This document shows, one piece after another, positions 1 through 64,000 of a stretch of DNA of 64,000 nt. Numbering within the stretch: the first letter of the stretch is position 1; the number at the start of each line of letters is the position of its first letter. Source of the stretch: Plantactinospora endophytica (GTDB lineage Bacteria > Actinomycetota > Actinomycetes > Mycobacteriales > Micromonosporaceae). The DNA is taken from contig NZ_BONW01000028.1 in the NCBI RefSeq assembly GCF_016862915.1, positions 186,001-250,000 on the forward strand. The letters run 5' to 3'. The notes under the pieces were generated by a model that made no database searches, was not told the origin of the DNA, and saw only the letters and a list, made by a program, of their open reading frames with translations. A program made the translations under genes and the position numbers.

Positions 1-99
1 GGCGTCCGGAGTCCGGGCGGTGTCGGGCCGAGATCGGCGGGTCGCCGTTCCGGTTGATCGCGGTCGAGGAAATGCCACCCTGCCGATGATGCAGGAGTG

Positions 100-194
100 A
101 AGAGTGGTTTGGGAGTTAAACGGCAAAAGGACTACCTGTCTCGTTTGTCCGGTTAACCTGGGTCGACGGCCCGAGGAGCGGAGGTGGTGGCCCG
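100..194 (+). promoter_or_regulatory. Leader of the respiratory operon
   Basis: The first 194 bases hold no convincing gene; apparent frames here are shadows. Just upstream of the first gene lies the 8-bp palindrome GGTTAACC (151-158), a possible operator or promoter element, and a strong ribosome binding site GGAGGTGG (about 181-188) placed for the GTG start at 195. The region is the likely promoter and leader of the whole respiratory operon. No clear -35/-10 pair could be assigned. Confidence 0.3.
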
Positions 195-1217
195 GTGGCC
201 GGCAGGGGACCGCAGATCCGCCGTCGGCGGAGCGTACCGATTCCACGGGCCGTCGGCTGCGGGTTGCTGCTCCTGCTCTGCGGCTGCGCCGGCGGTGCAC
301 CCTCCACCCTGGACCCCGGCGGGGTGGGCGCCCGACGGGTGGCGGACTTCTGGTGGCTGCTGTTCTGGATCTCGGTGGCGGTCTTCGTGGAGGTCATGGC
401 GCTACTGGTCTGGGCGCTGGTGTTCCGCCGCCACCCGCGCCGCCGGCTCGACCGGTCCGACCCGGTCCGCTTCGTGGTCGTCGCCGGTGCCGGCCTGCCC
501 TTCGTCGTCCTGCTCGCCGTGTACGGCCTCGGTCTGCGCGACCTGGCCGCACTGGCGCAGCCCGAGACGCCGCCTGCGGTGACCGTCGAGGTGACCGGGC
601 ACAAGTGGTGGTGGGAGGTGCGCTACGCCGGGGTGGACGGCGCGACCGCCAACGAGATCCGGATCCCCGTCGGCGAGCCGGTGCGGGTGCGGCTGCGCAC
701 CGCCGACGTCCTGCACAGCTTCTGGGTGCCGCAGTTGATGCCCAAGACCGACCTGATCGCCGGCAAGATCCGCGAGACGTGGCTGCACGCGGAGCGACCG
801 GGGGAGTACCGCGGCCAGTGCGCCGAGTACTGCGGCCTCCAGCACGCCCACATGGCGTTCCTGGTGGTGGCGCGGCCCCGGGCCGAGTTCGACGCCTGGC
901 TGGCCCGGCTCGCCGAGCCGGCGCCGGCGCCGGACAGCGACGCCGAGCGCCGAGGCCGGCAGGCGTTCCTCCAGTCCGCCTGCGTCGCCTGCCACACCGT
1001 CCGGGGCACCTCCGCCACCGGCACGGTCGGGCCGGACCTCTCCATGCTCGGTGCCAGGTGGAGCCTCGGCGCCGGCGCGGTGCCGAACGACGGCGGGCAC
1101 CTGGGCGGCTGGATCGCCAACTCGCAGACGGTCAAGCCGGGCAACGCCATGCCGCCGCAGCCGGTCGACGCGGCGGCCCTGCCCGACCTGATCGCGTACC
1201 TGGAATCGCTGCGGTAG
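195..1217 (+). CDS. ctaC: Cytochrome c oxidase subunit II with fused cytochrome c domain
   Basis: This is the CuA-bearing subunit of a caa3-type oxidase; it takes electrons from the bc complex and passes them to subunit I. The start is GTG at 195 behind GGAGGTGG. A hydrophobic N-terminus ends in a lipobox-like LLCGC (Cys31), followed by two membrane helices (about 50-75 and 93-115). The CuA site is intact: the His of ADVLH and the Cys, Cys, His and Met of CAEYC..QHAHM. After it comes a C-terminal cytochrome c domain with heme motif CVACH and a downstream Met (NAMPP). It heads an operon running to QcrB, and the next gene starts 10 bases later. The fused heme domain sets it apart from the ordinary two-domain actinobacterial CtaC and resembles caa3 enzymes. 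Confidence 0.95.
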   Translation: MAGRGPQIRRRRSVPIPRAVGCGLLLLLCGCAGGAPSTLDPGGVGARRVADFWWLLFWISVAVFVEVMALLVWALVFRRHPRRRLDRSDPVRFVVVAGAGLPFVVLLAVYGLGLRDLAALAQPETPPAVTVEVTGHKWWWEVRYAGVDGATANEIRIPVGEPVRVRLRTADVLHSFWVPQLMPKTDLIAGKIRETWLHAERPGEYRGQCAEYCGLQHAHMAFLVVARPRAEFDAWLARLAEPAPAPDSDAERRGRQAFLQSACVACHTVRGTSATGTVGPDLSMLGARWSLGAGAVPNDGGHLGGWIANSQTVKPGNAMPPQPVDAAALPDLIAYLESLR

Positions 1218-1227
1218 GCGCGGGTCG

Positions 1228-3162
1228 ATGTCGTCCAGCACCGCCGCCGAGCGCGGCACCGGTCCCGACCCGGCGGCGATGGCGGCCCTGGACAGCCACT
1301 GGGCGGCGGCGCCGACCCTGCGCAACTGGTTCGCCACCGTGGACCACAAGCGGATCGGGCGGCGGTACCTGGTCACCGCCGCGCTGTTCTTCGGCTTCGC
1401 CGGGGCCAGCGCGCTGGCGATGCGTACCCAACTGGCCGGTCCGGAGGCCGGGGTCCTGTCGGCGCGTGAGTACAACCAGCTCTTCACCATGCACGGCACG
1501 GCGATGATCTTCCTGTTCTCGACGCCGATGCTGTTCGGGTTCGGCAACTTCCTCGTTCCGCTGATGATCGGCACCCGGGACATGGCGTTTCCCCGGCTGA
1601 ACGCGTTCGGCTACTGGGTGTTCCTCTTCGCCGGACTGTTCATGTGGGCCAGCGTGCCGGCCGGTGCCGCGCCCAACGGCGGCTGGTTCGCGTACGTGCC
1701 GCTGACCGACGAGCGGCACACTCCCGGCCTGCACCTCGACGTCTACACCCTGGGGCTGCTCTTCCTCGGCATCTCGACCACGGCCGGCGCGATCAACTTC
1801 ATCGTCACCGCGCTCAAGCTGCGCGCCCCGGGCATGTCGCTCAACCGGGTGCCGATCTTCGTCTGGGCCATCGTCGCCACCGCGTTCATGGTGCTCTTCG
1901 CGCTGCCGGTGCTGAATCTCGACAACGCCCTGCTCTTCCTCGACCGGCGGTTCGACACGCGGTTCTTCGAACCGGAGCGGGGCGGCAACGTCCTGCTCTG
2001 GCAGCACCTGTTCTGGATCTTCGGCCATCCGGACGTCTACATCATCGTGATGCCCGCGCTCGGCATCGTCTCGGCGGTACTGCCGGTCTTCTGCCGGCGC
2101 GGCATCGTCGGGTACCCGCTGGTGGTGTTCTCGATCGTGGCGATCGCGATCATCTCGTTCGGGGTCTGGGTGCACCACATGTTCGCCACCGGCCTCCCAC
2201 AACTGTCGTACGGGTTCTTCAGCGCGGCGAGCACCGTCATCACCATCCCGTCCGGCCTGCAGATCTTCGCCTGGCTCGCCACGATGCTGTTCGGCCGGAT
2301 CGTGCTGAGCGTGCCGTTCCTCTTCGTCGTCGGATTCCTCGTCACCTTCGTCATCGGCGGCTTCACCGGTGTGATGTTCGCGCTGACCGCCTTCGACCAG
2401 CAGACCACCGACACCTACTTCGTGGTGGCCCACTTCCACTACGTCCTCTTCGGTGGCGCGGTCTTCCCGATCCTGGCCGGGATCTACTACTGGCTGCCGA
2501 AGATCACCGGGCGGATGTTCGACGCCCGGCTCGGCCGGTGGGCGTTCTGGCTGGTCTTCCTGGGCATGAACCTGACCTTCTTCCCGATGCACGTCTCGGG
2601 GCTGCTCGGCATGCCGCGCCGGGTCTACACGTACTCCGGAGGACTCGGCTGGGACGCGTTGAACGTGCTCGCCACCGTCGGCGCGTACGTGCTGGCCGTC
2701 GGGCTGCTGCTGGTGGCGATCGGGGTGGTGCACGCGCTGCGGCGCGGCGACCCGGCGCCGGACGACCCGTGGGGCGGCGACAGCCTGGAGTGGGCCACCA
2801 GTTCACCGCCGAAGCCCTACAACTTCGCGGTCATTCCCCGGGTGCGCAGCCTGCACCCGGTCTGGGACCCGGCGACCGCCGAGTCCACCGGTCCGGGGGC
2901 CGACGAGGACCGGATCCTGGCCGAGGGACGCAGGACGTTGTTCACGAGTGAGTTCGACGGCCGCCCCGAGCGGGCGGTGGAGATGCCCGAGGAGACGCTG
3001 AAGCCACTGGTGGCCGCCGTCGGGCTGCTGGTGCTCTTCCTCGGCCTGCTCTTCGCCTGGTACTGGATCGCCGCCGGGAGTGGTGCGCTCGTCGCCGGTA
3101 CCCTCGCCACCTGGCTCTGGCCCCCGCACCGGGCGCCGGAGGAGGCGGGGATGACGACATGA
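1228..3162 (+). CDS. ctaD: Cytochrome c oxidase subunit I
   Basis: This is the catalytic subunit of a heme-copper oxidase, which reduces oxygen at the heme a3-CuB centre. Conserved landmarks are TVDHKRIG near the N-terminus, GHPDVY (CuB His267, active-site Tyr271), the paired His316-His317, and HFHY (His402, His404). The 644 residues include an extra C-terminal segment with two membrane helices, as in subunits carrying a subunit III/IV-like extension. Two positions are odd. Asp269 stands where A1-type oxidases have the Glu of GHPEVY, and Gln345 stands in PSGLQIF where the K-channel Lys of PTGIKIF normally lies. The D-channel motif region RDMAFPRLN is kept. The 3' end overlaps the next gene by four bases. 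Confidence 0.96.
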   Translation: MSSSTAAERGTGPDPAAMAALDSHWAAAPTLRNWFATVDHKRIGRRYLVTAALFFGFAGASALAMRTQLAGPEAGVLSAREYNQLFTMHGTAMIFLFSTPMLFGFGNFLVPLMIGTRDMAFPRLNAFGYWVFLFAGLFMWASVPAGAAPNGGWFAYVPLTDERHTPGLHLDVYTLGLLFLGISTTAGAINFIVTALKLRAPGMSLNRVPIFVWAIVATAFMVLFALPVLNLDNALLFLDRRFDTRFFEPERGGNVLLWQHLFWIFGHPDVYIIVMPALGIVSAVLPVFCRRGIVGYPLVVFSIVAIAIISFGVWVHHMFATGLPQLSYGFFSAASTVITIPSGLQIFAWLATMLFGRIVLSVPFLFVVGFLVTFVIGGFTGVMFALTAFDQQTTDTYFVVAHFHYVLFGGAVFPILAGIYYWLPKITGRMFDARLGRWAFWLVFLGMNLTFFPMHVSGLLGMPRRVYTYSGGLGWDALNVLATVGAYVLAVGLLLVAIGVVHALRRGDPAPDDPWGGDSLEWATSSPPKPYNFAVIPRVRSLHPVWDPATAESTGPGADEDRILAEGRRTLFTSEFDGRPERAVEMPEETLKPLVAAVGLLVLFLGLLFAWYWIAAGSGALVAGTLATWLWPPHRAPEEAGMTT

Positions 3163-3806
3163 GCGGGCGCCCGGACCGGCTCGGCACGACCGCCGGAGAC
3201 CTTCGTACGGCGACCGGCCCCGTCGGGCTGGTCACCGAGGAACCGGTCGGCCGGTCGACCGCGTGGTGGGGGATGACACTGTTCATCACCACCGAGGGCA
3301 CCCTCTTCGCCGCCCTCTTCGGCAGCTACTTCTACCTGCGGTTCCAGCACGGCGCCCCGTGGCCGCCGGACGGGATCGCCGAGCCGGAACTCCTGCTGCC
3401 GTTGATCATGACGGCGGTGCTGGTGCCCAGCAGCCTGCCGGTGCTCTGGGCCGAGGCGGGCATCCGGCGCGGGCGACGCTGGCAATTGCGGGCCGGACTG
3501 CTCGGCACCCTCGTCATGGGCGGGACCTTCCTCGGCCTCCAGGGCATCGAGTACAGCGAGATCCTCCGGGAGTACACCTTCACCACGAACGTCTACGGGT
3601 CGCTGTTCTACGCCATCACCACCTTCCACGGCGCGCACGTCACCGTCGGCCTACTGATGGTCTGCTGGCTGCTCGCCGCATCCCTGCACGGCAGTTTCGG
3701 TACCCGTCGACACGAGCGGGTCCGCGTCGTCGGCTACTACTGGCACTTCGTCGACGCGGTCTGGGTGGCGATCCTGTTCACCGTCTACCTCTCGCCGAGG
3801 CTGTGA
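3159..3806 (+). CDS. ctaE: Cytochrome c oxidase subunit III
   Basis: This is subunit III of the heme-copper oxidase, a helical membrane protein without redox centres that stabilises subunit I. The 215 residues hold about five membrane helices. Typical family features are FITTEGTLFAALFGSYFYLR at the first helix, TTFHGAHVTVGL, and the C-terminal YYWHFVDAVWVAIL. The ATG overlaps the end of subunit I (ATGA), which shows translational coupling, and its stop overlaps the next start. Length and motifs fit the short five-helix form. Nothing suggests truncation. Confidence 0.95.
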   Translation: MSGRPDRLGTTAGDLRTATGPVGLVTEEPVGRSTAWWGMTLFITTEGTLFAALFGSYFYLRFQHGAPWPPDGIAEPELLLPLIMTAVLVPSSLPVLWAEAGIRRGRRWQLRAGLLGTLVMGGTFLGLQGIEYSEILREYTFTTNVYGSLFYAITTFHGAHVTVGLLMVCWLLAASLHGSFGTRRHERVRVVGYYWHFVDAVWVAILFTVYLSPRL

Positions 3807-4204
3807 TGAGCGAGCGACTGTCGCCCCGGGCCGCGTTGGTCGGCGGGCTGCTGCTCTGGTTCGCCGTACTCGGCGGGGTCTCCGCCTGGGCCGTCCACGC
3901 GCTGGCCGCCTGGAGCATCGACGAACTCGCCTGCGAGGCCGGGCACGACAACCTCGCGGGCTTCCCGCTGACCGGCGCCATCGCCCTCGCGGTGCTGCTC
4001 CCGGCGGCCGGCGCCGCCGCCGCGCTCGCCGCCTCGGTGCTCGCCTGGCGGCGCGTCCGGCCGAACCACGGCGACGGCGACGAGCGGTCGACGGGGCGGG
4101 CGCACCTGCTCGCCTTCGTCGGGCTCTGGCTGAACACGCTGGCCCTGGCCATGATCGCGCTCGGCGGCGTGGCCGCCCTGGTGCTACCGCCATGTCAACG
4201 GTGA
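3806..4204 (+). CDS. Small three-helix membrane protein of the oxidase operon
   Basis: This 132-residue protein has no family I can name. Hydrophobicity shows about three membrane helices (roughly residues 10-30, 48-72 and 92-125) and a short soluble loop with a Cys (LACEAGHD). The ATG shares its A with the stop codon of subunit III, and the end overlaps ctaG by 13 bases, so it is almost certainly translated with the oxidase. Its place between subunit III and CtaG suggests an accessory or subunit IV-like component, or an assembly factor. That role is inferred from context only. Confidence 0.7.
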   Translation: MSERLSPRAALVGGLLLWFAVLGGVSAWAVHALAAWSIDELACEAGHDNLAGFPLTGAIALAVLLPAAGAAAALAASVLAWRRVRPNHGDGDERSTGRAHLLAFVGLWLNTLALAMIALGGVAALVLPPCQR

Positions 4205-5163
4205 GCGGCTGGTCCGCCGCCGCCGGACCGCTGGCGCACGGCGGTCCGGCGGAGCAGGCCTGGACCAATCTGGGCCTGGTCACCGTGCTCGCGCTGCTCT
4301 GCGCGGCGTACGGACGCGGCGTGCACGAACTGTGGAGCCGGCGCGGCCCCGGCGCAGTCGTCGCCCGCTGGCGGGTCGCGGCGTTCGTCCTCGGCGTCGC
4401 CGCGATAGTGGTCGCCTCGACCGGACCGGTGCACGAGCGGGCGGAGCTGTCGTTCGCGGGTCACATGACCCAGCACATGATCCTGGTGGTGGTGGCCGGT
4501 CCGGCGCTGGCCGCCGCAGCGGTCGGCCTGCCGATGGCCCTGGCGGCGCCGAAGCGGCTGCGTCGGCTCTGGGCCCGGTGGCGGGCCTCGGCGGTCGGTT
4601 CCCGAATCCGCCGGCCGGCCGGTCTCGCCGTGCTGGCCGGCAGCCTGCACGCGGTCGTGCTCTGGGCGTGGCACCTGCCCACGCCCTACCGGCTGGCCGC
4701 CGAGAACGGCCTCGTGCACGTGATCGAGCACGCCTCGTTCGTCGGCGCGGCGGCGTTGCTCTGGTCCCTGCTGCTCGGCGCCGACCGGCAGCGGGTGTCC
4801 GGGCCGGTCGCGGTATTCCTGCTGGTCGCCACGATGCTCGCCGCCTCCGCGCTCGGCGCCGCCCTGACCCTCGCACCCGATCCGGTCTACCCGGCCGGAG
4901 TCCTCGCCCCGTACGGCGGCGACCCGCGTACCGACCAGCAGCTTGCCGGGTTGCTGATGTGGATTCCGATGGACGTCGTCGTGCTGGCGGCGGCCTCGGT
5001 CGTGTTCCTGCGCTGGTTGTCCGGACTCGACCGGACACTGCCGCGCGGAGTCGGGCTGCCGCCCGACGACCGACCCGCCGGTCCGGAAGCCGGCGGACCC
5101 GGCCGGGTCGACGTGCTCGACGGTCCACCGGTTCGCCCGGGGGCCGGGAAGGAGGTTCGATGA
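4192..5163 (+). CDS. ctaG: CtaG-type cytochrome c oxidase assembly protein
   Basis: This is a polytopic membrane protein of the caa3 assembly factor family (CtaG of Bacillus type), which is associated with maturation of the copper centres of the oxidase. The 323 residues contain about six or seven helices. Family-typical histidine-containing segments are GHMTQHMILV, HAVVLWAWHLPTPY and HVIEHASFVGAA. The C-terminus is a hydrophilic tail rich in Pro and Gly. It overlaps the genes on both sides (13 bases upstream, ATGA downstream). It supports the reading that this operon encodes a complete, self-sufficient oxidase. Confidence 0.9.
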   Translation: MSTVSGWSAAAGPLAHGGPAEQAWTNLGLVTVLALLCAAYGRGVHELWSRRGPGAVVARWRVAAFVLGVAAIVVASTGPVHERAELSFAGHMTQHMILVVVAGPALAAAAVGLPMALAAPKRLRRLWARWRASAVGSRIRRPAGLAVLAGSLHAVVLWAWHLPTPYRLAAENGLVHVIEHASFVGAAALLWSLLLGADRQRVSGPVAVFLLVATMLAASALGAALTLAPDPVYPAGVLAPYGGDPRTDQQLAGLLMWIPMDVVVLAAASVVFLRWLSGLDRTLPRGVGLPPDDRPAGPEAGGPGRVDVLDGPPVRPGAGKEVR

Positions 5164-5549
5164 CCGTGGAACTCCGCGTACTGCCGCCGCTGCTGGTGTC
5201 GCTGGCCGTCACGGTCGTGCTCGCCGCCTGTACCCGGGTGCCACCGCCGCCGCCTCCGGAGAGCCGCGAGGGCTTTCCGGAGCGCGGGGCGCGGCTGATC
5301 CAGCAGTACGGCTGCGGCGGCTGCCACACCGTACCGAGGGTGCCACGGGCGGAGGGCCTCGTCGGCCCGCCGCTGACCCGGTTCGGTGCCCGGTCGTACA
5401 TCGCCGGGGAACTGCCGAACAACGCGGAGAACCTGCGCCGCTGGATCCAGGATCCGCAGTCGGTGGAGCCGGGCACCGCCATGCCCGACCTCGGGGTCAG
5501 CGAGACGGATGCCCGGGACATCGCCGCGTACCTGTTCACTCTCGAGTGA
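5160..5549 (+). CDS. Cytochrome c lipoprotein
   Basis: This is a 129-residue exported electron carrier. The N-terminus is a lipoprotein signal ending VVLAAC (lipobox Cys about residue 22), followed by a proline linker and one class I cytochrome c domain with CGGCH and a distal Met in GTAMPDLG. It overlaps ctaG by ATGA. The heme domain closely resembles the one fused to subunit II in the same operon (both have GP.L..GAR, LPN/VPN, a W-I element, and PG.AMP), so the two probably arose by duplication. Its likely role is carrying electrons between the QcrCAB complex and the oxidase. Confidence 0.9.
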   Translation: MTVELRVLPPLLVSLAVTVVLAACTRVPPPPPPESREGFPERGARLIQQYGCGGCHTVPRVPRAEGLVGPPLTRFGARSYIAGELPNNAENLRRWIQDPQSVEPGTAMPDLGVSETDARDIAAYLFTLE

Positions 5550-5589
5550 ACCGGACCGACGGTTGTCCCGGCGAGCGGAGGGAGTGGTG

Positions 5590-6504
5590 ATGACCGGGAC
5601 GGACACCTTGCCGGCCCGGCGGATCGCGGTGGTCCTCGCCGTGCTCGGCCTCGCCACCGGTCCGGTACCGCTGCCGGCGCACGCCGCCGGCCCGGCACCG
5701 CTGTCCGCGCGGGTCGGCGGAGCACCTGACCGCCCTCAGACGCGTGCCGCCCCGGCACCGCCCCCACCGACCGTCCCGACGCCCACGGCGGGCGCCTCGG
5801 TGCCGCCGACCGATCCGGGGGGTGGCTCCGCCGCGCCGGCGATTCCGCCGACGACCGGCCCGGTCTCGCCGCTGGGTGCCGACCTCTACCTGCGCAGTTG
5901 CGCGAGCTGCCACGGCCCGGCCGGTCAGGGGAGCCAGCGGGCGCCGTCCCTGGTCGGGGTCGGCCCGGCGTCGGTGGACTTCCAGCTCGGCACCGGGCGG
6001 ATGCCGATCGACCAGGAGGCCGCCCAGCCACCGCACCGCCGTCCGGCCTTCTCCGCGGCGGAGATCCGGGCCATCGTCGCGCACGTGAGCAGCTTCGGCG
6101 GCGGAGGGCCGCAGATCCCGGCCGTGGGTCCCGGCGATCTGCGCGACGGCCGGGAGCTGTTCCTCGCCAACTGCGCGGCGTGCCACTCCGCCGCCGGGGT
6201 CGGGGCGACGCTGACCAACGGGTTCGTCGCCCCGTCGCTGGACCAGTCCACACCGGTCCAGGTGGCCGAGGCGGTCCGGGTCGGGCCGGGGTTGATGCCC
6301 GCCTTTCCGGAGAGCGTGCTCAGCCCGCCGCAGGTCGACGCCGTGACCAGCTACGTCCAGGAGCTGCGCGGGAACCGGCTCGACCGGGGCGGGGCGTCGC
6401 TGGGGCGGCTGGGCCCGACCACGGAAGGGTTGGTGGCGTGGGGAATCGGCCTCGTGCTGCTGGTCGCGGTCGCCCGGTGGCTCGGAAGCAGGGCCGGGGA
6501 ATGA
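5590..6504 (+). CDS. qcrC: Diheme cytochrome c subunit of the bc complex (QcrC-like)
   Basis: This is the diheme cytochrome cc1 subunit of the actinobacterial menaquinol-cytochrome c reductase. The ATG at 5590 follows GGAGGGAG; GTG codons just upstream are possible but less well placed. The protein (304 residues) has an N-terminal signal or anchor helix, a Pro/Thr-rich linker to about residue 90, two cytochrome c domains with CASCH and CAACH, and a C-terminal membrane helix (LVAWGIGLVLLVAVARW). The linker is longer than is usual for QcrC. It overlaps qcrA by ATGA. Having it downstream of all oxidase genes differs from the usual ctaE-qcrCAB order. Confidence 0.93.
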   Translation: MTGTDTLPARRIAVVLAVLGLATGPVPLPAHAAGPAPLSARVGGAPDRPQTRAAPAPPPPTVPTPTAGASVPPTDPGGGSAAPAIPPTTGPVSPLGADLYLRSCASCHGPAGQGSQRAPSLVGVGPASVDFQLGTGRMPIDQEAAQPPHRRPAFSAAEIRAIVAHVSSFGGGGPQIPAVGPGDLRDGRELFLANCAACHSAAGVGATLTNGFVAPSLDQSTPVQVAEAVRVGPGLMPAFPESVLSPPQVDAVTSYVQELRGNRLDRGGASLGRLGPTTEGLVAWGIGLVLLVAVARWLGSRAGE

Positions 6505-7367
6505 CCGGCGGCGACGGGCCGGGACGGCGGGAGCGGGCGGCGTCGGGCCTCGTCGTCGGCGCGTTCGGCGTCAGCGCGCTCGGCGGCGCCGGCTTCGCCA
6601 CCGTGTACGCCACCGGCGGGCAGACCCAACTGGAAGGGCTCGCCCTGGCGGTCGCCTTCGCCGGGCTCGCGGTCGGACTCGCCGTCTGGTCCCGTCACCT
6701 GCTGCCGAACGGCGGGTACGTCGAGGAGCACGAGCCGTTCGATTCGCCCCCCGCCGACCTGCGGCTCGCCGCCGAGGCGCTGGCCGGACCGGAGAGCCCG
6801 GTACGTCGACGGGGGCTGCTGGCGATGCTCGCCGTGGCGCTCGGCACGCTGGGCGGGGCGGCGCTGTTCCCGCTGCGCTCACTGCTGCCGTTCGACCGGG
6901 AGCGGCCGGTGCACGCGCTGCGGACCACCCCCTGGGCAGCCGGCGTACGGCTGGTCCGCGCCGACGGCGTCCCGGTGCGGCCCACCGACGTGCCCGACGG
7001 CACGGTGCTGACCGTCTTCCCCGAGGGTCACCGGGGCCGGGGTGACGTACCGGCCTTCGCCGTCCGGCTGGATCCGGCCCGGTTCGTCGTGCCGCCGCCC
7101 GGCGGGAACGTCGCCGGAGTCGTCGTCTACTCGCTGCTCTGCACCCACGCCGGCTGCCCGGTCGCCCTCTACCTGAAGGAGACCGGCCGGGTGCTCTGCC
7201 CCTGCCACCAGTCGAACTTCGACCTGCTCGCCGGCGCCCGGCCGATCGCCGGCCCGGCGGCCCGACCACTGCCCGGGCTGCCGATCAGCCTCGACGCCGA
7301 CGGCTTCCTCACCGCGATCGGCGACTTCACCGCCCCGCCCGGGCCCGGCTTCTGGAGCCTCAAGTGA
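6501..7367 (+). CDS. qcrA: Rieske iron-sulfur protein of the bc complex
   Basis: This subunit moves electrons from menaquinol to the diheme cytochrome. The 288-residue protein has three N-terminal membrane helices, as in actinobacterial QcrA, and a soluble Rieske domain. The 2Fe-2S motifs are intact: CTHAGCP (Cys214, His216) and CPCHQS (Cys233, His236). The start ATG overlaps the qcrC stop and the stop overlaps the qcrB start, so the three genes are coupled. Length is a little short of the usual 350 or so residues, with shorter loops in the N-terminal half. Confidence 0.95.
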   Translation: MTGGDGPGRRERAASGLVVGAFGVSALGGAGFATVYATGGQTQLEGLALAVAFAGLAVGLAVWSRHLLPNGGYVEEHEPFDSPPADLRLAAEALAGPESPVRRRGLLAMLAVALGTLGGAALFPLRSLLPFDRERPVHALRTTPWAAGVRLVRADGVPVRPTDVPDGTVLTVFPEGHRGRGDVPAFAVRLDPARFVVPPPGGNVAGVVVYSLLCTHAGCPVALYLKETGRVLCPCHQSNFDLLAGARPIAGPAARPLPGLPISLDADGFLTAIGDFTAPPGPGFWSLK

Positions 7368-9103
7368 TCACCCGCTGGCTGCTCCGCCGGCTGGGCCGCA
7401 GTCTCGACGACCGGTTGCGGACCGCGCCGGTGCTGCGCAGGGCGTTCGCCAAGGTCTTTCCCGACCACTGGTCTTTCATGCTCGGGGAACTCGCCCTCTA
7501 CTCGTTCGTCGTACTCGTGCTGACCGGGATCTTCCTGACCCTGTTCTTCGAGCCGAGCACCGCCGACACCGTCTACTCCGGTTCGTACGCGCCGCTGGAC
7601 GGTTCCCGCACCTCCGCCGCGTACGCCTCGACGGTGCGGCTCAGCTTCGACGTCCGGGCCGGACTGCTGATGCGGCAGACCCACCACTGGGCAGCGCTGC
7701 TCTTCGTCGCCGCGATCGTGCTGCACCTGCTGCGGATCTTCTTCACCGGCGCCTTCCGCAAACCCCGGGAGATCAACTGGCTGATCGGCGTCACCATGCT
7801 CGCCCTCGCCCTGTTCAACGGCTTCACCGGGTACTCCGTCCCCGACGACCTGCTCTCCGGCACCGGCCTGCGGATCCTGTACTCGGTGACCCAGTCGATC
7901 CCCGTGCTGGGGGAGTGGCTGGTCTTCGTCGCCGCCGGGGGCGAGTTCCCGACCGAGGAGATGGTGCCCCGGATGTTCGTCAGCCACGTACTGCTCGTCC
8001 CGGCGGCGCTGGCCGCGCTGATCGCGGCGCACCTGGGCATCCTGGTCCGGCAGAAGCACAGCCAGTTCCCCGGCCCGGGGCGTACCGAGAACAACGTCGT
8101 CGGCTCCCTGTTCTGGCCCAGCTACACCATGCGTACGCTGGCGCTGTTCGCCTGGGTTCTGGCGGTGACGTTCGCCCTCGGCGGGCTGGCGCAGATCAAC
8201 CCCGTCTGGATCTACGGTCCGTTCGACCCGGCCCAGGCGACCTCACCCGCCCAACCCGACTGGTACGTCGCCTGGGGCGACGGGGCGCTCCGGCTCTTCC
8301 CCGCCGTCGAGTTCCGGATCTTCGGTCATCTCGTGGCGTCCCCGTTCCTTCCCGGGGTCGTCTTCGGCGGGCTGACCTTCGCCGGCCTCTACCTCTGGCC
8401 GTTCCTGGACCGGCGGCACCGGCGCGGCCAGCTCTCCCACCAACTGCTCGATCCGCCCCGCGAGCATCCGGCCCGGCTCGGATTCGGGGTGGCCGTGCTG
8501 ACCCTGTTCGCCGTCCTGCTCGCCGCGGCGGCCGACGACATCGTCGCGAAGATCTTCCGGATTCCGGTGTTGGACGTGCTCTCCATCCTCCGGGTGCTGG
8601 CGCTGGCCCTACCGATCCCGGCCGGCGTCCTCGCGTACCTGGTGGCGCGGGTGTTGCAGGCCAGTGGTGGCCGGGGTGTCGGCGACCTGACCCGACAGGA
8701 CGTCCGGTCCGTGCGGCGCGCGGTCCGGGCCCGCGTCGGGGCGGGGGTCGGCGCGGTGACAGCCGGCTCCGGAACCCCGCCGCCGCAGGACTGGGCGGCG
8801 CCGGCCGACGCCGACCGGATCGAGCTGTGGCGGGACCGGGCCGGGCGGTGGCGGTGGCGGTGCCGGGGCGCCGGGGTCCTGCTCACCGCGAACCAGCTCT
8901 ACCTGTCCCGGGACGAGGCGGAGCGGGCGGCGCGGACGGCGTACGGCGACCTACCGCTGCGGGAGGTGGAGCCGCCCGGAGGTGCGGTGGGCGTGCCGGC
9001 CGCGATGGTGGAGCGGGCCGGGCGGGTCGCCGGCCGCACCGGCGGGTACCTCACGCTGGCGGCGGTCGCGTACTGGCGAAGTCGCCGTTCCCGACGCCGC
9101 TGA
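7364..9103 (+). CDS. qcrB: Cytochrome b subunit of the bc complex
   Basis: This is the membrane subunit carrying hemes b and the quinol sites. Heme-ligand histidines are visible in the second helix (MRQTHHWAALLF..LHLL) and fourth helix (SHVLLVPAALAALIAAHLG). The protein is 579 residues and starts with an ATG that overlaps qcrA. The soluble C-terminal tail after about residue 455 contains WRDRAGRWRWRCRGAG followed by LSRDEAERAA, which resembles a DUF1508-type beta-hairpin repeat; that tail is not needed for the cytochrome b fold. It is the last gene of the operon. A convergent gene ends 128 bases downstream. Confidence 0.95.
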   Translation: MITRWLLRRLGRSLDDRLRTAPVLRRAFAKVFPDHWSFMLGELALYSFVVLVLTGIFLTLFFEPSTADTVYSGSYAPLDGSRTSAAYASTVRLSFDVRAGLLMRQTHHWAALLFVAAIVLHLLRIFFTGAFRKPREINWLIGVTMLALALFNGFTGYSVPDDLLSGTGLRILYSVTQSIPVLGEWLVFVAAGGEFPTEEMVPRMFVSHVLLVPAALAALIAAHLGILVRQKHSQFPGPGRTENNVVGSLFWPSYTMRTLALFAWVLAVTFALGGLAQINPVWIYGPFDPAQATSPAQPDWYVAWGDGALRLFPAVEFRIFGHLVASPFLPGVVFGGLTFAGLYLWPFLDRRHRRGQLSHQLLDPPREHPARLGFGVAVLTLFAVLLAAAADDIVAKIFRIPVLDVLSILRVLALALPIPAGVLAYLVARVLQASGGRGVGDLTRQDVRSVRRAVRARVGAGVGAVTAGSGTPPPQDWAAPADADRIELWRDRAGRWRWRCRGAGVLLTANQLYLSRDEAERAARTAYGDLPLREVEPPGGAVGVPAAMVERAGRVAGRTGGYLTLAAVAYWRSRRSRRR

Positions 9104-9230
9104 ACCGGTGACCTCCTCGGGGGCCTTCGTCGCCCCGGACACCCGCCCTGGCCGGATGCGCCCTCGGCGGTCGAGGGTCCGTTCCGTTGATCTCGCGGCA
9201 GGCGAGGACACCGACGCCGGGGGACCAGGT

Positions 9231-10469
9231 TCAGTCGGGCAGCGCGAACCGGGTCCACGCGGAACCGTCTCTCGTGATCGAGACGTGGTCCGGCCCGAGT
9301 ACCGACATGTCGTCCCGGCCGTACAGCCAGGCATGCCCGGGGGCGACCCCGACCGGTCCGGCCCCGCCGGGGCCGCGCTCGGTGCTGAAGTGCCGGCCCC
9401 CGTCCCGGCTCACCAGCAGGTACGGGGTGAGGTTCGGTGTCACGTCGCCGGACTCGGCGACCAGCAGCGACCCGTCCGAGGCGATCGTGAACGGCCTGCT
9501 CGTCGGGGATGCGGGCAGGTCGGTGCCGACGTCCGTCCAGGTCGCTCCGCCGTCCGTGGTGTGCAGCAGTTGGGCGGGACCGCTCCGCTCCATCGGCTCG
9601 GCGCCGGGCAGCGGTGGAGGCTCGATCAGGAGGTACGCCTGCCGGTCGTCGACTCCGGCGACGGCGATCACGTTCGCCCCCCTGGCCGGCCGCCAGGTGT
9701 TCCAGGTGGCGCCCCGGTCGGTGCTCCGGGCGACGACCATGACGTCGATGTCACCCGGCCAGTAGGTGGCCCAGATCGTTCCGTCCTCGCCCGGATAGAT
9801 GCTGAACGGCGGATAGGGCGACGGTGGTGCTCCGGTGAGCCGGTAAACGGTGCCGGTCGGCGGATCCACCGCGAGTGGCTGGTCGAGGGCACCGCAGCCC
9901 CCTTGGCAGAAGACGGTACGGGCGCTCGGTGGAAACGCGGCCACGGCCACGATCGCCTGTGCGGCGTCCTGCCAGGTCCGGCCGTGGTCGGTGGACAGCC
10001 GGAACCTGCCGGCGTCGCGGACCAGGTAGGAGCGCTCGCCGAGGACGGAGAACCGCAGGTCGTGGTTGCTCGGGGTGGCTCCGGGCGGGCAGTCCGCCGC
10101 CCGGTAGCTGGCCTGGTCCCAGCCGCTCCAGTTCCGTCCGCCATCCGTGGTGTGTGCGAAGCGCAGCGTGCAGCCGTCGTCGATGTTCTCGACTCCGACG
10201 CCGGAGTCCGGGCCGGTCAGGAAGAGCTGGGTGGCGCGGTCCCGGGCCGGTGGCGGCGGGCTGGGTTCGCCCCACCCGACGGCACGTTGGCCGGCGACCA
10301 CGGGCAGGGCCGCCATGCCGGCGAAGACCACCACGAGGGCCAGCGCCAGTCCGCCGGTACGGCGTCGTCGACGAGCCTGGGCCGCCGACCGTACCTCGGC
10401 CAGGGGCGCCGGCCGGACGGCCTCCGCGACGGTGTCGACGTCGAATCCGGCGAATTCACGAATGGGCAC
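9231..10469 (-). CDS. Membrane-anchored Asp-box (BNR-repeat) protein
   Basis: The 412-residue protein has a short basic cytoplasmic segment (residues 1-40), one membrane helix (about 41-60) and an extracytoplasmic part with at least five Asp-box motifs of the S/T-x-D-x-G-x-x-W type (TTDGGRNWSG, STDHGRTWQD, STDRGATWNT, TTDGGATWTD, SRDGGRHF). These mark a sialidase/YCF48-like beta-propeller. The start is GTG with GGGGAGGA upstream, overlapping the end of the ECF sigma gene by 14 bases. Sialidase activity is not claimed, because catalytic residues could not be assigned. Its position directly after an ECF sigma factor, with a cytoplasmic tail and a membrane helix, is where an anti-sigma factor usually lies, so it may sense an extracellular signal for the sigma factor. 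Confidence 0.8.
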   Translation of the reverse strand: MPIREFAGFDVDTVAEAVRPAPLAEVRSAAQARRRRRTGGLALALVVVFAGMAALPVVAGQRAVGWGEPSPPPPARDRATQLFLTGPDSGVGVENIDDGCTLRFAHTTDGGRNWSGWDQASYRAADCPPGATPSNHDLRFSVLGERSYLVRDAGRFRLSTDHGRTWQDAAQAIVAVAAFPPSARTVFCQGGCGALDQPLAVDPPTGTVYRLTGAPPSPYPPFSIYPGEDGTIWATYWPGDIDVMVVARSTDRGATWNTWRPARGANVIAVAGVDDRQAYLLIEPPPLPGAEPMERSGPAQLLHTTDGGATWTDVGTDLPASPTSRPFTIASDGSLLVAESGDVTPNLTPYLLVSRDGGRHFSTERGPGGAGPVGVAPGHAWLYGRDDMSVLGPDHVSITRDGSAWTRFALPD

Positions 10470-10977
10470 TGATCCTCCCCGTACTCGTGCTGTCGTCGAC
10501 GCCGGAGTCGTCGAGCAGCAACGCCAACGCCTGCCGCCCTCGGGCGAGCCGGGACTTGACCGTGCCGACCGAGACCCCGAGCGTCGCCGCCACCTCGTCC
10601 ACCGGCAGGTCGACCAGATAGTGCAGGGCCAACGCGTGCCGCTGTCCCTGCGGCAACTGCCGCAGCGCGGCGAGCAGGGCGAGATGTTCCGGCGAGCGGT
10701 CGGCGACCACCGGCGGCGGACCGATCCGGTGCAGCAGTCCGGCCAGCAGGCGGTGCCGGCGATGCCGGGTACGGGCGATGTTCACCGCCACCCGCCGCAA
10801 CCACGCCTCCGGGTTGTCCAGCCGGGCGAACCGTCGGGGCGTGGTCAGCGCCCTCGTGAAAGCCTCCTGGACCGCCTCCTGCGCCTCTTGCAGGTCGCCG
10901 GTCACGGCGTAGAGCTGGACGATCAGCCGCCGTGAACAGCCGGCGTACAACTCGGAGATCCAATCACCGTCGGACAC
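10456..10977 (-). CDS. ECF RNA polymerase sigma factor (SigE-like)
   Basis: This is a sigma-70 family extracytoplasmic-function factor of about 173 residues. Region 2 is seen in LYAVTGDLQEAQEAVQEAF and RFARLDNPEAWLRRVAVNI; region 4 in LPQGQRHALALHYLVDLPV followed by the helix-turn-helix VDEVAATLGVSVGTVKSRL. I chose GTG at 10977 because GGAGG lies five bases upstream; a GTG two codons earlier (10983) overlaps that ribosome binding site. The stop overlaps the downstream Asp-box protein, so the two are co-transcribed. Expression from a shared promoter in 10978-11198, divergent to the multicopper oxidase, is likely. Confidence 0.93.
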   Translation of the reverse strand: MSDGDWISELYAGCSRRLIVQLYAVTGDLQEAQEAVQEAFTRALTTPRRFARLDNPEAWLRRVAVNIARTRHRRHRLLAGLLHRIGPPPVVADRSPEHLALLAALRQLPQGQRHALALHYLVDLPVDEVAATLGVSVGTVKSRLARGRQALALLLDDSGVDDSTSTGRISAHS

Positions 10978-11210
10978 CTTCACCTCCCTGCCCCACTGAT
11001 TCCACTAACGGGCGGCGGGAAAGGTTCCCCGGAACGTCAGGCCCGGGCCGGGAAGGTGACCGTGGACCTCGGCGACGCCGCCGCGAGTCGGTGGGAGCAG
11101 ATTCCACCCTCCGTGATGATTCTTCCGTGAATCCGCCATAAATCGCTGATCACAGCGGAAAGGTGAGTTCCGTTCGACCAGCGTGACCGCGTCGAGGGAT
11201 GGGAAGCAGG

Positions 11211-13148
11211 ATGGTTTCACGCAGGAACCTGATCGCCGCGAGCGCCGCCGGGGGAGCCGGCCTGCTGCTGCCCCGGCGGGCCGACGCCGATGCGTCCGGT
11301 CCGTCGATCTCGCCGGCCGCGATCCCGAAGTACGTCACGGAACTGCGGATCCCGGCGTCGATGCCGGGACTGGCGGCCGGCCCGCAGCGCCCGTTCGACG
11401 AGTACGTGATCAGCGTCCGGCAGTTCCGCCAGCAGGTACTCCCGCCCGGGCTGCCCGCCACCACGGTCTGGGGCTACGGCGCCCCCGACCACCCGGCGAC
11501 GTTCGGCTACCCGGCCTGCACGGTCGAGGCCCGGGTCGACCGTCCCGTCCGGGTCACCTGGGTCAACGAACTCCTCGACGGGCAGGGCAGGTTCCTTCCC
11601 CATCTGCTGCCGGTCGACCCCACCGTGAGCTGGGCAAACCCGGGCGGTGGCGACGTCGGGCGGGACAGTCGCCCGCACTTCGACACCGCGCCCGACTGGT
11701 ACGCCGGACCGGTTCCGATCGTCACCCACCTGCACGGCGCGCACACCCAGGACGACAGCGACGGCTATCCCGAGGCGTGGTACCTGCCGAACGCCCGGGA
11801 CATCCCGGACGGCTTCGCCCGGTACGGCTCCGCGTACGCGTCGTTCGCCAGGTCCTTCCAGGAGCGGCAGGCGGTGGTTTGGCAGCCGGGCAGCGCCGTC
11901 TTCCAGTACCCGAACGACCAGCGGGCGACGACGCTGTGGTATCACGACCACACCATGGGGATGACCCGGCTCAACGTGTACGCCGGACCGGCCGGGTTCT
12001 ACCTGTTGCGGGGTGGGCCGGCCGATCTGCCGCCCGGGGTGCTGCCCGGCCCTGCCCCGGACTCCGACGACCCGGCCGGCACCGGTCCGTACGAGATCCC
12101 GCTCCTCATCCAGGACCGCTCATTCACACCGGACGGTGAACTGCGGTACCCGGCGCAGGCGGAGGGGTTCGGCCACGCCGGGATGCCGGGGCCGGCGTCA
12201 GACGGGTCCTCGTTCGACCATCTGGTCTTCGGCGACACCATGGTGGTCAACGGCCGCACCTGGCCGCTGCTCACCGTCGAGCCGCGCCGGTACCGGCTGC
12301 GGCTGCTCAACGGCTGCAACTCGCGTTTCCTGCTGCTCCGGATCGCGTCGAGCCCGACCGCCCGGCCGGCCTCGTCGGTGCTGCCGTTCTGGCAGGTCGG
12401 CAGCGACGGTGGATTCCTGCCCCGACCGGTGCCGCAGGAGCGGTTGCTGCTCGGCAGCGCCGAGCGGATCGACGTGGTCGTCGACTTCACAGGTGTTCCC
12501 GAGGGCACCGCGCTCTATCTGGTCAACGAGGGGCCGGACCGCGGCTACACCGGTGGCGAGCCGGGAGTCGACTTCGAGGTGGCCGATCCGCAGACCACCG
12601 GGCAGGTGCTGAAGTTCCTCGTCGGCAGGCGTACCGGGGCGGACCACAGCGTCCCGCCGGAGCAGCTTCGGCTGCCCGAGGTCACGCCGCTCGGTCCGGC
12701 GTCCCGGACCCGTCAACTGTCGCTGAACATCCGCCGGGCCGACCTGGCCGGCCGGGCGGCGGTGGTCCAGTTGCTCGGCACGGTGGCCCCGGACGGCTCC
12801 GGGCTACCGCACGAGTTCCACAGCCCGATCACCGAGAACCCGATGCTCGGCGCGACGGAGATCTGGGAGTTCCACAACTTCACCCCGGACGCCCACCTGG
12901 TGCACATCCACCAGGTCCAGTTCCAGGTTGTCGGGCGGGGCCGGGACGGCGGACGCCCACCGGAGGATCCGGAGCGCGGCTTCAAGGACACCGTGGTCGT
13001 GCTGCCCGGGCACGTCACCCGGGTGAAGGCCCGGTTCGACACCGCCGGCCGGTTCACCTGGCACTGTCACATCCTGGAACACGAGGACAACGAGATGATG
13101 CTGCCGTACCACGTCGGCCCGATGCCCGCCGAGCCGCTCGGCCATTGA
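11211..13148 (+). CDS. Multicopper oxidase (CotA/bilirubin-oxidase-like), Tat-exported
   Basis: This secreted blue-copper oxidase of about 645 residues is expected to oxidise phenolic, bilirubin-like or metal substrates and reduce oxygen to water. The N-terminus is a twin-arginine signal (VSRRNLIAAS, then a hydrophobic stretch). All four copper-binding motifs are present: HLHGAH (His173, His175), WYHDHTMG, HLVHIHQVQF and WHCHILEHEDNEM (His618-Cys619-His620). ATG at 11211 places the twin-arginine motif at the very N-terminus; an in-frame ATG at 11199 is the alternative. It stands alone, divergent from the sigma operon, and is followed by a GC-rich hairpin. Confidence 0.93.
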   Translation: MVSRRNLIAASAAGGAGLLLPRRADADASGPSISPAAIPKYVTELRIPASMPGLAAGPQRPFDEYVISVRQFRQQVLPPGLPATTVWGYGAPDHPATFGYPACTVEARVDRPVRVTWVNELLDGQGRFLPHLLPVDPTVSWANPGGGDVGRDSRPHFDTAPDWYAGPVPIVTHLHGAHTQDDSDGYPEAWYLPNARDIPDGFARYGSAYASFARSFQERQAVVWQPGSAVFQYPNDQRATTLWYHDHTMGMTRLNVYAGPAGFYLLRGGPADLPPGVLPGPAPDSDDPAGTGPYEIPLLIQDRSFTPDGELRYPAQAEGFGHAGMPGPASDGSSFDHLVFGDTMVVNGRTWPLLTVEPRRYRLRLLNGCNSRFLLLRIASSPTARPASSVLPFWQVGSDGGFLPRPVPQERLLLGSAERIDVVVDFTGVPEGTALYLVNEGPDRGYTGGEPGVDFEVADPQTTGQVLKFLVGRRTGADHSVPPEQLRLPEVTPLGPASRTRQLSLNIRRADLAGRAAVVQLLGTVAPDGSGLPHEFHSPITENPMLGATEIWEFHNFTPDAHLVHIHQVQFQVVGRGRDGGRPPEDPERGFKDTVVVLPGHVTRVKARFDTAGRFTWHCHILEHEDNEMMLPYHVGPMPAEPLGH

Positions 13149-13196
13149 GACCACGGCGTGCCCCCGGTCGTGCGGCCGTCGGCCGGGCAGGCCGGA

Positions 13197-13215
13197 GGCG
13201 GCGGTGACCGCCGCC
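13197..13215 (+). terminator. Hairpin after the multicopper oxidase
   Basis: GGCGGCGG and CCGCCGCC form an 8-bp perfect stem around TGA, 48 bases after the oxidase stop. No T-run follows, as is common for actinomycete terminators. The rest of 13149-13387 shows no gene. Confidence 0.45.
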
Positions 13216-13387
13216 CGGCAGCGCCCGAACGGTACCCGACGCCCGGTCCTTGGGCGGCTTCGCGCGATAGGAATGCTCAACCGGCCGGCGGGTGCCCTGC
13301 CGGACCCGCCGCTCGCCGGCCGGGACGGTCGACGCCATCGACGCCATCGCCGTCGAGTACGGCCTGCGCAACGCCTCGTCGCCGTGG

Positions 13388-14419
13388 TCAGCCCGTCTTC
13401 CCGGCGTGTCGCCCGGCGAAGGCCAGCAGGGAGGCGGCGGTCCGCGCCGGGTCCTCGATCATCGGGGAGTGCCCGACGCCGGACATCAACTCGACGGTCG
13501 CGCCCGGCACGGCGCGGTACTCGGCGGCGGACGAGGACCGCCACCTTCGGTCCTGTACGCCGAAGAGCACCAGCAGTGGCTTGCCGAGCGCGGTCAGCCG
13601 GTCGGGTAGCGGGCGCTGCTCCAGGTAGTCGTCGGCGGCCCGGGAGGTGGTGGTGAAGGCGTGGTAGGTCGTGCCGCGCGCGTCGTCCACGAGCTGTTGC
13701 GGGATCGGATGGTCGGGGCGGCCGAAGCCGGTGCTCAGCGCCTGCCGGAGCAGGCCGTCGGTGCGGAGTCGCCACAGCAGGTGCCCGACGACGGGGGTCG
13801 GCATGAGCTGGCCGACAGGCCCCTCGGAGATCAGTGCGTCCAGCCGGGGGCCGGTGTTGACCAGGGCGAGCGCGGTGACCAGCTCGGGTCGTTGCTCGGC
13901 GGCGGCGGTGGCGACGGAGCCGCCGGTGGAGTGGCCGACCACGACGGCGTGCCGGACGCCGAGCCGGTCCAGGACCGCGCCGACCCGCCGCCCCTGGTCC
14001 GGGATTCCGTAGCCCTCGCCGGCCGGTTTCGCCGACCGGCCGTGCCCGAGCAGGTCGATCCGGATCACGCGGTAGGACTCCGCCAGCGTCGGCACCAGCG
14101 GATCCCACCACCGGGTCGAGCCGGCGAGCCCGTGGACCAGTACGAGTGCCGGGGCCTCCGGCGGCCCGTCCTGCTGCACGTGGACGTCCCCGCCGTCGAG
14201 TGCCAGGACCGAGCTTCCGGTGGCCCCGGCAGCCTGCCGGGCCACCGCCACCGCGTTCGCCAGGAGCAGCCCGACGACGGTCGCCAGGACGGCCAGCACG
14301 ATCATGCGGCGCCGCAGGCGACCTCCCGCCCGGGTCACCTCGGACCACCGGTCGGCACGTCGCGGACGGGGCTGGTCGGCCTGACGGGTCCGACCGCACG
14401 GATGCGGGTGTCGAGCCAC
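13388..14419 (-). CDS. Membrane-anchored alpha/beta hydrolase
   Basis: This is an alpha/beta-hydrolase-fold enzyme of about 343 residues. A basic N-terminus and one hydrophobic helix (IVLAVLATVVGLLLANAVAV, about 40-60) suggest membrane anchoring or export. The hydrolase part shows LVLVHGLAG (oxyanion-hole strand), the nucleophile elbow GHSTGGS and a C-terminal GVGHSPMIEDP containing the likely catalytic His. The substrate is unknown; relatives include esterases, lipases and haloperoxidase-like proteins. The start is uncertain: GTG at 14419 lacks a good ribosome binding site, and downstream starts at 14338 or 14305 are possible. It converges on the multicopper oxidase. Confidence 0.85.
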   Translation of the reverse strand: MARHPHPCGRTRQADQPRPRRADRWSEVTRAGGRLRRRMIVLAVLATVVGLLLANAVAVARQAAGATGSSVLALDGGDVHVQQDGPPEAPALVLVHGLAGSTRWWDPLVPTLAESYRVIRIDLLGHGRSAKPAGEGYGIPDQGRRVGAVLDRLGVRHAVVVGHSTGGSVATAAAEQRPELVTALALVNTGPRLDALISEGPVGQLMPTPVVGHLLWRLRTDGLLRQALSTGFGRPDHPIPQQLVDDARGTTYHAFTTTSRAADDYLEQRPLPDRLTALGKPLLVLFGVQDRRWRSSSAAEYRAVPGATVELMSGVGHSPMIEDPARTAASLLAFAGRHAGKTG

Positions 14420-14510
14420 GGAAGAGTCGTCATCCGCCCACTGTCGCCGTCCGGACCGGCGGCCGGATTGGACGAATGTTCCCGTGTCGCGGCTCGCCTA
14501 CCATGGGGCG

Positions 14511-15500
14511 ATGCGGTCCACGGTGCCCGGACGGGCCGACCCGGCGGTGTGGGACGCCACGCGTCCGAGGTCGCCGAGCCGGATGCCCGGGGTCACAATG
14601 GCGGGGTTCCGGGCCCGTGATCCCGGTACGGCCGCCGTCGGTCACCGGCTGGTCCCGTACCCGGCCGTGACGCTGGCGTTGGAGTTCGGTGCCGGTACGC
14701 CCGTCGTGGCCGACGCCGCCGGGCAGCAGCGGCGGGGGAGTCTCGTCGCCGGGCTCGGCTTCGGGGTCGGCGGCGCGGTGTGGGTACGCGGGGAGGACGT
14801 CGAGTGCGTGCAGGTGCGGCTCTCCCCGGTGGTCGCGCACGCGGTACTCGGCGTGGCGCCGGGAGAGCTGGACGGCGTCGTGCTGGCCCTGGACGAGTTG
14901 TGGGGCCGGGAAGCGTCGCGGATCCGTGCGCGACTGGCCGAGGTCTCGTCCTGGGAGCAGCGGTTCGCGCTGACGGAGACCCTGCTCGCCCGCCGACGCG
15001 CGGCGGGTTCGTCCGTGGCGCCGGAGGTGGCCTGGGCCTGGCACCGGATCCTCGTCGGCCGTGGCCTGGTCCGGGTCGACGGACTCGCGGCCGAGGTCGG
15101 CTGGAGCCGTAAGCGGCTCTGGTCCCGCTTCCGGGCACAGATCGGCCTGTCGCCCAAGCGTGCCGCGCGGCTGGTCCGATTCGACCGTGCCGCCCACCGT
15201 CTGGTTGCGGGTGTGGGCGCGGCCCGGGTCGCCGCGGAGGGCGGCTACGCCGACCAGTCCCACCTGCACCGGGACGTCGTGGCGTTTGCCGGGGTGACCC
15301 CGGCGACCGTGGTCGGCGAACCGTGGCTGGCCGTCGACGACGTCGCCTGGCCCGGTGCTCAGCTCCGCTCGCCCGACGAGTTCCGGTGCAGGTGTCCGAA
15401 CCCGGTGTGGCCGAGCGGCGGCGTCGGCGCCCGGTCGACGGCACTGCCCGCAGTGGCGACCGGGCGGCGGAGGTGTGACCTGTGCGGGCGTGGCGTGTGA
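14511..15500 (+). CDS. AraC-family transcriptional regulator
   Basis: This is a DNA-binding regulator of about 329 residues. The N-terminal half looks like the ligand-binding or oligomerisation part found in AraC proteins with a divergent sensor domain (VGHRLVPYPAVTLALEFGAG). The C-terminal half has the two helix-turn-helix motifs: VDGLAAEVGWSRKRLWSRF with LSPKRAARLVRFDRA, and VAAEGGYADQSHLHRD. The Cys-containing tail (CRCPN, CDLCGRG) may not be part of the fold. ATG at 14511 is chosen; starts at 14484 and 14598 are also in frame. It is divergent from the hydrolase gene, which it could regulate. Confidence 0.85.
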   Translation: MRSTVPGRADPAVWDATRPRSPSRMPGVTMAGFRARDPGTAAVGHRLVPYPAVTLALEFGAGTPVVADAAGQQRRGSLVAGLGFGVGGAVWVRGEDVECVQVRLSPVVAHAVLGVAPGELDGVVLALDELWGREASRIRARLAEVSSWEQRFALTETLLARRRAAGSSVAPEVAWAWHRILVGRGLVRVDGLAAEVGWSRKRLWSRFRAQIGLSPKRAARLVRFDRAAHRLVAGVGAARVAAEGGYADQSHLHRDVVAFAGVTPATVVGEPWLAVDDVAWPGAQLRSPDEFRCRCPNPVWPSGGVGARSTALPAVATGRRRCDLCGRGV

Positions 15501-15679
15501 GGTCGGGACGACAGTACTCCGCCGGCCGTGCCGACCTGCGACACGACGGTGGCCGGTCGCTCCGGGGTCCGACCGGCCACCCGGTCGGAATCGGTGCTGG
15601 CGAATCAGAACACGATGTCGCGGGCCGGGCTTCGCCGTCCTGATAGGACATTGGCGGGAGCGGACCCTAAGCTGCCGTC

Positions 15680-16276
15680 ATGACGATGGGCCCCGATGTC
15701 ATCGACCTGGATGTGCCCGGCGATGGGCCACGCGCCGGGGAGGGATCGGCCGGGGCCTGGGGTGGGCGGAGGGCGGCCCTGCATCTGGTCGCCGTGTTCG
15801 TGTTCGGAGTGGCGCTCGGTGGTGTGGGCGGCGACGAACTGTGGAAGTCGCGCCAGGAGCGGGCCGGCGCGACGCTGGTGGCCATGCCGGGTGCGTACAA
15901 CGGCGGGGTGGGTTCCGTCGGCGACGGGACGGTGCGGCTGGACGCGCAGTTGGTGCTGGTCAACGCCGGTTCGGCGCCGATCACGGTGTGGGTGGACGGG
16001 GCACGGGGGTCCGGCGTCGTGATCGGCGGCACCGACCGGTCCTGGTTGGTGCGTCCGGGTGGGATGGGCTGGGTCGACGTCGAGGTCACGCTCGAATGCG
16101 CGACCGCGTTCGCGCCGGAGCCGCTGGACGTCAGCTTCTCGGTGGAGACCGCCGACCGTCGCCGTCGGCAGGTGAGTTATCCGATCGCGCTGTTGGGCAG
16201 CCCGTGGCAGCAGATGGTGCAGCCGGTATGTGAGCATTTGTCCCCCGCACGCGTCCGAGGAGGGCCGGGGGACTGA
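15680..16276 (+). CDS. Single-pass membrane protein of unknown function
   Basis: No family was recognised. The 198-residue protein has a hydrophilic N-terminus of about 30 residues, one membrane helix (ALHLVAVFVFGVALGGVGGD, about 33-52) and an extracytoplasmic domain of beta-strand character with repeated VxVxG-type strands (LVLVNAGSAPITVWVDGARG). The pattern resembles small immunoglobulin-like domains on the actinomycete surface. The ATG lies shortly after a short AT-richer stretch (GATAGGACATT) that may be part of a promoter. No operon partner is evident. Confidence 0.65.
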   Translation: MTMGPDVIDLDVPGDGPRAGEGSAGAWGGRRAALHLVAVFVFGVALGGVGGDELWKSRQERAGATLVAMPGAYNGGVGSVGDGTVRLDAQLVLVNAGSAPITVWVDGARGSGVVIGGTDRSWLVRPGGMGWVDVEVTLECATAFAPEPLDVSFSVETADRRRRQVSYPIALLGSPWQQMVQPVCEHLSPARVRGGPGD

Positions 16277-16688
16277 GCGCTCGCGTCGTCGGTACGGTGC
16301 CCGACCGGCTGCCGTCGCGGACGTTGCCCGCCCGACACCGGCCACACCAGGGCTCTCACCGCCGGACAGTCGTTCGACGCGGTCTCCGGAGCCGTCCCAG
16401 CCGGGGCCGGTGGAGGTGTCGACGGTCGAGCGCCGGGTGTCGACGTTGCCGGTCATGGTGTTGAGGATGCCGGGTAGTGCCTCGTCCCCGGTCCGCAGCC
16501 TGCTGCCCGGCAAGGCGATCGGGCTGCCGGTCCCGTCCCGCCTCCGCTCTGCTCGGTGCCGGTCCTCCGCTTGCCGAACCGTGGATCGCGCCATCCGGAG
16601 AGTGCCGGAAGCCCAGATTGGCCGGGACGACGATGGCCGGTACGCTGCGGGGCGGCCCAGGTGTAGACGAGGATCGACAGGAGACGCC
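16277..16688 (+). promoter_or_regulatory. Intergenic region upstream of the radical copper oxidase operon
   Basis: In these 412 bases I see no convincing gene on either strand; the open frames are shadows without ribosome binding sites or recognisable protein. It should contain the promoter of the operon beginning at 16689. No strong palindrome or terminator was found. A ribosome binding site (ACAGGAGA, about 16677-16684) stands just before the GTG at 16689. Confidence 0.4.
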
Positions 16689-18788
16689 GTGCCTCCCGCA
16701 GAAGCCGTTCCGATGTTCAGTCCGGAGCTCCGCCGCGGACTTGGCCGGCTACTCGCCCTTGTGCTCCTGCTGACCGTCGGTCTGGTCGCCACACCGGCCG
16801 AGGCGGCGACCAACCTGGTGCGGAATCCGGGGCTGGAGACGTTGGGCCCCAACGGGTTCCCGACCTGCTGGGAGCGGTCCGGGCTCGGCGACCACTCGTA
16901 CACGTTCGGCCTGACGGCCGACGCGCGTAGCGGTCGGCGGGCCATGCGGATCGCCATCACCGAGCTGACCTCGGGCGACCGCAAGGCGATGATGGCGGAG
17001 AACGCGCAGTGCGCTCCCCGTGTCACCGTCGGTAACCAGTACGACCTCTCGGTCTGGTACAAGTCGACCACCGCCGCCAACGCGATCACGCTGTTCCGGC
17101 ACGACACCCGGGACGGCTGGCAGTACTGGCTGGACTCGGCGACCCTCGCGGCGACCAGCACCTGGCAGCGCAAGGTGGTGCGGACGCCCCCGATCCCGGC
17201 GAACACCGACCAGATCACCTGGGGTGTCAGCCTCTACAGCACCGGCACGCTGATCACCGACGACTACTCGATGGTCGACGCGAACGCGCCGATGCCCACC
17301 CCCAGCGGCTGCACCGACGCCGCCGGATGCACCAGGGGCAAGTGGCAGGTGATGCCGTACGAGTCGACGGTGCGGGGCATCCACGCGGTGATGCTGCACA
17401 ACGGCAAGGTGCTGCTCGTCGCGGGCTCCGGCAACGACCCCAGCGCCTTCGAGGCCGGCACGTTCAAGACCGCCGTGTACGACCCGGCGACCGGCGCCTT
17501 CACCGACGTCGCCACACCGGTCGACCTGTTCTGCGCCGGGCACGTGCAGTTACGCGACGGCCGGGTGCTGGTGATGGGCGGCAACAAGGACTATCCGACC
17601 GCCGACGGCACCGTGGGTTACAAGGGGCTCAAGGACTCCTACATCTTCGACCCGGCCACCAACAGGTACAGCCGGACGAACGACATGCTCGCCGGCCACT
17701 GGTACCCGTCGGCGACGATGCTCGGCAACGGCGACATCCTCTCCCTCGGCGGCCTCGGCGAGGACTCCACCGGCACCACCACCACCGACTACTTCAGCTC
17801 CGCCCAGCAGCGCTGGCTGCCGATGAACGAGGTGAAGCAGACCTGGGCCTGGTGGGGCCTGTACCCGGCGATGGTGCTGATGCAGGACGGCCGGCTCTTC
17901 TACACCGGCAGCCACACCTTCGGCGTCGCCCTGCCGGGCAGCGGGGCGTCGATCTACGACGTGGGCAAGGGCACCATCACCGACGTGCCCGGCCTCCAGC
18001 GCAAGGACGAGCGCGACCAGTCGATGAGCGTGCTGCTCCCGCCGGCCCAGGCGCAGCGGGTGCTGACGGTGGGCGGCGGCAACGGCGACGCGGGCGCGAC
18101 CGCGCACCGGCTGACCGACGTCATCGACCTCAAGGCCGCCAGCCCACGGTACGTGCCGGGTCCGCCGCTCCCGCAGGGCACGCTGACCGGTGGCGTGCCG
18201 CAGAGCGGCGACCAGGGCAAGATGTACGTCTCCCTGGTACTGCTGCCGGACGGCACGGTCTTCGAGACCGGCGGCGCGCTGCACAACCGGGCCGACCCGG
18301 TCTTCGAGGCGTCGATCTTCGACCCGCAGACCAACCAGTTCCGTCAGGACATGGCGACCGACCCGGTGCCGCGCACATACCATTCGTCGGCGTTCCTGCT
18401 GCCCGACGGGCGGGTCATGGCGGTCGGTGACAACCCCGGCAACGGTTCGTTCGACAACCGCATCTCGGTCTACTCGCCGCCCTACCTCTTCAAGGGGGCC
18501 CGGCCGGCGATCCAGACCCTGGCCCGGACCAACTGGGCGTACGGCAGCACCCAGCGGATCACCGTCGACTCGGCGGTGACCCGGGCGTCGCTGATCCGGC
18601 CGGCTGCCGTGACGCACTCGTCCGACCCCAACCAGCGGTTCGTCGAGCTGCCGATGACGGTCAGCGGCAACACCATCGACCTGAACGTGACGACCAACCC
18701 CAACCTGGCGCCGCCCGGCTGGTACATGCTGTTCGTGCACAACGCCAACGGCGTACCGTCGATCGCCAAGTGGGTCAAGCTCGGATGA
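16689..18788 (+). CDS. Galactose-oxidase-like radical copper oxidase (GlxA/kelch, DUF1929)
   Basis: This secreted copper-radical oxidase (699 residues) would oxidise an alcohol on a sugar or glycan to an aldehyde, producing hydrogen peroxide. The order is a signal peptide (about 10-37), an N-terminal carbohydrate-binding-like jelly roll (ATNLVRNPGLETLG onward), a kelch propeller (HAVMLHNGKVLLVAGSG, HVQLRDGRVLVMGG, SATMLGNGDILSLGG, SAFLLPDGRVMAVGD) and a C-terminal DUF1929 domain. The catalytic set is complete by comparison with galactose oxidase: Cys282 (FCAGH) and Tyr339 (HWYPSAT) for the crosslink, Tyr564-His565 (RTYHSS) and His643 (VTHSSD). GTG at 16689 follows ACAGGAGA; ATG at 16713 is an alternative. 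It starts a five-gene operon and overlaps the next gene by ATGA. Confidence 0.92.
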   Translation: MPPAEAVPMFSPELRRGLGRLLALVLLLTVGLVATPAEAATNLVRNPGLETLGPNGFPTCWERSGLGDHSYTFGLTADARSGRRAMRIAITELTSGDRKAMMAENAQCAPRVTVGNQYDLSVWYKSTTAANAITLFRHDTRDGWQYWLDSATLAATSTWQRKVVRTPPIPANTDQITWGVSLYSTGTLITDDYSMVDANAPMPTPSGCTDAAGCTRGKWQVMPYESTVRGIHAVMLHNGKVLLVAGSGNDPSAFEAGTFKTAVYDPATGAFTDVATPVDLFCAGHVQLRDGRVLVMGGNKDYPTADGTVGYKGLKDSYIFDPATNRYSRTNDMLAGHWYPSATMLGNGDILSLGGLGEDSTGTTTTDYFSSAQQRWLPMNEVKQTWAWWGLYPAMVLMQDGRLFYTGSHTFGVALPGSGASIYDVGKGTITDVPGLQRKDERDQSMSVLLPPAQAQRVLTVGGGNGDAGATAHRLTDVIDLKAASPRYVPGPPLPQGTLTGGVPQSGDQGKMYVSLVLLPDGTVFETGGALHNRADPVFEASIFDPQTNQFRQDMATDPVPRTYHSSAFLLPDGRVMAVGDNPGNGSFDNRISVYSPPYLFKGARPAIQTLARTNWAYGSTQRITVDSAVTRASLIRPAAVTHSSDPNQRFVELPMTVSGNTIDLNVTTNPNLAPPGWYMLFVHNANGVPSIAKWVKLG

Positions 18789-19333
18789 GTCGCTGGTTCC
18801 GTGCCGTCGCCGGCTGGGTCAGGGCCAGCGGTCGCCGTGGACAGCTCGCCGTCGCGGCAGGGCTGGTGCTGCTCGTGCTCGTGGTCGGCGTCGTCGGTGT
18901 GCTGGTGGCCGGCGGCGGTGATTCCGACATCCTCTGGGGCGGTGGCACCTCGGCGACGCCGGCCGACGAGCCGGCGGAGGAGAGCGGCGGTGAGTCGGAG
19001 CCGGGGCAGCGCCCCGACGCTCCGGACCCGACCGGCCCGGTGGGGGCACCACCGCCGTACGTGCAGCCGTTCGCCCAGCAGCCGGGTGCCAAGCCGCGCG
19101 GCGCCGGGCCGTCGCCGACCGCCGGGGTCGAGATCGCCGAGGGTACGGACGGCTGTGACCACGCGTACGGCGACCGCGACGTCTGCGTACCGTGGAAGTT
19201 TCCGGACGGTGTGACCGACAGGTGCGGTTGGCTGCGAGAGCGCGGATTCGAGCCGCTTAAGATCACTGGTGGGCGCGACCGGCACGGTCTGGATCGCAAC
19301 GACGACGGGACCGCGTGTGGCGCCGGGGATTGA
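18785..19333 (+). CDS. Membrane-anchored protein with Excalibur-like calcium-binding motif
   Basis: This 182-residue protein has a short basic N-terminus, one membrane helix (about 22-45, VAAGLVLLVLVVGVVGVL), a disordered Pro/Gly/acidic linker, and a small C-terminal domain with three or four Cys and the ending LDRNDDGTACG, which matches the Excalibur type of extracellular calcium-binding motif (DxDxDGxxC). The ATG overlaps the stop of the radical copper oxidase gene, so the two are translationally coupled. It could present the motif at the cell surface next to the oxidase. The function is unknown. Confidence 0.8.
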   Translation: MSRWFRAVAGWVRASGRRGQLAVAAGLVLLVLVVGVVGVLVAGGGDSDILWGGGTSATPADEPAEESGGESEPGQRPDAPDPTGPVGAPPPYVQPFAQQPGAKPRGAGPSPTAGVEIAEGTDGCDHAYGDRDVCVPWKFPDGVTDRCGWLRERGFEPLKITGGRDRHGLDRNDDGTACGAGD

Positions 19334-19392
19334 CACGACTGCGCGCCCGACAAGGGGATCTGGATGTTCCGGCACTGCTATGTCCTGCTCCG

Positions 19393-20973
19393 ATGAATAG
19401 GGCCGCTCGCTCGCAGCTTCCGGTGGCGACGCCCAACGGTGAGGTACACATCCCGCTGCCGCGCCGGGTGGGTCAGGTGGAGACACCGGAGCCCGCGTCG
19501 GACGCGACCATCCTGCTGCCGAGGTCGCCGACCGAGGAGGAGGCCGAGCGCCTTCAGCGGCGGGCGGCCTGGCAGCGCCGGATCGCCTGGGGCGCACCGG
19601 CCCTGCTGACCCTGGTGCTGTGCGCGATCGGCCTGGGCGGGCCCGGGCTGTGGGCCGACGAGCTGGCCACCTGGGGCATCACCACGGTGTCGTGGTCGGA
19701 GCTGTGGCGGCAGCTCGACGGGACCGACGCGACCATCGGGCCGTACTACGTGCTGATCCGGATCTGGACGGTCGTCTTCGGGGACTCCGACGTGTCGTTG
19801 CGGCTGCCGTCGGTGCTCGCGATGGCCGGTGCCGCCGCGGTCGTCGGTCGGATCGGCACCCGGCTCGGCTCGCACCAGATCGGCCTGCTCGCCGGGCTCA
19901 CCTTCGCGATCCTGCCGATAACCACCCGCTTCGGGCAGGAGGCCCGGCCGTACGCGCTGGCCACCCTCGCGGCGGCGGTGGCCACGCTGCTGCTGCTCCG
20001 GATGCTGGAGCGGTTCACCCTCGGCATCGCGCTCATGTACGGCGCCGCCGTCGCCGCGCTCGGCCTGATGCACCTGGTCGCGCTGCTGCTGCTCGCCGCG
20101 CACGGCCTCGCCGTGCTGCTCACGAAGCCGAAGCTGCTGTGGCGGTGGACGCCGAGTGCGTTCGCCGGGCTGATCCCGCTGCTGCCGATCATCCTGATCG
20201 GCCGCCGCCAGCAGGGCACCCAGATCGGCTGGATCCCCTTCACCGACCTGCACCAGATCGAGGCATACGGCCTGGAGTTCTTCGGCGGCTCGTTGATCGG
20301 CGGCGCGGTGATCGCTCTCGGCGTGGCCGCGATCTCCCGCGAGCGGGGCGCCGTGGTGGCGATCACCCTCGGCGTCGTACCGGTCGGGCTGCTGATGGCG
20401 CTCGGTGCGGTCACGCACATCTGGCAGCAGCGGTACGTGCTCTACACGATCGTCGGCTGGACCGTGCTGGTCGGCCTGCTGCTCGCCAGGCGCGGGCTGC
20501 TCGCGGCGATCTCGGCGATGGTCGCACTCGCCGTACTCGCCCTGCCCGGGCACGTCGAGGTGCGCAAGTCCTCGTTCCGGTACCAGGACACGAAGGCGGT
20601 GGTGGCCCTGATCGAGCGCGACTTCCGCCCCGGCGACGGCATCGTCTACGGGCTCAAGGACCGGGGTCCCGGCGTACTCAACCGGGACGTCGTCGCGCAC
20701 TACCTGCCGGCGGAGCGCCGCCCGACCGACCTGCTGATGGACCGCCCGATGCGTACCGACGGGTGGATGGTGTCCAGCGAGCACCAGGACGTGGCGGCCC
20801 GGCTCGGCGAGACGCAGCGGATCTGGGTGCTGCGGCTGGGCGAGTACGGCGACCCGCTGGACGACCTCGACGGAGCGAAGAAGGACGTCCTGAAGGAACG
20901 TTATGATGTCACGCAAAGTTGGTGGACAACCGGCTACACCGTCGCGTTGCTGACCCGGAAGGACCCCGTGTGA
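19393..20973 (+). CDS. GT39-like polytopic membrane glycosyltransferase
   Basis: This 526-residue protein has a roughly 75-residue cytoplasmic N-terminus and about ten membrane helices. The first external loop carries LWADELATWGI, with the acidic pair expected of GT-C (family 39/ArnT-like) transferases that use polyprenyl-phosphate sugars, and later QEARPYALATL, a very typical GT39-like motif. There is a large extracytoplasmic C-terminal part. ATG at 19393 is chosen; upstream codons to 19315 are in frame but lack a ribosome binding site. It lies between the Excalibur protein and the GT2 synthase and overlaps the latter by GTGA. The donor and acceptor are unknown. Confidence 0.82.
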   Translation: MNRAARSQLPVATPNGEVHIPLPRRVGQVETPEPASDATILLPRSPTEEEAERLQRRAAWQRRIAWGAPALLTLVLCAIGLGGPGLWADELATWGITTVSWSELWRQLDGTDATIGPYYVLIRIWTVVFGDSDVSLRLPSVLAMAGAAAVVGRIGTRLGSHQIGLLAGLTFAILPITTRFGQEARPYALATLAAAVATLLLLRMLERFTLGIALMYGAAVAALGLMHLVALLLLAAHGLAVLLTKPKLLWRWTPSAFAGLIPLLPIILIGRRQQGTQIGWIPFTDLHQIEAYGLEFFGGSLIGGAVIALGVAAISRERGAVVAITLGVVPVGLLMALGAVTHIWQQRYVLYTIVGWTVLVGLLLARRGLLAAISAMVALAVLALPGHVEVRKSSFRYQDTKAVVALIERDFRPGDGIVYGLKDRGPGVLNRDVVAHYLPAERRPTDLLMDRPMRTDGWMVSSEHQDVAARLGETQRIWVLRLGEYGDPLDDLDGAKKDVLKERYDVTQSWWTTGYTVALLTRKDPV

Positions 20974-22502
20974 CGACGCACGTCGCGCCCTCGCGCCGCG
21001 ACGAGCCGGGTGAGCGGACCCAGATCATCCCGCAACAGCGCTCCGGCGAGACGCACGTTATGCCGGCCGTACGCATCCCGATCACCACCCGTGCCACCAC
21101 GATGGCGCAGCGTCATGCGAGCTGGCTGCCCCGGATGTGGCCGCTCGTCGCGTGGTTCGTCGTCGTGCTCGCGGTCACGCTCTTCCTGAGCGTCAAGTCG
21201 ACCGGGCCGCTCGGTGCCGTGGTGACCGTGCTGTGGACGTATCCGGTGATCGGGACGATCCTCGGGCTGGCCGGCGCGGTCGTGACCCGGCGCCGGCTGC
21301 GCCGCGACCGGCTCACCGCCGCCGACGACCAGATCATCCGGTGCCGGGACCGGCTCGTGGTGGTGGTGCCGACCATCGGCCGGCACGACACCTACCCGGC
21401 GCTCGACCGCGTGGTGCACTCGTACATCACGTACCTGCCGGAGTGCTTCCCGAAGCTGCGGGTCGACGTCGTAATCGAGGAGGGCTGCGAGGCGGCGGAG
21501 AAGATCTACAAGCTGGGCGAGATCAGCCGGTACATCCGGGTCGTCACCGTGCCCCGGAGCTACCACACCGTCAACGGCACCAAGTTCAAGTCCCGGGCCA
21601 ACAACTACGTCCACGAGCTGCGCATCGCCCAGCACGAGGACCGGGACGACGTCTGGGTGCTGCACATGGACGACGACACCGGCGTGGGGCTGGACACGGC
21701 GATCGCGCTGGCCCGGCTCATCGAGCAGCAGCGCGGCCTCGGCGACGAGGCGTGCCACCTGGCCCAGGGCATCCTCACCTACCCGCGCGAGCACGCCCGC
21801 AACCGGCTCACCTGGCTGGCCGACGCGAGCCGGCCGATCGCGGACGTCACCATCTACTCGGCGTTCACCGGCGGCGGCCACCCGCTGGCCGGGGTGCACG
21901 GCGAGCTGCTGCTCGTCCGCGCCTCGGTGGAGGCCGAGATCGGCTGGGACTTCGGACCCGAGGCGATCGTCGAGGACGCCCAGTTCGCGCTGGTCTTCAG
22001 CCGGCGGTACCCCGGGCGGAGTGCCTGGTTCGCGGGCCGCTGCTACGGCGCCTCGCCGGCCACCGTCCGCGACTTCTTCCGGCAGCGGGAACGGTGGGCG
22101 TGGGGCCTGATCGGGCTGGCCCTCGACGACCGGATCCCGCTGCGCGACCGGCTCTACATCGGGTACTCGACGTTCACCTGGGTGATCAGCCCGCTACAGC
22201 ACCTCGGCACCATCCTGCTGGTGGGCTGGGTGCTCGGGTCGTACGACACGGTGCCGATCACCCTCCTGGTGCTGCCGATCTGGGCCCTCAACATGGCGTA
22301 CGCGATCTGGCTCTACACGGAGGGGCTGCGGATCAACGTGAGCGTCTCCCGCCGGGCGAAGTACCGGTGGTGGGAGGGGATAGCGGTGATCCTGCTCGTA
22401 CCGATCTTCTCGCTGATGGAGGGGGTCGGGGCGATCCGTGGGCTGATCCGGCACCTGCGCGGCGGCCAGCAGCAGTTCGTAGTGATCGCAAAGCCGATAT
22501 GA
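20970..22502 (+). CDS. Processive family 2 glycosyltransferase, egghead-like
   Basis: This is a membrane glycosyltransferase (510 residues) with two N-terminal helices (about 55-100), a cytosolic GT-A domain and four C-terminal helices. The GT2 motifs are intact: VVVVPTIGRHD at the nucleotide site, MDDDTG (Asp234-236), VED (Asp336, proposed base) and QRERW (Gln372 to Trp376, the QxxRW acceptor motif). The order and the stretch AFTGGGHPLAGVHGELLLVR resemble the egghead/BRE-3 beta-mannosyltransferase group more than cellulose synthases; that assignment is from memory of the family. GTG at 20970 overlaps the upstream stop. A beta-linked, perhaps mannose-containing, glycan is the inferred product. 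Confidence 0.85.
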   Translation: MTTHVAPSRRDEPGERTQIIPQQRSGETHVMPAVRIPITTRATTMAQRHASWLPRMWPLVAWFVVVLAVTLFLSVKSTGPLGAVVTVLWTYPVIGTILGLAGAVVTRRRLRRDRLTAADDQIIRCRDRLVVVVPTIGRHDTYPALDRVVHSYITYLPECFPKLRVDVVIEEGCEAAEKIYKLGEISRYIRVVTVPRSYHTVNGTKFKSRANNYVHELRIAQHEDRDDVWVLHMDDDTGVGLDTAIALARLIEQQRGLGDEACHLAQGILTYPREHARNRLTWLADASRPIADVTIYSAFTGGGHPLAGVHGELLLVRASVEAEIGWDFGPEAIVEDAQFALVFSRRYPGRSAWFAGRCYGASPATVRDFFRQRERWAWGLIGLALDDRIPLRDRLYIGYSTFTWVISPLQHLGTILLVGWVLGSYDTVPITLLVLPIWALNMAYAIWLYTEGLRINVSVSRRAKYRWWEGIAVILLVPIFSLMEGVGAIRGLIRHLRGGQQQFVVIAKPI

Positions 22503-23662
22503 GGACCGCCGGCATCCGGGGAAGGGCCGTGGCGTGCGGTGCCACGGTGCTGGCGGTGCTGCTGGCGGCCGGCTGCTCGTCCAGCGAGGGCGACCCGCTG
22601 GACCGCCTCTCCAAGGCACCGCCGGGGAGCACCGCCGGCCCCAGCGCGTCGGCCGAGCCGCAGGTGACCAGGGTGAGCCAGCCGTGGCAGCCCGGTATGC
22701 GCCAGCACGGCATCGCGATCTACTGGGAGAACAACGAGGACGACACCGACCAGATCGTGCGCGCCAAGGCGCAGAAGGTGCTCGACCACGTGGTCGCGCT
22801 CGGCGCCAACTCGATCTCCGTCTCGTTCTCGTTCGTGATGGACTCGGCGTACGCCAGCGCGGTGCGGATGGACCATCCGATCACCCCGTCGCCCGCCCGG
22901 CTGGAGGTCGTGCTGGACGAGGCCAACAAACGCGGTCTGCGTACCGCCGTCCGGCCGATGCTCAACGAGCGCAACCTGACCACGGACGACCCGGACATGT
23001 GGCGGGGTTCGATCCGCCCGGAGAGCCGCACGAAGTGGTTCGCGTCGTACCGGGACATGCTTGTCGAGTACGCGAAGGTGGCCGAGGCGGCGAAGGTCGC
23101 CACGTTCGTCGTCGGCACCGAGCTGAACTCGCTGGAGAGCAGCACCACCGGCTGGCGTACGGTCGCGACCGGCGTGAAGGCGGTCTACAAGGGGGAACTC
23201 GACTACAGCGCCAACCACGACCGGCTCCGGAAGACCGGGCCGGCGTCGGGAATCACCCTCTCCGTCGACGCGTACCCGCCGCTGAAGGTGCCGGACAGCG
23301 CCCCGGTGAGCCGGCTCGTGGACGGCTGGAACGAGTGGCTCGACAAGAACCGTGGCGAGGGGTCGATCCGCAACCTGACGCTGGCCGAGGTGGCGATCGG
23401 TGCGCGCTCCGGGGCGTACGAGGAGCCGTGGTCACCGCGCGCCAAGGGCTCGATCAAGCCGGAGATCCAGCAGCGCTGGTTCGACGCGGCCTGCCAGGTG
23501 ATGCGCGAGCGGGACCTCGCCGGCATCTACTTCTGGATGATCAACTTCGACGCCGACCCGAAGGCAAAGCCGTCGAGCAAGTCCCCGATGGACTTCCTGG
23601 GCCGGCCGGGCGAGCAGAACATCGCACGCTGCTTCACCAAGGACGCCAAGCGGGCCGGCTGA
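22499..23662 (+). CDS. Lipoprotein glycoside hydrolase, GH113-like
   Basis: This exported lipoprotein (387 residues) has a signal ending LLAAGCSSS, so Cys about residue 25 would be lipidated. The rest is a TIM-barrel-like hydrolase. Glu208 in VVGTELNS and Glu297 in LAEVAIGARSG sit where GH113 beta-mannanases have the acid/base and nucleophile, and the spacing is about right. The opening GIAIYWENNEDD and the LRTAVRPMLN strand also fit a clan A barrel. It overlaps the GT2 gene by ATGA. A hydrolase next to a processive synthase commonly trims or releases the polymer. GH113 membership is likely but not proven. Confidence 0.8.
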   Translation: MRTAGIRGRAVACGATVLAVLLAAGCSSSEGDPLDRLSKAPPGSTAGPSASAEPQVTRVSQPWQPGMRQHGIAIYWENNEDDTDQIVRAKAQKVLDHVVALGANSISVSFSFVMDSAYASAVRMDHPITPSPARLEVVLDEANKRGLRTAVRPMLNERNLTTDDPDMWRGSIRPESRTKWFASYRDMLVEYAKVAEAAKVATFVVGTELNSLESSTTGWRTVATGVKAVYKGELDYSANHDRLRKTGPASGITLSVDAYPPLKVPDSAPVSRLVDGWNEWLDKNRGEGSIRNLTLAEVAIGARSGAYEEPWSPRAKGSIKPEIQQRWFDAACQVMRERDLAGIYFWMINFDADPKAKPSSKSPMDFLGRPGEQNIARCFTKDAKRAG

Positions 23663-23727
23663 CGGGGCGGCGAGTCCGCTACCTGTATTCGGTCGCGTAT
23701 CCCCGCCCGAATCCACCGCTGTGGCGC

Positions 23728-24381
23728 TCATCCCTCCCGGCGTCGCCACCGCCAGTCGAACTCCCCGGCCGAGGGTGCCGGGCCGGGCAGCGGGTCCGCG
23801 TCCGGCGCCGTCGACAGGCCGGCCAGCAGCACCGCGAGTTGGCGGCGGCGTAGTTGCCCGGTCCGCTCCGGATCGGGTACCCGCACCGCGGCGCATGCCT
23901 CCAGTAACAGCCCCAGGTCTTCCACGACCGCGTCGGGGCGCAGCCGTCCGCTGGCGTGGGCCCGTGCGACCAGCGCGGTCGCCAGTTCGGCGGCGCGTAC
24001 CGCGTCCCGGCGCATCTCCTCGGTCGGGGTGAAGGTGCCGGCCAGGTGGACGGTGAGCGAGTGCACGTCGGCGTCGACCACCCGGGCCAGGAACCCGGTG
24101 AAGGCGGTCCAGTCGTCCCGTTCGGCGAGGGCCGCTTCGGCCTCGGCGACGTACCGGCGCAGCCCGTCGTGGCAGAGCTGGCGCAGCAGGTCCTCCTTGC
24201 TCGCGTACCGGCGGTAGAGGGCGCTGATGCCGACGCCGGCGCGTTCGGCGACGGCCGCGATCGGCGCCTTGGGGTCGTCGAGGAAGACCGCGCGGGCGGC
24301 TTCGAGGATCGCCTCGTCGTTGCGGGCGGCCTGGGCGCGGCGGCCGGCCAGCGGCGCTGAGGGTGCGGGGGGATTCGGCAT
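23728..24381 (-). CDS. TetR-family transcriptional regulator
   Basis: This is a 217-residue repressor-type regulator. The N-terminal helix-turn-helix is clear: residues 19-65 include NDEAILEAARAVFLDDPKAP, IAAVAERAGVGISALYRRYA and SKEDLLRQL. The C-terminal ligand domain is helical and matches the TetR_C class found beside hydrolases and oxidoreductases. It is divergent from the epoxide hydrolase gene with 85 bases between, containing two inverted repeats that could serve both genes. A role in sensing an epoxide or aromatic inducer is inferred. Confidence 0.92.
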   Translation of the reverse strand: MPNPPAPSAPLAGRRAQAARNDEAILEAARAVFLDDPKAPIAAVAERAGVGISALYRRYASKEDLLRQLCHDGLRRYVAEAEAALAERDDWTAFTGFLARVVDADVHSLTVHLAGTFTPTEEMRRDAVRAAELATALVARAHASGRLRPDAVVEDLGLLLEACAAVRVPDPERTGQLRRRQLAVLLAGLSTAPDADPLPGPAPSAGEFDWRWRRREG

Positions 24382-24398
24382 GACCTCAGTCTAACAGT

Positions 24399-24413
24399 GG
24401 AACGGATCGTTCC
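24399..24413 (+). promoter_or_regulatory. Inverted repeat, likely TetR operator 1
   Basis: GGAACGGATCGTTCC is a perfect 6-3-6 inverted repeat 18 bases upstream of the tetR start. It is well placed for autoregulation. Confidence 0.6.
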
Positions 24414-24433
24414 GGTCTGCTACGCTGATTGCA

Positions 24434-24452
24434 GAACGAAACATTCCGTTCC
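24434..24452 (+). promoter_or_regulatory. Second half-site pair, likely TetR operator 2
   Basis: GAACG and CGTTC are inverted with an 8-base spacer, and CGTTCC repeats the right half of the first operator. It lies just before the ribosome binding site (GAAGGAG) of the epoxide hydrolase, which fits repression of that gene. Confidence 0.45.
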
Positions 24453-24466
24453 GAAGGAGTTCCGAG

Positions 24467-25603
24467 ATGACCGGCACCGCGATCCGCCCGTTCCGCGTCG
24501 AGATCCCGCAGACCGCCCTCGACGACCTCGCCGCCCGGCTGGCCCGGACGAACTGGCCGGCCGAGCTGCCCGGCGCCGGCGACGCGTACGGGATGAGCAC
24601 CGACCGGGTGCGGGCTCTCGTCGAGAGGTGGCGGGACGGGTTCGACTGGCGGGCCGTCGAGGCCCGGCTCAACGCCCACCCGCAGTTCGTCACCGAGATC
24701 GACGGCGAGCAGATCCACTTCCTGCACGTCCGGTCGTCCCGCCCCGACGCCACCGCGCTGGTGCTCACCCACGGCTGGCCCGGCTCGGTACTGGAATTCC
24801 TCGACGTGATCGCCCCGCTCACCGAGCCGACCGATCCGGACGCGCCGGCCTTCCACGTGGTCGTCCCGTCGCTGCCCGGCTTCGGCTTCTCCGGCCCGAC
24901 CCGCAGCACCGGCTGGAACCGGTTCCGCACCGCCCGCGCCTGGACCGAGCTGATGAACCGACTCGGGTACGACAGCTACGGCGCGGTCGGCAACGACGCC
25001 GGCTCGATGGTCGCACCGGAGTTGGGCCGGATCGAGCCGACACACGTGCTCGGCGTGCACGTCACCCAACTCTTCTCGTTCCCGTCCGGCGACCCGGCCG
25101 AGTTCGCCGGGCTCTCCGAGGCGGACCAGGCGGCGCTCAAGCACCTCCAGTGGTTCTACGAGAACAAGTTCTCCTTCAACCAGGTGCACAGCCAGCAGCC
25201 GCAGACCCTCGCATTCGCGCTGACCGACTCACCGGTCGGGCTGCTGGCCTGGAACGCCCAACTGTTCGACGAAAGCCTCGACGACGACTTCGTCCTGGCC
25301 AACGTGGCGATCTACTGGTTCACCGGCACCGCCGCCTCGGCGATCCGGTTCTACTGGGAGGACGCCCACGCCGGGCCGGCGCCGGAGGCCCCGACCACCG
25401 CACCGACCGCGCTCGCCATGTTCCCCGGCGACTTCCAGTCCATCCGCCGCTTCGCCGAGCGGGACCACTCCAACATCGTCCGCTGGACCGCGTACGACAC
25501 CGACGTCGAGGGGCGGGGCGACGTCGGCGGTCACTACGCCGCCCACCAGGCCACCGACGTACTGGTCGCCGACATCCAGCAGTTCTTCGCCAGCCTCCGC
25601 TGA
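24467..25603 (+). CDS. Epoxide hydrolase (EHN-domain family)
   Basis: This is a 378-residue alpha/beta-hydrolase of the microsomal-type epoxide hydrolase group, which opens epoxides to diols through an Asp ester. The N-terminal EHN domain is visible (FRVEIPQTALDDLAARLART, then GAGDAYGMSTDRV). The hydrolase core has LVLTHGWPGSV, VGNDAGSMV with likely nucleophile Asp177, and VGGHYAAHQ with likely catalytic His356. The ATG has GAAGGAG upstream. Divergent from a TetR regulator that probably controls it. The natural substrate is unknown. A strong hairpin follows. Confidence 0.9.
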   Translation: MTGTAIRPFRVEIPQTALDDLAARLARTNWPAELPGAGDAYGMSTDRVRALVERWRDGFDWRAVEARLNAHPQFVTEIDGEQIHFLHVRSSRPDATALVLTHGWPGSVLEFLDVIAPLTEPTDPDAPAFHVVVPSLPGFGFSGPTRSTGWNRFRTARAWTELMNRLGYDSYGAVGNDAGSMVAPELGRIEPTHVLGVHVTQLFSFPSGDPAEFAGLSEADQAALKHLQWFYENKFSFNQVHSQQPQTLAFALTDSPVGLLAWNAQLFDESLDDDFVLANVAIYWFTGTAASAIRFYWEDAHAGPAPEAPTTAPTALAMFPGDFQSIRRFAERDHSNIVRWTAYDTDVEGRGDVGGHYAAHQATDVLVADIQQFFASLR

Positions 25604-25612
25604 CCAGCACGT

Positions 25613-25656
25613 ACGCCGGTGCCCGCCCTGCCTCCCGCCGGGGCGGGCACCGGCGT
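25613..25656 (+). terminator. Strong hairpin after the epoxide hydrolase gene
   Basis: A 16-bp perfect stem (ACGCCGGTGCCCGCCC at 25613-25628 and its complement at 25641-25656) with a 12-base loop begins 10 bases after the stop. No T-run follows. The remaining bases to 25833 show no gene. Confidence 0.8.
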
Positions 25657-25833
25657 GGCACCGGCCGGGCCGCACCTGCCTGTTGCCCACGGGTCACCGG
25701 CGTCGTCCGCCGGCCGAATCGCCGTAACGCCGGCTGGTCGGTGTATCGATGGCGGCCGTTCACTCGGGCAGCGGGTTCTCGAAAGCACGGATAGCTAGAT
25801 TTCCGGGACTCTGCCTTACAAAGGGGGTCCACG

Positions 25834-26994
25834 TTGGATCGACGGAACATGCTCCGGGCCACGGTGCTCGGAGCGAGCGCGGTGGCGCTGCCGTTCACCG
25901 CCTGGTCGGCGGCGTACGCGGCGCCGGCGCAGCCGGCTACCGGGCCGTACGGCCCGCTGCAAGCCGCCAACAGCCACGGCATCCAGCTTCCGGCCGGCTT
26001 CACCAGCCAGATCGTGGCCCGATCCGGCCAGGCCGTGTCCGGTACCTCGTACGTCTGGCACCAGGCTCCCGACGGCGGTGCGGTGTTCGCCAACGGCAGC
26101 GGCTGGATCTACGTCTCGAACTCCGAGGTCAGCTCCGGCTCCGGTGGCGGCGCGTCCAGGATCCTGTTCGACTCCAGCGGCGCAGTCGTCGGGGCGTCCC
26201 GGATCCTGTCCGGCACCAACAACAACTGCGCGGGCGGCAAGACACCGTGGAACACCTGGCTGTCCTGTGAAGAGGTCAGCCTCGGACGGGTCTGGGAGAC
26301 CTATCCGCTCGGCGGCACCGCCGTGGTCCGCCCGGCGATGGGCCGGTTCAAGCACGAAGCCGCCGCGGCCGACCCGGACCGTCGGGTCGTCTACCTGACC
26401 GAGGACGAGACCAACGGCAAGTTCTATCGGTTCATCCCGAACACCTGGGGCGACCTGTCCGCCGGCACACTACAGGTGCTGGTCGCCGGCAGTGCCACCT
26501 CGGGCTCGTTCAGTTGGGCCGCCGTGCCCGATCCGGACGGTTCGCCGACCGCGACCCGGTCGCAGGTGTCCGGGGCCAAGTCGTTCAACGGCGGCGAGGG
26601 CTGCCACTACTCGAACGACACCGTGTGGTTCACCACCAAGGGGGACAACCGGGTCTGGCAGCTCAACCTCGCCAACAACACCTACGAACTCGCGTACGAC
26701 GACAACCTCGTCACTTCCGGTTCGGCACCGCTGACCGGCGTCGACAACATCACCGGCTCGTCGTTCGGTGACCTCTACGTTGCCGAGGACGGCGGCAACA
26801 TGGAGATCTGCATGATCACGCCGGACGACAAGATCTCGGTGTTCCTGCGGATCACCGGCCAGAGCTCGTCGGAGATCTGCGGCCCGGCGTTCACCCCGGC
26901 GGGGAACCGGCTGTACTTCTCGTCGCAGCGCGGCACCTCGGGTTCGTCTTCCGGCGGCATCACGTACTGCGTCACCGGACCGTTCCGTACCTGA
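25834..26994 (+). CDS. PhoX-like (DUF839) secreted protein, Tat-exported
   Basis: This 386-residue secreted protein is related to PhoX-type alkaline phosphatases, which use calcium and iron in a beta-propeller. The start is TTG at 25834 with AAGGGGG upstream. The N-terminus has a twin-arginine-type signal (DRRNMLRATVLGASAVAL). Family-like segments are NNNCAGGKTPWNTWLSCEE, GRFKHEAAAADPDRRVVYL and TEDETNGKFYRFIP; SCEE and the HEA segment probably contribute metal ligands, though these were not assigned one by one. It is shorter than classical PhoX. It stands alone between terminators. A second paralogue lies at 47098-48552. Confidence 0.85.
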   Translation: MDRRNMLRATVLGASAVALPFTAWSAAYAAPAQPATGPYGPLQAANSHGIQLPAGFTSQIVARSGQAVSGTSYVWHQAPDGGAVFANGSGWIYVSNSEVSSGSGGGASRILFDSSGAVVGASRILSGTNNNCAGGKTPWNTWLSCEEVSLGRVWETYPLGGTAVVRPAMGRFKHEAAAADPDRRVVYLTEDETNGKFYRFIPNTWGDLSAGTLQVLVAGSATSGSFSWAAVPDPDGSPTATRSQVSGAKSFNGGEGCHYSNDTVWFTTKGDNRVWQLNLANNTYELAYDDNLVTSGSAPLTGVDNITGSSFGDLYVAEDGGNMEICMITPDDKISVFLRITGQSSSEICGPAFTPAGNRLYFSSQRGTSGSSSGGITYCVTGPFRT

Positions 26995-27018
26995 GTCCGC
27001 CGTCACCCGATCCCGGCA

Positions 27019-27049
27019 TCCGCTCCCGGCCCCGCCGGCCGGGAGCGGA
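27019..27049 (+). terminator. Hairpin after the PhoX-like gene
   Basis: A 13-bp perfect stem (TCCGCTCCCGGCC with its complement, loop CCGCC) lies 25 bases after the stop. Confidence 0.75.
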
Positions 27050-27248
27050 CCGGGACGAACGGCGTTCTCGCCGCCACCGTACCGATGGGGCCGTCCTGGA
27101 CCGGGTCGCTGGAACGGCAGACCGGGGCGGGCCCGGATGAGACCTGGTCGGTGAATCCCTTCGCCATAGTGTTACTCGACGAGATGTTCCGCCACCGCAG
27201 TCGCTGGCGGCCATCTGAGACGTGACCCTCCAGCTCGAAGGGACGCTG

Positions 27249-28889
27249 ATGTCCAGGACGGATCAGAACACCTGGCAAGATCCGGAGGAGATCGCTCGCC
27301 GGGTACGGGACGGAAGTCTCACTCGACGGACCCTGCTCACGTTGTTCGGTGTGTCGGCGGTGTCGGTCGGACTCGGCTCGACCCCGAGGGCCGCGAGTGC
27401 GGCCTCGCGCCGCTACGACTACGTCATCGTCGGAGCGGGCTCGGCAGGGTGCACGCTGGCCGCACGGTTGCTGGCCGACTCGCGGGCGAGTGTGCTGCTG
27501 ATCGAGGCGGGTGGCACGAACGACCTGCCGGAGGTCCGGGACTTCACGAAGGCGGGCACGCTGACGGCGCCGGGTTCGAGGCTCGTCTGGCCGTACCAGT
27601 CGGTGCCGCAGCGGGAGCTGTTGGACCAGCCGCAGTCGTTCGTGTGCGGGAAGCTCGAAGGCGGCACCAGCTCGGTGAACGGGATGGTGTGGGTTCGGGG
27701 CAATCCGGCCGACTACGACAACTGGGCCGCCCAGGGCGCTGTCGGCTGGGACTACGCGAGCGTGCGGCCCTCGCTGGACGCGCTGACCGGACCGATCAGG
27801 CCGTCGGACGAGCTGACCCGGCGCAACCTGCTCTCCCAGGCCACGGTGGACGCGGCCGTCGACTCCGGCTACCGGTTCAACCCCGACTACAACGGCGCCA
27901 CCCAGTTCGGTGTCGGCTACACCCAGCTCAACGTGGTGGACACGATTCGCCAGGATGCGTTCACCTCGTTCCTGGTCCCGTACCTCACCGACCCGCGTCT
28001 GACGATCATGACGGATGCGGAGGTCGCGCGGCTGACGTTCGACCGCCGGAAAGCGATCGACGGTGTCGTCGTCGATGCCGGTGGTCGCCAGTTCACCGTC
28101 CGGGCCGACCGGGAGGTCATCGTCAGCACGGGCACGGTCAACACCCCTCGGCTGCTTCAGTTGTCCGGCATCGGCGCGGCGTGCGATCTGGAACGACTCG
28201 GCATTCCGGTGGTCGCCGACCTGCCCGGCGTCGGCGCCAACCTGCACGACCACCTGATCTCCGTGACGTTGAAGACGCTCCGCGCACCCGAGCCCGCGTC
28301 GCACCTCACCGCGATGGACGTCAGCGTCTTTACCGGCAGGGGGCGAGTGCCAGGGGCGCCCGCGTACCAGTTCCAGGTCTACTACACGCGCGACGGGTAT
28401 CCGCCCTATCCCGGAAACTCGACGTCGGTCGGCGTGATCAACCTGCACCCGACCAGCCGAGGGTACGTCAAGCTGCGGTCGGCCGATCCCGCCGTACCGC
28501 CGATCATCCAGCCGAACTTCCTACGGACCAGGGAAGATCTCGACACGCAGGTCGAGGGCTACGAGCTGGCCCTCGAACTGATCAACTCCCGAGGACTGCG
28601 CGACTGGGTGACCGACGACGGCGCCATCCCCGGCCCGGACGTCAACACCAGGAAAGAGCTGATCCAGGCGGTGCGTACCTATTCCCAGGCCGACTTCCAC
28701 CCGGTCGGCACCTGCCGGATGGGCACCGACGCGTACGCCGTCGTGGACCCCCGACTGCGCGTGCGTGGCGTCACCGGCCTGCGGCTGGCGAGCGCCGCGA
28801 TCATGCCCAGCATCACGTCGGGCAACACCAACGCCCCGTCGATGATGATCGGTGACCGGTGCGGCCGGCTCATCCTGGGCCGCGCCTGA
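27249..28889 (+). CDS. GMC-family FAD oxidoreductase, Tat-exported
   Basis: This is a secreted flavin oxidase or dehydrogenase of the glucose-methanol-choline family (546 residues), expected to oxidise an alcohol. It has an N-terminal Tat-like signal (LTRRTLLTLFG then a hydrophobic stretch), the FAD-binding YVIVGAGSAGCTLAARLL, the GMC signature region GGTSSVNGMVWVRG, a second signature around STGTVNTPRLLQLSGIG, and the C-terminal DFHPVGTCRMG (catalytic His) and SGNTNAPSMMIGDR. ATG at 27249 has GAAGGGA seven bases upstream; GTG at 27222 is less likely. The substrate (choline-like or sugar alcohol) cannot be told. Confidence 0.9.
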   Translation: MSRTDQNTWQDPEEIARRVRDGSLTRRTLLTLFGVSAVSVGLGSTPRAASAASRRYDYVIVGAGSAGCTLAARLLADSRASVLLIEAGGTNDLPEVRDFTKAGTLTAPGSRLVWPYQSVPQRELLDQPQSFVCGKLEGGTSSVNGMVWVRGNPADYDNWAAQGAVGWDYASVRPSLDALTGPIRPSDELTRRNLLSQATVDAAVDSGYRFNPDYNGATQFGVGYTQLNVVDTIRQDAFTSFLVPYLTDPRLTIMTDAEVARLTFDRRKAIDGVVVDAGGRQFTVRADREVIVSTGTVNTPRLLQLSGIGAACDLERLGIPVVADLPGVGANLHDHLISVTLKTLRAPEPASHLTAMDVSVFTGRGRVPGAPAYQFQVYYTRDGYPPYPGNSTSVGVINLHPTSRGYVKLRSADPAVPPIIQPNFLRTREDLDTQVEGYELALELINSRGLRDWVTDDGAIPGPDVNTRKELIQAVRTYSQADFHPVGTCRMGTDAYAVVDPRLRVRGVTGLRLASAAIMPSITSGNTNAPSMMIGDRCGRLILGRA

Positions 28890-29071
28890 CGCCGCGATCC
28901 ACAACCGACCACACCGACCCGTACCTGGCGCTCGACACGTGTCTCTTCGCCACGGTCGGCCAATCCGGCGACCGTGGTGAAACAGCGTGGTCGAGCATCG
29001 GTGCGGTCCGGTGTGGCGCGGGGCGCGAAACCCGACCATTGACCACAGTAGATCGACTGTCACAATCAATA

Positions 29072-29085
29072 GGAAAGCGCTTTCC
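29072..29085 (+). promoter_or_regulatory. LacI-type operator palindrome
   Basis: GGAAAGCGCTTTCC is a 14-bp perfect palindrome with the central CG usual for LacI-family sites, 36 bases before the GTG of the next gene. A near copy lies at 31179-31191. Confidence 0.55.
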
Positions 29086-29121
29086 GAGCCCGCTCCGCCC
29101 TGACCGACGAGAGGGGACCAT

Positions 29122-29562
29122 GTGAGACGTAAACTGTTGTCGATCGTGACCGCAGCGCTGATCGGCGTCCTGGCCACGGTTTCCGGTGCCGTAAGTCCGG
29201 CATCGGCCGGCACCGGAGCGGCCGGCGCCTACGACTGGGTCAACCAGCTTCCGTGGCCCGCCGTACCCCCGCCCGGCTACGTCGCTCCCGACGGATTCAC
29301 CACGGTCACGCCCACCAACTGCTACTTCAGCTATGTGGGGACCAGAGACTACCTCACGGGCGGATACACCGAGTGTATGCGGCAGGTCGGCGTACACCGG
29401 GCGGCGGCACTCTGCGCCGACGGCACGATCGAGTACAGCCTGGCCGAGGAGATGGACTACTGGCTGCAGTCCCGTGTCGAGTGCGGCAGGCCCTGGCCAT
29501 GGCCTCCCGTGTACGAGCGGGCCGTCGCGGCGTGGGGTGAGTACATCCTCGCGGATTGGTGA
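29122..29562 (+). CDS. Small secreted Cys-containing protein, unknown
   Basis: This 146-residue protein has a clear signal peptide (RRKLLSIVTAALIGVLATV, cleavage near ASA/G about residue 29) and a mature part of about 115 residues with four Cys (TNCYF, ECMRQ, LCADG, VECGR) that could form two disulfides. It is rich in Trp and Tyr (QLPWPAVPPPG, CGRPWPWPPVYE). No family was recognised. The GTG start has GAGGGGA upstream. A LacI-type palindrome stands in its promoter, suggesting catabolite- or sugar-dependent expression. It converges on the M15-type gene. Confidence 0.7.
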   Translation: MRRKLLSIVTAALIGVLATVSGAVSPASAGTGAAGAYDWVNQLPWPAVPPPGYVAPDGFTTVTPTNCYFSYVGTRDYLTGGYTECMRQVGVHRAAALCADGTIEYSLAEEMDYWLQSRVECGRPWPWPPVYERAVAAWGEYILADW

Positions 29563-29604
29563 CGTCCTCCATCAGATCCTTCAGGCCCGTACCGGAACCG
29601 GCGA

Positions 29605-29639
29605 GTGGTGCGAGCGTCCAGACCGGACACTCGCACCAC
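29605..29639 (+). terminator. Bidirectional hairpin between convergent genes
   Basis: A 15-bp stem (GTGGTGCGAGCGTCC with GGACACTCGCACCAC, one mismatch, loop AGACC) lies between the convergent genes ending at 29562 and 29713. Confidence 0.7.
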
Positions 29640-29712
29640 CGTCGCCGCAGTTCAGGGGTACGCGGCGGTCACCCGTGGGTGGCGGCCCGGCTCCGTCCGG
29701 AGGTCCGGGCGA

Positions 29713-31026
29713 CTACCGGGGCCACGCGCAGTGGATGTGCGTGCCATGGTCCGCGTCGTCGCCCGGCCCCAGCACCTCCGTCGCCCCGTACGCCCGGCAG
29801 GCGTCCTTGAACGCCTGGTTGAACGGATTGCTGGCGTTCACCCGGGCGCCGTTGACGGTGTCGACATCGAACGCCTTCCCGACGTAGTGCCGGGACGTCC
29901 CACCGTGCCTGCTTCCGGCGATCGCGGTCACCCGGAAGTTGAAGCCGTTCTGCAGGTGCAGGCTGAGGATGCCGCGCAACATGTCGAGGTCGAGGTTCAC
30001 GCTGGTCCGGCCCACGTGGCTGAAGTCGCTGGTCTGGGCGGGCAGCCCGGCCGCGGTGTCCACGATGTTCTGCCGGGCCGTCGAGGCCGGGTCGTTCTGC
30101 CCGCCGACGTGGGAGGTGAGCAGGTCGATGGCGGGGATGTCCCGGATCGCCGCTGCCGGGTTGTACGCCGGCAGGCCGGTGCTGAACACTCCCGACCCGA
30201 TCGAGACGGACAGGTACGAGGTGCCCAGGCCGTAGCACGGGGTCAGGTACCGCTGCGGGGCGGGAAGTGCGAAGCAGCCGCCCCACGGCGTCCCGTTCAG
30301 GGTCTGCAACGCCAGGTCGAACCCGATCTCCAACTGGCGACCGCCGTCGTAGATCCGACCGTCGATCAGCACCGCTCCGATGCTGTACCCGTAGTAGTAG
30401 GAGGAGAAGTAGAAGGGTGCGGCGGCGGCGATGACGGCACCGTTGTACCGGGCGCCGCTCGTCCGCTCGATCAGGTACGCCTGGCCGGCGCCCGCGAGGT
30501 AGAAGTTGCACACGATCTCGGCCAGATAGTCGACCCGGGCCAGGGCGGTACCGTTCCGGGTCACCTGACCGCTGATGTACGGCACGCAGGTCGGCGGATT
30601 GTTCGGGTCCGGGTCCTCGACCATCCGGGGCGCCGGCCCGGCCTTCGGCTTGCCCAACGTGATCCCGGTGCCCGGCGGCACGGACGCCGTCCGGCGGCCG
30701 GCGGAGGACCGCAGACCGGCGTCCGGTGTCAGCCCGGACACGCCGGGCGCGGCCTGGGCCGCGCGGCTGGGCAGACTCGGCGCGGGGTCCTTCGACACGT
30801 CGGCCTGGGCCGGCACCGCCTGTCCCAGCAGCCCGACCAGGGTGAGCGCCGAGGCCAGCATCCCGGCCATCCACCGCCGACGGCGTGATCCCACCGATCC
30901 CCGCCCGGCACGGTCGATCCCGTACCCCGGACCGGCGGGCGCGGCCGGCCCGGTCGGCGCCGGGACGACCGCCGGCATGCCCTGCGGTATCGGCAGTTCG
31001 TCGCGTTCTCTGCCTGTTCCTGTCAT
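29713..31026 (-). CDS. Secreted M15-type peptidase domain protein
   Basis: This protein of about 437 residues has an N-terminal cytoplasmic, Pro-rich segment (1-50), one signal or anchor helix (about 55-75), a large middle region without a recognised family, and a C-terminal zinc-peptidase domain of the VanX/M15 fold. The domain shows SRHYVGKAFDVD (His and Asp ligands) and DHGTHIH (His ligand), typical of D-Ala-D-Ala carboxypeptidases and phage-type endolysins. I chose ATG at 31026, which has GGAGGGG upstream; ATG at 31038 overlaps that site. The middle region (about 120-330) has Tyr-rich stretches such as FYFSSYYYGYS, suggesting a beta-rich surface domain. Confidence 0.82.
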   Translation of the reverse strand: MTGTGRERDELPIPQGMPAVVPAPTGPAAPAGPGYGIDRAGRGSVGSRRRRWMAGMLASALTLVGLLGQAVPAQADVSKDPAPSLPSRAAQAAPGVSGLTPDAGLRSSAGRRTASVPPGTGITLGKPKAGPAPRMVEDPDPNNPPTCVPYISGQVTRNGTALARVDYLAEIVCNFYLAGAGQAYLIERTSGARYNGAVIAAAAPFYFSSYYYGYSIGAVLIDGRIYDGGRQLEIGFDLALQTLNGTPWGGCFALPAPQRYLTPCYGLGTSYLSVSIGSGVFSTGLPAYNPAAAIRDIPAIDLLTSHVGGQNDPASTARQNIVDTAAGLPAQTSDFSHVGRTSVNLDLDMLRGILSLHLQNGFNFRVTAIAGSRHGGTSRHYVGKAFDVDTVNGARVNASNPFNQAFKDACRAYGATEVLGPGDDADHGTHIHCAWPR

Positions 31027-31038
31027 GTTCCCCTCCAT

Positions 31039-31575
31039 CGGCGAGGCAGCAGTGCGGCCACGCTTTCAATCCGGACTGAACGGCGACTGGACGGTGGCTG
31101 GAGACGGCTCCCGGGTGGTCGGCCCTCTTGACAAGCCGCTCCTGCTGCCGCAAGACTCTTGATCCTGAATCGATTCAAGCAAGCGCTTTCCTCGGCGGTA
31201 CCTGCCCACCGCCGGCACCTCCACCTGCCGCTGTTTTTCCCAGCCTGACACGGCCGTTCGAATCCCTCCGGCGGACATTGGTCGCCCCGGCGGCCGTAGC
31301 TGAATCGTTTGCACGACGGGAGCGGCCACATGGCCAACAACCAGGCCCGGTTCACCTGCCGGACGCCGTCGGTCGTCCCCGGCCGCAATACCCGCCGGTC
31401 GCCGCCGCCGGTCGTGGCAAGCGCTCCATCCGGAGCCACGGCCACCCGCAGGTGACCGTGCACCGTCACCGACGCACCGTACTTCTCCGCACCCGACACG
31501 AGGATCTCGTTCAGCGCCGACGGCGGTCGGTCCCGCACCACCGCCAGCCGGCATCGAGACAGGAGGACCAGTCAC
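31039..31575 (+). promoter_or_regulatory. Divergent control region of the M15-type and rhamnogalacturonan lyase genes
   Basis: The 537 bases contain no convincing gene. They hold two LacI-type palindromes at 31166-31191 that are placed to control transcription in both directions. A short minus-strand stretch (about 31436-31541) resembles a fragment of a protein but is too weak to call. The lyase has GACAGGAGG just before its ATG at 31576. Confidence 0.5.
31166..31191 (+). promoter_or_regulatory. Paired LacI-type operators
   Basis: TGAATCGATTCA (31166-31177) is a perfect 12-bp palindrome. GCAAGCGCTTTCC (31179-31191) follows directly and nearly matches GGAAAGCGCTTTCC at 29072. Both have the central CG typical of LacI-family operators. 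They lie between the divergent M15-type and PL4 genes. Confidence 0.55.
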
Positions 31576-33936
31576 ATGGCCGCAGAAGTGTCCCGACGAA
31601 CCGCCCTCGGACTGGTGGGTGCCGCTGCGACAGCACCCGTACTGCTGGGCCAGGGCTCCGCCGCCGCAGCGCCCAAGCCGCGTGGCGTACAGGTCACGAT
31701 CAACGGCGTGCCGGCGGCTCCCGGCAGTTACCCGTTCCCCGGTGACGTCGACGACCTGGTGCTCGACAACGGGCTGATCCGGTTCACGTTCGGTCGGGAC
31801 GACGCGGCCGGCGGGATCCTCACCGGCTGGAGCGACGTCTCCATCACCGCGACCTCGATCGTGGTGGAGGGCGTGGAACTGGCGCACAACCTCAACGGCA
31901 CGGCGCCGTTCGACCCGGACCGCGCGCACTCGTTCTACGTCGACGCGGGCGGCGGGAGCAGTCGGCTGGTCTGCACCGAGGTACGGGTGCTGCGCGTCGG
32001 CGCCGAGCTCGTCGAGGTGGCGTTCGTGGACGACACCAGCCCCCGGCTGCGCCACGAGCACCACCTGGTCATGCGGCGCGGCAAGCGGGGCCTCTACGGG
32101 TACGACATCGTCACCGCAGTGGTCGCGCAGTCCATCAACGAGATCCGGATGAACGCGCGCTGGGACCGGTCCATCCTCGACCACGCGTTCAACTGGGAAC
32201 GAGGCAAGGGCCAGCAGCCGACGTACGCATACCTGGCCACCCAGGGCGGCGAGACCCGGCCGATCGACGGCGTCAACAACCCGAACCTGCCGTCGCCGGA
32301 GAGCAACTCCGGCAACCTGCCGCCGGGCAGCCGCTACACGAAGTACGACTGGAGCCTGTACCACCACGAGAACCCGATGTTCGGCCACTACGGACACGGG
32401 TTCGGGGCCTGGTTCACCCCGCTCGGTGGGGTCACCGACCAGACGCTCTGCGCGTTCTACGGCGTCGGCCCCAACCACCAGGACCTGGCCATCCACCAGG
32501 ACGCCATCATCTGCAACTACTTCGGCGCCAACCACTACGGGCTGCCGGCGTATCCGCTGTTCGCCGGCTACCAGCGGCTGTACGGGCCGTGGTACACGTT
32601 CGTCAACACCGGTGACCCCGACGACCCGGACGCGATGATCACCGAGGCGGCCGAGATCGCCAGGGCGGAGATCAAGGAGAACCGGCGCGGCTCGGACTGG
32701 ATCGCCGACCCGTTCTATCCACCGCCCGCCCGGCGCAGCACGGTCACCGGCCGGCTGCGCATCGCCGACGGCCGGCCTGCCGGCGGGTACTGGGTGCTGC
32801 TGTCCACCCAGGACGCGATCGACGTCTACACCATCCACGAGCCGACCTACTTCGTGAAGACGGCCGAGGACGGCACCTTCAGCCTGCCCGGAATCCCGCC
32901 GGCCTGGCAGCCGGGCACCCGCACGCCCGGCACGTACAACCTCTACGTCTTCGCCGCCACGGGATCGGTGACCGACCAGCTCAAGCTGACCGGGATCACC
33001 GTCGGCGGAGCGAAGCAGGACCTCGGCGACATCGAGTGGACGCCGACCGACCACAGCACGTTCCTCTGGCAGATCGGCTCCGCCGACCGGATGGGCGGCG
33101 AGTTCGCGCTCGCCACCGACCCGGAGACCTTCACCAACCCGCGCAACTTCGTCAAGCCGGGCCTGATACCGGGCAACCTGACGTACACGGTCGGGCAGAG
33201 CTGGGAACCGCAGGACTGGTACTACGCCCAGACGAACGCGGGCACCTGGACGATCACCTTCGACCTGGACCGCGCGTACGCCGGCACCGCGTACCTCACG
33301 GTCTCCACGTCGATGCAGCGCAGTGGCCGACCCACCGTGGCCGTCAACGGTTCCACGGCGGACATCACCGGCTCGTTGCCGAACAACAACGACTCGACGA
33401 TCGCCCGCCAGGCCGACCGCAGCGGGTACCCCCGGCTCGCCACGCTGTCGTTCCCGGCGTCGATGCTGGTGGTCGGCACCAACACGATCACGTTCACCCG
33501 GGGCGCCGGCACCGCCGAGGGTACCGGGTTGGGGTGGGACACCCTGCTGCTGGAGGTGGCCGAGCCGTCGGCGCCCGGCCCGGCGGGGCTGAAAGGCCGG
33601 GTGACCGGGGTGGAGCGCGTCCACGGCGGCCGGCCGGGCGCGACGGTCTGGACAGTCGAGGTGACCAACACCGGTCGCGGCGCCGCCAACGACGTGCGGC
33701 TGGACGGCTTCGCGCCGACCGGGCCGGGGCGGGTCGGCCGGTCCGGCCACGTCGTCACGAGCCGGGACCCGGAGCGGTTCCCGGTGCCCGTCGCGGCCAG
33801 CATCCCGCCCGGCGGGACCGCGACGTTCGAGGTACGGGTCGACTTCACCCGGGCCCCGAACCTGCATCGAAGCAGGTTCGAAGTGCGGGTCAGCGCGAAC
33901 GGCGGACGGGCCCGGGCCGTGTTCACCGGGCGCTGA
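31576..33936 (+). CDS. Secreted rhamnogalacturonan lyase (PL4-like)
   Basis: This 786-residue Tat-exported lyase would cut the rhamnogalacturonan I backbone of pectin by beta-elimination. After the signal (VSRRTALGLVGAAATA) comes a catalytic region of about 340 residues (DDLVLDNGLIRFTFGRDD, YKLY-free SLYHHENPMFGHYGHGFG), then an FnIII-like domain from about residue 385 (RSTVTGRLRIADGRPAGGY), then a carbohydrate-binding-like domain from about 494 (LWQIGSADRMGGEF, TYTVGQSWEPQDWYYAQ), the order seen in PL4 enzymes. An extra C-terminal beta-sandwich of about 115 residues (VEVTNTGRGAANDVRL) is additional to the usual family. The family call rests on domain order and local motifs; the substrate is inferred. 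Confidence 0.83.
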   Translation: MAAEVSRRTALGLVGAAATAPVLLGQGSAAAAPKPRGVQVTINGVPAAPGSYPFPGDVDDLVLDNGLIRFTFGRDDAAGGILTGWSDVSITATSIVVEGVELAHNLNGTAPFDPDRAHSFYVDAGGGSSRLVCTEVRVLRVGAELVEVAFVDDTSPRLRHEHHLVMRRGKRGLYGYDIVTAVVAQSINEIRMNARWDRSILDHAFNWERGKGQQPTYAYLATQGGETRPIDGVNNPNLPSPESNSGNLPPGSRYTKYDWSLYHHENPMFGHYGHGFGAWFTPLGGVTDQTLCAFYGVGPNHQDLAIHQDAIICNYFGANHYGLPAYPLFAGYQRLYGPWYTFVNTGDPDDPDAMITEAAEIARAEIKENRRGSDWIADPFYPPPARRSTVTGRLRIADGRPAGGYWVLLSTQDAIDVYTIHEPTYFVKTAEDGTFSLPGIPPAWQPGTRTPGTYNLYVFAATGSVTDQLKLTGITVGGAKQDLGDIEWTPTDHSTFLWQIGSADRMGGEFALATDPETFTNPRNFVKPGLIPGNLTYTVGQSWEPQDWYYAQTNAGTWTITFDLDRAYAGTAYLTVSTSMQRSGRPTVAVNGSTADITGSLPNNNDSTIARQADRSGYPRLATLSFPASMLVVGTNTITFTRGAGTAEGTGLGWDTLLLEVAEPSAPGPAGLKGRVTGVERVHGGRPGATVWTVEVTNTGRGAANDVRLDGFAPTGPGRVGRSGHVVTSRDPERFPVPVAASIPPGGTATFEVRVDFTRAPNLHRSRFEVRVSANGGRARAVFTGR

Positions 33937-33970
33937 CGGTCGCGCCGGGTGCCAGATCTTGTCGCTGTCG

Positions 33971-33983
33971 CTTGACAGTCAAG
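33971..33983 (+). promoter_or_regulatory. Inverted repeat before the CE15-like gene
   Basis: CTTGACAGTCAAG is a perfect 6-1-6 inverted repeat 23 bases before the ATG at 34007 and overlaps a possible TTGACA -35 element. It could be an operator. Confidence 0.35.
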
Positions 33984-34006
33984 TGCCGATTCAGCAGGAG
34001 AAACCA

Positions 34007-36010
34007 ATGGAGAAACCGGAACTACAGGACCCGGAACGCGCCTCAGACGCGGGTGCCGGTGGTGGGCGGGGCACGTCGAGGCGAACTCTGCTCCGTGTCG
34101 TAGGTGTCTCACCGCTGGGCCTGGCGGTCGCCGCCGCACCTGGCTCGGCCCTCGCCGCGCCGAGCCCCGCCGCCCGGACCGGGGCCGTGGTCGACGAGTG
34201 CGTGCAGAAGTTCGGGGCGTTTCCGACGCTGCCGATCAGCACCGTCCAGGATCGCGACCAGATGCTCTGCCAGCTCGGTATCAAGTTGCCGAACCTGGGC
34301 TCGTGGCTCGACGACCCGAACCGCCCGCCGAACCTGGCCGGAGACCCCGCCGCCCGGCTCTGGTTCGACGCCTTCGGCCACCCGGTGCGCAGGGGAGCGC
34401 TGGGTGGACTCTGGGCCAGCTACGACGACGCGACCAGTTCCGGCGCGATCGGGTACGGCACCGGGGACAATCCGGAGGTCGACGGTTGGGGGTACACCCC
34501 GATCGAGCTGTTGGAGACGAAGAACGGGCGGCCGGTGCGGACGCCCGAGGACTGGTGGGACAAGCGCCGCCCGGAGATCTTCGAGGCGGTCCAGGAAGAG
34601 TTGTACGGCAGGATTCCGGACCGCAGACTGTGGCCGAAGATCACCTGGGAGCTCGGAGAGGTCTCGTTCGGCACGGCGGACGGTGTCGACTACGCCCAGC
34701 GTACGGTGACCGGGATCATCGACACGTCCAGGTACCCGGAGGTGCGCAACGCGCCGCGGATCTTCGGCACGCTGCGGATCCCCCGGCAGGCGTACGACGC
34801 CCGGACCGAGGTCCCGGTGGTGGTGGTGTTCGGCGGAACGACGAGATGGTCGCTGCTGGGGCCCCAGGGGTGGGGGATCTTCGGCTTCGCCAACGCCCAG
34901 TTGCAGCCCGACAGCGGCGGGGCCAACATGTCCAGCTACATCATCGGCCTGATCAACAAGGGCAACTGGCGGAAGCCCGGCGACTGGGGTGCACTGGCCG
35001 CCTGGAGCTGGGGGATCAGCCGACTGATCGACTTCTTCGACGCGCCGGGGGAGTACGTCGGCGTCGATGCCAACCGGATCGGGGTGCAGGGCCACTCGCG
35101 GTACGGCAAGGCCACGATCGTCGCCGCCGCCTACGATCCCCGGATCAAGGCGGCCTACGCGAGTTCGTCCGGATCGCTCGGGGCGAGAATGAACCGCCGG
35201 CACTGGGGACAGGATCTCGAGAACGACGGCGACTACGCCAACAACACCGGCGAGAGCCTGGAGTACCACTGGATGGCGGGCAACTACTTCAAGTGGATGG
35301 GTCCGCTGGTCAACGACCCGGAGAACCCCGGGGTCGGCCTGGCGAGGAACGGTACCTACAAGCCGCGCCGGCTCGAACTGATGAGCGTGGACGGGCACTC
35401 GATGGTGGCGCTGGCCGCACCGCGCGTCGTGTACATCACCGGTGGCAACAACAACGACTCGTGGGCCGACCCGCGCGGCATGTACCTGGCCGGCGCCCAT
35501 GCCACGGAGGTCTACAACCTGGTCGGTGTCGACGGTCTGGTCGTGCCGCCCGGCACGGAGTTCACCTCGGGACCCGGCGAGCCGATCGGTGGGACGCCGC
35601 CGTTCGACGAGGCGTTCATCGACGGGTACGTCGGCTACCGGCGGCAGAACGCCGGTCATGTCGACTCGCCGGGGTGGCCCGCGTTCGTCGAGATGTGCCG
35701 GAAGGTCTTCGACCGCGCGCCGTTCCCCGATGCGACCGACGTCAGGGCGGGCAGGAAGGTGAGCAGCCGGAAGTGGAAGGTCGAGGGCCTGACCGGTCGG
35801 GCCCGGGTCAGTGTCGTCAACGGGGAGTACCAGACCCGAGGGGGCTGGAGCAGTAAGCCGGGCGTGGTCGAGAACGGGCAGCAGATCCGGGTTCGGCACA
35901 CCAGTTCCCGCCTGGACGGAGCGCCGGTGGTCACCACCCTGAAGATCGGTGACGACACCTACACCTTCACCAGCATCACCGCCGACGACCGAGGGCACGG
36001 TCGCTCCTGA
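34007..36010 (+). CDS. Secreted esterase of CE15-like fold
   Basis: This 667-residue exported protein has a Tat-like signal (SRRTLLRVVGVSPLGLAVAA) and a large hydrolase domain. It carries GVQGHSRYGKATIV with likely nucleophile Ser364, matching the G-(C/H)-S-R-x-G-K motif of glucuronoyl esterases, and QNAGHVDSPGWPAFVEMC with likely catalytic His551. CE15 enzymes split esters of glucuronic acid in plant cell walls; here a pectin or hemicellulose ester is likely given the neighbouring lyase. The last 70 or so residues form a small separate beta domain (KVEGLTGRARVSVVNGEY). ATG at 34007 has CAGGAG upstream. It runs just downstream of the PL4 gene. Confidence 0.78.
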   Translation: MEKPELQDPERASDAGAGGGRGTSRRTLLRVVGVSPLGLAVAAAPGSALAAPSPAARTGAVVDECVQKFGAFPTLPISTVQDRDQMLCQLGIKLPNLGSWLDDPNRPPNLAGDPAARLWFDAFGHPVRRGALGGLWASYDDATSSGAIGYGTGDNPEVDGWGYTPIELLETKNGRPVRTPEDWWDKRRPEIFEAVQEELYGRIPDRRLWPKITWELGEVSFGTADGVDYAQRTVTGIIDTSRYPEVRNAPRIFGTLRIPRQAYDARTEVPVVVVFGGTTRWSLLGPQGWGIFGFANAQLQPDSGGANMSSYIIGLINKGNWRKPGDWGALAAWSWGISRLIDFFDAPGEYVGVDANRIGVQGHSRYGKATIVAAAYDPRIKAAYASSSGSLGARMNRRHWGQDLENDGDYANNTGESLEYHWMAGNYFKWMGPLVNDPENPGVGLARNGTYKPRRLELMSVDGHSMVALAAPRVVYITGGNNNDSWADPRGMYLAGAHATEVYNLVGVDGLVVPPGTEFTSGPGEPIGGTPPFDEAFIDGYVGYRRQNAGHVDSPGWPAFVEMCRKVFDRAPFPDATDVRAGRKVSSRKWKVEGLTGRARVSVVNGEYQTRGGWSSKPGVVENGQQIRVRHTSSRLDGAPVVTTLKIGDDTYTFTSITADDRGHGRS

Positions 36011-36048
36011 CCCAACCGTGCGGTGTCATCCCGGCCGTTGCGCAGGTA

Positions 36049-36080
36049 GGCGGGGAGGGCCTGGTTCCGCCCTCCCCGCC
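36049..36080 (+). terminator. Bidirectional hairpin between convergent genes
   Basis: A 12-bp perfect stem (GGCGGGGAGGGC with GCCCTCCCCGCC, loop CTGGTTCC) lies between the CE15-like gene and the convergent M23 gene. Confidence 0.8.
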
Positions 36081-36096
36081 GGTCACCGGACCGCTC

Positions 36097-37437
36097 TCAG
36101 CTGATGCCGCCGCCGAGGTCCTGCCACGTCCACTCGCCGCCCGTCCAGTAGTTCTGCCACAGCGCGCCGTCCGCGCCTCGGGCGAAGACCCGCAACACCG
36201 ACCCGTGCAGCACCGCGCCCGGCGCGCTGGTGATCGCGCCGCCGAGGTCCTGCCAGGTCCACTCGCCGCCGCTGTAGTAGTCCTGCCAGAGCGAGCCGTC
36301 GTTGGCCCGGGCGAAGACCCGCAGCACCGCACCGTCCAGTACCGCCGAGGGCGCGCTGGTGATCCCGCCGCCCAGGTCCTGCCACGTCCACTTGTTGTTG
36401 GCCCAGTAGTTCTGCCAGAGCGAGCCGTCGTTGGCCCGGGCGAAGACCCGCAGTACCGAGCCGTGCAGCACCGCCGACGGCGCGCTGGTGATTCCGCCGC
36501 CCAGGTCCTGCCACGTCCACTTGCCGCCGACAAGGTAGTTCTGCCACAGCGCGCCGTCGTTGCCCCGGGCGAACACCCGCAGCGTCTCGCCGTGTACGAC
36601 CGCGCCCGGCGCGCTGGTGATGCCGCCGCCGAGGTCCTGCGTCTTCCAGTCGGTGCCGTTCCAGTAGTACTGCCAGAGCGAGTTGTCCTTGCCCCGGGCG
36701 AAGACCCGCAGCAGGCCGTCGTAGTTCACCGCGGTCGGTGCGCCGACGATCTCGCCGCCGATCTTCTGCCAGGTCCACGTGCCGTTGGCCCAGTAGTTCT
36801 GCCACAGCGCCCCGTCGTTGCCCCGGGCGAACGCGCGCAACACGTTGCCGTACACGATGGCGCTGACCCCGCGTTGCAGCGACGCCGGCTGGGCCTCCGC
36901 GCAGTTGTTGCTGGTCCGGACCACCGGCTGCGAGGTGTCGTCGCTGGTGATGCCGGACGGTACGCCGTTGAACCAGGACTCCACCTTCTGCCCGTCCCGG
37001 CGCTGTTCGTGGTGCATGTGCGGGGCGCTGGACCGGCCGGTGCTGCCGACCCGGCCGAGTAGCTGGCCCTGCACCACCCGCTGGCCGGTGCTGACGACCG
37101 GCGGCGCGATCATGTGCAGGTACATGGTCTGCCAACCGCTGCCGTGGTTGAGCTTGACGTAGTTGCCCGCGCCGTCGTCCCAGCCGGCGAACTCGACCGT
37201 GCCGCCGTAGGACGCGAGGATGTCCGAGCCCTCGGTCTGGCCGCCGACCCGGAACATGTCGATGTCGTAGTCGTCGTGGCCCGGATAGGTCTGCAGCCGC
37301 CACTGCTGTCCGCAATGGAACGGAAGCTGGAACAACGGACGCGGTCCCGCCGCCTGCGCGGGCTGCACGGTCACCGCCACGCCACCCAGGGCGCAGGTGA
37401 GCGCGGCGAGCACGGCCAGCAGTGGCCTCTTCCCCAT
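36097..37437 (-). CDS. Secreted M23 peptidase with six-repeat C-terminal domain
   Basis: This 446-residue secreted protein has a signal peptide (residues 1-30) and a zinc metallopeptidase domain of the LytM/M23 family that cuts peptidoglycan cross-bridges. Zinc ligands are seen in HDDYD (His54, Asp58) and in the HMHHE element, with LHM between them. From about residue 190 there are six tandem repeats of 43 residues with the core LRVFARGNDGALWQNYW..W.WQDLGGGI, a beta-propeller or lectin-like module. ATG at 37437 has GAAGGGA upstream. It is divergent from the next peptidoglycan hydrolase, and its repeats match the two neighbours closely even though it lies on the other strand. Confidence 0.9.
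   Translation of the reverse strand: MGKRPLLAVLAALTCALGGVAVTVQPAQAAGPRPLFQLPFHCGQQWRLQTYPGHDDYDIDMFRVGGQTEGSDILASYGGTVEFAGWDDGAGNYVKLNHGSGWQTMYLHMIAPPVVSTGQRVVQGQLLGRVGSTGRSSAPHMHHEQRRDGQKVESWFNGVPSGITSDDTSQPVVRTSNNCAEAQPASLQRGVSAIVYGNVLRAFARGNDGALWQNYWANGTWTWQKIGGEIVGAPTAVNYDGLLRVFARGKDNSLWQYYWNGTDWKTQDLGGGITSAPGAVVHGETLRVFARGNDGALWQNYLVGGKWTWQDLGGGITSAPSAVLHGSVLRVFARANDGSLWQNYWANNKWTWQDLGGGITSAPSAVLDGAVLRVFARANDGSLWQDYYSGGEWTWQDLGGAITSAPGAVLHGSVLRVFARGADGALWQNYWTGGEWTWQDLGGGIS
36100..36860 (-). repeat. Six 129-bp coding repeats, copy set 1
   Basis: These encode the six 43-residue units at the end of the M23 protein, on the minus strand, so at DNA level they are an inverted copy of sets 2 and 3. 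Limits are approximate. Confidence 0.85.
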
Positions 37438-37589
37438 GACTTTCCCTTCGAGTCGGGCGGTCGTGCTGACCGCCGCCCGCAACATTCCGGGTCGCACCGG
37501 AGTTCCGCTGCACCCGGGCTGCAGCGGAACTACAGCGACGCCGCGCAGCCTCTCGGCGGAGCATCGACCGAGCTGGGGAAGGAACACTG

Positions 37590-38942
37590 ATGGGACGAAT
37601 TCGGGCGGGGTGGCTCGCCCTGCTCACCGTCGCGGCGGCGACCGCCACGGTGCTGGTGGCGCCCGCCGCGAACGCGGCCGTGGTGCCCAACTGCACGGCC
37701 GGGCCACCGACCGCGGCCGACACCGCGTTCGCGGCGCGGATGAACGGGGTGCTGACCGAGAAACTGGAGGGCGCCTTCAACGGGACCCGGGCCGCGTGCA
37801 CCCGCGTCATCGTCAACGTCGTCCGGCAGCGGAACCTGCCCCAGCGCGCCGCCGAGATCGCGCTCGCCACGGCGATCGTCGAGAGCGGGATCACCAACCT
37901 CGACTACGGCGACCGGGACAGCCTCGGCCTCTACCAGCAGCGGCCGAGCCAGGGCTGGGGTACGCCGGCGGAACTGCTGAACCCGGTGTACGCCACCAAC
38001 GCGTTCCTCGACGCGATGCTGCGCAAGTATCCGAACAACTCCTGGATGACCGGGGCGATCGGCCCGATCTGCCAGGAGATCCAGATATCCGGGTTCCCGG
38101 CGCGGTACGGCGAGGAGGCACCCGACGCGGTACGCATCGCCGCAGCCATCTGGGGTGCTCCGGAGGCCGGAGTCAGCGGTGTCGTGTACGACAACCTGCT
38201 CCGCGTCTTCGCCCGGGGCACGGACGGCGCGCTGTGGCAGTACTACTGGACCGGCACCGAGTGGAAGACGCAGGACCTCGGTGGCGGCTTCCTCGGCGCA
38301 CCGGCCGCCGTGGTGCACGGCAACGTGCTCCGTGTCTTCGTCCGGGGCAACGACGGGGCGCTCTGGCAGAACTACCTGGTCGACGGCCGCTGGACCTGGC
38401 AGCGGATCGGTGGCGGCATCACCAGCGCGCCCAGTGCGGTGCTGCACGGTGCGGTGCTGCGGGTCTTCGCCCGGGCCAACGACGGCGCGCTCTGGCAGGC
38501 GTACTGGGCGAACGGCGAGTGGAGCTGGCAGGACCTGGGCGGCGGCATCAGCAGCCCGCCCAGTGCGGTGGTGCACGGTGCGGTGCTGCGGGTCTTCGCC
38601 CGGGGCAACGACGGCGCGCTCTGGCAGAACTACTGGACCGGCGGCGAGTGGACGTGGCAGGACCTCGGCGGCGGCCTCACCAGCGCGCCGTCGGCGGTGC
38701 TGCACGGCTCGGTGCTGCGGGTCTTCGCCCGGGCCAACGACGGGGCGCTGTGGCAGAACTACTGGGCCAACAACAAGTGGACGTGGCAGGACCTGGGCGG
38801 CGGAATCACCAGTGCCCCGTCCGCGATGATGCACGGCGATATCCTCCGCGCGTTCGCTCGCGGCAACGACGGGGCGCTGTGGCAGAACTACTGGGCCAAC
38901 GGGACGTGGACCTGGCAGCGGATCGGCGGAGCGATCACCTGA
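37590..38942 (+). CDS. Secreted lytic transglycosylase-like protein with six-repeat domain
   Basis: This 450-residue secreted protein has a signal peptide (about 1-30) and a lysozyme-fold domain of about 160 residues with a likely catalytic Glu98 (IVESGITNLDYGDRDSLGLY), the pattern of SLT-type transglycosylases common in actinomycetes. It would cut the glycan strand. Residues from about 190 form six 43-residue repeats of the same type as the M23 protein. Its stop overlaps an ATG, and the next gene begins within 18 bases, so it is in an operon with the NlpC/P60-like gene. It shares a 152-base divergent promoter region with the M23 gene. Confidence 0.88.
   Translation: MGRIRAGWLALLTVAAATATVLVAPAANAAVVPNCTAGPPTAADTAFAARMNGVLTEKLEGAFNGTRAACTRVIVNVVRQRNLPQRAAEIALATAIVESGITNLDYGDRDSLGLYQQRPSQGWGTPAELLNPVYATNAFLDAMLRKYPNNSWMTGAIGPICQEIQISGFPARYGEEAPDAVRIAAAIWGAPEAGVSGVVYDNLLRVFARGTDGALWQYYWTGTEWKTQDLGGGFLGAPAAVVHGNVLRVFVRGNDGALWQNYLVDGRWTWQRIGGGITSAPSAVLHGAVLRVFARANDGALWQAYWANGEWSWQDLGGGISSPPSAVVHGAVLRVFARGNDGALWQNYWTGGEWTWQDLGGGLTSAPSAVLHGSVLRVFARANDGALWQNYWANNKWTWQDLGGGITSAPSAMMHGDILRAFARGNDGALWQNYWANGTWTWQRIGGAIT
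38184..38939 (+). repeat. Six 129-bp coding repeats, copy set 2
   Basis: These are the six tandem units at the end of the transglycosylase-like protein. They are direct copies relative to set 3. Limits are approximate. Confidence 0.85.
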
Positions 38943-38959
38943 TGAACGGAGACGGGACC

Positions 38960-40333
38960 ATGAGGCGAAGATCATTCCTGGGTACGGCCGGACTTCTGAC
39001 AGCGGTCACGACGGCGGTGGCCACCCTGCCGGTGCTGACCGGACCTGCGGCCGCAGCCGATCCGAAGCCCGCGCCGACGGCCGACCCGAGCACCGGAGCG
39101 GCCCCACAGGGCGGTGCCCGGTTCTCGGTGCTGGCCGTCGAGCCGGGGCCGGCGATCACCCGCAGCGAGATACTGGCCCGGGCGCGTACCTGGGACGCCG
39201 TGTCGTACAGCCAGGAGAGATACCACAACGGCTACCGCACCGACTGCTCCGGTTACGTTTCGATGGCATGGAACCTGCCGGAGAGCCTGAACACCGGCAA
39301 CCTCGACGAGGTGTCCAACCGGCTGTCGTCGTACAACGACCTGCGGCCCGGCGACATCCTGATGTACCACATCGACAACCCGTGGGAGGGGCACGTCGTC
39401 ATCTTCGCCGGCTGGGTCGGCGCGGTCGGCGGCGACTTCCACATCCACGAGCAGACCCCGCCGCACACCAAGCACCGGACCTGGTCGGCCGCCGGTTACA
39501 GCCGCAGCCTATACAAGCCGTACCGCTACAAGAACGTGATCGACGACGTCGTCAACTCCGGCGTCGGCGCGGTCGTCCACGACAACCTGCTGCGGACGTT
39601 CGCGCGTGGCGCCGACGGTGCCCTCTGGCAGTACTACTGGGACGGCACCGGGTGGAAGACCCAGGATCTCGGCCGGGCCATCACCAGCGGGCCGTCCGCG
39701 CTGGTCGACGGCGGGACCCTGCGGGTCTTCGCCCGGGGCAGCGACGGCGCGCTCTGGCAGAACTACCTGGTCGACGGCCGCTGGACCTGGCAGCGGATCG
39801 GCGGCGCGATCGTCGGCCAGCCGGCTGCCGTGGCGTACGGCGGCGTGCTGCGGGTGTTCGCCCGTGGCGCCGACGGCGCGCTGTGGCAGTACTACTGGAG
39901 CGGCGGCGAGTGGAGGACCCAGGATCTCGGCGGCGGCATCACCAGCGGACCCACCGCCGTCGTCCAGGGTGACGTGCTGCGCGTCTTCGCCCGTGGCGAG
40001 GACGGCGCGCTGTGGCAGAACTACTGGGCCAACGGCAAGTGGACGTGGCAGGACCTCGGCGGCGGGATCACCAGCGCGCCGTCCGCGGTGCTGCACGGCC
40101 AGGTCCTCCGGGTGTTCGCCCGGGGTAACGACGGCGCGCTCTGGCAGAACTACTACAGCAACGGCGCCTGGGCCTGGCAGGATCTCGGCGGCACCATCAC
40201 CAGCGCACCCTCCGGAGTGATGCACGGCAGCGTGCTGCGGGTCTTCGCCCGGGGCAAGGACACCTCGCTCTGGCAGAACTACTGGGCCAACGGCGAGTGG
40301 ACCTGGCAGGACCTGGGCGGCGCGATCACCTGA
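38960..40333 (+). CDS. Secreted NlpC/P60-like hydrolase with six-repeat domain
   Basis: This protein of about 457 residues has a Tat-like signal (RRRSFLGTAGLLTAVTT) and an NlpC/P60-type cysteine peptidase domain. The likely Cys96 stands in RTDCSGYVSMAW and the likely His145 in WEGHVVIFAGW, both in the family positions; such enzymes cut stem peptides. From about residue 205 it has six 43-residue repeats of the same family as the two neighbours. ATG at 38960 has GGAGACGGG upstream; the in-frame ATG at 38942 overlaps the previous stop and lacks a ribosome binding site. It ends 54 bases inside the convergent SARP gene. Confidence 0.88.
   Translation: MRRRSFLGTAGLLTAVTTAVATLPVLTGPAAAADPKPAPTADPSTGAAPQGGARFSVLAVEPGPAITRSEILARARTWDAVSYSQERYHNGYRTDCSGYVSMAWNLPESLNTGNLDEVSNRLSSYNDLRPGDILMYHIDNPWEGHVVIFAGWVGAVGGDFHIHEQTPPHTKHRTWSAAGYSRSLYKPYRYKNVIDDVVNSGVGAVVHDNLLRTFARGADGALWQYYWDGTGWKTQDLGRAITSGPSALVDGGTLRVFARGSDGALWQNYLVDGRWTWQRIGGAIVGQPAAVAYGGVLRVFARGADGALWQYYWSGGEWRTQDLGGGITSGPTAVVQGDVLRVFARGEDGALWQNYWANGKWTWQDLGGGITSAPSAVLHGQVLRVFARGNDGALWQNYYSNGAWAWQDLGGTITSAPSGVMHGSVLRVFARGKDTSLWQNYWANGEWTWQDLGGAIT
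39575..40330 (+). repeat. Six 129-bp coding repeats, copy set 3
   Basis: These are the six tandem units at the end of the NlpC/P60-like protein. The last unit overlaps the 3' end of the SARP gene on the opposite strand. Confidence 0.85.
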
Positions 40334-42018
40334 TCGGCGGGACGCCCGGTGCGGTCTCCGGCCGCCCGTTCCAGTGCGACCAGCCGGACCAGCCCGTGCA
40401 GCCGATAGCTGACGCCGCCGGGGGTTCGTCCCCCGGCGGCGTCCAGCAACCTCGCGTCGAGCAGCCGGTCGGCCAGCCGTTCCGCAACCGCCACCGGCAG
40501 ACCCATCAGCCCGGCGAGCACCCCCGGGGTGAACTCGTGACGGCCCGCCGCCGCCAGCCGGGTCATCGCCTGGCGCTCGGCGTCGCCGAGGCCGGTGAAA
40601 CTCGAGGCCAGCGCGGTACGCACGTCCAGCCCGCCGGCCGCCAGCCAGTCGAGGCGGCCGTTGCCGTTCCGGAGCCGGGCCGCGCAGGCCGCCAGCGGCC
40701 AGTTACGACGAGCCGCCAGCCAGCCGCCCGCCGCCCGCAGCGCGAGCGGCAGCCCGCCACAGTGCAGCGCGATCTCCGCAGCCGCCTCCGGCTCGGCTCT
40801 CACCCGGGCGTGACCGGCCACCCGGGCCAGCACCGCCACCGCCGCCGTGGACGGCAGCACGTCGAGGTCGACGCGGGCGTGACAGTCCAGGCCGGTGAGC
40901 ATCCGCCGGCCGGTCACCAGGACGGCACCCCGGAAGCGTGGCGGCAGCGCGGCGCGTACCTGCTCCTCGTCGGCGACGTTGTCGAGCACCAGCAGCGCCC
41001 GCCGGTCGGCGAGCATCTCGCGCAACCCGGGAACCGGCAGCGAGCTGGGGTGCAGCGGATCCCGGTCGGGCAGTTGGACGAAGTGCATGCCGTCCGGGTA
41101 GCCGGCGACGACCGCCCGGGCGACCGCCACGGCCAACGCGGTCTTGCCGACACCCGCCATGCCGGAGATCGCGGCGACCACCGGCTCGTCCGGCACCGCG
41201 CCCAGGACCCGGCGCAGCCGTCGGATCTCCGTGTCCCGCCCGGCCAACGGACGGAACGCGGGCGACAGGGCGAGGGTCGGCGCCGGTGTCTCGTCGGCCG
41301 CCAGTACCTCCCGGTGCAGCCGCTGCAATGCCGGGCCGGGTTCGATGCCCAGTTCGGTGCGTAACGCCTCCCGCCCCTTCCGGAAGACGGCCAGCGCGTC
41401 CGCCCGCCGCCCCACCCGCCACAGCGTACGGATGAGGTGCTCGCGGAGCTGCTCCCGCAGCGGGTGCGCGTCGACGAGTTGGAACAGCTCGCCGACCAGC
41501 TCGTGCAGCCGGCCCAGGCGCAGGTCGGCGGCGATCCGCTCCTCCAGCGCGGAAAGCCGCAACTCGTCGAGCTGGATGGCGTACGCCCGCAGATAGGGAC
41601 TGTGCAGCCCGTCCAGCGCCGGCCCGCGCCACTGCTCCAGCGCCCGGCGCAGCCGGTCGGCGGCAGCCTCGTCGTTCCCGTCCACGGCCGCGGCCCGGCC
41701 CTGCGCCAACAGCGCCTCGAAGCGGTGCACGTCGCAGTGCTCGGCCGCCAGCGCCAGCCGGTAGCCGGGCGCCTGCGTGACGATCCTGTCCGGGTGCCCG
41801 ATCTTCCGGCGCAGCGCCGACACGTACGTCTGCACCAGCGCCTCCGCGGTCGACGGCGGCTCCTCGCCCCACACCGCGTCCACGAGTCGCGCGGTGCTCA
41901 CCACCCGGTCCACGTTGAGCGCGCAGGCCGCCAGCAACGCCCGTTGCTTGGCTGCGGTCAGGGACACCGGCCGGCCGGCCAGCGTCACCTCGACCGGACC
42001 CAGTACCCGTACCTCCAT
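40279..42018 (-). CDS. AfsR/SARP-family regulator with NB-ARC domain
   Basis: This regulator of 579 residues has an N-terminal OmpR-like winged helix (MEVRVLGPVEVTLAGRPVSL), a bacterial transcriptional activator domain to about residue 245, and an NB-ARC/STAND ATPase with P-loop GMAGVGKT near residue 286 and LLVLDNV. SARPs often switch on antibiotic or secondary-metabolite genes. The protein lacks the C-terminal TPR region of full-length AfsR. Its last 18 codons run antisense through the last repeat of the NlpC/P60-like gene, so its natural end may have been lost. It is divergent from a second SARP gene. Confidence 0.88.
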   Translation of the reverse strand: MEVRVLGPVEVTLAGRPVSLTAAKQRALLAACALNVDRVVSTARLVDAVWGEEPPSTAEALVQTYVSALRRKIGHPDRIVTQAPGYRLALAAEHCDVHRFEALLAQGRAAAVDGNDEAAADRLRRALEQWRGPALDGLHSPYLRAYAIQLDELRLSALEERIAADLRLGRLHELVGELFQLVDAHPLREQLREHLIRTLWRVGRRADALAVFRKGREALRTELGIEPGPALQRLHREVLAADETPAPTLALSPAFRPLAGRDTEIRRLRRVLGAVPDEPVVAAISGMAGVGKTALAVAVARAVVAGYPDGMHFVQLPDRDPLHPSSLPVPGLREMLADRRALLVLDNVADEEQVRAALPPRFRGAVLVTGRRMLTGLDCHARVDLDVLPSTAAVAVLARVAGHARVRAEPEAAAEIALHCGGLPLALRAAGGWLAARRNWPLAACAARLRNGNGRLDWLAAGGLDVRTALASSFTGLGDAERQAMTRLAAAGRHEFTPGVLAGLMGLPVAVAERLADRLLDARLLDAAGGRTPGGVSYRLHGLVRLVALERAAGDRTGRPADQVIAPPRSCQVHSPLAQ

Positions 42019-42136
42019 GTCCGCTCCCCAGCGTCTCCCCGTCGTCGGGACAGCTTGCGGTGATCACCTGGCTCCACGCTGGAGGGCCGCTACCCGCAGC
42101 GGACCCGTACCAGGAGATTCACTAAGGTCCACATCC
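42019..42136 (+). promoter_or_regulatory. Divergent promoter region of two SARP genes
   Basis: The 118 bases separate the starts of the two SARP regulators and must hold both promoters. No clear operator was identified. Confidence 0.4.
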
Positions 42137-45100
42137 GTGGACTTCGCCGCGTTGCTGAAGGCATACCGGGAAAAGGCCGGACTGACCCAGAGCGAACTCG
42201 CCGACCGTACCGGCCTGAGTGCCGCCGCGATCCGCGATCTGGAGCAGCGGCGCAGCCGTGGGCCGCGCACCGGGTCGGTCCGCGCGCTGGCCGTCGCGCT
42301 CGGCCTGAACCCGGCCGAGACCAGGACCTTCCGTGCCGCCGTCGGCCCGGCCCGGCCGGAGACCCGGGTGGCCGAGCCGGACGCGACGGTTCGGGTGGGC
42401 GTACTCGGACCGCTGGTGGTGTACCGGGGTACGACCGAGATGGCGCTCGGCACGGGACGGCATCGGGTGGTACTCGCCCGGCTGGCGCTCACCCCGCGCG
42501 TCGCCGTACACCGCGACGAGCTGATCGACCTGCTCTGGGGCGACCGGGTGCCTCCGTCGGCGGTCAACCTGGTGCAGACCCACGTGAGCCGGCTACGTCG
42601 GCTGCTCTCGCCGGGCGCCGTCGTGCTGACCGCCGGCGGCTACCGGCTGGAGTTGGGCGCCGACGAGGTGGACCAGGCCACCTTCCGGGCGCTGACCGGC
42701 TCCGCGCGGACCGCCGACCGGCCCGACGCCGCGCTCGACCTGCTCGACCAGGCGCTGGGCCTGTGGCGCGGCGAGCCGTGCGCGGACGTCGAGGAGGTAC
42801 GGGGGCATCCGGCGGCAGCGGCGTTGCAGGAGGAACGCGCGACGGCCACGATGCGGCACGCCGACCTGGCCGACGCGCTGTCCCGCAACGACCTGGCGCC
42901 GCCGAGGCTGATCGCGGTGGCCACCGTGCGCCCGCTGGACGAGCCGCTGCACGCCCGGCTTATCACCGCGCTGGGCGCGACCGGCAGGCGGGCGGCGGCG
43001 CTCTCGGCCTACCACGACATCCGGCGGCGGCTCCGCGAGGAGCTCGGCGTCGACCCGGGGACCGAGCTGGCCGAGGCGTACCGGGCGGTGCTCCGACAGG
43101 AACCGGCCGAGGACGCGGCGGTGGACAGTACGCCCCGGCCGTGGCAGGCGCCCGCGCCGCCCGGGGACTTCACCGGCCGGACCGAGGAGGTCGGCACGCT
43201 GCTCGGCCTGCTGTCCCGGCAGCCGACGCCGGTCTGCCTGGTCTCCGGGGTGGCCGGGGTCGGCAAGACCACGCTCGCGCTGCGGGCGGCGCAACTGGTC
43301 CGCTCCGCGTACCCGGACGGCCAGCTCTACATCGACCTGGCCGGCGCCGGCGCACGGCCGCTTTCCCCGGCCGAGGCGCTGGCACGGTTCCTGCGCGCGC
43401 TCGCCGTGGAGGACCGCCGCATTCCCAAGCACCACGAGGAACGCGCGGCGCTCTTCCGCAGCATCACCGCCGAGCGACGGGTGCTGGTGATCCTGGACAA
43501 CGCGCGGGACGCGGCCCAGGTCCGCCCGCTGCTGCCCGGTCCCGGGGGCAGCGTCGCGCTGATCACCAGCCGGTGGCGGCTGCCCGACCTGGCCGGGGTG
43601 GCCGTGGTCGACCTGGCGCCGTTCTCGCCGGACGAGGCGGTCGGGCTGCTCGCCGCCACCGCCGGCGCCGCTCGGGTGGCCGTCGAGCCGGAGGCGGTGG
43701 CCGAGCTGGCCACGGCCTGCGCCGGGCTGCCGATCGCGCTCCGGGTGGCCGGTGCGCGCCTCGCCAACCGTCCGGGCTGGACGGTGCGGGACCTGGTCGA
43801 CCGGCTGGACGACCAGCGTGACCGGTTGGCCGAGCTCCAGGTCGGCGACGTCGGGGTCGCGGCCAGCTTCGCGCTGAGCTACCTGGAGCTTCCGGTACGC
43901 ACGGCTCGCGCGTTCCGGCTGCTCGCGCTGCTGCCCGGCACCGACTTCGTGGCCCCGATCGCCGCCGCCACCCTCGACCTCACCGTGGCGAACACGGTGC
44001 GGGAACTCGAGGACCTGATCGACGGCAACCTGCTGCAACCGGCCGGCGACGGCCGCTACCGCTACCACGACCTGCTCCGGATCTTCGCCCTCGGGCGGCT
44101 GGATGCCGAGGAGCCCGCCGACCGGCGTGCCGAGGCGCTGCGGAACATGCTCGACGGCTATCTCGCCCGGGTGGCCGCAGCGGCAGAGCTGATCTATCCG
44201 AGCATGGTCCGGCTGCCGGTGCCGAACGTGGACACCGGCGCCTTCCGGGACGCCGCCGAGGCAACCGTGTGGCTGGACGCCGAGCTGCCCGCACTGGTCG
44301 CGGCGGTGGAGGAGGCAGCCGAACGGGACGACCACCGTGCGTACGCGTGGCAGCTCGCCGACCAGCTACGCGGCTACTTCTTCGTCCGCCGGCACTCCGC
44401 CGCGTGGCTGGCCACCGGACGGGCCGGACTCACCGCCGCCGAGACGGCCGGCGAGGGGCGGGGCCGGGCGGCGATGCACCAGACCATCGGACAGGCGCTG
44501 TGGTCGCTCGGGCAGGCCGTCGAGGCGCTGGCCGAGTACGAGCAGGCCCTGGCCCTCGCCGAGCGGCATGGGTGGCCGGAAGGGGAGGCGTACCTGCTGC
44601 ACAACATCGGCCTGGTGCAGAAGTTGCTGGGCCGGCTCCCGGAGGCCCGGTCCTGGTACCGGCGGGCGCTCACCGTCAGCCGGGCGTGCGGCTGCATCCA
44701 CGTGGAGGCGGTCACCCTCAACGACCTCGGCGCGATGCTCGTGGACGAGGGCCGGGCCGAGGACGCCGCTGCGCACTTCGCCGCGGCCCTGCGGCTCAAC
44801 GAGGGCCGGGCGGCCGGGCGGCAGTCGGCGGCGGGCAACCGGTCCAACCTGGGCATGGCGCTACGGATGCTCGGGCGGATGGCGGAGGCCCGCGAGCACC
44901 TGGAGGAGGCGTTGGCCTACTTCGTCGAGACCCGGTCGCCCACCGGTCAACTGTGCGTGCTGGACGAGCTGAGCCAGATGTACGCGGCGCTGGGCGAGCA
45001 CGACGCCGCGGTGGACACGGCCCGCCGTGCGCTGGCGCTCACCAGGACGACCGGGGACCAGCGGGCCCAGGCGGAGCTGCTGTTCACGCTCGGGGACGCC

Positions 45101-45349
45101 CTGCTCAGTGCCCACTCCCTCGCCGAGGCGGAGCGCTGCTTCGGCGAGGCGTACGCGCTGGGCGAGCGGCTGGGCTATCCGTTGCTGCGGATCCGGGCCG
45201 GTCTCGGGTTGGCCCGCGCCGAGCTGGCCGCCGGACGCGGGGTCGAGGCCCTGCTGCGGGCGCGGGCCATGCGCGCCGAGGCGGTGACCGCCGACTTCAC
45301 GAACCTGGCCGAGGAGGCCGACCAGATCCTCGGCAGTGCCGTCCGCTGA
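42137..45349 (+). CDS. SARP-family regulator with N-terminal XRE domain, NB-ARC and TPRs
   Basis: This large regulator of about 1070 residues starts with GTG at 42137. The order is an XRE helix-turn-helix (residues 1-65, LLKAYREKAGLTQSELADRTG), an OmpR-type winged helix and BTAD (about 85-320), an NB-ARC ATPase with P-loop GVAGVGKTT near residue 372 and VLVILDNARD, and a C-terminal TPR array (about 760-1060). The combination of XRE plus SARP is seen in some actinomycete regulators. Frames further upstream to 41777 are not supported by a ribosome binding site. It is divergent from the shorter SARP; both could regulate secondary metabolism, perhaps the cluster to the right. Confidence 0.9.
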   Translation: MDFAALLKAYREKAGLTQSELADRTGLSAAAIRDLEQRRSRGPRTGSVRALAVALGLNPAETRTFRAAVGPARPETRVAEPDATVRVGVLGPLVVYRGTTEMALGTGRHRVVLARLALTPRVAVHRDELIDLLWGDRVPPSAVNLVQTHVSRLRRLLSPGAVVLTAGGYRLELGADEVDQATFRALTGSARTADRPDAALDLLDQALGLWRGEPCADVEEVRGHPAAAALQEERATATMRHADLADALSRNDLAPPRLIAVATVRPLDEPLHARLITALGATGRRAAALSAYHDIRRRLREELGVDPGTELAEAYRAVLRQEPAEDAAVDSTPRPWQAPAPPGDFTGRTEEVGTLLGLLSRQPTPVCLVSGVAGVGKTTLALRAAQLVRSAYPDGQLYIDLAGAGARPLSPAEALARFLRALAVEDRRIPKHHEERAALFRSITAERRVLVILDNARDAAQVRPLLPGPGGSVALITSRWRLPDLAGVAVVDLAPFSPDEAVGLLAATAGAARVAVEPEAVAELATACAGLPIALRVAGARLANRPGWTVRDLVDRLDDQRDRLAELQVGDVGVAASFALSYLELPVRTARAFRLLALLPGTDFVAPIAAATLDLTVANTVRELEDLIDGNLLQPAGDGRYRYHDLLRIFALGRLDAEEPADRRAEALRNMLDGYLARVAAAAELIYPSMVRLPVPNVDTGAFRDAAEATVWLDAELPALVAAVEEAAERDDHRAYAWQLADQLRGYFFVRRHSAAWLATGRAGLTAAETAGEGRGRAAMHQTIGQALWSLGQAVEALAEYEQALALAERHGWPEGEAYLLHNIGLVQKLLGRLPEARSWYRRALTVSRACGCIHVEAVTLNDLGAMLVDEGRAEDAAAHFAAALRLNEGRAAGRQSAAGNRSNLGMALRMLGRMAEAREHLEEALAYFVETRSPTGQLCVLDELSQMYAALGEHDAAVDTARRALALTRTTGDQRAQAELLFTLGDALLSAHSLAEAERCFGEAYALGERLGYPLLRIRAGLGLARAELAAGRGVEALLRARAMRAEAVTADFTNLAEEADQILGSAVR

Positions 45350-45570
45350 CGAAGTGACAGGGTGTGGTTCTGCCGTGCCTTCTGCCCCGATGGCGGGATG
45401 GAGGCCGGCGACCGCGCCGACCCCGCAGGCGGCGGCGAGCCGGAGGTCGGCCGCCGATGGCGGTTGTTCGGGTACGTTCTGGAGCTGTTGTCGTTTCCGT
45501 CCATGACGGCCGCCCCCGCCGCGATCTAGCGTGGACCCGGCAACTCGCCCGAGCATGAGGAGACAGCACG

Positions 45571-46146
45571 ATGCGTAAGTTGGTATACACCGGTTTCATG
45601 TCGCTCGACGGCGTCGTGGACTCGCCCGGCGGGCCGGCGGAGGGGCACCGCAGCGGCGGTTGGGTGGTCAAGGACCTCGAGTTCGTCCCGGAAGCCTGGT
45701 CGCTGAAGGGCGAGGAACTCGCCGACACGACGGCGCTGATGTTCGGCCGTTCCAGCTACGAGGCGTTCGCACCGGTCTGGCCCGGCTCGGAGGACCACGC
45801 CAGCTACAAGGACCTGCCCAAGTACGTGGTGTCGACCACGCTGTCCGACGACGCCCTCGTCGACGGGTGGGGGCCGACGACGATTCTGCGTTCGACCGAA
45901 GACGTCGCCGCGCTCAAGGAGGGCGAGGGCGGCGCAATCTTCATCCACGGGAGCGCGGAGCTGGCTCGGCGGCTGTCGGACGCGGGCCTGATCGACCAGT
46001 ACAACCTGCTCGTCTTCCCGGTGCTGCTCGGTGCCGGGAAGAGCCTGTTCGGCCGGGCCGACCGGGACAAGCACATGCTGAGGCTGCGGGAGTCGGAGAG
46101 CTACTCGAACGGGATCCTGAAGCTGGTCTACGACGTCGCGCGCTGA
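45571..46146 (+). CDS. RibD C-terminal / dihydrofolate reductase-family protein
   Basis: This 191-residue protein has the reductase fold of dihydrofolate reductase and RibD. It begins RKLVYTGFMSLDGVVDSPGG, as in the YyaP/YwjB type, and has MFGRSSYEAFAPVW, TTLSDDALVDGWG and IFIHGSAELARRL, the last near the NADPH site. Such proteins are usually orphan reductases with unknown substrates. The ATG follows GAGGAGACAGC. Its 3' end overlaps the AraC-type gene on the opposite strand by 19 bases. Confidence 0.9.
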   Translation: MRKLVYTGFMSLDGVVDSPGGPAEGHRSGGWVVKDLEFVPEAWSLKGEELADTTALMFGRSSYEAFAPVWPGSEDHASYKDLPKYVVSTTLSDDALVDGWGPTTILRSTEDVAALKEGEGGAIFIHGSAELARRLSDAGLIDQYNLLVFPVLLGAGKSLFGRADRDKHMLRLRESESYSNGILKLVYDVAR

Positions 46147-46838
46147 TCCAGGTCGAGGGCGATCGGGCCGCCGACGCCGTCGCGCAGTTGCCTGACGGTG
46201 CGTCCGACGTAGCAGCGCAGTGCCCGGGCCAGGTGCGGCTCGTCGAAGTAGTCGAGCTTGGCGACGACGTCGGCGGCCGGGGCGCCGGCAGCCAGCAGCT
46301 CCGCCGCCGTACGGGCCCGTTCGATCTGCCGGACCGCGCCCCGGGTCAGTCCGGTCGCGGCGCGGAACCGGCGTTCGACGGTGCGTCCCGAGACGGCCGG
46401 GCGGTGCCCCCGCAGCAGGTCGGCGACGAGCAGGTCGCGGACCACGGCCCCGGCCCGGACGAGACGGTCGACCAGGGCCTCGGCGTCGTCGGGGCCGGGC
46501 GTCTCCCAGCGCGCGCCGTCGAGCCGGAACGTCCCGCGGGTGGTGTCGGGCAGCCCGATGCCGCCGTCGACCAGGGCCGGCGCGGGTATGGCCCGCAACG
46601 AGGTGCCCAGGGCGAACTCGATGCCCGTGAAGGTCGCGCCCTCCGGCACCGGCGCCGTGCTGGTCCGGGTCTCGGGACCGGTGATCCCCGCGTACGTCCG
46701 GCCAGCCTGCTCCCAGAACACCAGGCCCCAACGCACCCCCGCGACGGACGTCATCGAGGTGACCTGTTCGCTGGTGCAGGTCCAGACGCTGTCGACCCAG
46801 GGCGAGTCGGACCGACGCGTCTCGAACCGCAGTTCCAC
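46128..46838 (-). CDS. AraC-family transcriptional regulator
   Basis: This 236-residue regulator has an N-terminal AraC-type sensing half of DUF6597-like pattern (RWGLVFWEQAGRTYAGITGP, FTGIEFALGTSL) and a C-terminal DNA-binding half with SGRTVERRFRAATGLTRGAV and DVVAKLDYFDEPHLARAL. The ATG at 46838 is followed by ELRFETRRS. It overlaps the RibD-C-type gene at its 3' end, a convergent arrangement that can cause mutual interference. Its target is not known. Confidence 0.85.
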   Translation of the reverse strand: MELRFETRRSDSPWVDSVWTCTSEQVTSMTSVAGVRWGLVFWEQAGRTYAGITGPETRTSTAPVPEGATFTGIEFALGTSLRAIPAPALVDGGIGLPDTTRGTFRLDGARWETPGPDDAEALVDRLVRAGAVVRDLLVADLLRGHRPAVSGRTVERRFRAATGLTRGAVRQIERARTAAELLAAGAPAADVVAKLDYFDEPHLARALRCYVGRTVRQLRDGVGGPIALDLDQRATS

Positions 46839-46931
46839 GGGCGAAGGATACGCCGTTTCGCGTCCTGGACGCCTGCCTGACCGCGCGGGTTGTGCGGGGC
46901 CGAGTTCCGTCGCGACAGCGCCAGGACAACA

Positions 46932-46969
46932 CGTGCGCCGGCCACCACTCCGGTGATGGCCGGCGCACG
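46932..46969 (-). terminator. Strong hairpin downstream of the PhoX gene
   Basis: A 13-bp perfect stem (CGTGCGCCGGCCA at 46932-46944 and its complement at 46957-46969) with a 12-base loop. Read leftward it stands 130 bases after the PhoX-like stop and is followed by TGTTGTCC. Confidence 0.7.
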
Positions 46970-47097
46970 CTTTCGTAGCCGCCGAACTCGTTCGGACGGC
47001 CGGGCTCCAGGTCCCCCCGGTGGAGCGCTCCGGCTACGGAAGCCGGCCGCGTGCGGAGGGCGGCCCGTCGAGGAGCCCGGCCGCCAGGAGCGAGCTG

Positions 47098-48552
47098 CTA
47101 GCCCAGGTACTTCTCCCACGGGCCGGTGATGGCCAGGGTGAGGCCGGGGTCCTGCATGTTGACGAACAGCACCTTGCCGTCGGCGGTGAAGGTCGGCCCG
47201 CAGAACTCCGAGTCGTTGAGCTGGTTGCGGGCGATCGCGTACGTCGGGCCGCCCGGGACCGCGCTGAGCACGTGCGAGGCGCCCGAGCCGTCCTCGGCGA
47301 GCACGAGGCTTCCCCACGGGGTGACGGTCACGTTGTCCGGGCCGTCGAAGGTGATGTCGGTGTACTTGACCGGCGTCCCCTCCTCGGAGGCGGTCTGGTG
47401 CGGGAAGTACGTCACCAGCTCGATGGTCTGGGCCTTGTAGTTGTAGAACCAGACCATGCCGTCGTGCGGAGCCGCGTCCGCCGGCAGGTCACCCTCCTCC
47501 CAGGCGTAGGAGTTGACCACGTACACGCCCTCGTCGGTGCCCCACACGCCCTCGAACTTGCGTCCGCGGGTGACCTGGCCGTCGGCGAACTGCTCGCGTA
47601 CGGGCTCGTTCCGCGCGTCGCGGTCGGGCACCTCGATCCACCGCACCGGGAACGGCCGGCCGAGCTGGGCGGAGGTCAGGTAGGCGACGTCCGGCAGCAC
47701 CGAGCCGTCGTCCATGATGATCTGCATCGCGGCGAGGACGCCGGCGTTCGGTGCGAGGCGGGTGAGCACACCGGGACCCAGTTTGACTCCGCGCGGCGCC
47801 GACCAGCGGTAGAAGAGGCCGTTGGGCCCGTCGGCGTCCTCGGAGAGGTAGATCGCGGTGCGGTCCTTGTCGACCGCCAGGGCCTCGTGGGAGTAGCGGC
47901 CCAGGCACTTGACCGGCCTCGGGTCCGCGCTCCCGTCGGCCCAGACTTCGAAGACGTAGCCGTGGTCCTTCTGGAAGACGCCGGACCGGCCGTCCTCCTC
48001 CCACTCGTCTCCGGCCCGGTCCTCGGTCTCCTCGCAGGTGAGCCAGGTCCCCCAGGGGGTCGGCCCGCCGGCGCAGTTGGAGATGGTGCCGGAGAGGGCG
48101 ACGAACTCACCGAGGTTCCGGCCCGCACGGTCAGTCTTGATCACGGTGCAACCACCGGCGTCGACGGCGCCTGGGTCGTAGACCGTGCCCTTGACGTGCG
48201 GTACGCCGAACTCGGCGCCCGGGTCGATCTCGTGGTTCTGGATCAGGTGGTACCGGCCGTGGCCGGCGTCGTAGACGGCCATGCCGTCGTGGTCGGCCGG
48301 GGTGACACCCTGGCCGCGGTCGAGCCGGGTGACGCCGGTCCGGGTGACGACGGTGTAACTGAAGCCCTCGGGCAGGGCCAGGATGCCGTCGGGGTCGTCG
48401 ACGAGTGGCGGGAAGGGCACGTGGCCGGACTTGACCGGCGGGTGAGGGCGGCCCGGGCTGGCCTGAGCCAGGGACGGCAGGCCCCCGGCGACGGCAAGGC
48501 CCACACCGGCGGCGGCACCGCCGGCGAGAAAGGTACGACGAGAGGAAGGCAC
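47098..48552 (-). CDS. PhoX-like phosphatase (DUF839), Tat-exported
   Basis: This 484-residue secreted protein of the PhoX-type alkaline phosphatase family has a Tat signal (SSRRTFLAGGAAAGVGL). Family segments include YHLIQNHEIDPGAEFG, NCAGGPTPWGTWLTCEET, GRYSHEALAVDKDRTAIYL and SEDADGPNGLFYRW. It is longer and closer to classical DUF839 members than the paralogue at 25834-26994. The start ATG has GGAGC upstream. It stands alone, followed by a strong hairpin. Expression under phosphate limitation is plausible, but no PHO box was identified. Confidence 0.88.
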   Translation of the reverse strand: MPSSRRTFLAGGAAAGVGLAVAGGLPSLAQASPGRPHPPVKSGHVPFPPLVDDPDGILALPEGFSYTVVTRTGVTRLDRGQGVTPADHDGMAVYDAGHGRYHLIQNHEIDPGAEFGVPHVKGTVYDPGAVDAGGCTVIKTDRAGRNLGEFVALSGTISNCAGGPTPWGTWLTCEETEDRAGDEWEEDGRSGVFQKDHGYVFEVWADGSADPRPVKCLGRYSHEALAVDKDRTAIYLSEDADGPNGLFYRWSAPRGVKLGPGVLTRLAPNAGVLAAMQIIMDDGSVLPDVAYLTSAQLGRPFPVRWIEVPDRDARNEPVREQFADGQVTRGRKFEGVWGTDEGVYVVNSYAWEEGDLPADAAPHDGMVWFYNYKAQTIELVTYFPHQTASEEGTPVKYTDITFDGPDNVTVTPWGSLVLAEDGSGASHVLSAVPGGPTYAIARNQLNDSEFCGPTFTADGKVLFVNMQDPGLTLAITGPWEKYLG

Positions 48553-49150
48553 GTGGGATCAGCTCCTGGTCAGGACTGGGACGACTGACACCCAACTCCT
48601 GTGGGCGAACACCGACACGTCAGCCATGGGATGGGTTGGTGACATCGGAGTAAAGAATCAGGGTCGCGCACGTCCCGCCAGGCGCCTCGTACCTCCTCGT
48701 CCCGTTCGGCACCCGGTGCGTTCCCACGGACAGCCGTTCCAAGATCAGCCTGCTACGTGACCAGCGGCTGAGGGGTTTGCGGTATCCGCCGTACTCACGG
48801 ATCACCCGGAAGCCGAGCCGCTCGTACAGCAACCGCGTGCGACTCGGATGAAGCCGATCTGAAGCCGCCGTTCGGTTGACTGTCAGCAGTCGTCGGCGGG
48901 GGAGGACGACGAGTCGTCGCGGCGGCGGGGTTCGGCCGGTCCGGACCGCGCCGAGGTGCCGGCGCGTGGCACCGGGTGACCGGTCCGAGGTGCGTCGTGG
49001 GTTCGATCCGGCCGTGCTCGCCGGGCACCGGCCGGGGTCGGCCGCTGGTCCACCCGGCGTGTGCCCGCCCCCGCCTGGTGAGGCCCGGCGCGACCGACCG
49101 GCAGCAACTCCGCCGGTACGGGCGTCGGTCCACGAAGGGAGGGCGCCGGT
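48553..49150. other. Intergenic region with a gene remnant
   Basis: These 598 bases have no intact gene on either strand. A minus-strand fragment of an acetyltransferase occurs at 48765-48850. The right part leads to the StrR-type gene, with GGAGGG (49138-49143) just before its start. I saw no tRNA and no insertion-sequence ends. Confidence 0.5.
48765..48850 (-). pseudogene. Remnant of a GNAT acetyltransferase
   Basis: Read on the minus strand the DNA encodes TRLLYERLGFRVIREYGGYR, which is the typical C-terminal strand and helix of a GNAT-family acetyltransferase. No acetyl-CoA-binding part precedes it in frame, so only the tail remains. It may mark a junction where sequence was lost near the left edge of the biosynthetic cluster. 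Confidence 0.4.
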
Positions 49151-50347
49151 ATGACCGAGTCCATGGGTACGCGCGCGATCACCACGTTGCCGCCGTGCCA
49201 CCACCCCGGGCGCCCGGTGCTCGTACCGGTCGCCGCGCCGCGCGGAGCGGAGCGGGAACTTCCCCGTACCGCGACGGTGAACCGCCCGGCCGCCTGGGCT
49301 CGTCCGCCTGGTCCGGGCGGCGCGCTCTCGACGCACCAACCGTCCGTCGATCACCGGCCGACGGTGCTGGTGGAGGTGGCCAGGCTCGGCATCGCCGACT
49401 CGCCCCGGCTGGCGGGGGAGGATCCGGACCACGTGCGGCTGCTCGCCGGCATCGAGGCGTCGTTGCCGCCGATCCTGGTGCATCGGCCGACGATGCGGGT
49501 GATCGACGGGGTGCACCGGCTGCGGGCCGCCCAGTTCCGCGGTGACGAGCGGATCGCGGCCGTCTTCTTCGAGGGTGACGCGGCGGCGGCGTTCGTCCGG
49601 GCGGTCGAGGAGAACACCGCGCACGGCCTGCCACTGTCGCTGTCCGACCGGGAGGCGGCTGCCACGCGAATCGTAGGGTCCCATCCGCACTGGTCGGACC
49701 GGGCCATCGCGACGGCCACCGGGCTGGCCGCCAGAACGGTCGCCGGGATCCGGAGCCGTGCAACTGCGGCGGATCCGCAGTTGCACGTCCGACTGGGCCG
49801 GGACGGTCGGGTGCGGCCGGTCGACATCGGCACCGGCAGGCGGCGTGCGGCCGAGTTCATCAGAGCCAACCCGGACGCATCACTGCGCCAGGTCGCGAAG
49901 GTGGTCGGCGTCTCGCCGGGCACCGTACGCGACGTCCGGGAACGGCTCCGCAAGGGACTCGATCCGGTCCCGGCCGGCGCCCGGAACCCGAGCGGGTCGG
50001 CGCGGGCAGTCGGCCCGCCCCGTCGGTTGCCGGACCGGGTCGCGCCGGAGTCGCAGCGGGAGCGGTTGCGCAACCTCGCCCGGGACCCGGCGCTGCGGCA
50101 CACCACCGTGGGCCGGGAGGTGATCCGTTGGCTCGACGTGCACCTGATCGGCACCGAGGACTGGGCGGACCTGCTGGACGCGGTGCCGCCGCACTGCGCG
50201 TACCTCATCGCGGAGATGGCGCTGGACTGCGCGGCTGCGTGGCGCGAGCTGGCCGGCGGGCTCGAACGTCGGATCCAGGCCACGGGCGAACTTGATCCGG
50301 GCGGTGCCGACGGCGTACCGGAGGCTGCGACGAGGGTGGGCAGGTGA
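49151..50347 (+). CDS. StrR-type pathway-specific regulator (ParB-like)
   Basis: This 398-residue protein belongs to the StrR/NovG group of antibiotic-pathway activators with a ParB-like N-terminal part. It shows SPRLAGEDPDHVRLLAGIEA, LPPILVHRPTMRVIDGVHRL and FFEGDAAAAFVRAVEENTAH, all very close to the conserved StrR core, followed by helix-turn-helix segments (WSDRAIATATGLAARTVAGI, SLRQVAKVVGVSPGTVRDVR). The ATG follows GGAGGG. It overlaps the downstream N-oxygenase gene (GTGA). Such regulators bind inverted repeats in promoters of their own gene cluster. It marks the probable left end of a biosynthetic cluster. Confidence 0.9.
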   Translation: MTESMGTRAITTLPPCHHPGRPVLVPVAAPRGAERELPRTATVNRPAAWARPPGPGGALSTHQPSVDHRPTVLVEVARLGIADSPRLAGEDPDHVRLLAGIEASLPPILVHRPTMRVIDGVHRLRAAQFRGDERIAAVFFEGDAAAAFVRAVEENTAHGLPLSLSDREAAATRIVGSHPHWSDRAIATATGLAARTVAGIRSRATAADPQLHVRLGRDGRVRPVDIGTGRRRAAEFIRANPDASLRQVAKVVGVSPGTVRDVRERLRKGLDPVPAGARNPSGSARAVGPPRRLPDRVAPESQRERLRNLARDPALRHTTVGREVIRWLDVHLIGTEDWADLLDAVPPHCAYLIAEMALDCAAAWRELAGGLERRIQATGELDPGGADGVPEAATRVGR

Positions 50348-51117
50348 AGCCGCTGTCCGGGGAAACATCGTTGCCCGGCTCGGCAGCGGACGCCGGACCG
50401 GTGCCGGACGGTGTGCGGCGCCTGGTCGAGGCGCAGCTTCGAGCCCTCGTGCTGGACGGTCCGTTTCCCTGCCTGGGCGCGCGGTCGGCGTTCCGGGTGG
50501 GCAGCTATCTGTTCAACGTCCACCACGAGCTGGGCGCGGCGGGAAGCACCCGGAGCCTCGCTGCCGACCTCCGCCACTTCCGAGAGGTGCGGCGCCGGAT
50601 GGGCGACCTCTACACGTACGTGGGGAGCTTCCTGGAGCCCCGCGTGGTCGGCGACGAGCGGGACTGGGACCGACTGGTGTGGGGCGTGCTCCAGGACCTG
50701 CACGACCTGGACGACGAGCCGTGGGATGTCCGGTACTCGACCGATCCCGGTCGCGCCGACTTCGCGTTCTCGTTCGCCGGGCTCGGGCATCTGGTGGTGA
50801 CGCTCTATCCCGGCGCGTCCCGGTACGCCCGCCGCTTCGCGTGGCCGACGCTGATATTCAATCCGCCGGAGCAGGACCGGGCGAAGTTTCCCTCCGACGA
50901 GGAGTTCCTGCGGTTCCAGGACAAGATCCGCGAGCGTGATGCCCGGTTGCAGGGATCCGTCAACCCGTCCCTGCCGGACACGCTGGACGATCCGCAGGCG
51001 CCGGGATTCTCCGGTGCGCCGGTCGACCCGGACTGGAACTGTCCATTGCAGATCCGCGACGGGGGCGTCCCGGCGCGGCGAGAGACAGCGCCGGGTCCGA
51101 TTCCGTCCGACCGCTGA
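50344..51117 (+). CDS. YqcI/YcgG-family heme protein, possible N-oxygenase
   Basis: The 257-residue protein matches the YqcI/YcgG family: FPCLGARSAFRVGSYLF, RRRMGDLYTYVGSF, WDRLVWGVLQDLHDLDD, YPGASRYARRFAWPTLIFNP, RERDARLQGSVNPSL and the C-terminal DWNCPLQI. Members in natural-product clusters have been reported as heme-dependent enzymes that oxidise amine or guanidine nitrogens, for example in guanitoxin, belactosin/hormaomycin and cycloserine pathways; that link is from memory. Here the substrate may be an arginine-derived unit of the cluster. The GTG start overlaps the StrR-type stop. A hairpin follows, so these two form a short operon. Confidence 0.85.
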   Translation: MKPLSGETSLPGSAADAGPVPDGVRRLVEAQLRALVLDGPFPCLGARSAFRVGSYLFNVHHELGAAGSTRSLAADLRHFREVRRRMGDLYTYVGSFLEPRVVGDERDWDRLVWGVLQDLHDLDDEPWDVRYSTDPGRADFAFSFAGLGHLVVTLYPGASRYARRFAWPTLIFNPPEQDRAKFPSDEEFLRFQDKIRERDARLQGSVNPSLPDTLDDPQAPGFSGAPVDPDWNCPLQIRDGGVPARRETAPGPIPSDR

Positions 51118-51137
51118 TCGCTCGACGGAGAATGTGC

Positions 51138-51153
51138 CCCGCCGCACGGCGGG
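51138..51153 (+). terminator. Small hairpin after the N-oxygenase gene
   Basis: CCCGCCG and CGGCGGG form a 6-7 bp stem with a very short loop, 20 bases after the stop. The rest of 51118-51355 has no gene. Confidence 0.4.
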
Positions 51154-51294
51154 CGCCCGGACCGGTGTGGGACCGCAATTTCCTACCATTCTGATGGGTT
51201 GTGCCGTGCCTGCTCGTGAACCAGCGACAATCCGCACCCGGACAGTTCGGGCCGGAAATTGTGCGGCCGTTCGTGTGCGACCACGTCACCGACC

Positions 51295-51325
51295 TTGACC
51301 GACGCCGATCCGGCTGAGTTACATA
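51295..51325 (+). promoter_or_regulatory. Candidate promoter of the main biosynthetic operon
   Basis: TTGACC (51295-51300) and TACATA (51320-51325) with a 19-base spacer stand 31 bases before the TTG start at 51356. It is AT-richer than its surroundings. The ribosome binding site GGGGGAG follows at 51344-51350. I could not find a clear StrR-type inverted repeat here. Confidence 0.45.
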
Positions 51326-51355
51326 ACAGCGTCGACGTGAAACGGGGGAGTTACA

Positions 51356-52318
51356 TTGACGACGTTGCCAACGGCTGCGGGCCACGTGGTGAGTCTGCGC
51401 CCCGCCGAGTCCGCCCCGATGTGGCGGGCCGGCGACGAGGTCCTGCGGGCGACCGATCTCGCCCGGTCCGACCCGGACGAGTTGACGGCCGCCGCCACGG
51501 CCGTGGCCGCCGCGATCCCGTCGGCGCTGGTCCGGGCGGTACACAGCTATCGGAGCCGGGCCGAGCACGGTGACGTACTGCTGATCCGGGGGACGTTGCC
51601 GGAGACGGACTTCGGTGCCAACCCGTCGGCGTCGGCGGCGCCGCTGGCGGGCCACGGCGTCCAGCACGCCGCCCTCCAGCTCCTCGGGATCATGATGCTG
51701 CTCGGCGAGCCGTTCAATTTCCGGACGCTCTACGAGGGAAAGCTCGTGCAGCACGTCGTACCGGCGCCGAACATGGAGTTCACCCAGACCAGCGAGAGCA
51801 GCAGCGGAATGCTCGACTGGCACGTGGAGGACGGCTTCAGTCCCGACCGCTGCGACTATTTCGGCCTGCTGTGCCTGCGCGGATCCGAGGCGGCGGTGAC
51901 CCGTTACGCCGCCGCACGCGACGTCGTACTCGACGAGCGGACCCGAAGGATTCTCGGCGAGCCGCGCTTCGAGATGGCGCCCGATTCGGCGCACGTTCTC
52001 GACGATGATTCCCCCTGCCGTACGCCGGTGCTTTCCGGTGCGCCCCATGCCCCGGAGATCTGTTACGACGACCACTACCTCACCCCGCTGGACGGGGAGG
52101 CAGCGGAGGCACTGCGCGAACTGCGTACGCAACTCGACGCCGTGCACCAGGGACACGTACTGCGTACCGGCGATCTCCTGGTCGTCGACAACCGCCGGGT
52201 CGTGCATTCCCGTACCCCGTTCACCGCCCGGCACGACGGCACCGACCGGTGGCTGCTGCGCACGATGGTCTGCGCCTCGCTGCCCCGGTTCCGGGCCCGT
52301 GGCCGGCGCATCATCTAG
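51356..52318 (+). CDS. VioC-like Fe(II)/2-oxoglutarate oxygenase (arginine-hydroxylase type)
   Basis: This 320-residue enzyme belongs to the clavaminate-synthase-like oxygenases, which hydroxylate free amino acids such as arginine or asparagine at carbon 3. The iron site is visible: His156 and Glu158 in DWHVEDGFSP, and distal His284 in NRRVVHSRTPF; Arg of GTDRWLLRTM would bind 2-oxoglutarate. Other family-typical parts are YFGLLCLRGSE and the N-terminal ALQLLGIMMLLGEPF. The start is TTG at 51356 with GGGGGAG upstream. In viomycin- and streptothricin-type pathways VioC/OrfP act on arginine; arginine is therefore the likely substrate, not proven. First gene of the long biosynthetic operon. Confidence 0.87.
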   Translation: MTTLPTAAGHVVSLRPAESAPMWRAGDEVLRATDLARSDPDELTAAATAVAAAIPSALVRAVHSYRSRAEHGDVLLIRGTLPETDFGANPSASAAPLAGHGVQHAALQLLGIMMLLGEPFNFRTLYEGKLVQHVVPAPNMEFTQTSESSSGMLDWHVEDGFSPDRCDYFGLLCLRGSEAAVTRYAAARDVVLDERTRRILGEPRFEMAPDSAHVLDDDSPCRTPVLSGAPHAPEICYDDHYLTPLDGEAAEALRELRTQLDAVHQGHVLRTGDLLVVDNRRVVHSRTPFTARHDGTDRWLLRTMVCASLPRFRARGRRII

Positions 52319-52331
52319 AAGGAATCCGCTG

Positions 52332-53615
52332 GTGTCGAAGGTTGTGCTTCTCGTCGGCGCGGTCGAGCACCGCGAACTGGCCCTGCGTACCGGGCTGGAG
52401 CGGGGCCACCGGATCGTCCTGGTGGAGGAGGCCACCTCGCCGTTGCTGCCCTGGGCGCACCTCGCGGTACCGGTGCCGGACATCCTGGACGCCCGAGGCG
52501 TGCGGGCCGGGATCGACCGGGCGGTCCGGCTGGCCCGCCCCGACGGGATCCTCACGCTCTACGACGAGCTGTTCCCGCTCGTCGCGGAGGTGGCTGCCGA
52601 CCTCGGGCTGCCGTTCGTCGATCCGGGCGCGGCGCTGCGCAACGCCAACAAGATCGAACAGCGCACGGCGCTGGAGAAGGCGGGTGTGCCCATCCCCGAG
52701 TGGGCGACCTGCACGGACCTGGCATCGGCGCGGGAGGCTGCGGCACGCGTCGGCTATCCGGCCATTCTCAAGGCGGCCGACCAGACCGGGTCCGGCAAGA
52801 TCCGGATCCCCGGCCCGGGTGAGCTGGCGGCGGGCCACGCCCGGCTCGCCGGCGCCCGGTCGGCCGACGCGCCGCCGCTGTTGGTCGAGGAACTGGTGCA
52901 CGGCCAGGAGTACAGCGTCGAGGCGTTCGTGTGGCACGGCCGGCCGACCCCGATCTGCGTCACCCACAAGACCACCACCGGGGGCGAATATCCCGTCGAG
53001 CTCGGACACGCGCTGCCGTACCGGGGTCGGGACGTCGACGCGGTGGTGACGGCGGCGCTCGACGCGGTCCGCGCGGTCGGTGTCGACCACACCCTCGTGC
53101 ACGTCGAGGTCTTCCGCACCCTGACCGGTCCCCGGGTGGTCGAGGTGAACGCGCGCTCCGGCGGCGACTACATCATGGACCTGGTCGCCCGGTGCGGCGG
53201 CGCCAACCCGTACGACATCGTCTACGACCTGAGCCTGGGCCGGGCGCCGAGCTGGCATCCGACCTGGCGCGGGGCGGCGGCGATCCGGTTCCTCGTGGCC
53301 GACCGCGCGGGCCGGTTCGCCGGCATCACGGGGGTCGACGCCGCCCTCGCCCTCCCGGGGTTCCACCAGGTCGGCGTCGACCGGCAATCCGGTACGCCCG
53401 TCCGGCGTCCCCGGGGCGGCGAGGACCGGCTCGGCTGGGTCGTCGCCGACGGGGCGGACTGGCGGCAGGCGCGGGACCGGGCCGAGCGCATCGCCGCCGG
53501 CCTGACGCCACGGATCATCCATCAACTGGGGCCACGGATCAGCACCGAGCTGGCGGCGCAGGCCGAGCCGACCGACGGCACCGGCGTCGACGACGACTGG
53601 GAAGCGGGGATCTGA
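52332..53615 (+). CDS. ATP-grasp amino-acid ligase
   Basis: This 427-residue enzyme has the ATP-grasp fold of carboxylate-amine ligases that build dipeptides. After a substrate-binding N-terminal domain (KVVLLVGAVEHRELALRTG) come PAILKAADQTGSGKI (ATP-binding strand), LLVEELVHGQEYSVEAF, and VEVNARSGGDYIMDLV (Mg-binding Glu and Asn). It resembles BacD/DdaF-type L-amino-acid ligases. GTG at 52332 has AAGGA upstream. It would activate a carboxyl group as acyl phosphate and join it to another unit of the product. Coupled to neighbours within 13 bases. Confidence 0.88.
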   Translation: MSKVVLLVGAVEHRELALRTGLERGHRIVLVEEATSPLLPWAHLAVPVPDILDARGVRAGIDRAVRLARPDGILTLYDELFPLVAEVAADLGLPFVDPGAALRNANKIEQRTALEKAGVPIPEWATCTDLASAREAAARVGYPAILKAADQTGSGKIRIPGPGELAAGHARLAGARSADAPPLLVEELVHGQEYSVEAFVWHGRPTPICVTHKTTTGGEYPVELGHALPYRGRDVDAVVTAALDAVRAVGVDHTLVHVEVFRTLTGPRVVEVNARSGGDYIMDLVARCGGANPYDIVYDLSLGRAPSWHPTWRGAAAIRFLVADRAGRFAGITGVDAALALPGFHQVGVDRQSGTPVRRPRGGEDRLGWVVADGADWRQARDRAERIAAGLTPRIIHQLGPRISTELAAQAEPTDGTGVDDDWEAGI

Positions 53616-54413
53616 GTGCACGGATACACCTCGTCGACGTACGGCAACCGCATCGCGGACATCTACGACCAGCCGGGGCAGACGCCGGTGGACGCCGATC
53701 GGGCCGCGGCGTTCCTGCACGACCTCGCGGCCCGGGCGGCGGCGACCGGGGGCGGCGAGCCACCCCGGGTACTGGAATGGGGCGTCGGCACCGGTCGGGT
53801 GGCGATTCCACTGGCCGCGCTCGGCTGCGACGTCGCCGGGGTGGACACCTCGGAGGCCATGCTGGCCCGCTGCCGTGCCGCCATGCTGACGCGCCGCCGA
53901 ACCACCGAGGCGGGCGGTCGGCTGCGGCTGTCGATCGGCGACATGACCGGGATACGGGTCGACGGGGCGCCGTTCCACGTCGTCTACGCGGCCTTCAACA
54001 CGCTGCTGCACCTGCTGACCCAGGAGGAGCAGGTGGCCGCGTTCGCCAACTCGGCGGCGCAGCTCGGCCCCGGTGGCGCGGTCGTGGTGCAGGTGAACGT
54101 GCCGGACGTCGGGCGCCTCCGGGACGGCCAGCAGGTACGGGTCTTCGAGGTGGAGACGGCGTACGTGGACCTGAACATCACCCTGCACGACCCGGTCCGG
54201 CAACAGCTCCGAACCCAGCAGATGATCATCAAGGAGGGCGGAGCGGAACTACGCCCGCTGATGCAGCGGTACGTCTGGCCGAGCGAACTGGACCTGATGG
54301 CCCGGCTCGCCGGGCTACGGCTCACGGCCCGGTACGCCGACTGGACCGGCACCCCGTTCACCGCCGAGAGCACCGAACACGTCTCGGTCTACCGTCCGGC
54401 CGAGGAGCGCTAG
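53616..54413 (+). CDS. SAM-dependent methyltransferase
   Basis: This 265-residue class I methyltransferase has motif I VLEWGVGTGRVAIPLA (residues 50-65), the acidic end of strand 2 in VDTSEAML, and a motif IV-like stretch FHVVYAAFNTLLHLL. It would methylate N, O or C of a pathway intermediate. GTG at 53616 directly follows the TGA of the ATP-grasp gene. The target cannot be told from sequence; the C-terminus (LRLTARYADWTGTPF) is standard for small-molecule methyltransferases. Confidence 0.9.
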   Translation: MHGYTSSTYGNRIADIYDQPGQTPVDADRAAAFLHDLAARAAATGGGEPPRVLEWGVGTGRVAIPLAALGCDVAGVDTSEAMLARCRAAMLTRRRTTEAGGRLRLSIGDMTGIRVDGAPFHVVYAAFNTLLHLLTQEEQVAAFANSAAQLGPGGAVVVQVNVPDVGRLRDGQQVRVFEVETAYVDLNITLHDPVRQQLRTQQMIIKEGGAELRPLMQRYVWPSELDLMARLAGLRLTARYADWTGTPFTAESTEHVSVYRPAEER

Positions 54414-54415
54414 CC

Positions 54416-55864
54416 ATGCCGACCCTGGAGATCCCGTTCGCGCCGTGGCGGTTCATGCTGGCCGTCGACGCCGTGAACTACGCCCTCGGCGAGCAGGTCG
54501 ACTACCGGACGCGCCACGCGGCTGACCCGGTCGTCAACCTCTCCTCCGGGGTCAACCTCACCGAGCCGCCGTGGGAACTGGTCGACTTCGCGCTCGGCGC
54601 GGCCCGCGATCCGCTGTTCTGGCACGACTACGACGGGCCCGACGGCCATCTCGTGGGCCGGGCCGCCGTGGCGGCGTACGAGGCAACCTGGGCCGGGGTG
54701 CCGGTCGGGGTGGAGAACGTGCTGGTCACCGCAGGCGCCAGCGCGGCGCTCGCGCTCGTCGCCCGAGGACTGCATCCCGGTACCGGTGCCGGGGCGCACG
54801 CCGTGCTGCCGGCGCCGACGTTCCCGCTCGCCGGCGCGGCCCTCGCCGACGCGGGTTTCCGGATCGGCGAGGTGACCTCCGAGGAGCCGGACCGGTGGCT
54901 GCCGACGGTCGACGAGCTGATCGCCGCCGCCACCGGCGACACCCGGGTGGTGTACGTCAACACGTTCAACAACCCGACCGGCGAGCGGTACGACGAGGCC
55001 GAACTGCGCAAGCTGGTCGGCTGGGCGCGTGAGCACCGGGTGACGGTGCTGCACGACACCGTCTCGTCCGACGTGGCCTCGGTCGGCGGGCTGCCGCACC
55101 TGCTGTCGATCGCCGCCGAGGAGGACTACCCCGGCGGCGTCGTCACCGTCGGCAGCCTCTCCAAGTCGCGGGCCGTACCCGGCTTCCGGATCGGCTGGCT
55201 GGTCGCCGACGCCGACCTGATCGCCCGGCTGGCCGGCTTCAACGAGCTGATCGCGCCCTCGTCGCCAGGGCTGGCCGCGCCGGCTCTGCTGATGGACCGG
55301 ATGCTGGCGGCGGTACCGCATCACGGGCGTGGGTCCGCGACGGTCGACGACGGTGATCGCGGTCCGGCGGTCCTGACCGACGGCAAGCTGTCCACTTCGG
55401 ACGAGCTCTGGCACCGCGTCGAGGAGCTGCTGCGGCCGTACCACGCCGGGCTGCCCGGGCTCCGGGGATTCCTCGACCGGGCCGGGGCACTGCTGGGTAC
55501 GCCAGCAACCGCGAACGGCCTCGCCGGATGGCGGGACTCGCTGCGGCAGACCCTGGCCGGGAACGTGGCCTCGCTGGCCGGCTGGGGGGAGACGATCGTG
55601 GCGGGGCCGCCGTGGCGGGGAGACTTCAACACCTTCGTACGGCTTCCGGCGCTGGACGGATGCGACGCCCTGGCCACGACCCACCGGCTGTTCCGCGAGT
55701 ACGGCGTGCAGACCCTGCCCGCTCCGGCCTTCGGGCACTCGGCCTCCTGGTGGCGCCGGCACGGATACTTCCTCCGGCTCTCGTTCGCGCTTCCGCCCGC
55801 CCGGTGGCAGGAAGGGCTCGCCCGGCTCTCCGCCGCCTGCGAGAGGCTGTCCGCCGATGGCTAG
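54416..55864 (+). CDS. Fold-type I PLP-dependent enzyme (aminotransferase class I/II)
   Basis: This 482-residue PLP enzyme has LSSGVNLTEPPWEL, TAGASAALALVARG, NTFNNPTGE (substrate-phosphate side), VLHDTVSSD (PLP-pyridine Asp) and VGSLSKSRAVPGFRIGW with the Schiff-base Lys250. It is longer than typical members, with an acidic insertion of about 45 residues around 300-345. In tuberactinomycin and streptothricin pathways a homologous PLP enzyme (VioD/OrfR) cyclises beta-hydroxyarginine to capreomycidine. That is the attractive role beside a VioC-like oxygenase, but a simple aminotransferase is equally possible. It overlaps the LanB-like gene by eight bases. Confidence 0.85.
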   Translation: MPTLEIPFAPWRFMLAVDAVNYALGEQVDYRTRHAADPVVNLSSGVNLTEPPWELVDFALGAARDPLFWHDYDGPDGHLVGRAAVAAYEATWAGVPVGVENVLVTAGASAALALVARGLHPGTGAGAHAVLPAPTFPLAGAALADAGFRIGEVTSEEPDRWLPTVDELIAAATGDTRVVYVNTFNNPTGERYDEAELRKLVGWAREHRVTVLHDTVSSDVASVGGLPHLLSIAAEEDYPGGVVTVGSLSKSRAVPGFRIGWLVADADLIARLAGFNELIAPSSPGLAAPALLMDRMLAAVPHHGRGSATVDDGDRGPAVLTDGKLSTSDELWHRVEELLRPYHAGLPGLRGFLDRAGALLGTPATANGLAGWRDSLRQTLAGNVASLAGWGETIVAGPPWRGDFNTFVRLPALDGCDALATTHRLFREYGVQTLPAPAFGHSASWWRRHGYFLRLSFALPPARWQEGLARLSAACERLSADG

Positions 55865-58280
55865 CCGCACGCCGTGGCAGCTCTTTCCGGTCGGGCTGCT
55901 GCGCTCGGCGGGGTTGCCGTTCGAGTGGCTCGACGACCTCGGACGGCCGGAGCTGGACTCCCGGGCGGACGCGGCGGCGGCCAGCGCGGCGGAACTGGGC
56001 CGGGTGCGTACCGAGGTGATCGCCGGGTTGAAGCGGGCGCAGGCGGAGTGCGGACCCGAGCAGCGGCCGGCCCTGAACCGCACCCTCAAGGCCGTGATCC
56101 ACTATCGACCCGCCCCCGCCGTCCCACCGGTCGCCGCCCCGGTCACGCAGCGGTGGCAGACTGCCGTGGCGGCACACCACGCGGCCGAGGCCGCCCTGAC
56201 CGCGTCGCTCGCCACCGCCCTGGCCACCGAACGTGAGCTGCTGCGCAAACGCGCGTACGACGAGGCGTTCCTCGAGGGCGTGCTGATGTCCAGCCCGCAC
56301 GCCCACGACGAGCTGGTCCGGTCGGTGGAACGCGGCCGGATGAGCACGCGGATCGAAACCACCGCCTACCGCTACCTCCAGCGCTTCTGCGCCAAGGCGG
56401 AGACGACCGGACACGTCGGACCGCTCAGCCTGGTCCGGGTCGGCGACGCGTACCCGACTCCGGCCGGCTCGGGCGTCCGTGCCGTGTACCGCGATCCCGT
56501 ACTGGGCGAACTCGCCTACTGGTGCCTGGGCGACGGTCGCCGGGGGCGACGCCGTACCTCGATCAGCTTCTGGGCGGCGGAGGCGCTGGCGGAGGCGGTG
56601 CTGAGTGATTCCGTACTCGGGATTCGGCTGCGCCGGCCGCGCCGGGTAATCGGCGTCGGGTACGCCGGGCTGAGCCCCGCCGAGCGCGCGGTGCTGGACC
56701 GGGCCGACGGCAGCCGGACGCTGGCCGGCATCGCGGCCGAGCCCGGCCTGGGCGAGACCGTCGAGATCGCCACCGCACTCGCCGGACGCGGTCTCCTACG
56801 ACTCGACCGGCATTTCCGCGACCACACCGCCGATCCCGGAGCCGACCTGCGCGGACTGCTCGCCGGCACGGACGCGCCCGCAACCGCCGAGGTGGCAGCC
56901 CTGCTCGACGACATCACCCGGTTCGCCGACCTCCGGTATCCGCGTCGCCCCGCCGCGCTGTCGGCGCTCGCCGACCGGTTCACCACGCTGACCGGCCGGG
57001 CCGCCTGGCGCGGCGGCGGACGCATCTCGGCCGACCGCGCGATCCTCTACGAGGACGCCCTCGACAACGTCCGCGGACTGCGCATCGGCGGCGCCGGGGC
57101 GGGGCGGCTGGCCGACCGGCTCGGCACCGTGCTGGACCTGCTCGCCTCGTTGGCGATCGACGAGCGCGTCGCGGGGCAGCGGGAGCTGGACCAACTGCTG
57201 CGCGGGCGGGGCTGCGCCGACCTGCCCGCCACGGAGGTACGGCGGTGGTCCCCGTCCCTTCCGGCCGGCGCGACCGAGCTGCTGGCCCGACTCGTCGACC
57301 CGGCGGTGGCGACGGTCCGGCTGACCCGTGCCGACCTGGCGGCCGGCGGCCTCATCCGCCCGGACCTCGACCGTTGGCCCCTCTTCGGTGCCGCCGACCT
57401 CATGCTCGTCGGCGAGCCTGGGGCCGGCCCGCAGACGGTCGGCGGCCGGGGACCGGACGACGGCGGTGAGCCGCTCGTCGTGCTCAGCGAACTGCACCAC
57501 ATCTGGCCGCTGTTGGCCCGACCGGTGCGCGGCCTCTACCCCGACGAGCAGCTCGGCGTACCGCAGCTCGGGCGGCTGCTCGCCGAACAGCTCGCCCCCG
57601 CCCAGCCGACGGTGCAGGAGATCCGGCGTGCGCAGAAGGGGACCGACAACTCGCCGGCCGGACACCGGCTGCTCTGCCTCGACACCACGTCGCCAGAGCC
57701 GGGCGCGGTGTCAGTGGACGACCTGCGGGTACGGCGCTGGGCGAACGGGTTCATCGGACTCCACGACCCGCACACCCGTCGGGACCTGTGGCTGCTGCCC
57801 GAGTACGACGACACCGACGTACCGGTCGGCGGGCTGGTGCACTGCACGACGCCCGCCCTCGAACTTCCCCGGATCAGCGTCGGCGAACACACCCCGCGCA
57901 TCGTGGTGGACGGGGTGGTGCTGCAACGCCGCCGCTGGGATCCGCGACCCACCGACGTGCCGACGTTCGGCGGGCCGGAGCCGACCGCCCGGGACTGGCG
58001 CCGGCTGCACGACTGGCGGCGCCGGCTCGGCCTGCCCCGGCACGCCTTCTACCTGGCCGACGCCGAGGCCAAGCCGATGTTCCTGGACTTCGGGTCGGTG
58101 CTGTCGGTGCGCAGCTTCGTCCGCACTGTCGGTACGGCGACCGCCATCACCCTGACCGAGATGCTCCCCGAGCCGCCGCGACTGTGGCTGGGTACGCCGG
58201 ACGGCACCCTGACCTCCGAGCTGCGCACGCTGTGGTGGCGGGGCCGGGCACCCGTACCGGCCCGTCCCGAAGGAGGCTGA
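55857..58280 (+). CDS. Short LanB-like protein (lantibiotic dehydratase N-domain, PEARL-like)
   Basis: This 807-residue protein matches the N-terminal, tRNA-dependent glutamylation domain of LanB lantibiotic dehydratases: WQLFPVGLLRSAGLPFEWLD at the N-terminus, then YRYLQRFCAKAETTGHVGPL at about residue 172, and an Arg-rich middle. It lacks a clear second elimination domain (SpaB C-terminal), so it resembles short LanBs or PEARLs, which add an amino acid from aminoacyl-tRNA to a peptide. No precursor peptide gene was found nearby. The ATG overlaps the PLP-enzyme stop. It may transfer an aminoacyl-tRNA unit onto a small substrate here; that is an inference. Confidence 0.82.
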   Translation: MASRTPWQLFPVGLLRSAGLPFEWLDDLGRPELDSRADAAAASAAELGRVRTEVIAGLKRAQAECGPEQRPALNRTLKAVIHYRPAPAVPPVAAPVTQRWQTAVAAHHAAEAALTASLATALATERELLRKRAYDEAFLEGVLMSSPHAHDELVRSVERGRMSTRIETTAYRYLQRFCAKAETTGHVGPLSLVRVGDAYPTPAGSGVRAVYRDPVLGELAYWCLGDGRRGRRRTSISFWAAEALAEAVLSDSVLGIRLRRPRRVIGVGYAGLSPAERAVLDRADGSRTLAGIAAEPGLGETVEIATALAGRGLLRLDRHFRDHTADPGADLRGLLAGTDAPATAEVAALLDDITRFADLRYPRRPAALSALADRFTTLTGRAAWRGGGRISADRAILYEDALDNVRGLRIGGAGAGRLADRLGTVLDLLASLAIDERVAGQRELDQLLRGRGCADLPATEVRRWSPSLPAGATELLARLVDPAVATVRLTRADLAAGGLIRPDLDRWPLFGAADLMLVGEPGAGPQTVGGRGPDDGGEPLVVLSELHHIWPLLARPVRGLYPDEQLGVPQLGRLLAEQLAPAQPTVQEIRRAQKGTDNSPAGHRLLCLDTTSPEPGAVSVDDLRVRRWANGFIGLHDPHTRRDLWLLPEYDDTDVPVGGLVHCTTPALELPRISVGEHTPRIVVDGVVLQRRRWDPRPTDVPTFGGPEPTARDWRRLHDWRRRLGLPRHAFYLADAEAKPMFLDFGSVLSVRSFVRTVGTATAITLTEMLPEPPRLWLGTPDGTLTSELRTLWWRGRAPVPARPEGG

Positions 58281-59651
58281 ATGCGGCTGCACGCCGAGTT
58301 CGTCGCCCACCTCGACCGACACCGCGACCGGGCGGCGGTCGCACTCCGTACCCTGGCCGGTGGGCTCGCCGACAACCAGGTGATGCAGTGGTCGCCGAAG
58401 CTGCGGGCCCCGCTCGGCGCGGTGCCGCTGCTGCTCGACGCCCCGGACCACCGCGTCCTCACCGAGGTGGGACGGGTCGTCGGCGACCTGCTGCCCCGGC
58501 TGCCCCGGATGCTCTTCGGCGATCTCGACGGGGCGATGGACGCCTTCGGCGTACCGGCCGACATGCGGCCGTTCATCCGGGCCGAGGTGCCCCGGGAGAT
58601 ACCCGTGGCGCGGACCGACTACCTGCTCGGCGACGAGGGCTGGCGGCTCCTCGAGGTCAACAACGGCGCCTCGGTCGGTGGCCTGCTGGTGGGCGACTAC
58701 GACCGGCACGTACGCGCCGAACCCTTCCTCGCCGAGTTCCTCGACGCGCACCGGGCCGGTAACGTCGCGCCGGTCGACGTACTGGTCGCCGAGGTGCTGG
58801 CGCACTGCGCCGACCTGCCGGTCGAGGAGCGGCCCCGGGTCGCGATCGTCGACTGGGCCGGGTACCTCGACGACTTCCCCCTCGAATACCCGCAACTCGC
58901 CGCCCGGTACCGGGCCGGCGGCCTGGACCCGGTGGTGTGCGCCCAGACCGAGCTGCGGTACGCGCACGGGCGGCTGTGGCACGGAGGGCTTCCGGTACAC
59001 GCGGTCCACCGGGACTTCGTCATCGAGGACCTGACCGAGGACGCCGAGTCGGCCCACCCGGTCCTCGCTGCGGCCGAGAACGGCGACGTCGTGCTGGTGT
59101 CCGGATTCCGCCACGAGTGGCTGGCGCACAAGGGCTCGTTCGCCATGCTGCACGAGGCCGCCGGTCGCGGTCTGCTCACGGCGGCGGAACGGGACGTGGT
59201 CGACCGGTACGTCCCGCAGACCTGGATGCTGACCGGAGGCGGTCCGGAGCCCTGGCGGTTCGCCGGGCTGGGCGGCGCCGACCCGCTGCCCCTCGCCCCG
59301 GAGCGGCTCATCGTCAAACCGTGCGTCGGCAGCCTCGGCGCGGGCGTGGTGATCGGGGCGCTGCGGGCGGCCGAGGAGTTCCGGAACGCGGTCCGGGAGG
59401 CGGCCACGGCGACGCCGTCCGTACTGCAACGGCTGGTCGCACCGGTGCCGGTGCCGTTCCCGTGGCTGCGGCCGGCCGGAGCCGGCGAGGACGTCGACAT
59501 CGACGTCGCCCAGATCCAACCCGGCCTGTTCACCGTGGCCGGTCGCCCGTCCGGGTGGTGGTGCCGGCTGCTGCCCGATTCGACGCCGGCCGTCGCGAAC
59601 GCCCTGCACGGGGCGGCGCGCGGCAGTACCTGGTGCGAGGCGCCACGATGA
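58281..59651 (+). CDS. Permuted-type ATP-grasp ligase candidate
   Basis: This 456-residue protein has YLLGDEGWRLLEVNNGASVGG and RLIVKPCVGSLGAGVVIG, which look like the metal-binding and phosphate-binding elements of a circularly permuted ATP-grasp (glutathionylspermidine-synthase-like) ligase. VDIDVAQIQPG near the C-terminus may hold further Mg ligands. It would be a second amide-forming enzyme. The ATG starts directly after the LanB-like stop with AGGAGG upstream; it overlaps the next gene by ATGA. The family call is moderate; an ATP-grasp-like protein seems clear but the exact subfamily is not. Confidence 0.72.
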   Translation: MRLHAEFVAHLDRHRDRAAVALRTLAGGLADNQVMQWSPKLRAPLGAVPLLLDAPDHRVLTEVGRVVGDLLPRLPRMLFGDLDGAMDAFGVPADMRPFIRAEVPREIPVARTDYLLGDEGWRLLEVNNGASVGGLLVGDYDRHVRAEPFLAEFLDAHRAGNVAPVDVLVAEVLAHCADLPVEERPRVAIVDWAGYLDDFPLEYPQLAARYRAGGLDPVVCAQTELRYAHGRLWHGGLPVHAVHRDFVIEDLTEDAESAHPVLAAAENGDVVLVSGFRHEWLAHKGSFAMLHEAAGRGLLTAAERDVVDRYVPQTWMLTGGGPEPWRFAGLGGADPLPLAPERLIVKPCVGSLGAGVVIGALRAAEEFRNAVREAATATPSVLQRLVAPVPVPFPWLRPAGAGEDVDIDVAQIQPGLFTVAGRPSGWWCRLLPDSTPAVANALHGAARGSTWCEAPR

Positions 59652-60631
59652 TCTACCAGGCCGCTCACGCGATCGTCACCGACGACGTCTTCCTGGCGCT
59701 GCCCCGCTTCGCCGACCGGGCGGACGTCGAGCTGTACCTGAAGATCGAGGCGCTGAATCCGGCGGGCTCGATCAAGCTCAAACCGGCGGTATGCATGATC
59801 GAGGACGCCGAACGCGACGGGCTGCTCGTCCCGGGGTCCCGGATCATCGAGTCCTCCTCCGGCAACCTCGGAACTGCACTCGCCATGGTCTGCGCGGCGA
59901 AGGGCTACCGGCTCACCATCGTGACGGACCTCAACGCCAACCGGGCCGCCGTGGACACGATGCGCTGCCTCGGCGCCACGGTCACCGTGATCGCCACCCC
60001 GGACGCCGGCGGCGGGTTCCTCAGTGGTCGGATCGCGCACATCCACCGGGCGCTCGCCGCCGATCCGGGCCTGGTCTGGCTCAACCAGTACGCGAACCCG
60101 GCCAACCCACGGGCACACCGTACCCACACCGCGAGCAGCATCCACAAGGAGTTCGGCACCGTCGACGTGCTGTTCGTCGGCGCCGGCACCACCGGAACCC
60201 TGGTCGGCTGCGTGGACTACTTCCGCGAGCACTGTCCGCAGACCCGGATCGTCGCGGTGGACGCCGAGGGCTCCGTCACCTTCGGCGCGCCGCCGGGCGT
60301 ACGGCACCTTCCGGGTCTGGGCACCAGCGTCCGGCCCGCCATCCTGGGGGACGGTCGCGGCGACTTCGACACCTGCCAGGTCAGCGAGGTGGACAGCATC
60401 GCCACCTGTCGGGAGGTCGCCCGACGGTACGGCCTGCTGGTCGGTGCCTCCACCGGCAGCGTCCTCGCCGCCGTCCGCAGCCTGATCCCCACCATCGTGC
60501 CGGGCTCCCGGATCGTCGCGATCAGCCCGGATCTCGGCGACCGGTACCTGGAAACGGTCTACGACGACTGCTGGACCGCCTCCCGGTACCCGTCGTCCGG
60601 GTTGCCGCCGACCGGAGGCATCGTTGCCTGA
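59648..60631 (+). CDS. SbnA-like PLP synthase (2,3-diaminopropionate-type)
   Basis: This 327-residue fold-type II PLP enzyme is of the cysteine-synthase family. The PLP lysine is Lys43 in NPAGSIKLKPA; SSSGNLGTAL and GAGTTGTL (phosphate cup) are intact. The closest functional type seems to be SbnA, which makes N-(1-amino-1-carboxyl-2-ethyl)-glutamate from O-phosphoserine and glutamate on the way to 2,3-diaminopropionate; viomycin VioB is of this type. No SbnB/ornithine cyclodeaminase partner is visible up to the window edge. It could instead make another beta-substituted alanine, as DcsD does in cycloserine biosynthesis. Confidence 0.87.
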   Translation: MIYQAAHAIVTDDVFLALPRFADRADVELYLKIEALNPAGSIKLKPAVCMIEDAERDGLLVPGSRIIESSSGNLGTALAMVCAAKGYRLTIVTDLNANRAAVDTMRCLGATVTVIATPDAGGGFLSGRIAHIHRALAADPGLVWLNQYANPANPRAHRTHTASSIHKEFGTVDVLFVGAGTTGTLVGCVDYFREHCPQTRIVAVDAEGSVTFGAPPGVRHLPGLGTSVRPAILGDGRGDFDTCQVSEVDSIATCREVARRYGLLVGASTGSVLAAVRSLIPTIVPGSRIVAISPDLGDRYLETVYDDCWTASRYPSSGLPPTGGIVA

Positions 60632-62054
60632 GCGTCAGGTGGTGTCGACGACGGTGGCCGGGGACAGGCTGGGCGGTGCCTACTGGCGGTACTGGGCTGC
60701 CACCACCTCGACCAACCTCGCCGACGGTATCCGGGCCGGCGCGTTTCCGCTGCTCGCGGCGGCGCTCTCCGGAGAGCCCGTCGGGGTGGCCGCCGTGTTC
60801 GCCGCGCAGCACGGCGCGTGGCTGGTCTTCGGGCTCTACGCCGGGGTGCTCACCGACCGCCATCCGCCGGCCCGGATCCTGCTGGTCGCCGACGTGTGCC
60901 GGGTGGCCGTGCTGGTGCTGCTGCTCGGCTGCGTCGCCGTCGAGGTGGCCACCATCGGGCTGCTGGTCGCCGTCGCCTTCGTGATCGGCACGGCCGAGAC
61001 CTTCCGGGACACGGCGGCACCGAGCCTGCTGCCTCGGCTGGTCGGCGACCGGCTGCTCGAACGGGCGGCCGGCCGCCTGCTCAGCAGCGAGGTTCTCGGC
61101 AACGAGTTCCTGGGACCGCTGCTGGGCGCGGCGCTGTTCGCGGTCGCGACGGCGCTGCCCCTGGCCACGGACGGCCTGGTGCTCGCCCTCGCCGTGGCAC
61201 TGGTGTTCTCCCTGCCCCGCACCATCCGATCGGCAGCACCGCAACCCCCCAGGACGGTGCCGGCCGCGCCGCAACCCGCTCCGACGGCACCGGCCGTGCC
61301 GGAACCCGCTCCGACAGTGCCGGCGGCACCGACACCCGCTCCGATGGTGCGGGCGGTGCCGGAACCCGCCCCGACGGTGCCGGCCGCGCCGGAGCCGGGG
61401 ATGCCGAATCCGGTGGTGGCCGGGTCGCGGCTGCGTGCCGAGCTCGGGGTGGGGATCCGGTGGCTGGCCCGGCACCGGCAGCTCCGTACCGTCACCGCCT
61501 CCGGCACTCTGCTCGCGTTCGCCGACGCGGCGTGGTGGGCGGTCCTGGTCGTCTTCGCGACCGACGTCCTGCACCTTCCGCCGGCCGGCTACGGCCTGCT
61601 GCTCGCCGCCGGGGCGGCCGGCGGAGCCGGCGGGGGACTGGCCGCCGAGCGACTCGCCCGGTACGCCGGGCCGGTGCCGTTGCTGACCGGGGCGGTACTC
61701 GTCGCCGGCCTGCCCGCGCTGGCGCTGGCCGTCGCGCCACCGCTGCCGATCGTGCTACCGGTGCTGGCGCTCAGCAGCGCCGGCTTCGCGGTGTGGAACG
61801 TGATCGCGTTCTCCAACCGGCAGCGTCGCACCCCGGCCCACCTGTTCGGTCGGGTCACCTCGGTGCACCGGGTGGCCCTGTGCGGCGGCTCGACGCTCGG
61901 CGCGCTGGCCGGAGGCTGGGTCACCAGCGCGATCTCCCTGACCGCGATGTTCGCCCTCGCCGGTGCCGTCACGGTCGTCGCCGCCGCAGTGCAGGCGAGC
62001 GCCTGGGGCGCCGACGGTGCCGGCTCCCCGTCGAGAACCGGGCCGCCATGCTGA
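60624..62054 (+). CDS. MFS exporter with proline-rich repeat loop
   Basis: This 476-residue transporter is of the major facilitator superfamily with about 12 helices, of the enterobactin-exporter/MFS_3 type (LADGIRAGAFPLLAAALSG, VLTDRHPPARILLVADVCR). TTG at 60624 has GGAGG upstream and overlaps the SbnA-like gene. Between helices 6 and 7 the central loop has five or six degenerate 10-residue repeats of the type VPAAPEPAPT (residues about 205-260), encoded by 30-bp repeats. It likely exports the product and gives self-protection. The loop length is unusual for the family. Confidence 0.87.
   Translation: MPERQVVSTTVAGDRLGGAYWRYWAATTSTNLADGIRAGAFPLLAAALSGEPVGVAAVFAAQHGAWLVFGLYAGVLTDRHPPARILLVADVCRVAVLVLLLGCVAVEVATIGLLVAVAFVIGTAETFRDTAAPSLLPRLVGDRLLERAAGRLLSSEVLGNEFLGPLLGAALFAVATALPLATDGLVLALAVALVFSLPRTIRSAAPQPPRTVPAAPQPAPTAPAVPEPAPTVPAAPTPAPMVRAVPEPAPTVPAAPEPGMPNPVVAGSRLRAELGVGIRWLARHRQLRTVTASGTLLAFADAAWWAVLVVFATDVLHLPPAGYGLLLAAGAAGGAGGGLAAERLARYAGPVPLLTGAVLVAGLPALALAVAPPLPIVLPVLALSSAGFAVWNVIAFSNRQRRTPAHLFGRVTSVHRVALCGGSTLGALAGGWVTSAISLTAMFALAGAVTVVAAAVQASAWGADGAGSPSRTGPPC
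61255..61402 (+). repeat. 30-bp coding minisatellite in the exporter gene
   Basis: Five degenerate 30-bp units encode a VPAAPxPAPT repeat in the central cytoplasmic loop of the exporter. Copy number could vary between strains by slippage. Confidence 0.7.
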
Positions 62055-63046
62055 TCGACAACGATCCGGACCCGCTGCGGCGTATCCACCGGCCCGAGTT
62101 CCTGCCCGGCCTCGTGTCGTGGGCGGCGGCCCGCTGCGACCTCGGCCCGGTGTACCGGTACCGCGTCTGCACGGTCGGCTACGACGACTGCAATCTCCTG
62201 GTGGAAACCGGCACCGGACGGTACGTGTTCAAGGTCTTCACGATCCACCGGCCGGAGCCCCTGACCACCCGGTACGTCGAGGTGATCCGTACCGTGCTCG
62301 CGGCCGGGGTGCGGCACCCCCGCCTGCACCCCAGCACCGGCGAGGCACTGCTGTGCCACCCACCGTCCGGTAACCGCCTGATCGTGATGGACCACCTGGC
62401 CGGCGGCACGTTCCTCGACCGCGACGGACATCCCAACGCCGACCAGCTCACCGACCTGATGGCGCAGGTGGGCCGGATCCATCGGATCGAGCGGGACTTC
62501 GCGCCGGTGCCGGACTGGTGGGCGGTGCACGAGATCGACACGCTCGCCCGCGAGATGCTGCCGCTGCTGCCGGCCGACGACCGGGTCGAGGTGGAGCGGG
62601 CGGTGGCGTCGTTCGGCGAGGTCGACCGGGCGGTCCTGCCGCACGTGCTGGTGCACGGCGACCTCACCAAGGCCAACGTGCTGCCCACCTCGCCGCACCA
62701 GGTGGCGATCCTCGACTTCGCGGTCGCCAACCGCTGTCCACGGGTGCATGAGCTGGCGATGGTCGTGGTCAACCTCATGCACGGCGATCCCCGGTCGCTC
62801 GGGGAGCGGGTCGACGCCCTGCTCGGGATGTACCCCGCCGCGCCGCTCACCCCCGCCGAACACCACGCGCTGCCCCGGTACGTGCACGCGACCGCCGCGA
62901 TGGAGCTGCTCGGTGCGGCCCGGGAGTGGGTGCTCAAGGGCAACCGCAGCGACGAGACCCGCTACCTCATCGGACTCGGGCGGGCCGGCCTGCGCGCCGC
63001 CCGCCGGTACCTGGAGGACGGCGCTTCCGTCCGGAGGCGTCGGTGA
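62048..63046 (+). CDS. APH-type phosphotransferase
   Basis: This 332-residue kinase is of the aminoglycoside phosphotransferase/choline kinase fold. It has YVFKVF (ATP Lys), the catalytic loop VHGDLTKANVL (His203, Asp205) and ILDFAV (Asp223). ATG at 62048 overlaps the exporter gene by seven bases. In viomycin and capreomycin pathways, Vph/Cph phosphorylate the product for self-resistance; a role as resistance kinase or as a step phosphorylating an intermediate fits here. The substrate is not known. Confidence 0.88.
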   Translation: MLIDNDPDPLRRIHRPEFLPGLVSWAAARCDLGPVYRYRVCTVGYDDCNLLVETGTGRYVFKVFTIHRPEPLTTRYVEVIRTVLAAGVRHPRLHPSTGEALLCHPPSGNRLIVMDHLAGGTFLDRDGHPNADQLTDLMAQVGRIHRIERDFAPVPDWWAVHEIDTLAREMLPLLPADDRVEVERAVASFGEVDRAVLPHVLVHGDLTKANVLPTSPHQVAILDFAVANRCPRVHELAMVVVNLMHGDPRSLGERVDALLGMYPAAPLTPAEHHALPRYVHATAAMELLGAAREWVLKGNRSDETRYLIGLGRAGLRAARRYLEDGASVRRRR

Positions 63047-63065
63047 CCCGTCGGAAGGATCAGAG

Positions 63066-64000
63066 ATGTCCCGTACCACCGCCGTGAACTCGTGGGACGA
63101 GTTCACCCAGCTCCGTGAGATCGTCGTGGGCGACGCCACACATGCCCGGGTACCCCGGATGACCGACCCCTCCGCGTGGCTCGCCTGCTATCCGACCCTC
63201 ACCCCGACCGAACTCGGGGCCGTGCACCAGGGCGAGTTCCCCCGCCAGGTGGTCGAGGAGTCGAACGAGGACCTGGCCGAACTGGTGGAGACGCTCCGCG
63301 AGTTGGGGGTGAAGACGCACCGCCCGCCCGCCGTCGACCACCGCCGGGAGTTCACCAGCCCGGACTGGTCCGCCGACGGCTACATCTCCTACTGCCCGCG
63401 AGACCTCACGCTCATCGTGGGATCCACGATCATCGAGGTACCCAGCCCGATGCGCTCCCGCTACTTCGAGGTCTTCAACCTCCGACCATTGTTCCAGGAC
63501 TACCTGCGGGAGGGAGCCGGCTGGATCGCCGGGCCCCGCCCGCAGCTCCGCGACGACCTGTTCGAGTGGGACGACCTCGGCCGTCCGCTGCTCGGTGAGG
63601 CGGAACCGGTGTTCGACGCCGCGAACGTGCTCCGGCTCGGCCGGGACCTGTTCTACCAGGTCTCCCGCAGCGGCAACGAGCTGGGCATGCGGTGGCTCGC
63701 CTCGACGCTGCGCCTGATCGATCCCGAGCTGCGGCTGCATCCGCTGCGCGGGGTATACGGCTACACGCACATCGACAGCACCATCGCCCTGCTGCGTCCC
63801 GGTCTGGTCCTGCTGAACCCGGAACGGATCACGCCGGACGCCGTTCCGGAGCCGTTCGACACGTGGGACATCCTGTGGTGCCCGGAGATCGCCACCGCAC
63901 CGACCGCGTTGCCGCACACCCTCAGTGAGCGGTGGATCAGCATGAACCTCCTGATGGTCAACCCCGAGACCGCGATCGTCGACGCGGACCAGCCGGCGCT
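63066..64000 (+). CDS. Amidinotransferase (incomplete at the window edge)
   Basis: The reading frame starts with ATG at 63066 (GGAAGGA upstream) and runs off the right edge after 311 codons. It matches glycine/inosamine amidinotransferases (AGAT, StrB1, AmtA), which move the amidino group of arginine to an amine. It has EPVFDAANVLRLGRDLFYQ (Asp184), GYTHIDSTIALLRPGLVLLN with His235 and Asp237, and LNPERI. The catalytic Cys would lie beyond the window. With an SbnA-like enzyme it may guanidinylate a diaminopropionate-type unit, or make homoarginine as in phaseolotoxin. A minus-strand frame overlapping it is a shadow. Confidence 0.88.
   Translation, partial: MSRTTAVNSWDEFTQLREIVVGDATHARVPRMTDPSAWLACYPTLTPTELGAVHQGEFPRQVVEESNEDLAELVETLRELGVKTHRPPAVDHRREFTSPDWSADGYISYCPRDLTLIVGSTIIEVPSPMRSRYFEVFNLRPLFQDYLREGAGWIAGPRPQLRDDLFEWDDLGRPLLGEAEPVFDAANVLRLGRDLFYQVSRSGNELGMRWLASTLRLIDPELRLHPLRGVYGYTHIDSTIALLRPGLVLLNPERITPDAVPEPFDTWDILWCPEIATAPTALPHTLSERWISMNLLMVNPETAIVDADQPA

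Follow-up and report, generated by a model that had tools for sequence, protein, structure and literature searches.

Several described systems share parts of the gene set considered here. The tuberactinomycin clusters, with VioC, VioD and VioB, use NRPSs, and dapdiamide-type pathways are NRPS-independent, relying on diaminopropionate and ATP-grasp ligation. The guanitoxin pathway is cyanobacterial and is not known to involve ligases, and in the streptomycin pathway a phosphorylation step precedes amidination of an amine, with arginine as the amidino donor. In the pseudouridimycin cluster an amidinotransferase and an N-hydroxylase occur together with a pair of ATP-grasp carboxylate-amine ligases (PumK, PumM, PumN and PumE in the available sections of PMC6586884), while for the PEARLs (TglB, AmmB, BhaB) residues for the ATP and tRNA steps are named in the available text of PMC11962472.

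A rare gene set, present in two copies in one actinobacterium, is probably responsible for a peptide-like compound rich in guanidine groups, which stand-alone ligases would assemble. The first copy lies in the window, the whole 64,000-nucleotide stretch of Plantactinospora endophytica DNA that was analyzed, where open reading frame analysis found 12 co-directional frames from 49151 onward, all on the plus strand. Neighboring genes overlap by 4-8 bases or sit 0-19 bases apart with a single larger spacer of 238 bases between 51117 and 51356, confirming the twelve tightly coupled genes of the original prediction. The last of them, encoding the amidinotransferase, ends at window-equivalent position 64136. 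The tools supported 11 of the 12 gene labels, by family, PDB match or predicted fold, the exception being the first gene (49151..50347, alternative GTG start at 49364), which had been labeled a StrR-type regulator. In Pfam and NCBIfam the only matches of this 398-aa protein were to HTH families and to a few models under their cut-offs, none of them ParB-like, and it is described here as HTH-type. A literature search found no published description of the gene combination among the matches listed.

The same genome holds a second, diverged copy of the cluster (C4), with further copies in Streptomyces megasporus and Actinophytocola xanthii. Ten gene types are common to the four copies (YqcI, VioC/GntD-like, LAL, PLP, LanB-like, second ATP-grasp, SbnA, MFS, APH and AMT), including the LanB-like, SbnA-like and VioC-like genes whose co-occurrence had been put forward as a check; at loci L077 and L079 gene content was taken from tblastn and ORF lists, a simple GC-based caller having missed genes there. 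Between the C4 and S. megasporus copies dN/dS is 0.19-0.42 over the 11 genes compared, the methyltransferase being left out. The window SAM methyltransferase (53616..54413) belongs to a methyltransferase family with the daptide methyltransferase as best named model, below cut-off; its counterparts are 54% (C4) and 53% (S. megasporus) identical to it, identities among the copies being 54, 53 and 82%, and the A. xanthii contig gave no match. The A. xanthii copy is adjoined by a frame 44% identical to the window regulator. A repeat peptide and a SagB gene lie to the right of the window cluster. They were considered as part of the cluster and set aside, the gene lists of A. xanthii and S. megasporus showing no SagB match. 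A search of the window's own genome at 1e-30 gave no second SagB match, and hence none at C4, with SagB relatives (40-42%) in two of six other genomes of the genus, which gave no match to the LanB-like protein at 1e-20.

The YqcI/YcgG heme protein (50344..51117; PF08892, 120 bits), a predicted guanidine N-hydroxylase, scored above the NCBIfam GntA cut-off (168.8 vs 145 bits), in agreement with the N-oxidation gene originally proposed, and weakly matches AglA (1.3e-4) with an aligned Cys that is identical in all four copies. The Fe(II)/2-oxoglutarate oxygenase (51356..52318; TauD), of the VioC/GntD group, had been called VioC-like, which holds at the superfamily level, but its best named model is GntD, below cut-off (221.7 bits, cut-off 345), with VioC at 171.5 bits (cut-off 418.6); the WHVED, distal His and Arg motifs are identical in the four copies. 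Likewise the fold-type I PLP enzyme (54416..55864; PF00155, class I/II aminotransferase) scored 133 bits to its best named model, the arginine cyclase GntC (cut-off 415), and 75.4 bits to VioD (cut-off 390.9). Judged by these scores the oxygenase and PLP enzyme are closer to the guanitoxin enzymes than to VioC and VioD, and the VioC/VioD-type steps first envisaged were not upheld. As the curated cut-offs for VioC, VioD, GntC and GntD were all missed, a different chemistry is possible for the arginine steps and a cyclic arginine is best called putative. It is improbable that the product is a guanitoxin-like molecule, that is a cyclic N-hydroxyguanidine, N-methylated and possibly phosphorylated, to which the ligases would add a masking or delivery group. 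The YqcI protein above the GntA cut-off, the best scores of the oxygenase and PLP enzyme to GntD and GntC and the presence of a methyltransferase and kinase would all suit such a product, but of these three Gnt models only GntA is passed, GntC and GntD being missed by far, the YqcI protein of C4 narrowly misses the GntA cut-off (143.7 vs 145), the window cluster has a single fold-type I PLP enzyme and, to our knowledge, guanitoxin requires neither SbnA, an amidinotransferase nor ligases.

The SbnA-type synthase (59648..60631; PALP), of the diaminopropionate branch, passed its family cut-off (TIGR03945, 378.3 vs 349.95 bits) and in the PDB matched SbnA (5d87, 1.5e-60) ahead of cysteine synthases (3.3e-45 or weaker), bearing out the predicted diaminopropionate enzyme; the window copy of the cluster has no SbnB. 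The SbnA of C4 is under the NCBIfam cut-off and those of C4 and S. megasporus are 39-42% identical to the window protein, suggesting that the copies may not all use the same diamino acid. The APH-type small-molecule kinase (62048..63046; PF01636, 65.7 bits) has a homoserine kinase type as best NCBIfam model, below cut-off. The amidinotransferase (63066..64000, cut by the window end) had no Pfam or NCBIfam match, and its best PDB match was StrB1 of streptomycin biosynthesis (1bwd, E 5.7e-87), consistent with the amidination gene of the original prediction. As with StrB1 there is an adjacent kinase, but no inosamine genes are among the twelve. The kinase and amidinotransferase genes are adjacent in all four copies, forming one open frame in C4, and the amidinotransferase is 73-89% identical among them.

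Two ATP-grasp ligases are encoded. The L-amino acid ligase (LAL; 52332..53615) matched LAL_C2 (65.7 bits, cut-off 29.4), while the second, of glutathione/glutathionylspermidine synthetase type (58281..59651, 456 aa), had no Pfam or NCBIfam family above cut-off and no PDB match by sequence at E 10, its predicted structure showing a glutathione-synthetase-type ATP-grasp C-N ligase fold over the whole chain. A LAL match lies near the second ATP-grasp gene in four of six loci, with none listed at L096 and L100, and the link between the two genes is not general. In A. xanthii the LAL shows 38-40% and the second ATP-grasp 35-40% identity; their replacement there by an NRPS, suggested by the first locus, was rejected since both genes are elsewhere on the contig. 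A different cluster, in genome G869, keeps the second ATP-grasp and the amidinotransferase along with a LanB-like gene, an ATP-grasp of LAL-like type and an MFS gene, whereas the oxygenase, PLP enzyme, YqcI, SbnA, kinase and methyltransferase had no match there at 1e-8 over 30 kb, which fits the retained set being the assembly part.

The contig was followed rightward to its end for an NRPS megasynthase just beyond the window and no condensation domain was matched, nor was any found over about 118 kb on the left side. The S. megasporus cluster is on contig C16, and all 12 condensation matches are on contigs C4 and C1 of that genome. The description of the cluster as NRPS-independent stands for these two copies, but is too simple for A. 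xanthii, where the gene set shares its contig with several condensation domains, and for the C4 copy, which has two condensation-domain matches about 5 and 13 kb away. The 46 condensation-domain matches in the genome of the window, like the A. xanthii contig, would allow for genes that provide an NRPS at another genomic locus with modified arginine, diaminopropionate and a guanidino acid as building blocks. This is given little credence, as three stand-alone ligase-type genes accompany the set, A. xanthii included, and the S. megasporus cluster contig has no condensation match. Compared with the tuberactinomycin clusters, the window shares the oxygenase superfamily, a fold-type I PLP enzyme and a diaminopropionate synthase, but misses the VioC and VioD equivalog cut-offs and has its nearest condensation domain about 118 kb to the left.

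The LanB-like (PEARL-like) protein (55857..58280, 807 aa) has no family above cut-off in Pfam or NCBIfam and is predicted to adopt a LanB glutamylation-domain fold with the elimination domain absent, as in PEARLs. Residues E788-x-R790, E545, R16 and R176 are invariant across all 11 aligned proteins and were matched by motif and position, in an alignment that included no reference PEARL, to residues that the available text (PMC11962472) assigns to the ATP and tRNA steps. The LanB-like proteins form a separate clade in a tree that likewise held no reference PEARL. This tree used the 43 of 46 loci with a frame of 550-1300 aa (L019, L028 and L040 were dropped), 15 rows being added by coordinates and several being fragments (about 600 aa); row L039 duplicates the C4 protein, and (near-)identical pairs were kept (L022/L042, L021/L044, L026/L046, L060/L080_c, L061/L081_a). 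Because this fold accompanies the two ATP-grasp enzymes, the best reading is that the units are joined through ATP-grasp and aminoacyl-tRNA chemistry, as first proposed, with the LanB-like protein predicted to draw its amino acid from tRNA.

The glutamylation fold is also what would be expected of a pearlin-type pathway, in which the LanB-like protein would extend a small ribosomal peptide encoded elsewhere and a residue would be modified on it and then released. Near neighbors of the clade in the tree include LanB proteins from clusters with PEARL-scaffold-like peptides (L080, L081), and the C4 protein has a weak winged-helix match (HTH_47, 22.4 bits vs cut-off 27.1) that may mark a peptide-recognition domain, with the carrier peptide elsewhere. 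Against this, a gap-based scan on our own gene coordinates, used after an all-against-all short-frame comparison was swamped by coding-region noise, found no short frame with the known scaffold end motif in the window, C4, A. xanthii, S. megasporus or G869 clusters, while both control clusters yielded one; the motif is narrow and could miss an unusual carrier. The interior of the C4 cluster has no gap >60 bases with the gene starts called here, and small frames beside L106 and L107 revealed nothing of use. A pearlin-type pathway is judged rather unlikely, and the cluster differs from those of PEARLs in that no carrier peptide was found and the accompanying genes encode guanidine enzymes and a pair of ATP-grasp ligases. 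Our tentative suggestion is that the LanB-like protein represents a carrier-free branch of the PEARL superfamily, activating the carboxylate of a small guanidino acid or dipeptide made by the ATP-grasp enzymes and adding a tRNA-borne amino acid directly to it, such that three stand-alone ligase types would act in one assembly line.

On balance we favor a role for the cluster in the NRPS-free biosynthesis of a small peptide-like metabolite rich in guanidine groups, by the following route. An arginine-type residue would be C-hydroxylated by the VioC/GntD-group oxygenase, rearranged and probably cyclized by the GntC-like PLP enzyme, and N-hydroxylated at its guanidine by the YqcI/YcgG heme protein, with L-2,3-diaminopropionate supplied by SbnA and an SbnB from another genome locus. 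By analogy with streptomycin, the kinase and StrB1-like amidinotransferase would act as a pair, with phosphorylation first and arginine then donating an amidino group to an amine. The three ligases would couple diaminopropionate and further units with the N-hydroxylated arginine-type residue, the two ATP-grasp enzymes forming amide bonds and the LanB-like protein activating a carboxylate with ATP and adding an amino acid from aminoacyl-tRNA. The methyltransferase may cap a nitrogen, and the MFS protein (60624..62054; MFS_1, 77.1 bits) would export the product. Diaminopropionate and ATP-grasp ligation are shared with dapdiamide-type pathways, which are not known to include a LanB-like protein, N-oxidation of a guanidine or an amidino transfer step. 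The two ATP-grasp ligases, amidinotransferase and N-hydroxylase are shared with pseudouridimycin, which has a nucleoside core and a flavin N-oxygenase, unlike the window cluster, and whose gene table contains no LanB-like, SbnA, VioC-group or GntC-like genes, all present here (PMC6586884, available sections).

If the carrier-free reading is true, tRNA-dependent ligation by LanB-like proteins would not be bound to carrier peptides and could be used on small molecules beside ATP-grasp ligases, and the cluster would offer a short way to make N-hydroxylated guanidine compounds. Peptide antibiotics made independently of NRPSs may be overlooked in clusters that have no NRPS and no precursor peptide, and the search for them would be widened. 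The two diverged copies in one genome, together with the S. megasporus copy, offer natural comparisons.

The window (G000:C28:186001-250000, in a 9.68 Mb genome of 90 contigs) shows twelve + strand genes that run from 49151 past its right end to window-equivalent 64136, with 4-8 base overlaps or 0-19 bases between neighbouring genes, the sole larger gap being 238 bases after 51117. Evidence from families, PDB sequences or folds backed eleven of the twelve gene labels in the original prediction; the exception, the StrR-type label, was unsupported. Right of the window, a 47-aa frame in which VAY(S/A)P is repeated three times (L013:17414-17557, window-equivalent 64414-64557; 3 matches vs 0.01 expected, with the pattern derived from this repeat) adjoins a SagB-type dehydrogenase (L013:17629-18762, window-equivalent 64629-65762; 110.6 vs a domain cut-off of 78.4), the two possibly representing a separate RiPP.

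A paralogous cluster on contig C4 of the same genome encodes the first ATP-grasp ligase (LAL), methyltransferase, PLP enzyme, LanB-like protein, second ATP-grasp ligase, MFS exporter, kinase-amidinotransferase, YqcI protein, oxygenase, SbnA and SbnB. Scanning genome contigs with two peptide patterns gave 520 stretches, four of which encode relatives, in Actinophytocola xanthii, Streptomyces megasporus (of the same class as the own genome) and two Omnitrophota MAGs. The S. megasporus gene order is that of C4, with identities of 74-89% (methyltransferase 82%); dN/dS between the two, over the 11 genes for which the correct frame was compared, is 0.19-0.42. A. xanthii has all ten shared gene types plus SbnB, with LAL and the second ATP-grasp gene about 8 kb from the amidinotransferase gene, and its contig (all but 67 bases) gave no methyltransferase match at E 1. 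Across the four copies the amidinotransferase is the most conserved protein (73-89%), with the lowest pairwise identity among the other genes being 35%. Kinase and amidinotransferase share a single open frame in C4 (L014:9068-11245), in which an internal ATG preceded by a purine-rich stretch could still start the second protein; in S. megasporus a stop and some 126 bases separate the two. On the right side of the C4 cluster lie a 5-aminolevulinate-synthase-type gene (L012:3269-4582; 520.7 vs a cut-off of 338.55) and a further LanB-like protein gene (L012:17265-19457; Lant_dehydr_N 81.3 bits vs 28), with condensation-domain pieces between them.

The own genome has 46 condensation-domain matches, the nearest on C28 (116036-117379) being some 118 kb away, to the left of where the cluster begins. 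An NRPS megasynthase just right of the window would have spoken against the original prediction of NRPS-independent assembly, and no condensation-domain match was found right of the cluster on C28. In S. megasporus the LanB-like gene is on contig C16 and all 12 condensation matches are on its contigs C4 and C1. Because of these positions NRPS-free assembly is well supported for two copies, those of the window and S. megasporus. The C4 copy has two condensation-domain matches to the right of SbnB, at distances of about 5 and 13 kb, and A. xanthii has several on the cluster's contig together with frames read as PKS-like.

The YqcI/YcgG proteins characterised to date are reported as guanidine hydroxylases (PMC12866846, PMC10849742). 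The oxygenase scored 221.7 bits against GntD and 171.5 against VioC, and the PLP enzyme 133 bits against GntC and 75.4 against VioD, all under cut-off. GntC is described as converting gamma-hydroxyarginine to enduracididine (PMC10367076), and the window PLP enzyme may by inference carry out a cyclisation. The SbnA identity of the window gene is well supported; SbnB is missing from the window copy, with two SbnB genes above cut-off (C39, C42) and one weaker (C4) elsewhere in the own genome. DNA matches to the SbnA gene accompany the first two near condensation domains (C39:370001-371546, C42:246691-248630). In streptomycin phosphorylation precedes amidination, and the pairing of kinase and amidinotransferase suggests, by analogy, the same order here.

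PEARLs need ATP, unlike LanB dehydratases, and in one PEARL Glu813, Arg815, Asp558, Arg34 and Arg208 are reported as important for phosphorylation and tRNA binding (PMC11962472). E788-x-R790, E545, R16 and R176 of the LanB-like protein are identical in 11 of 11 alignment rows and, matched by motif and position, would be their counterparts. In a 58-row tree that retained some duplicates and fragments and was built from LanB-like proteins without a reference PEARL or LanB, those of the window, C4, A. xanthii, S. megasporus and two genomes of the family (G869, G803) form one long-stemmed branch (SH-aLRT 100), whose seventh row duplicates the C4 protein. The Omnitrophota LanB-like proteins are at L049:432-2726 and L050:7819-10191, the latter close to frames of which one is interpreted as a B12-binding radical SAM protein and another as a methyltransferase.

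PEARLs are described as working on precursor peptides in a 2026 review (PMC12945691). Short frames in gaps >60 bases were examined and all six frames searched for the end motif [ILV]AP[LMI][AGS]. Both control clusters (L080, L081), each with several LanB-like genes and likely pearlin-type pathways, yielded a short acidic peptide, one ending IAPLG and one containing KIAPLALA. Neither search found an end-motif carrier peptide at the window, C4, A. xanthii, S. megasporus or G869 clusters; two further motif matches, in C4 and A. xanthii, lay inside or antisense to longer genes, and the C4 interior has no gap >60 bases with the gene starts assigned here. A carrier that bears the known motif and is encoded in the cluster is thereby made less likely; the result is compatible with an unusual or in-trans carrier, a possibility that a weak winged-helix match in the C4 LanB-like protein keeps alive.

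The G869 locus encodes LanB-like (45%), second ATP-grasp (29%), LAL-like ATP-grasp (30%), amidinotransferase (43%) and MFS (28-29%) relatives, with other frames read as ATP-grasp, aldehyde dehydrogenase and class III aminotransferase, and in its 30 kb the oxygenase, PLP enzyme, YqcI, SbnA, kinase and methyltransferase all went unmatched at 1e-8. Ligases and amidinotransferase thus occur without the amino-acid-making genes of the window cluster, as expected if they form its assembly part. LAL-type matches lay near second-ATP-grasp relatives at four of six loci examined (L095, L097, L098, L099), with none among those listed for L096 and L100. The relative is fused to another ATP-grasp part at L095:5592-8201 and to a part read as MFS-like at L097:7114-9762; at L099 two LAL matches lie close to it, as does a frame interpreted as a paralog of class I aminoacyl-tRNA synthetases. 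These three arrangements are reminiscent of systems predicted in PMC2922099.

The LanB-like query matched 22 of 394 genomes of the class at 1e-5, strongly in the own genome only (next best 8.5e-16), and 22 of 350 family genomes at 1e-20, with the own genome, G803 and G869 at 1e-200 or better; in the genus of genome G039 one of 295 matched at 1e-40, S. megasporus. The amidinotransferase matched five of 396 genomes of the phylum at 1e-60, with at least 70% identity in the own genome only. The second ATP-grasp family is common, with matches at 1e-5 in 132 of 350 family genomes.

A bold reading would make the LanB-like protein a carrier-free ligase. Among the matches listed, the literature search returned no publication describing this gene combination, and the nearest published logic among them is that of pseudouridimycin, which involves two carboxylate-amine ligases plus an amidinotransferase and an N-oxygenase, and of pheganomycin (mentioned in PMC8939145). 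On these grounds the cluster would be a new variation on NRPS-independent assembly.
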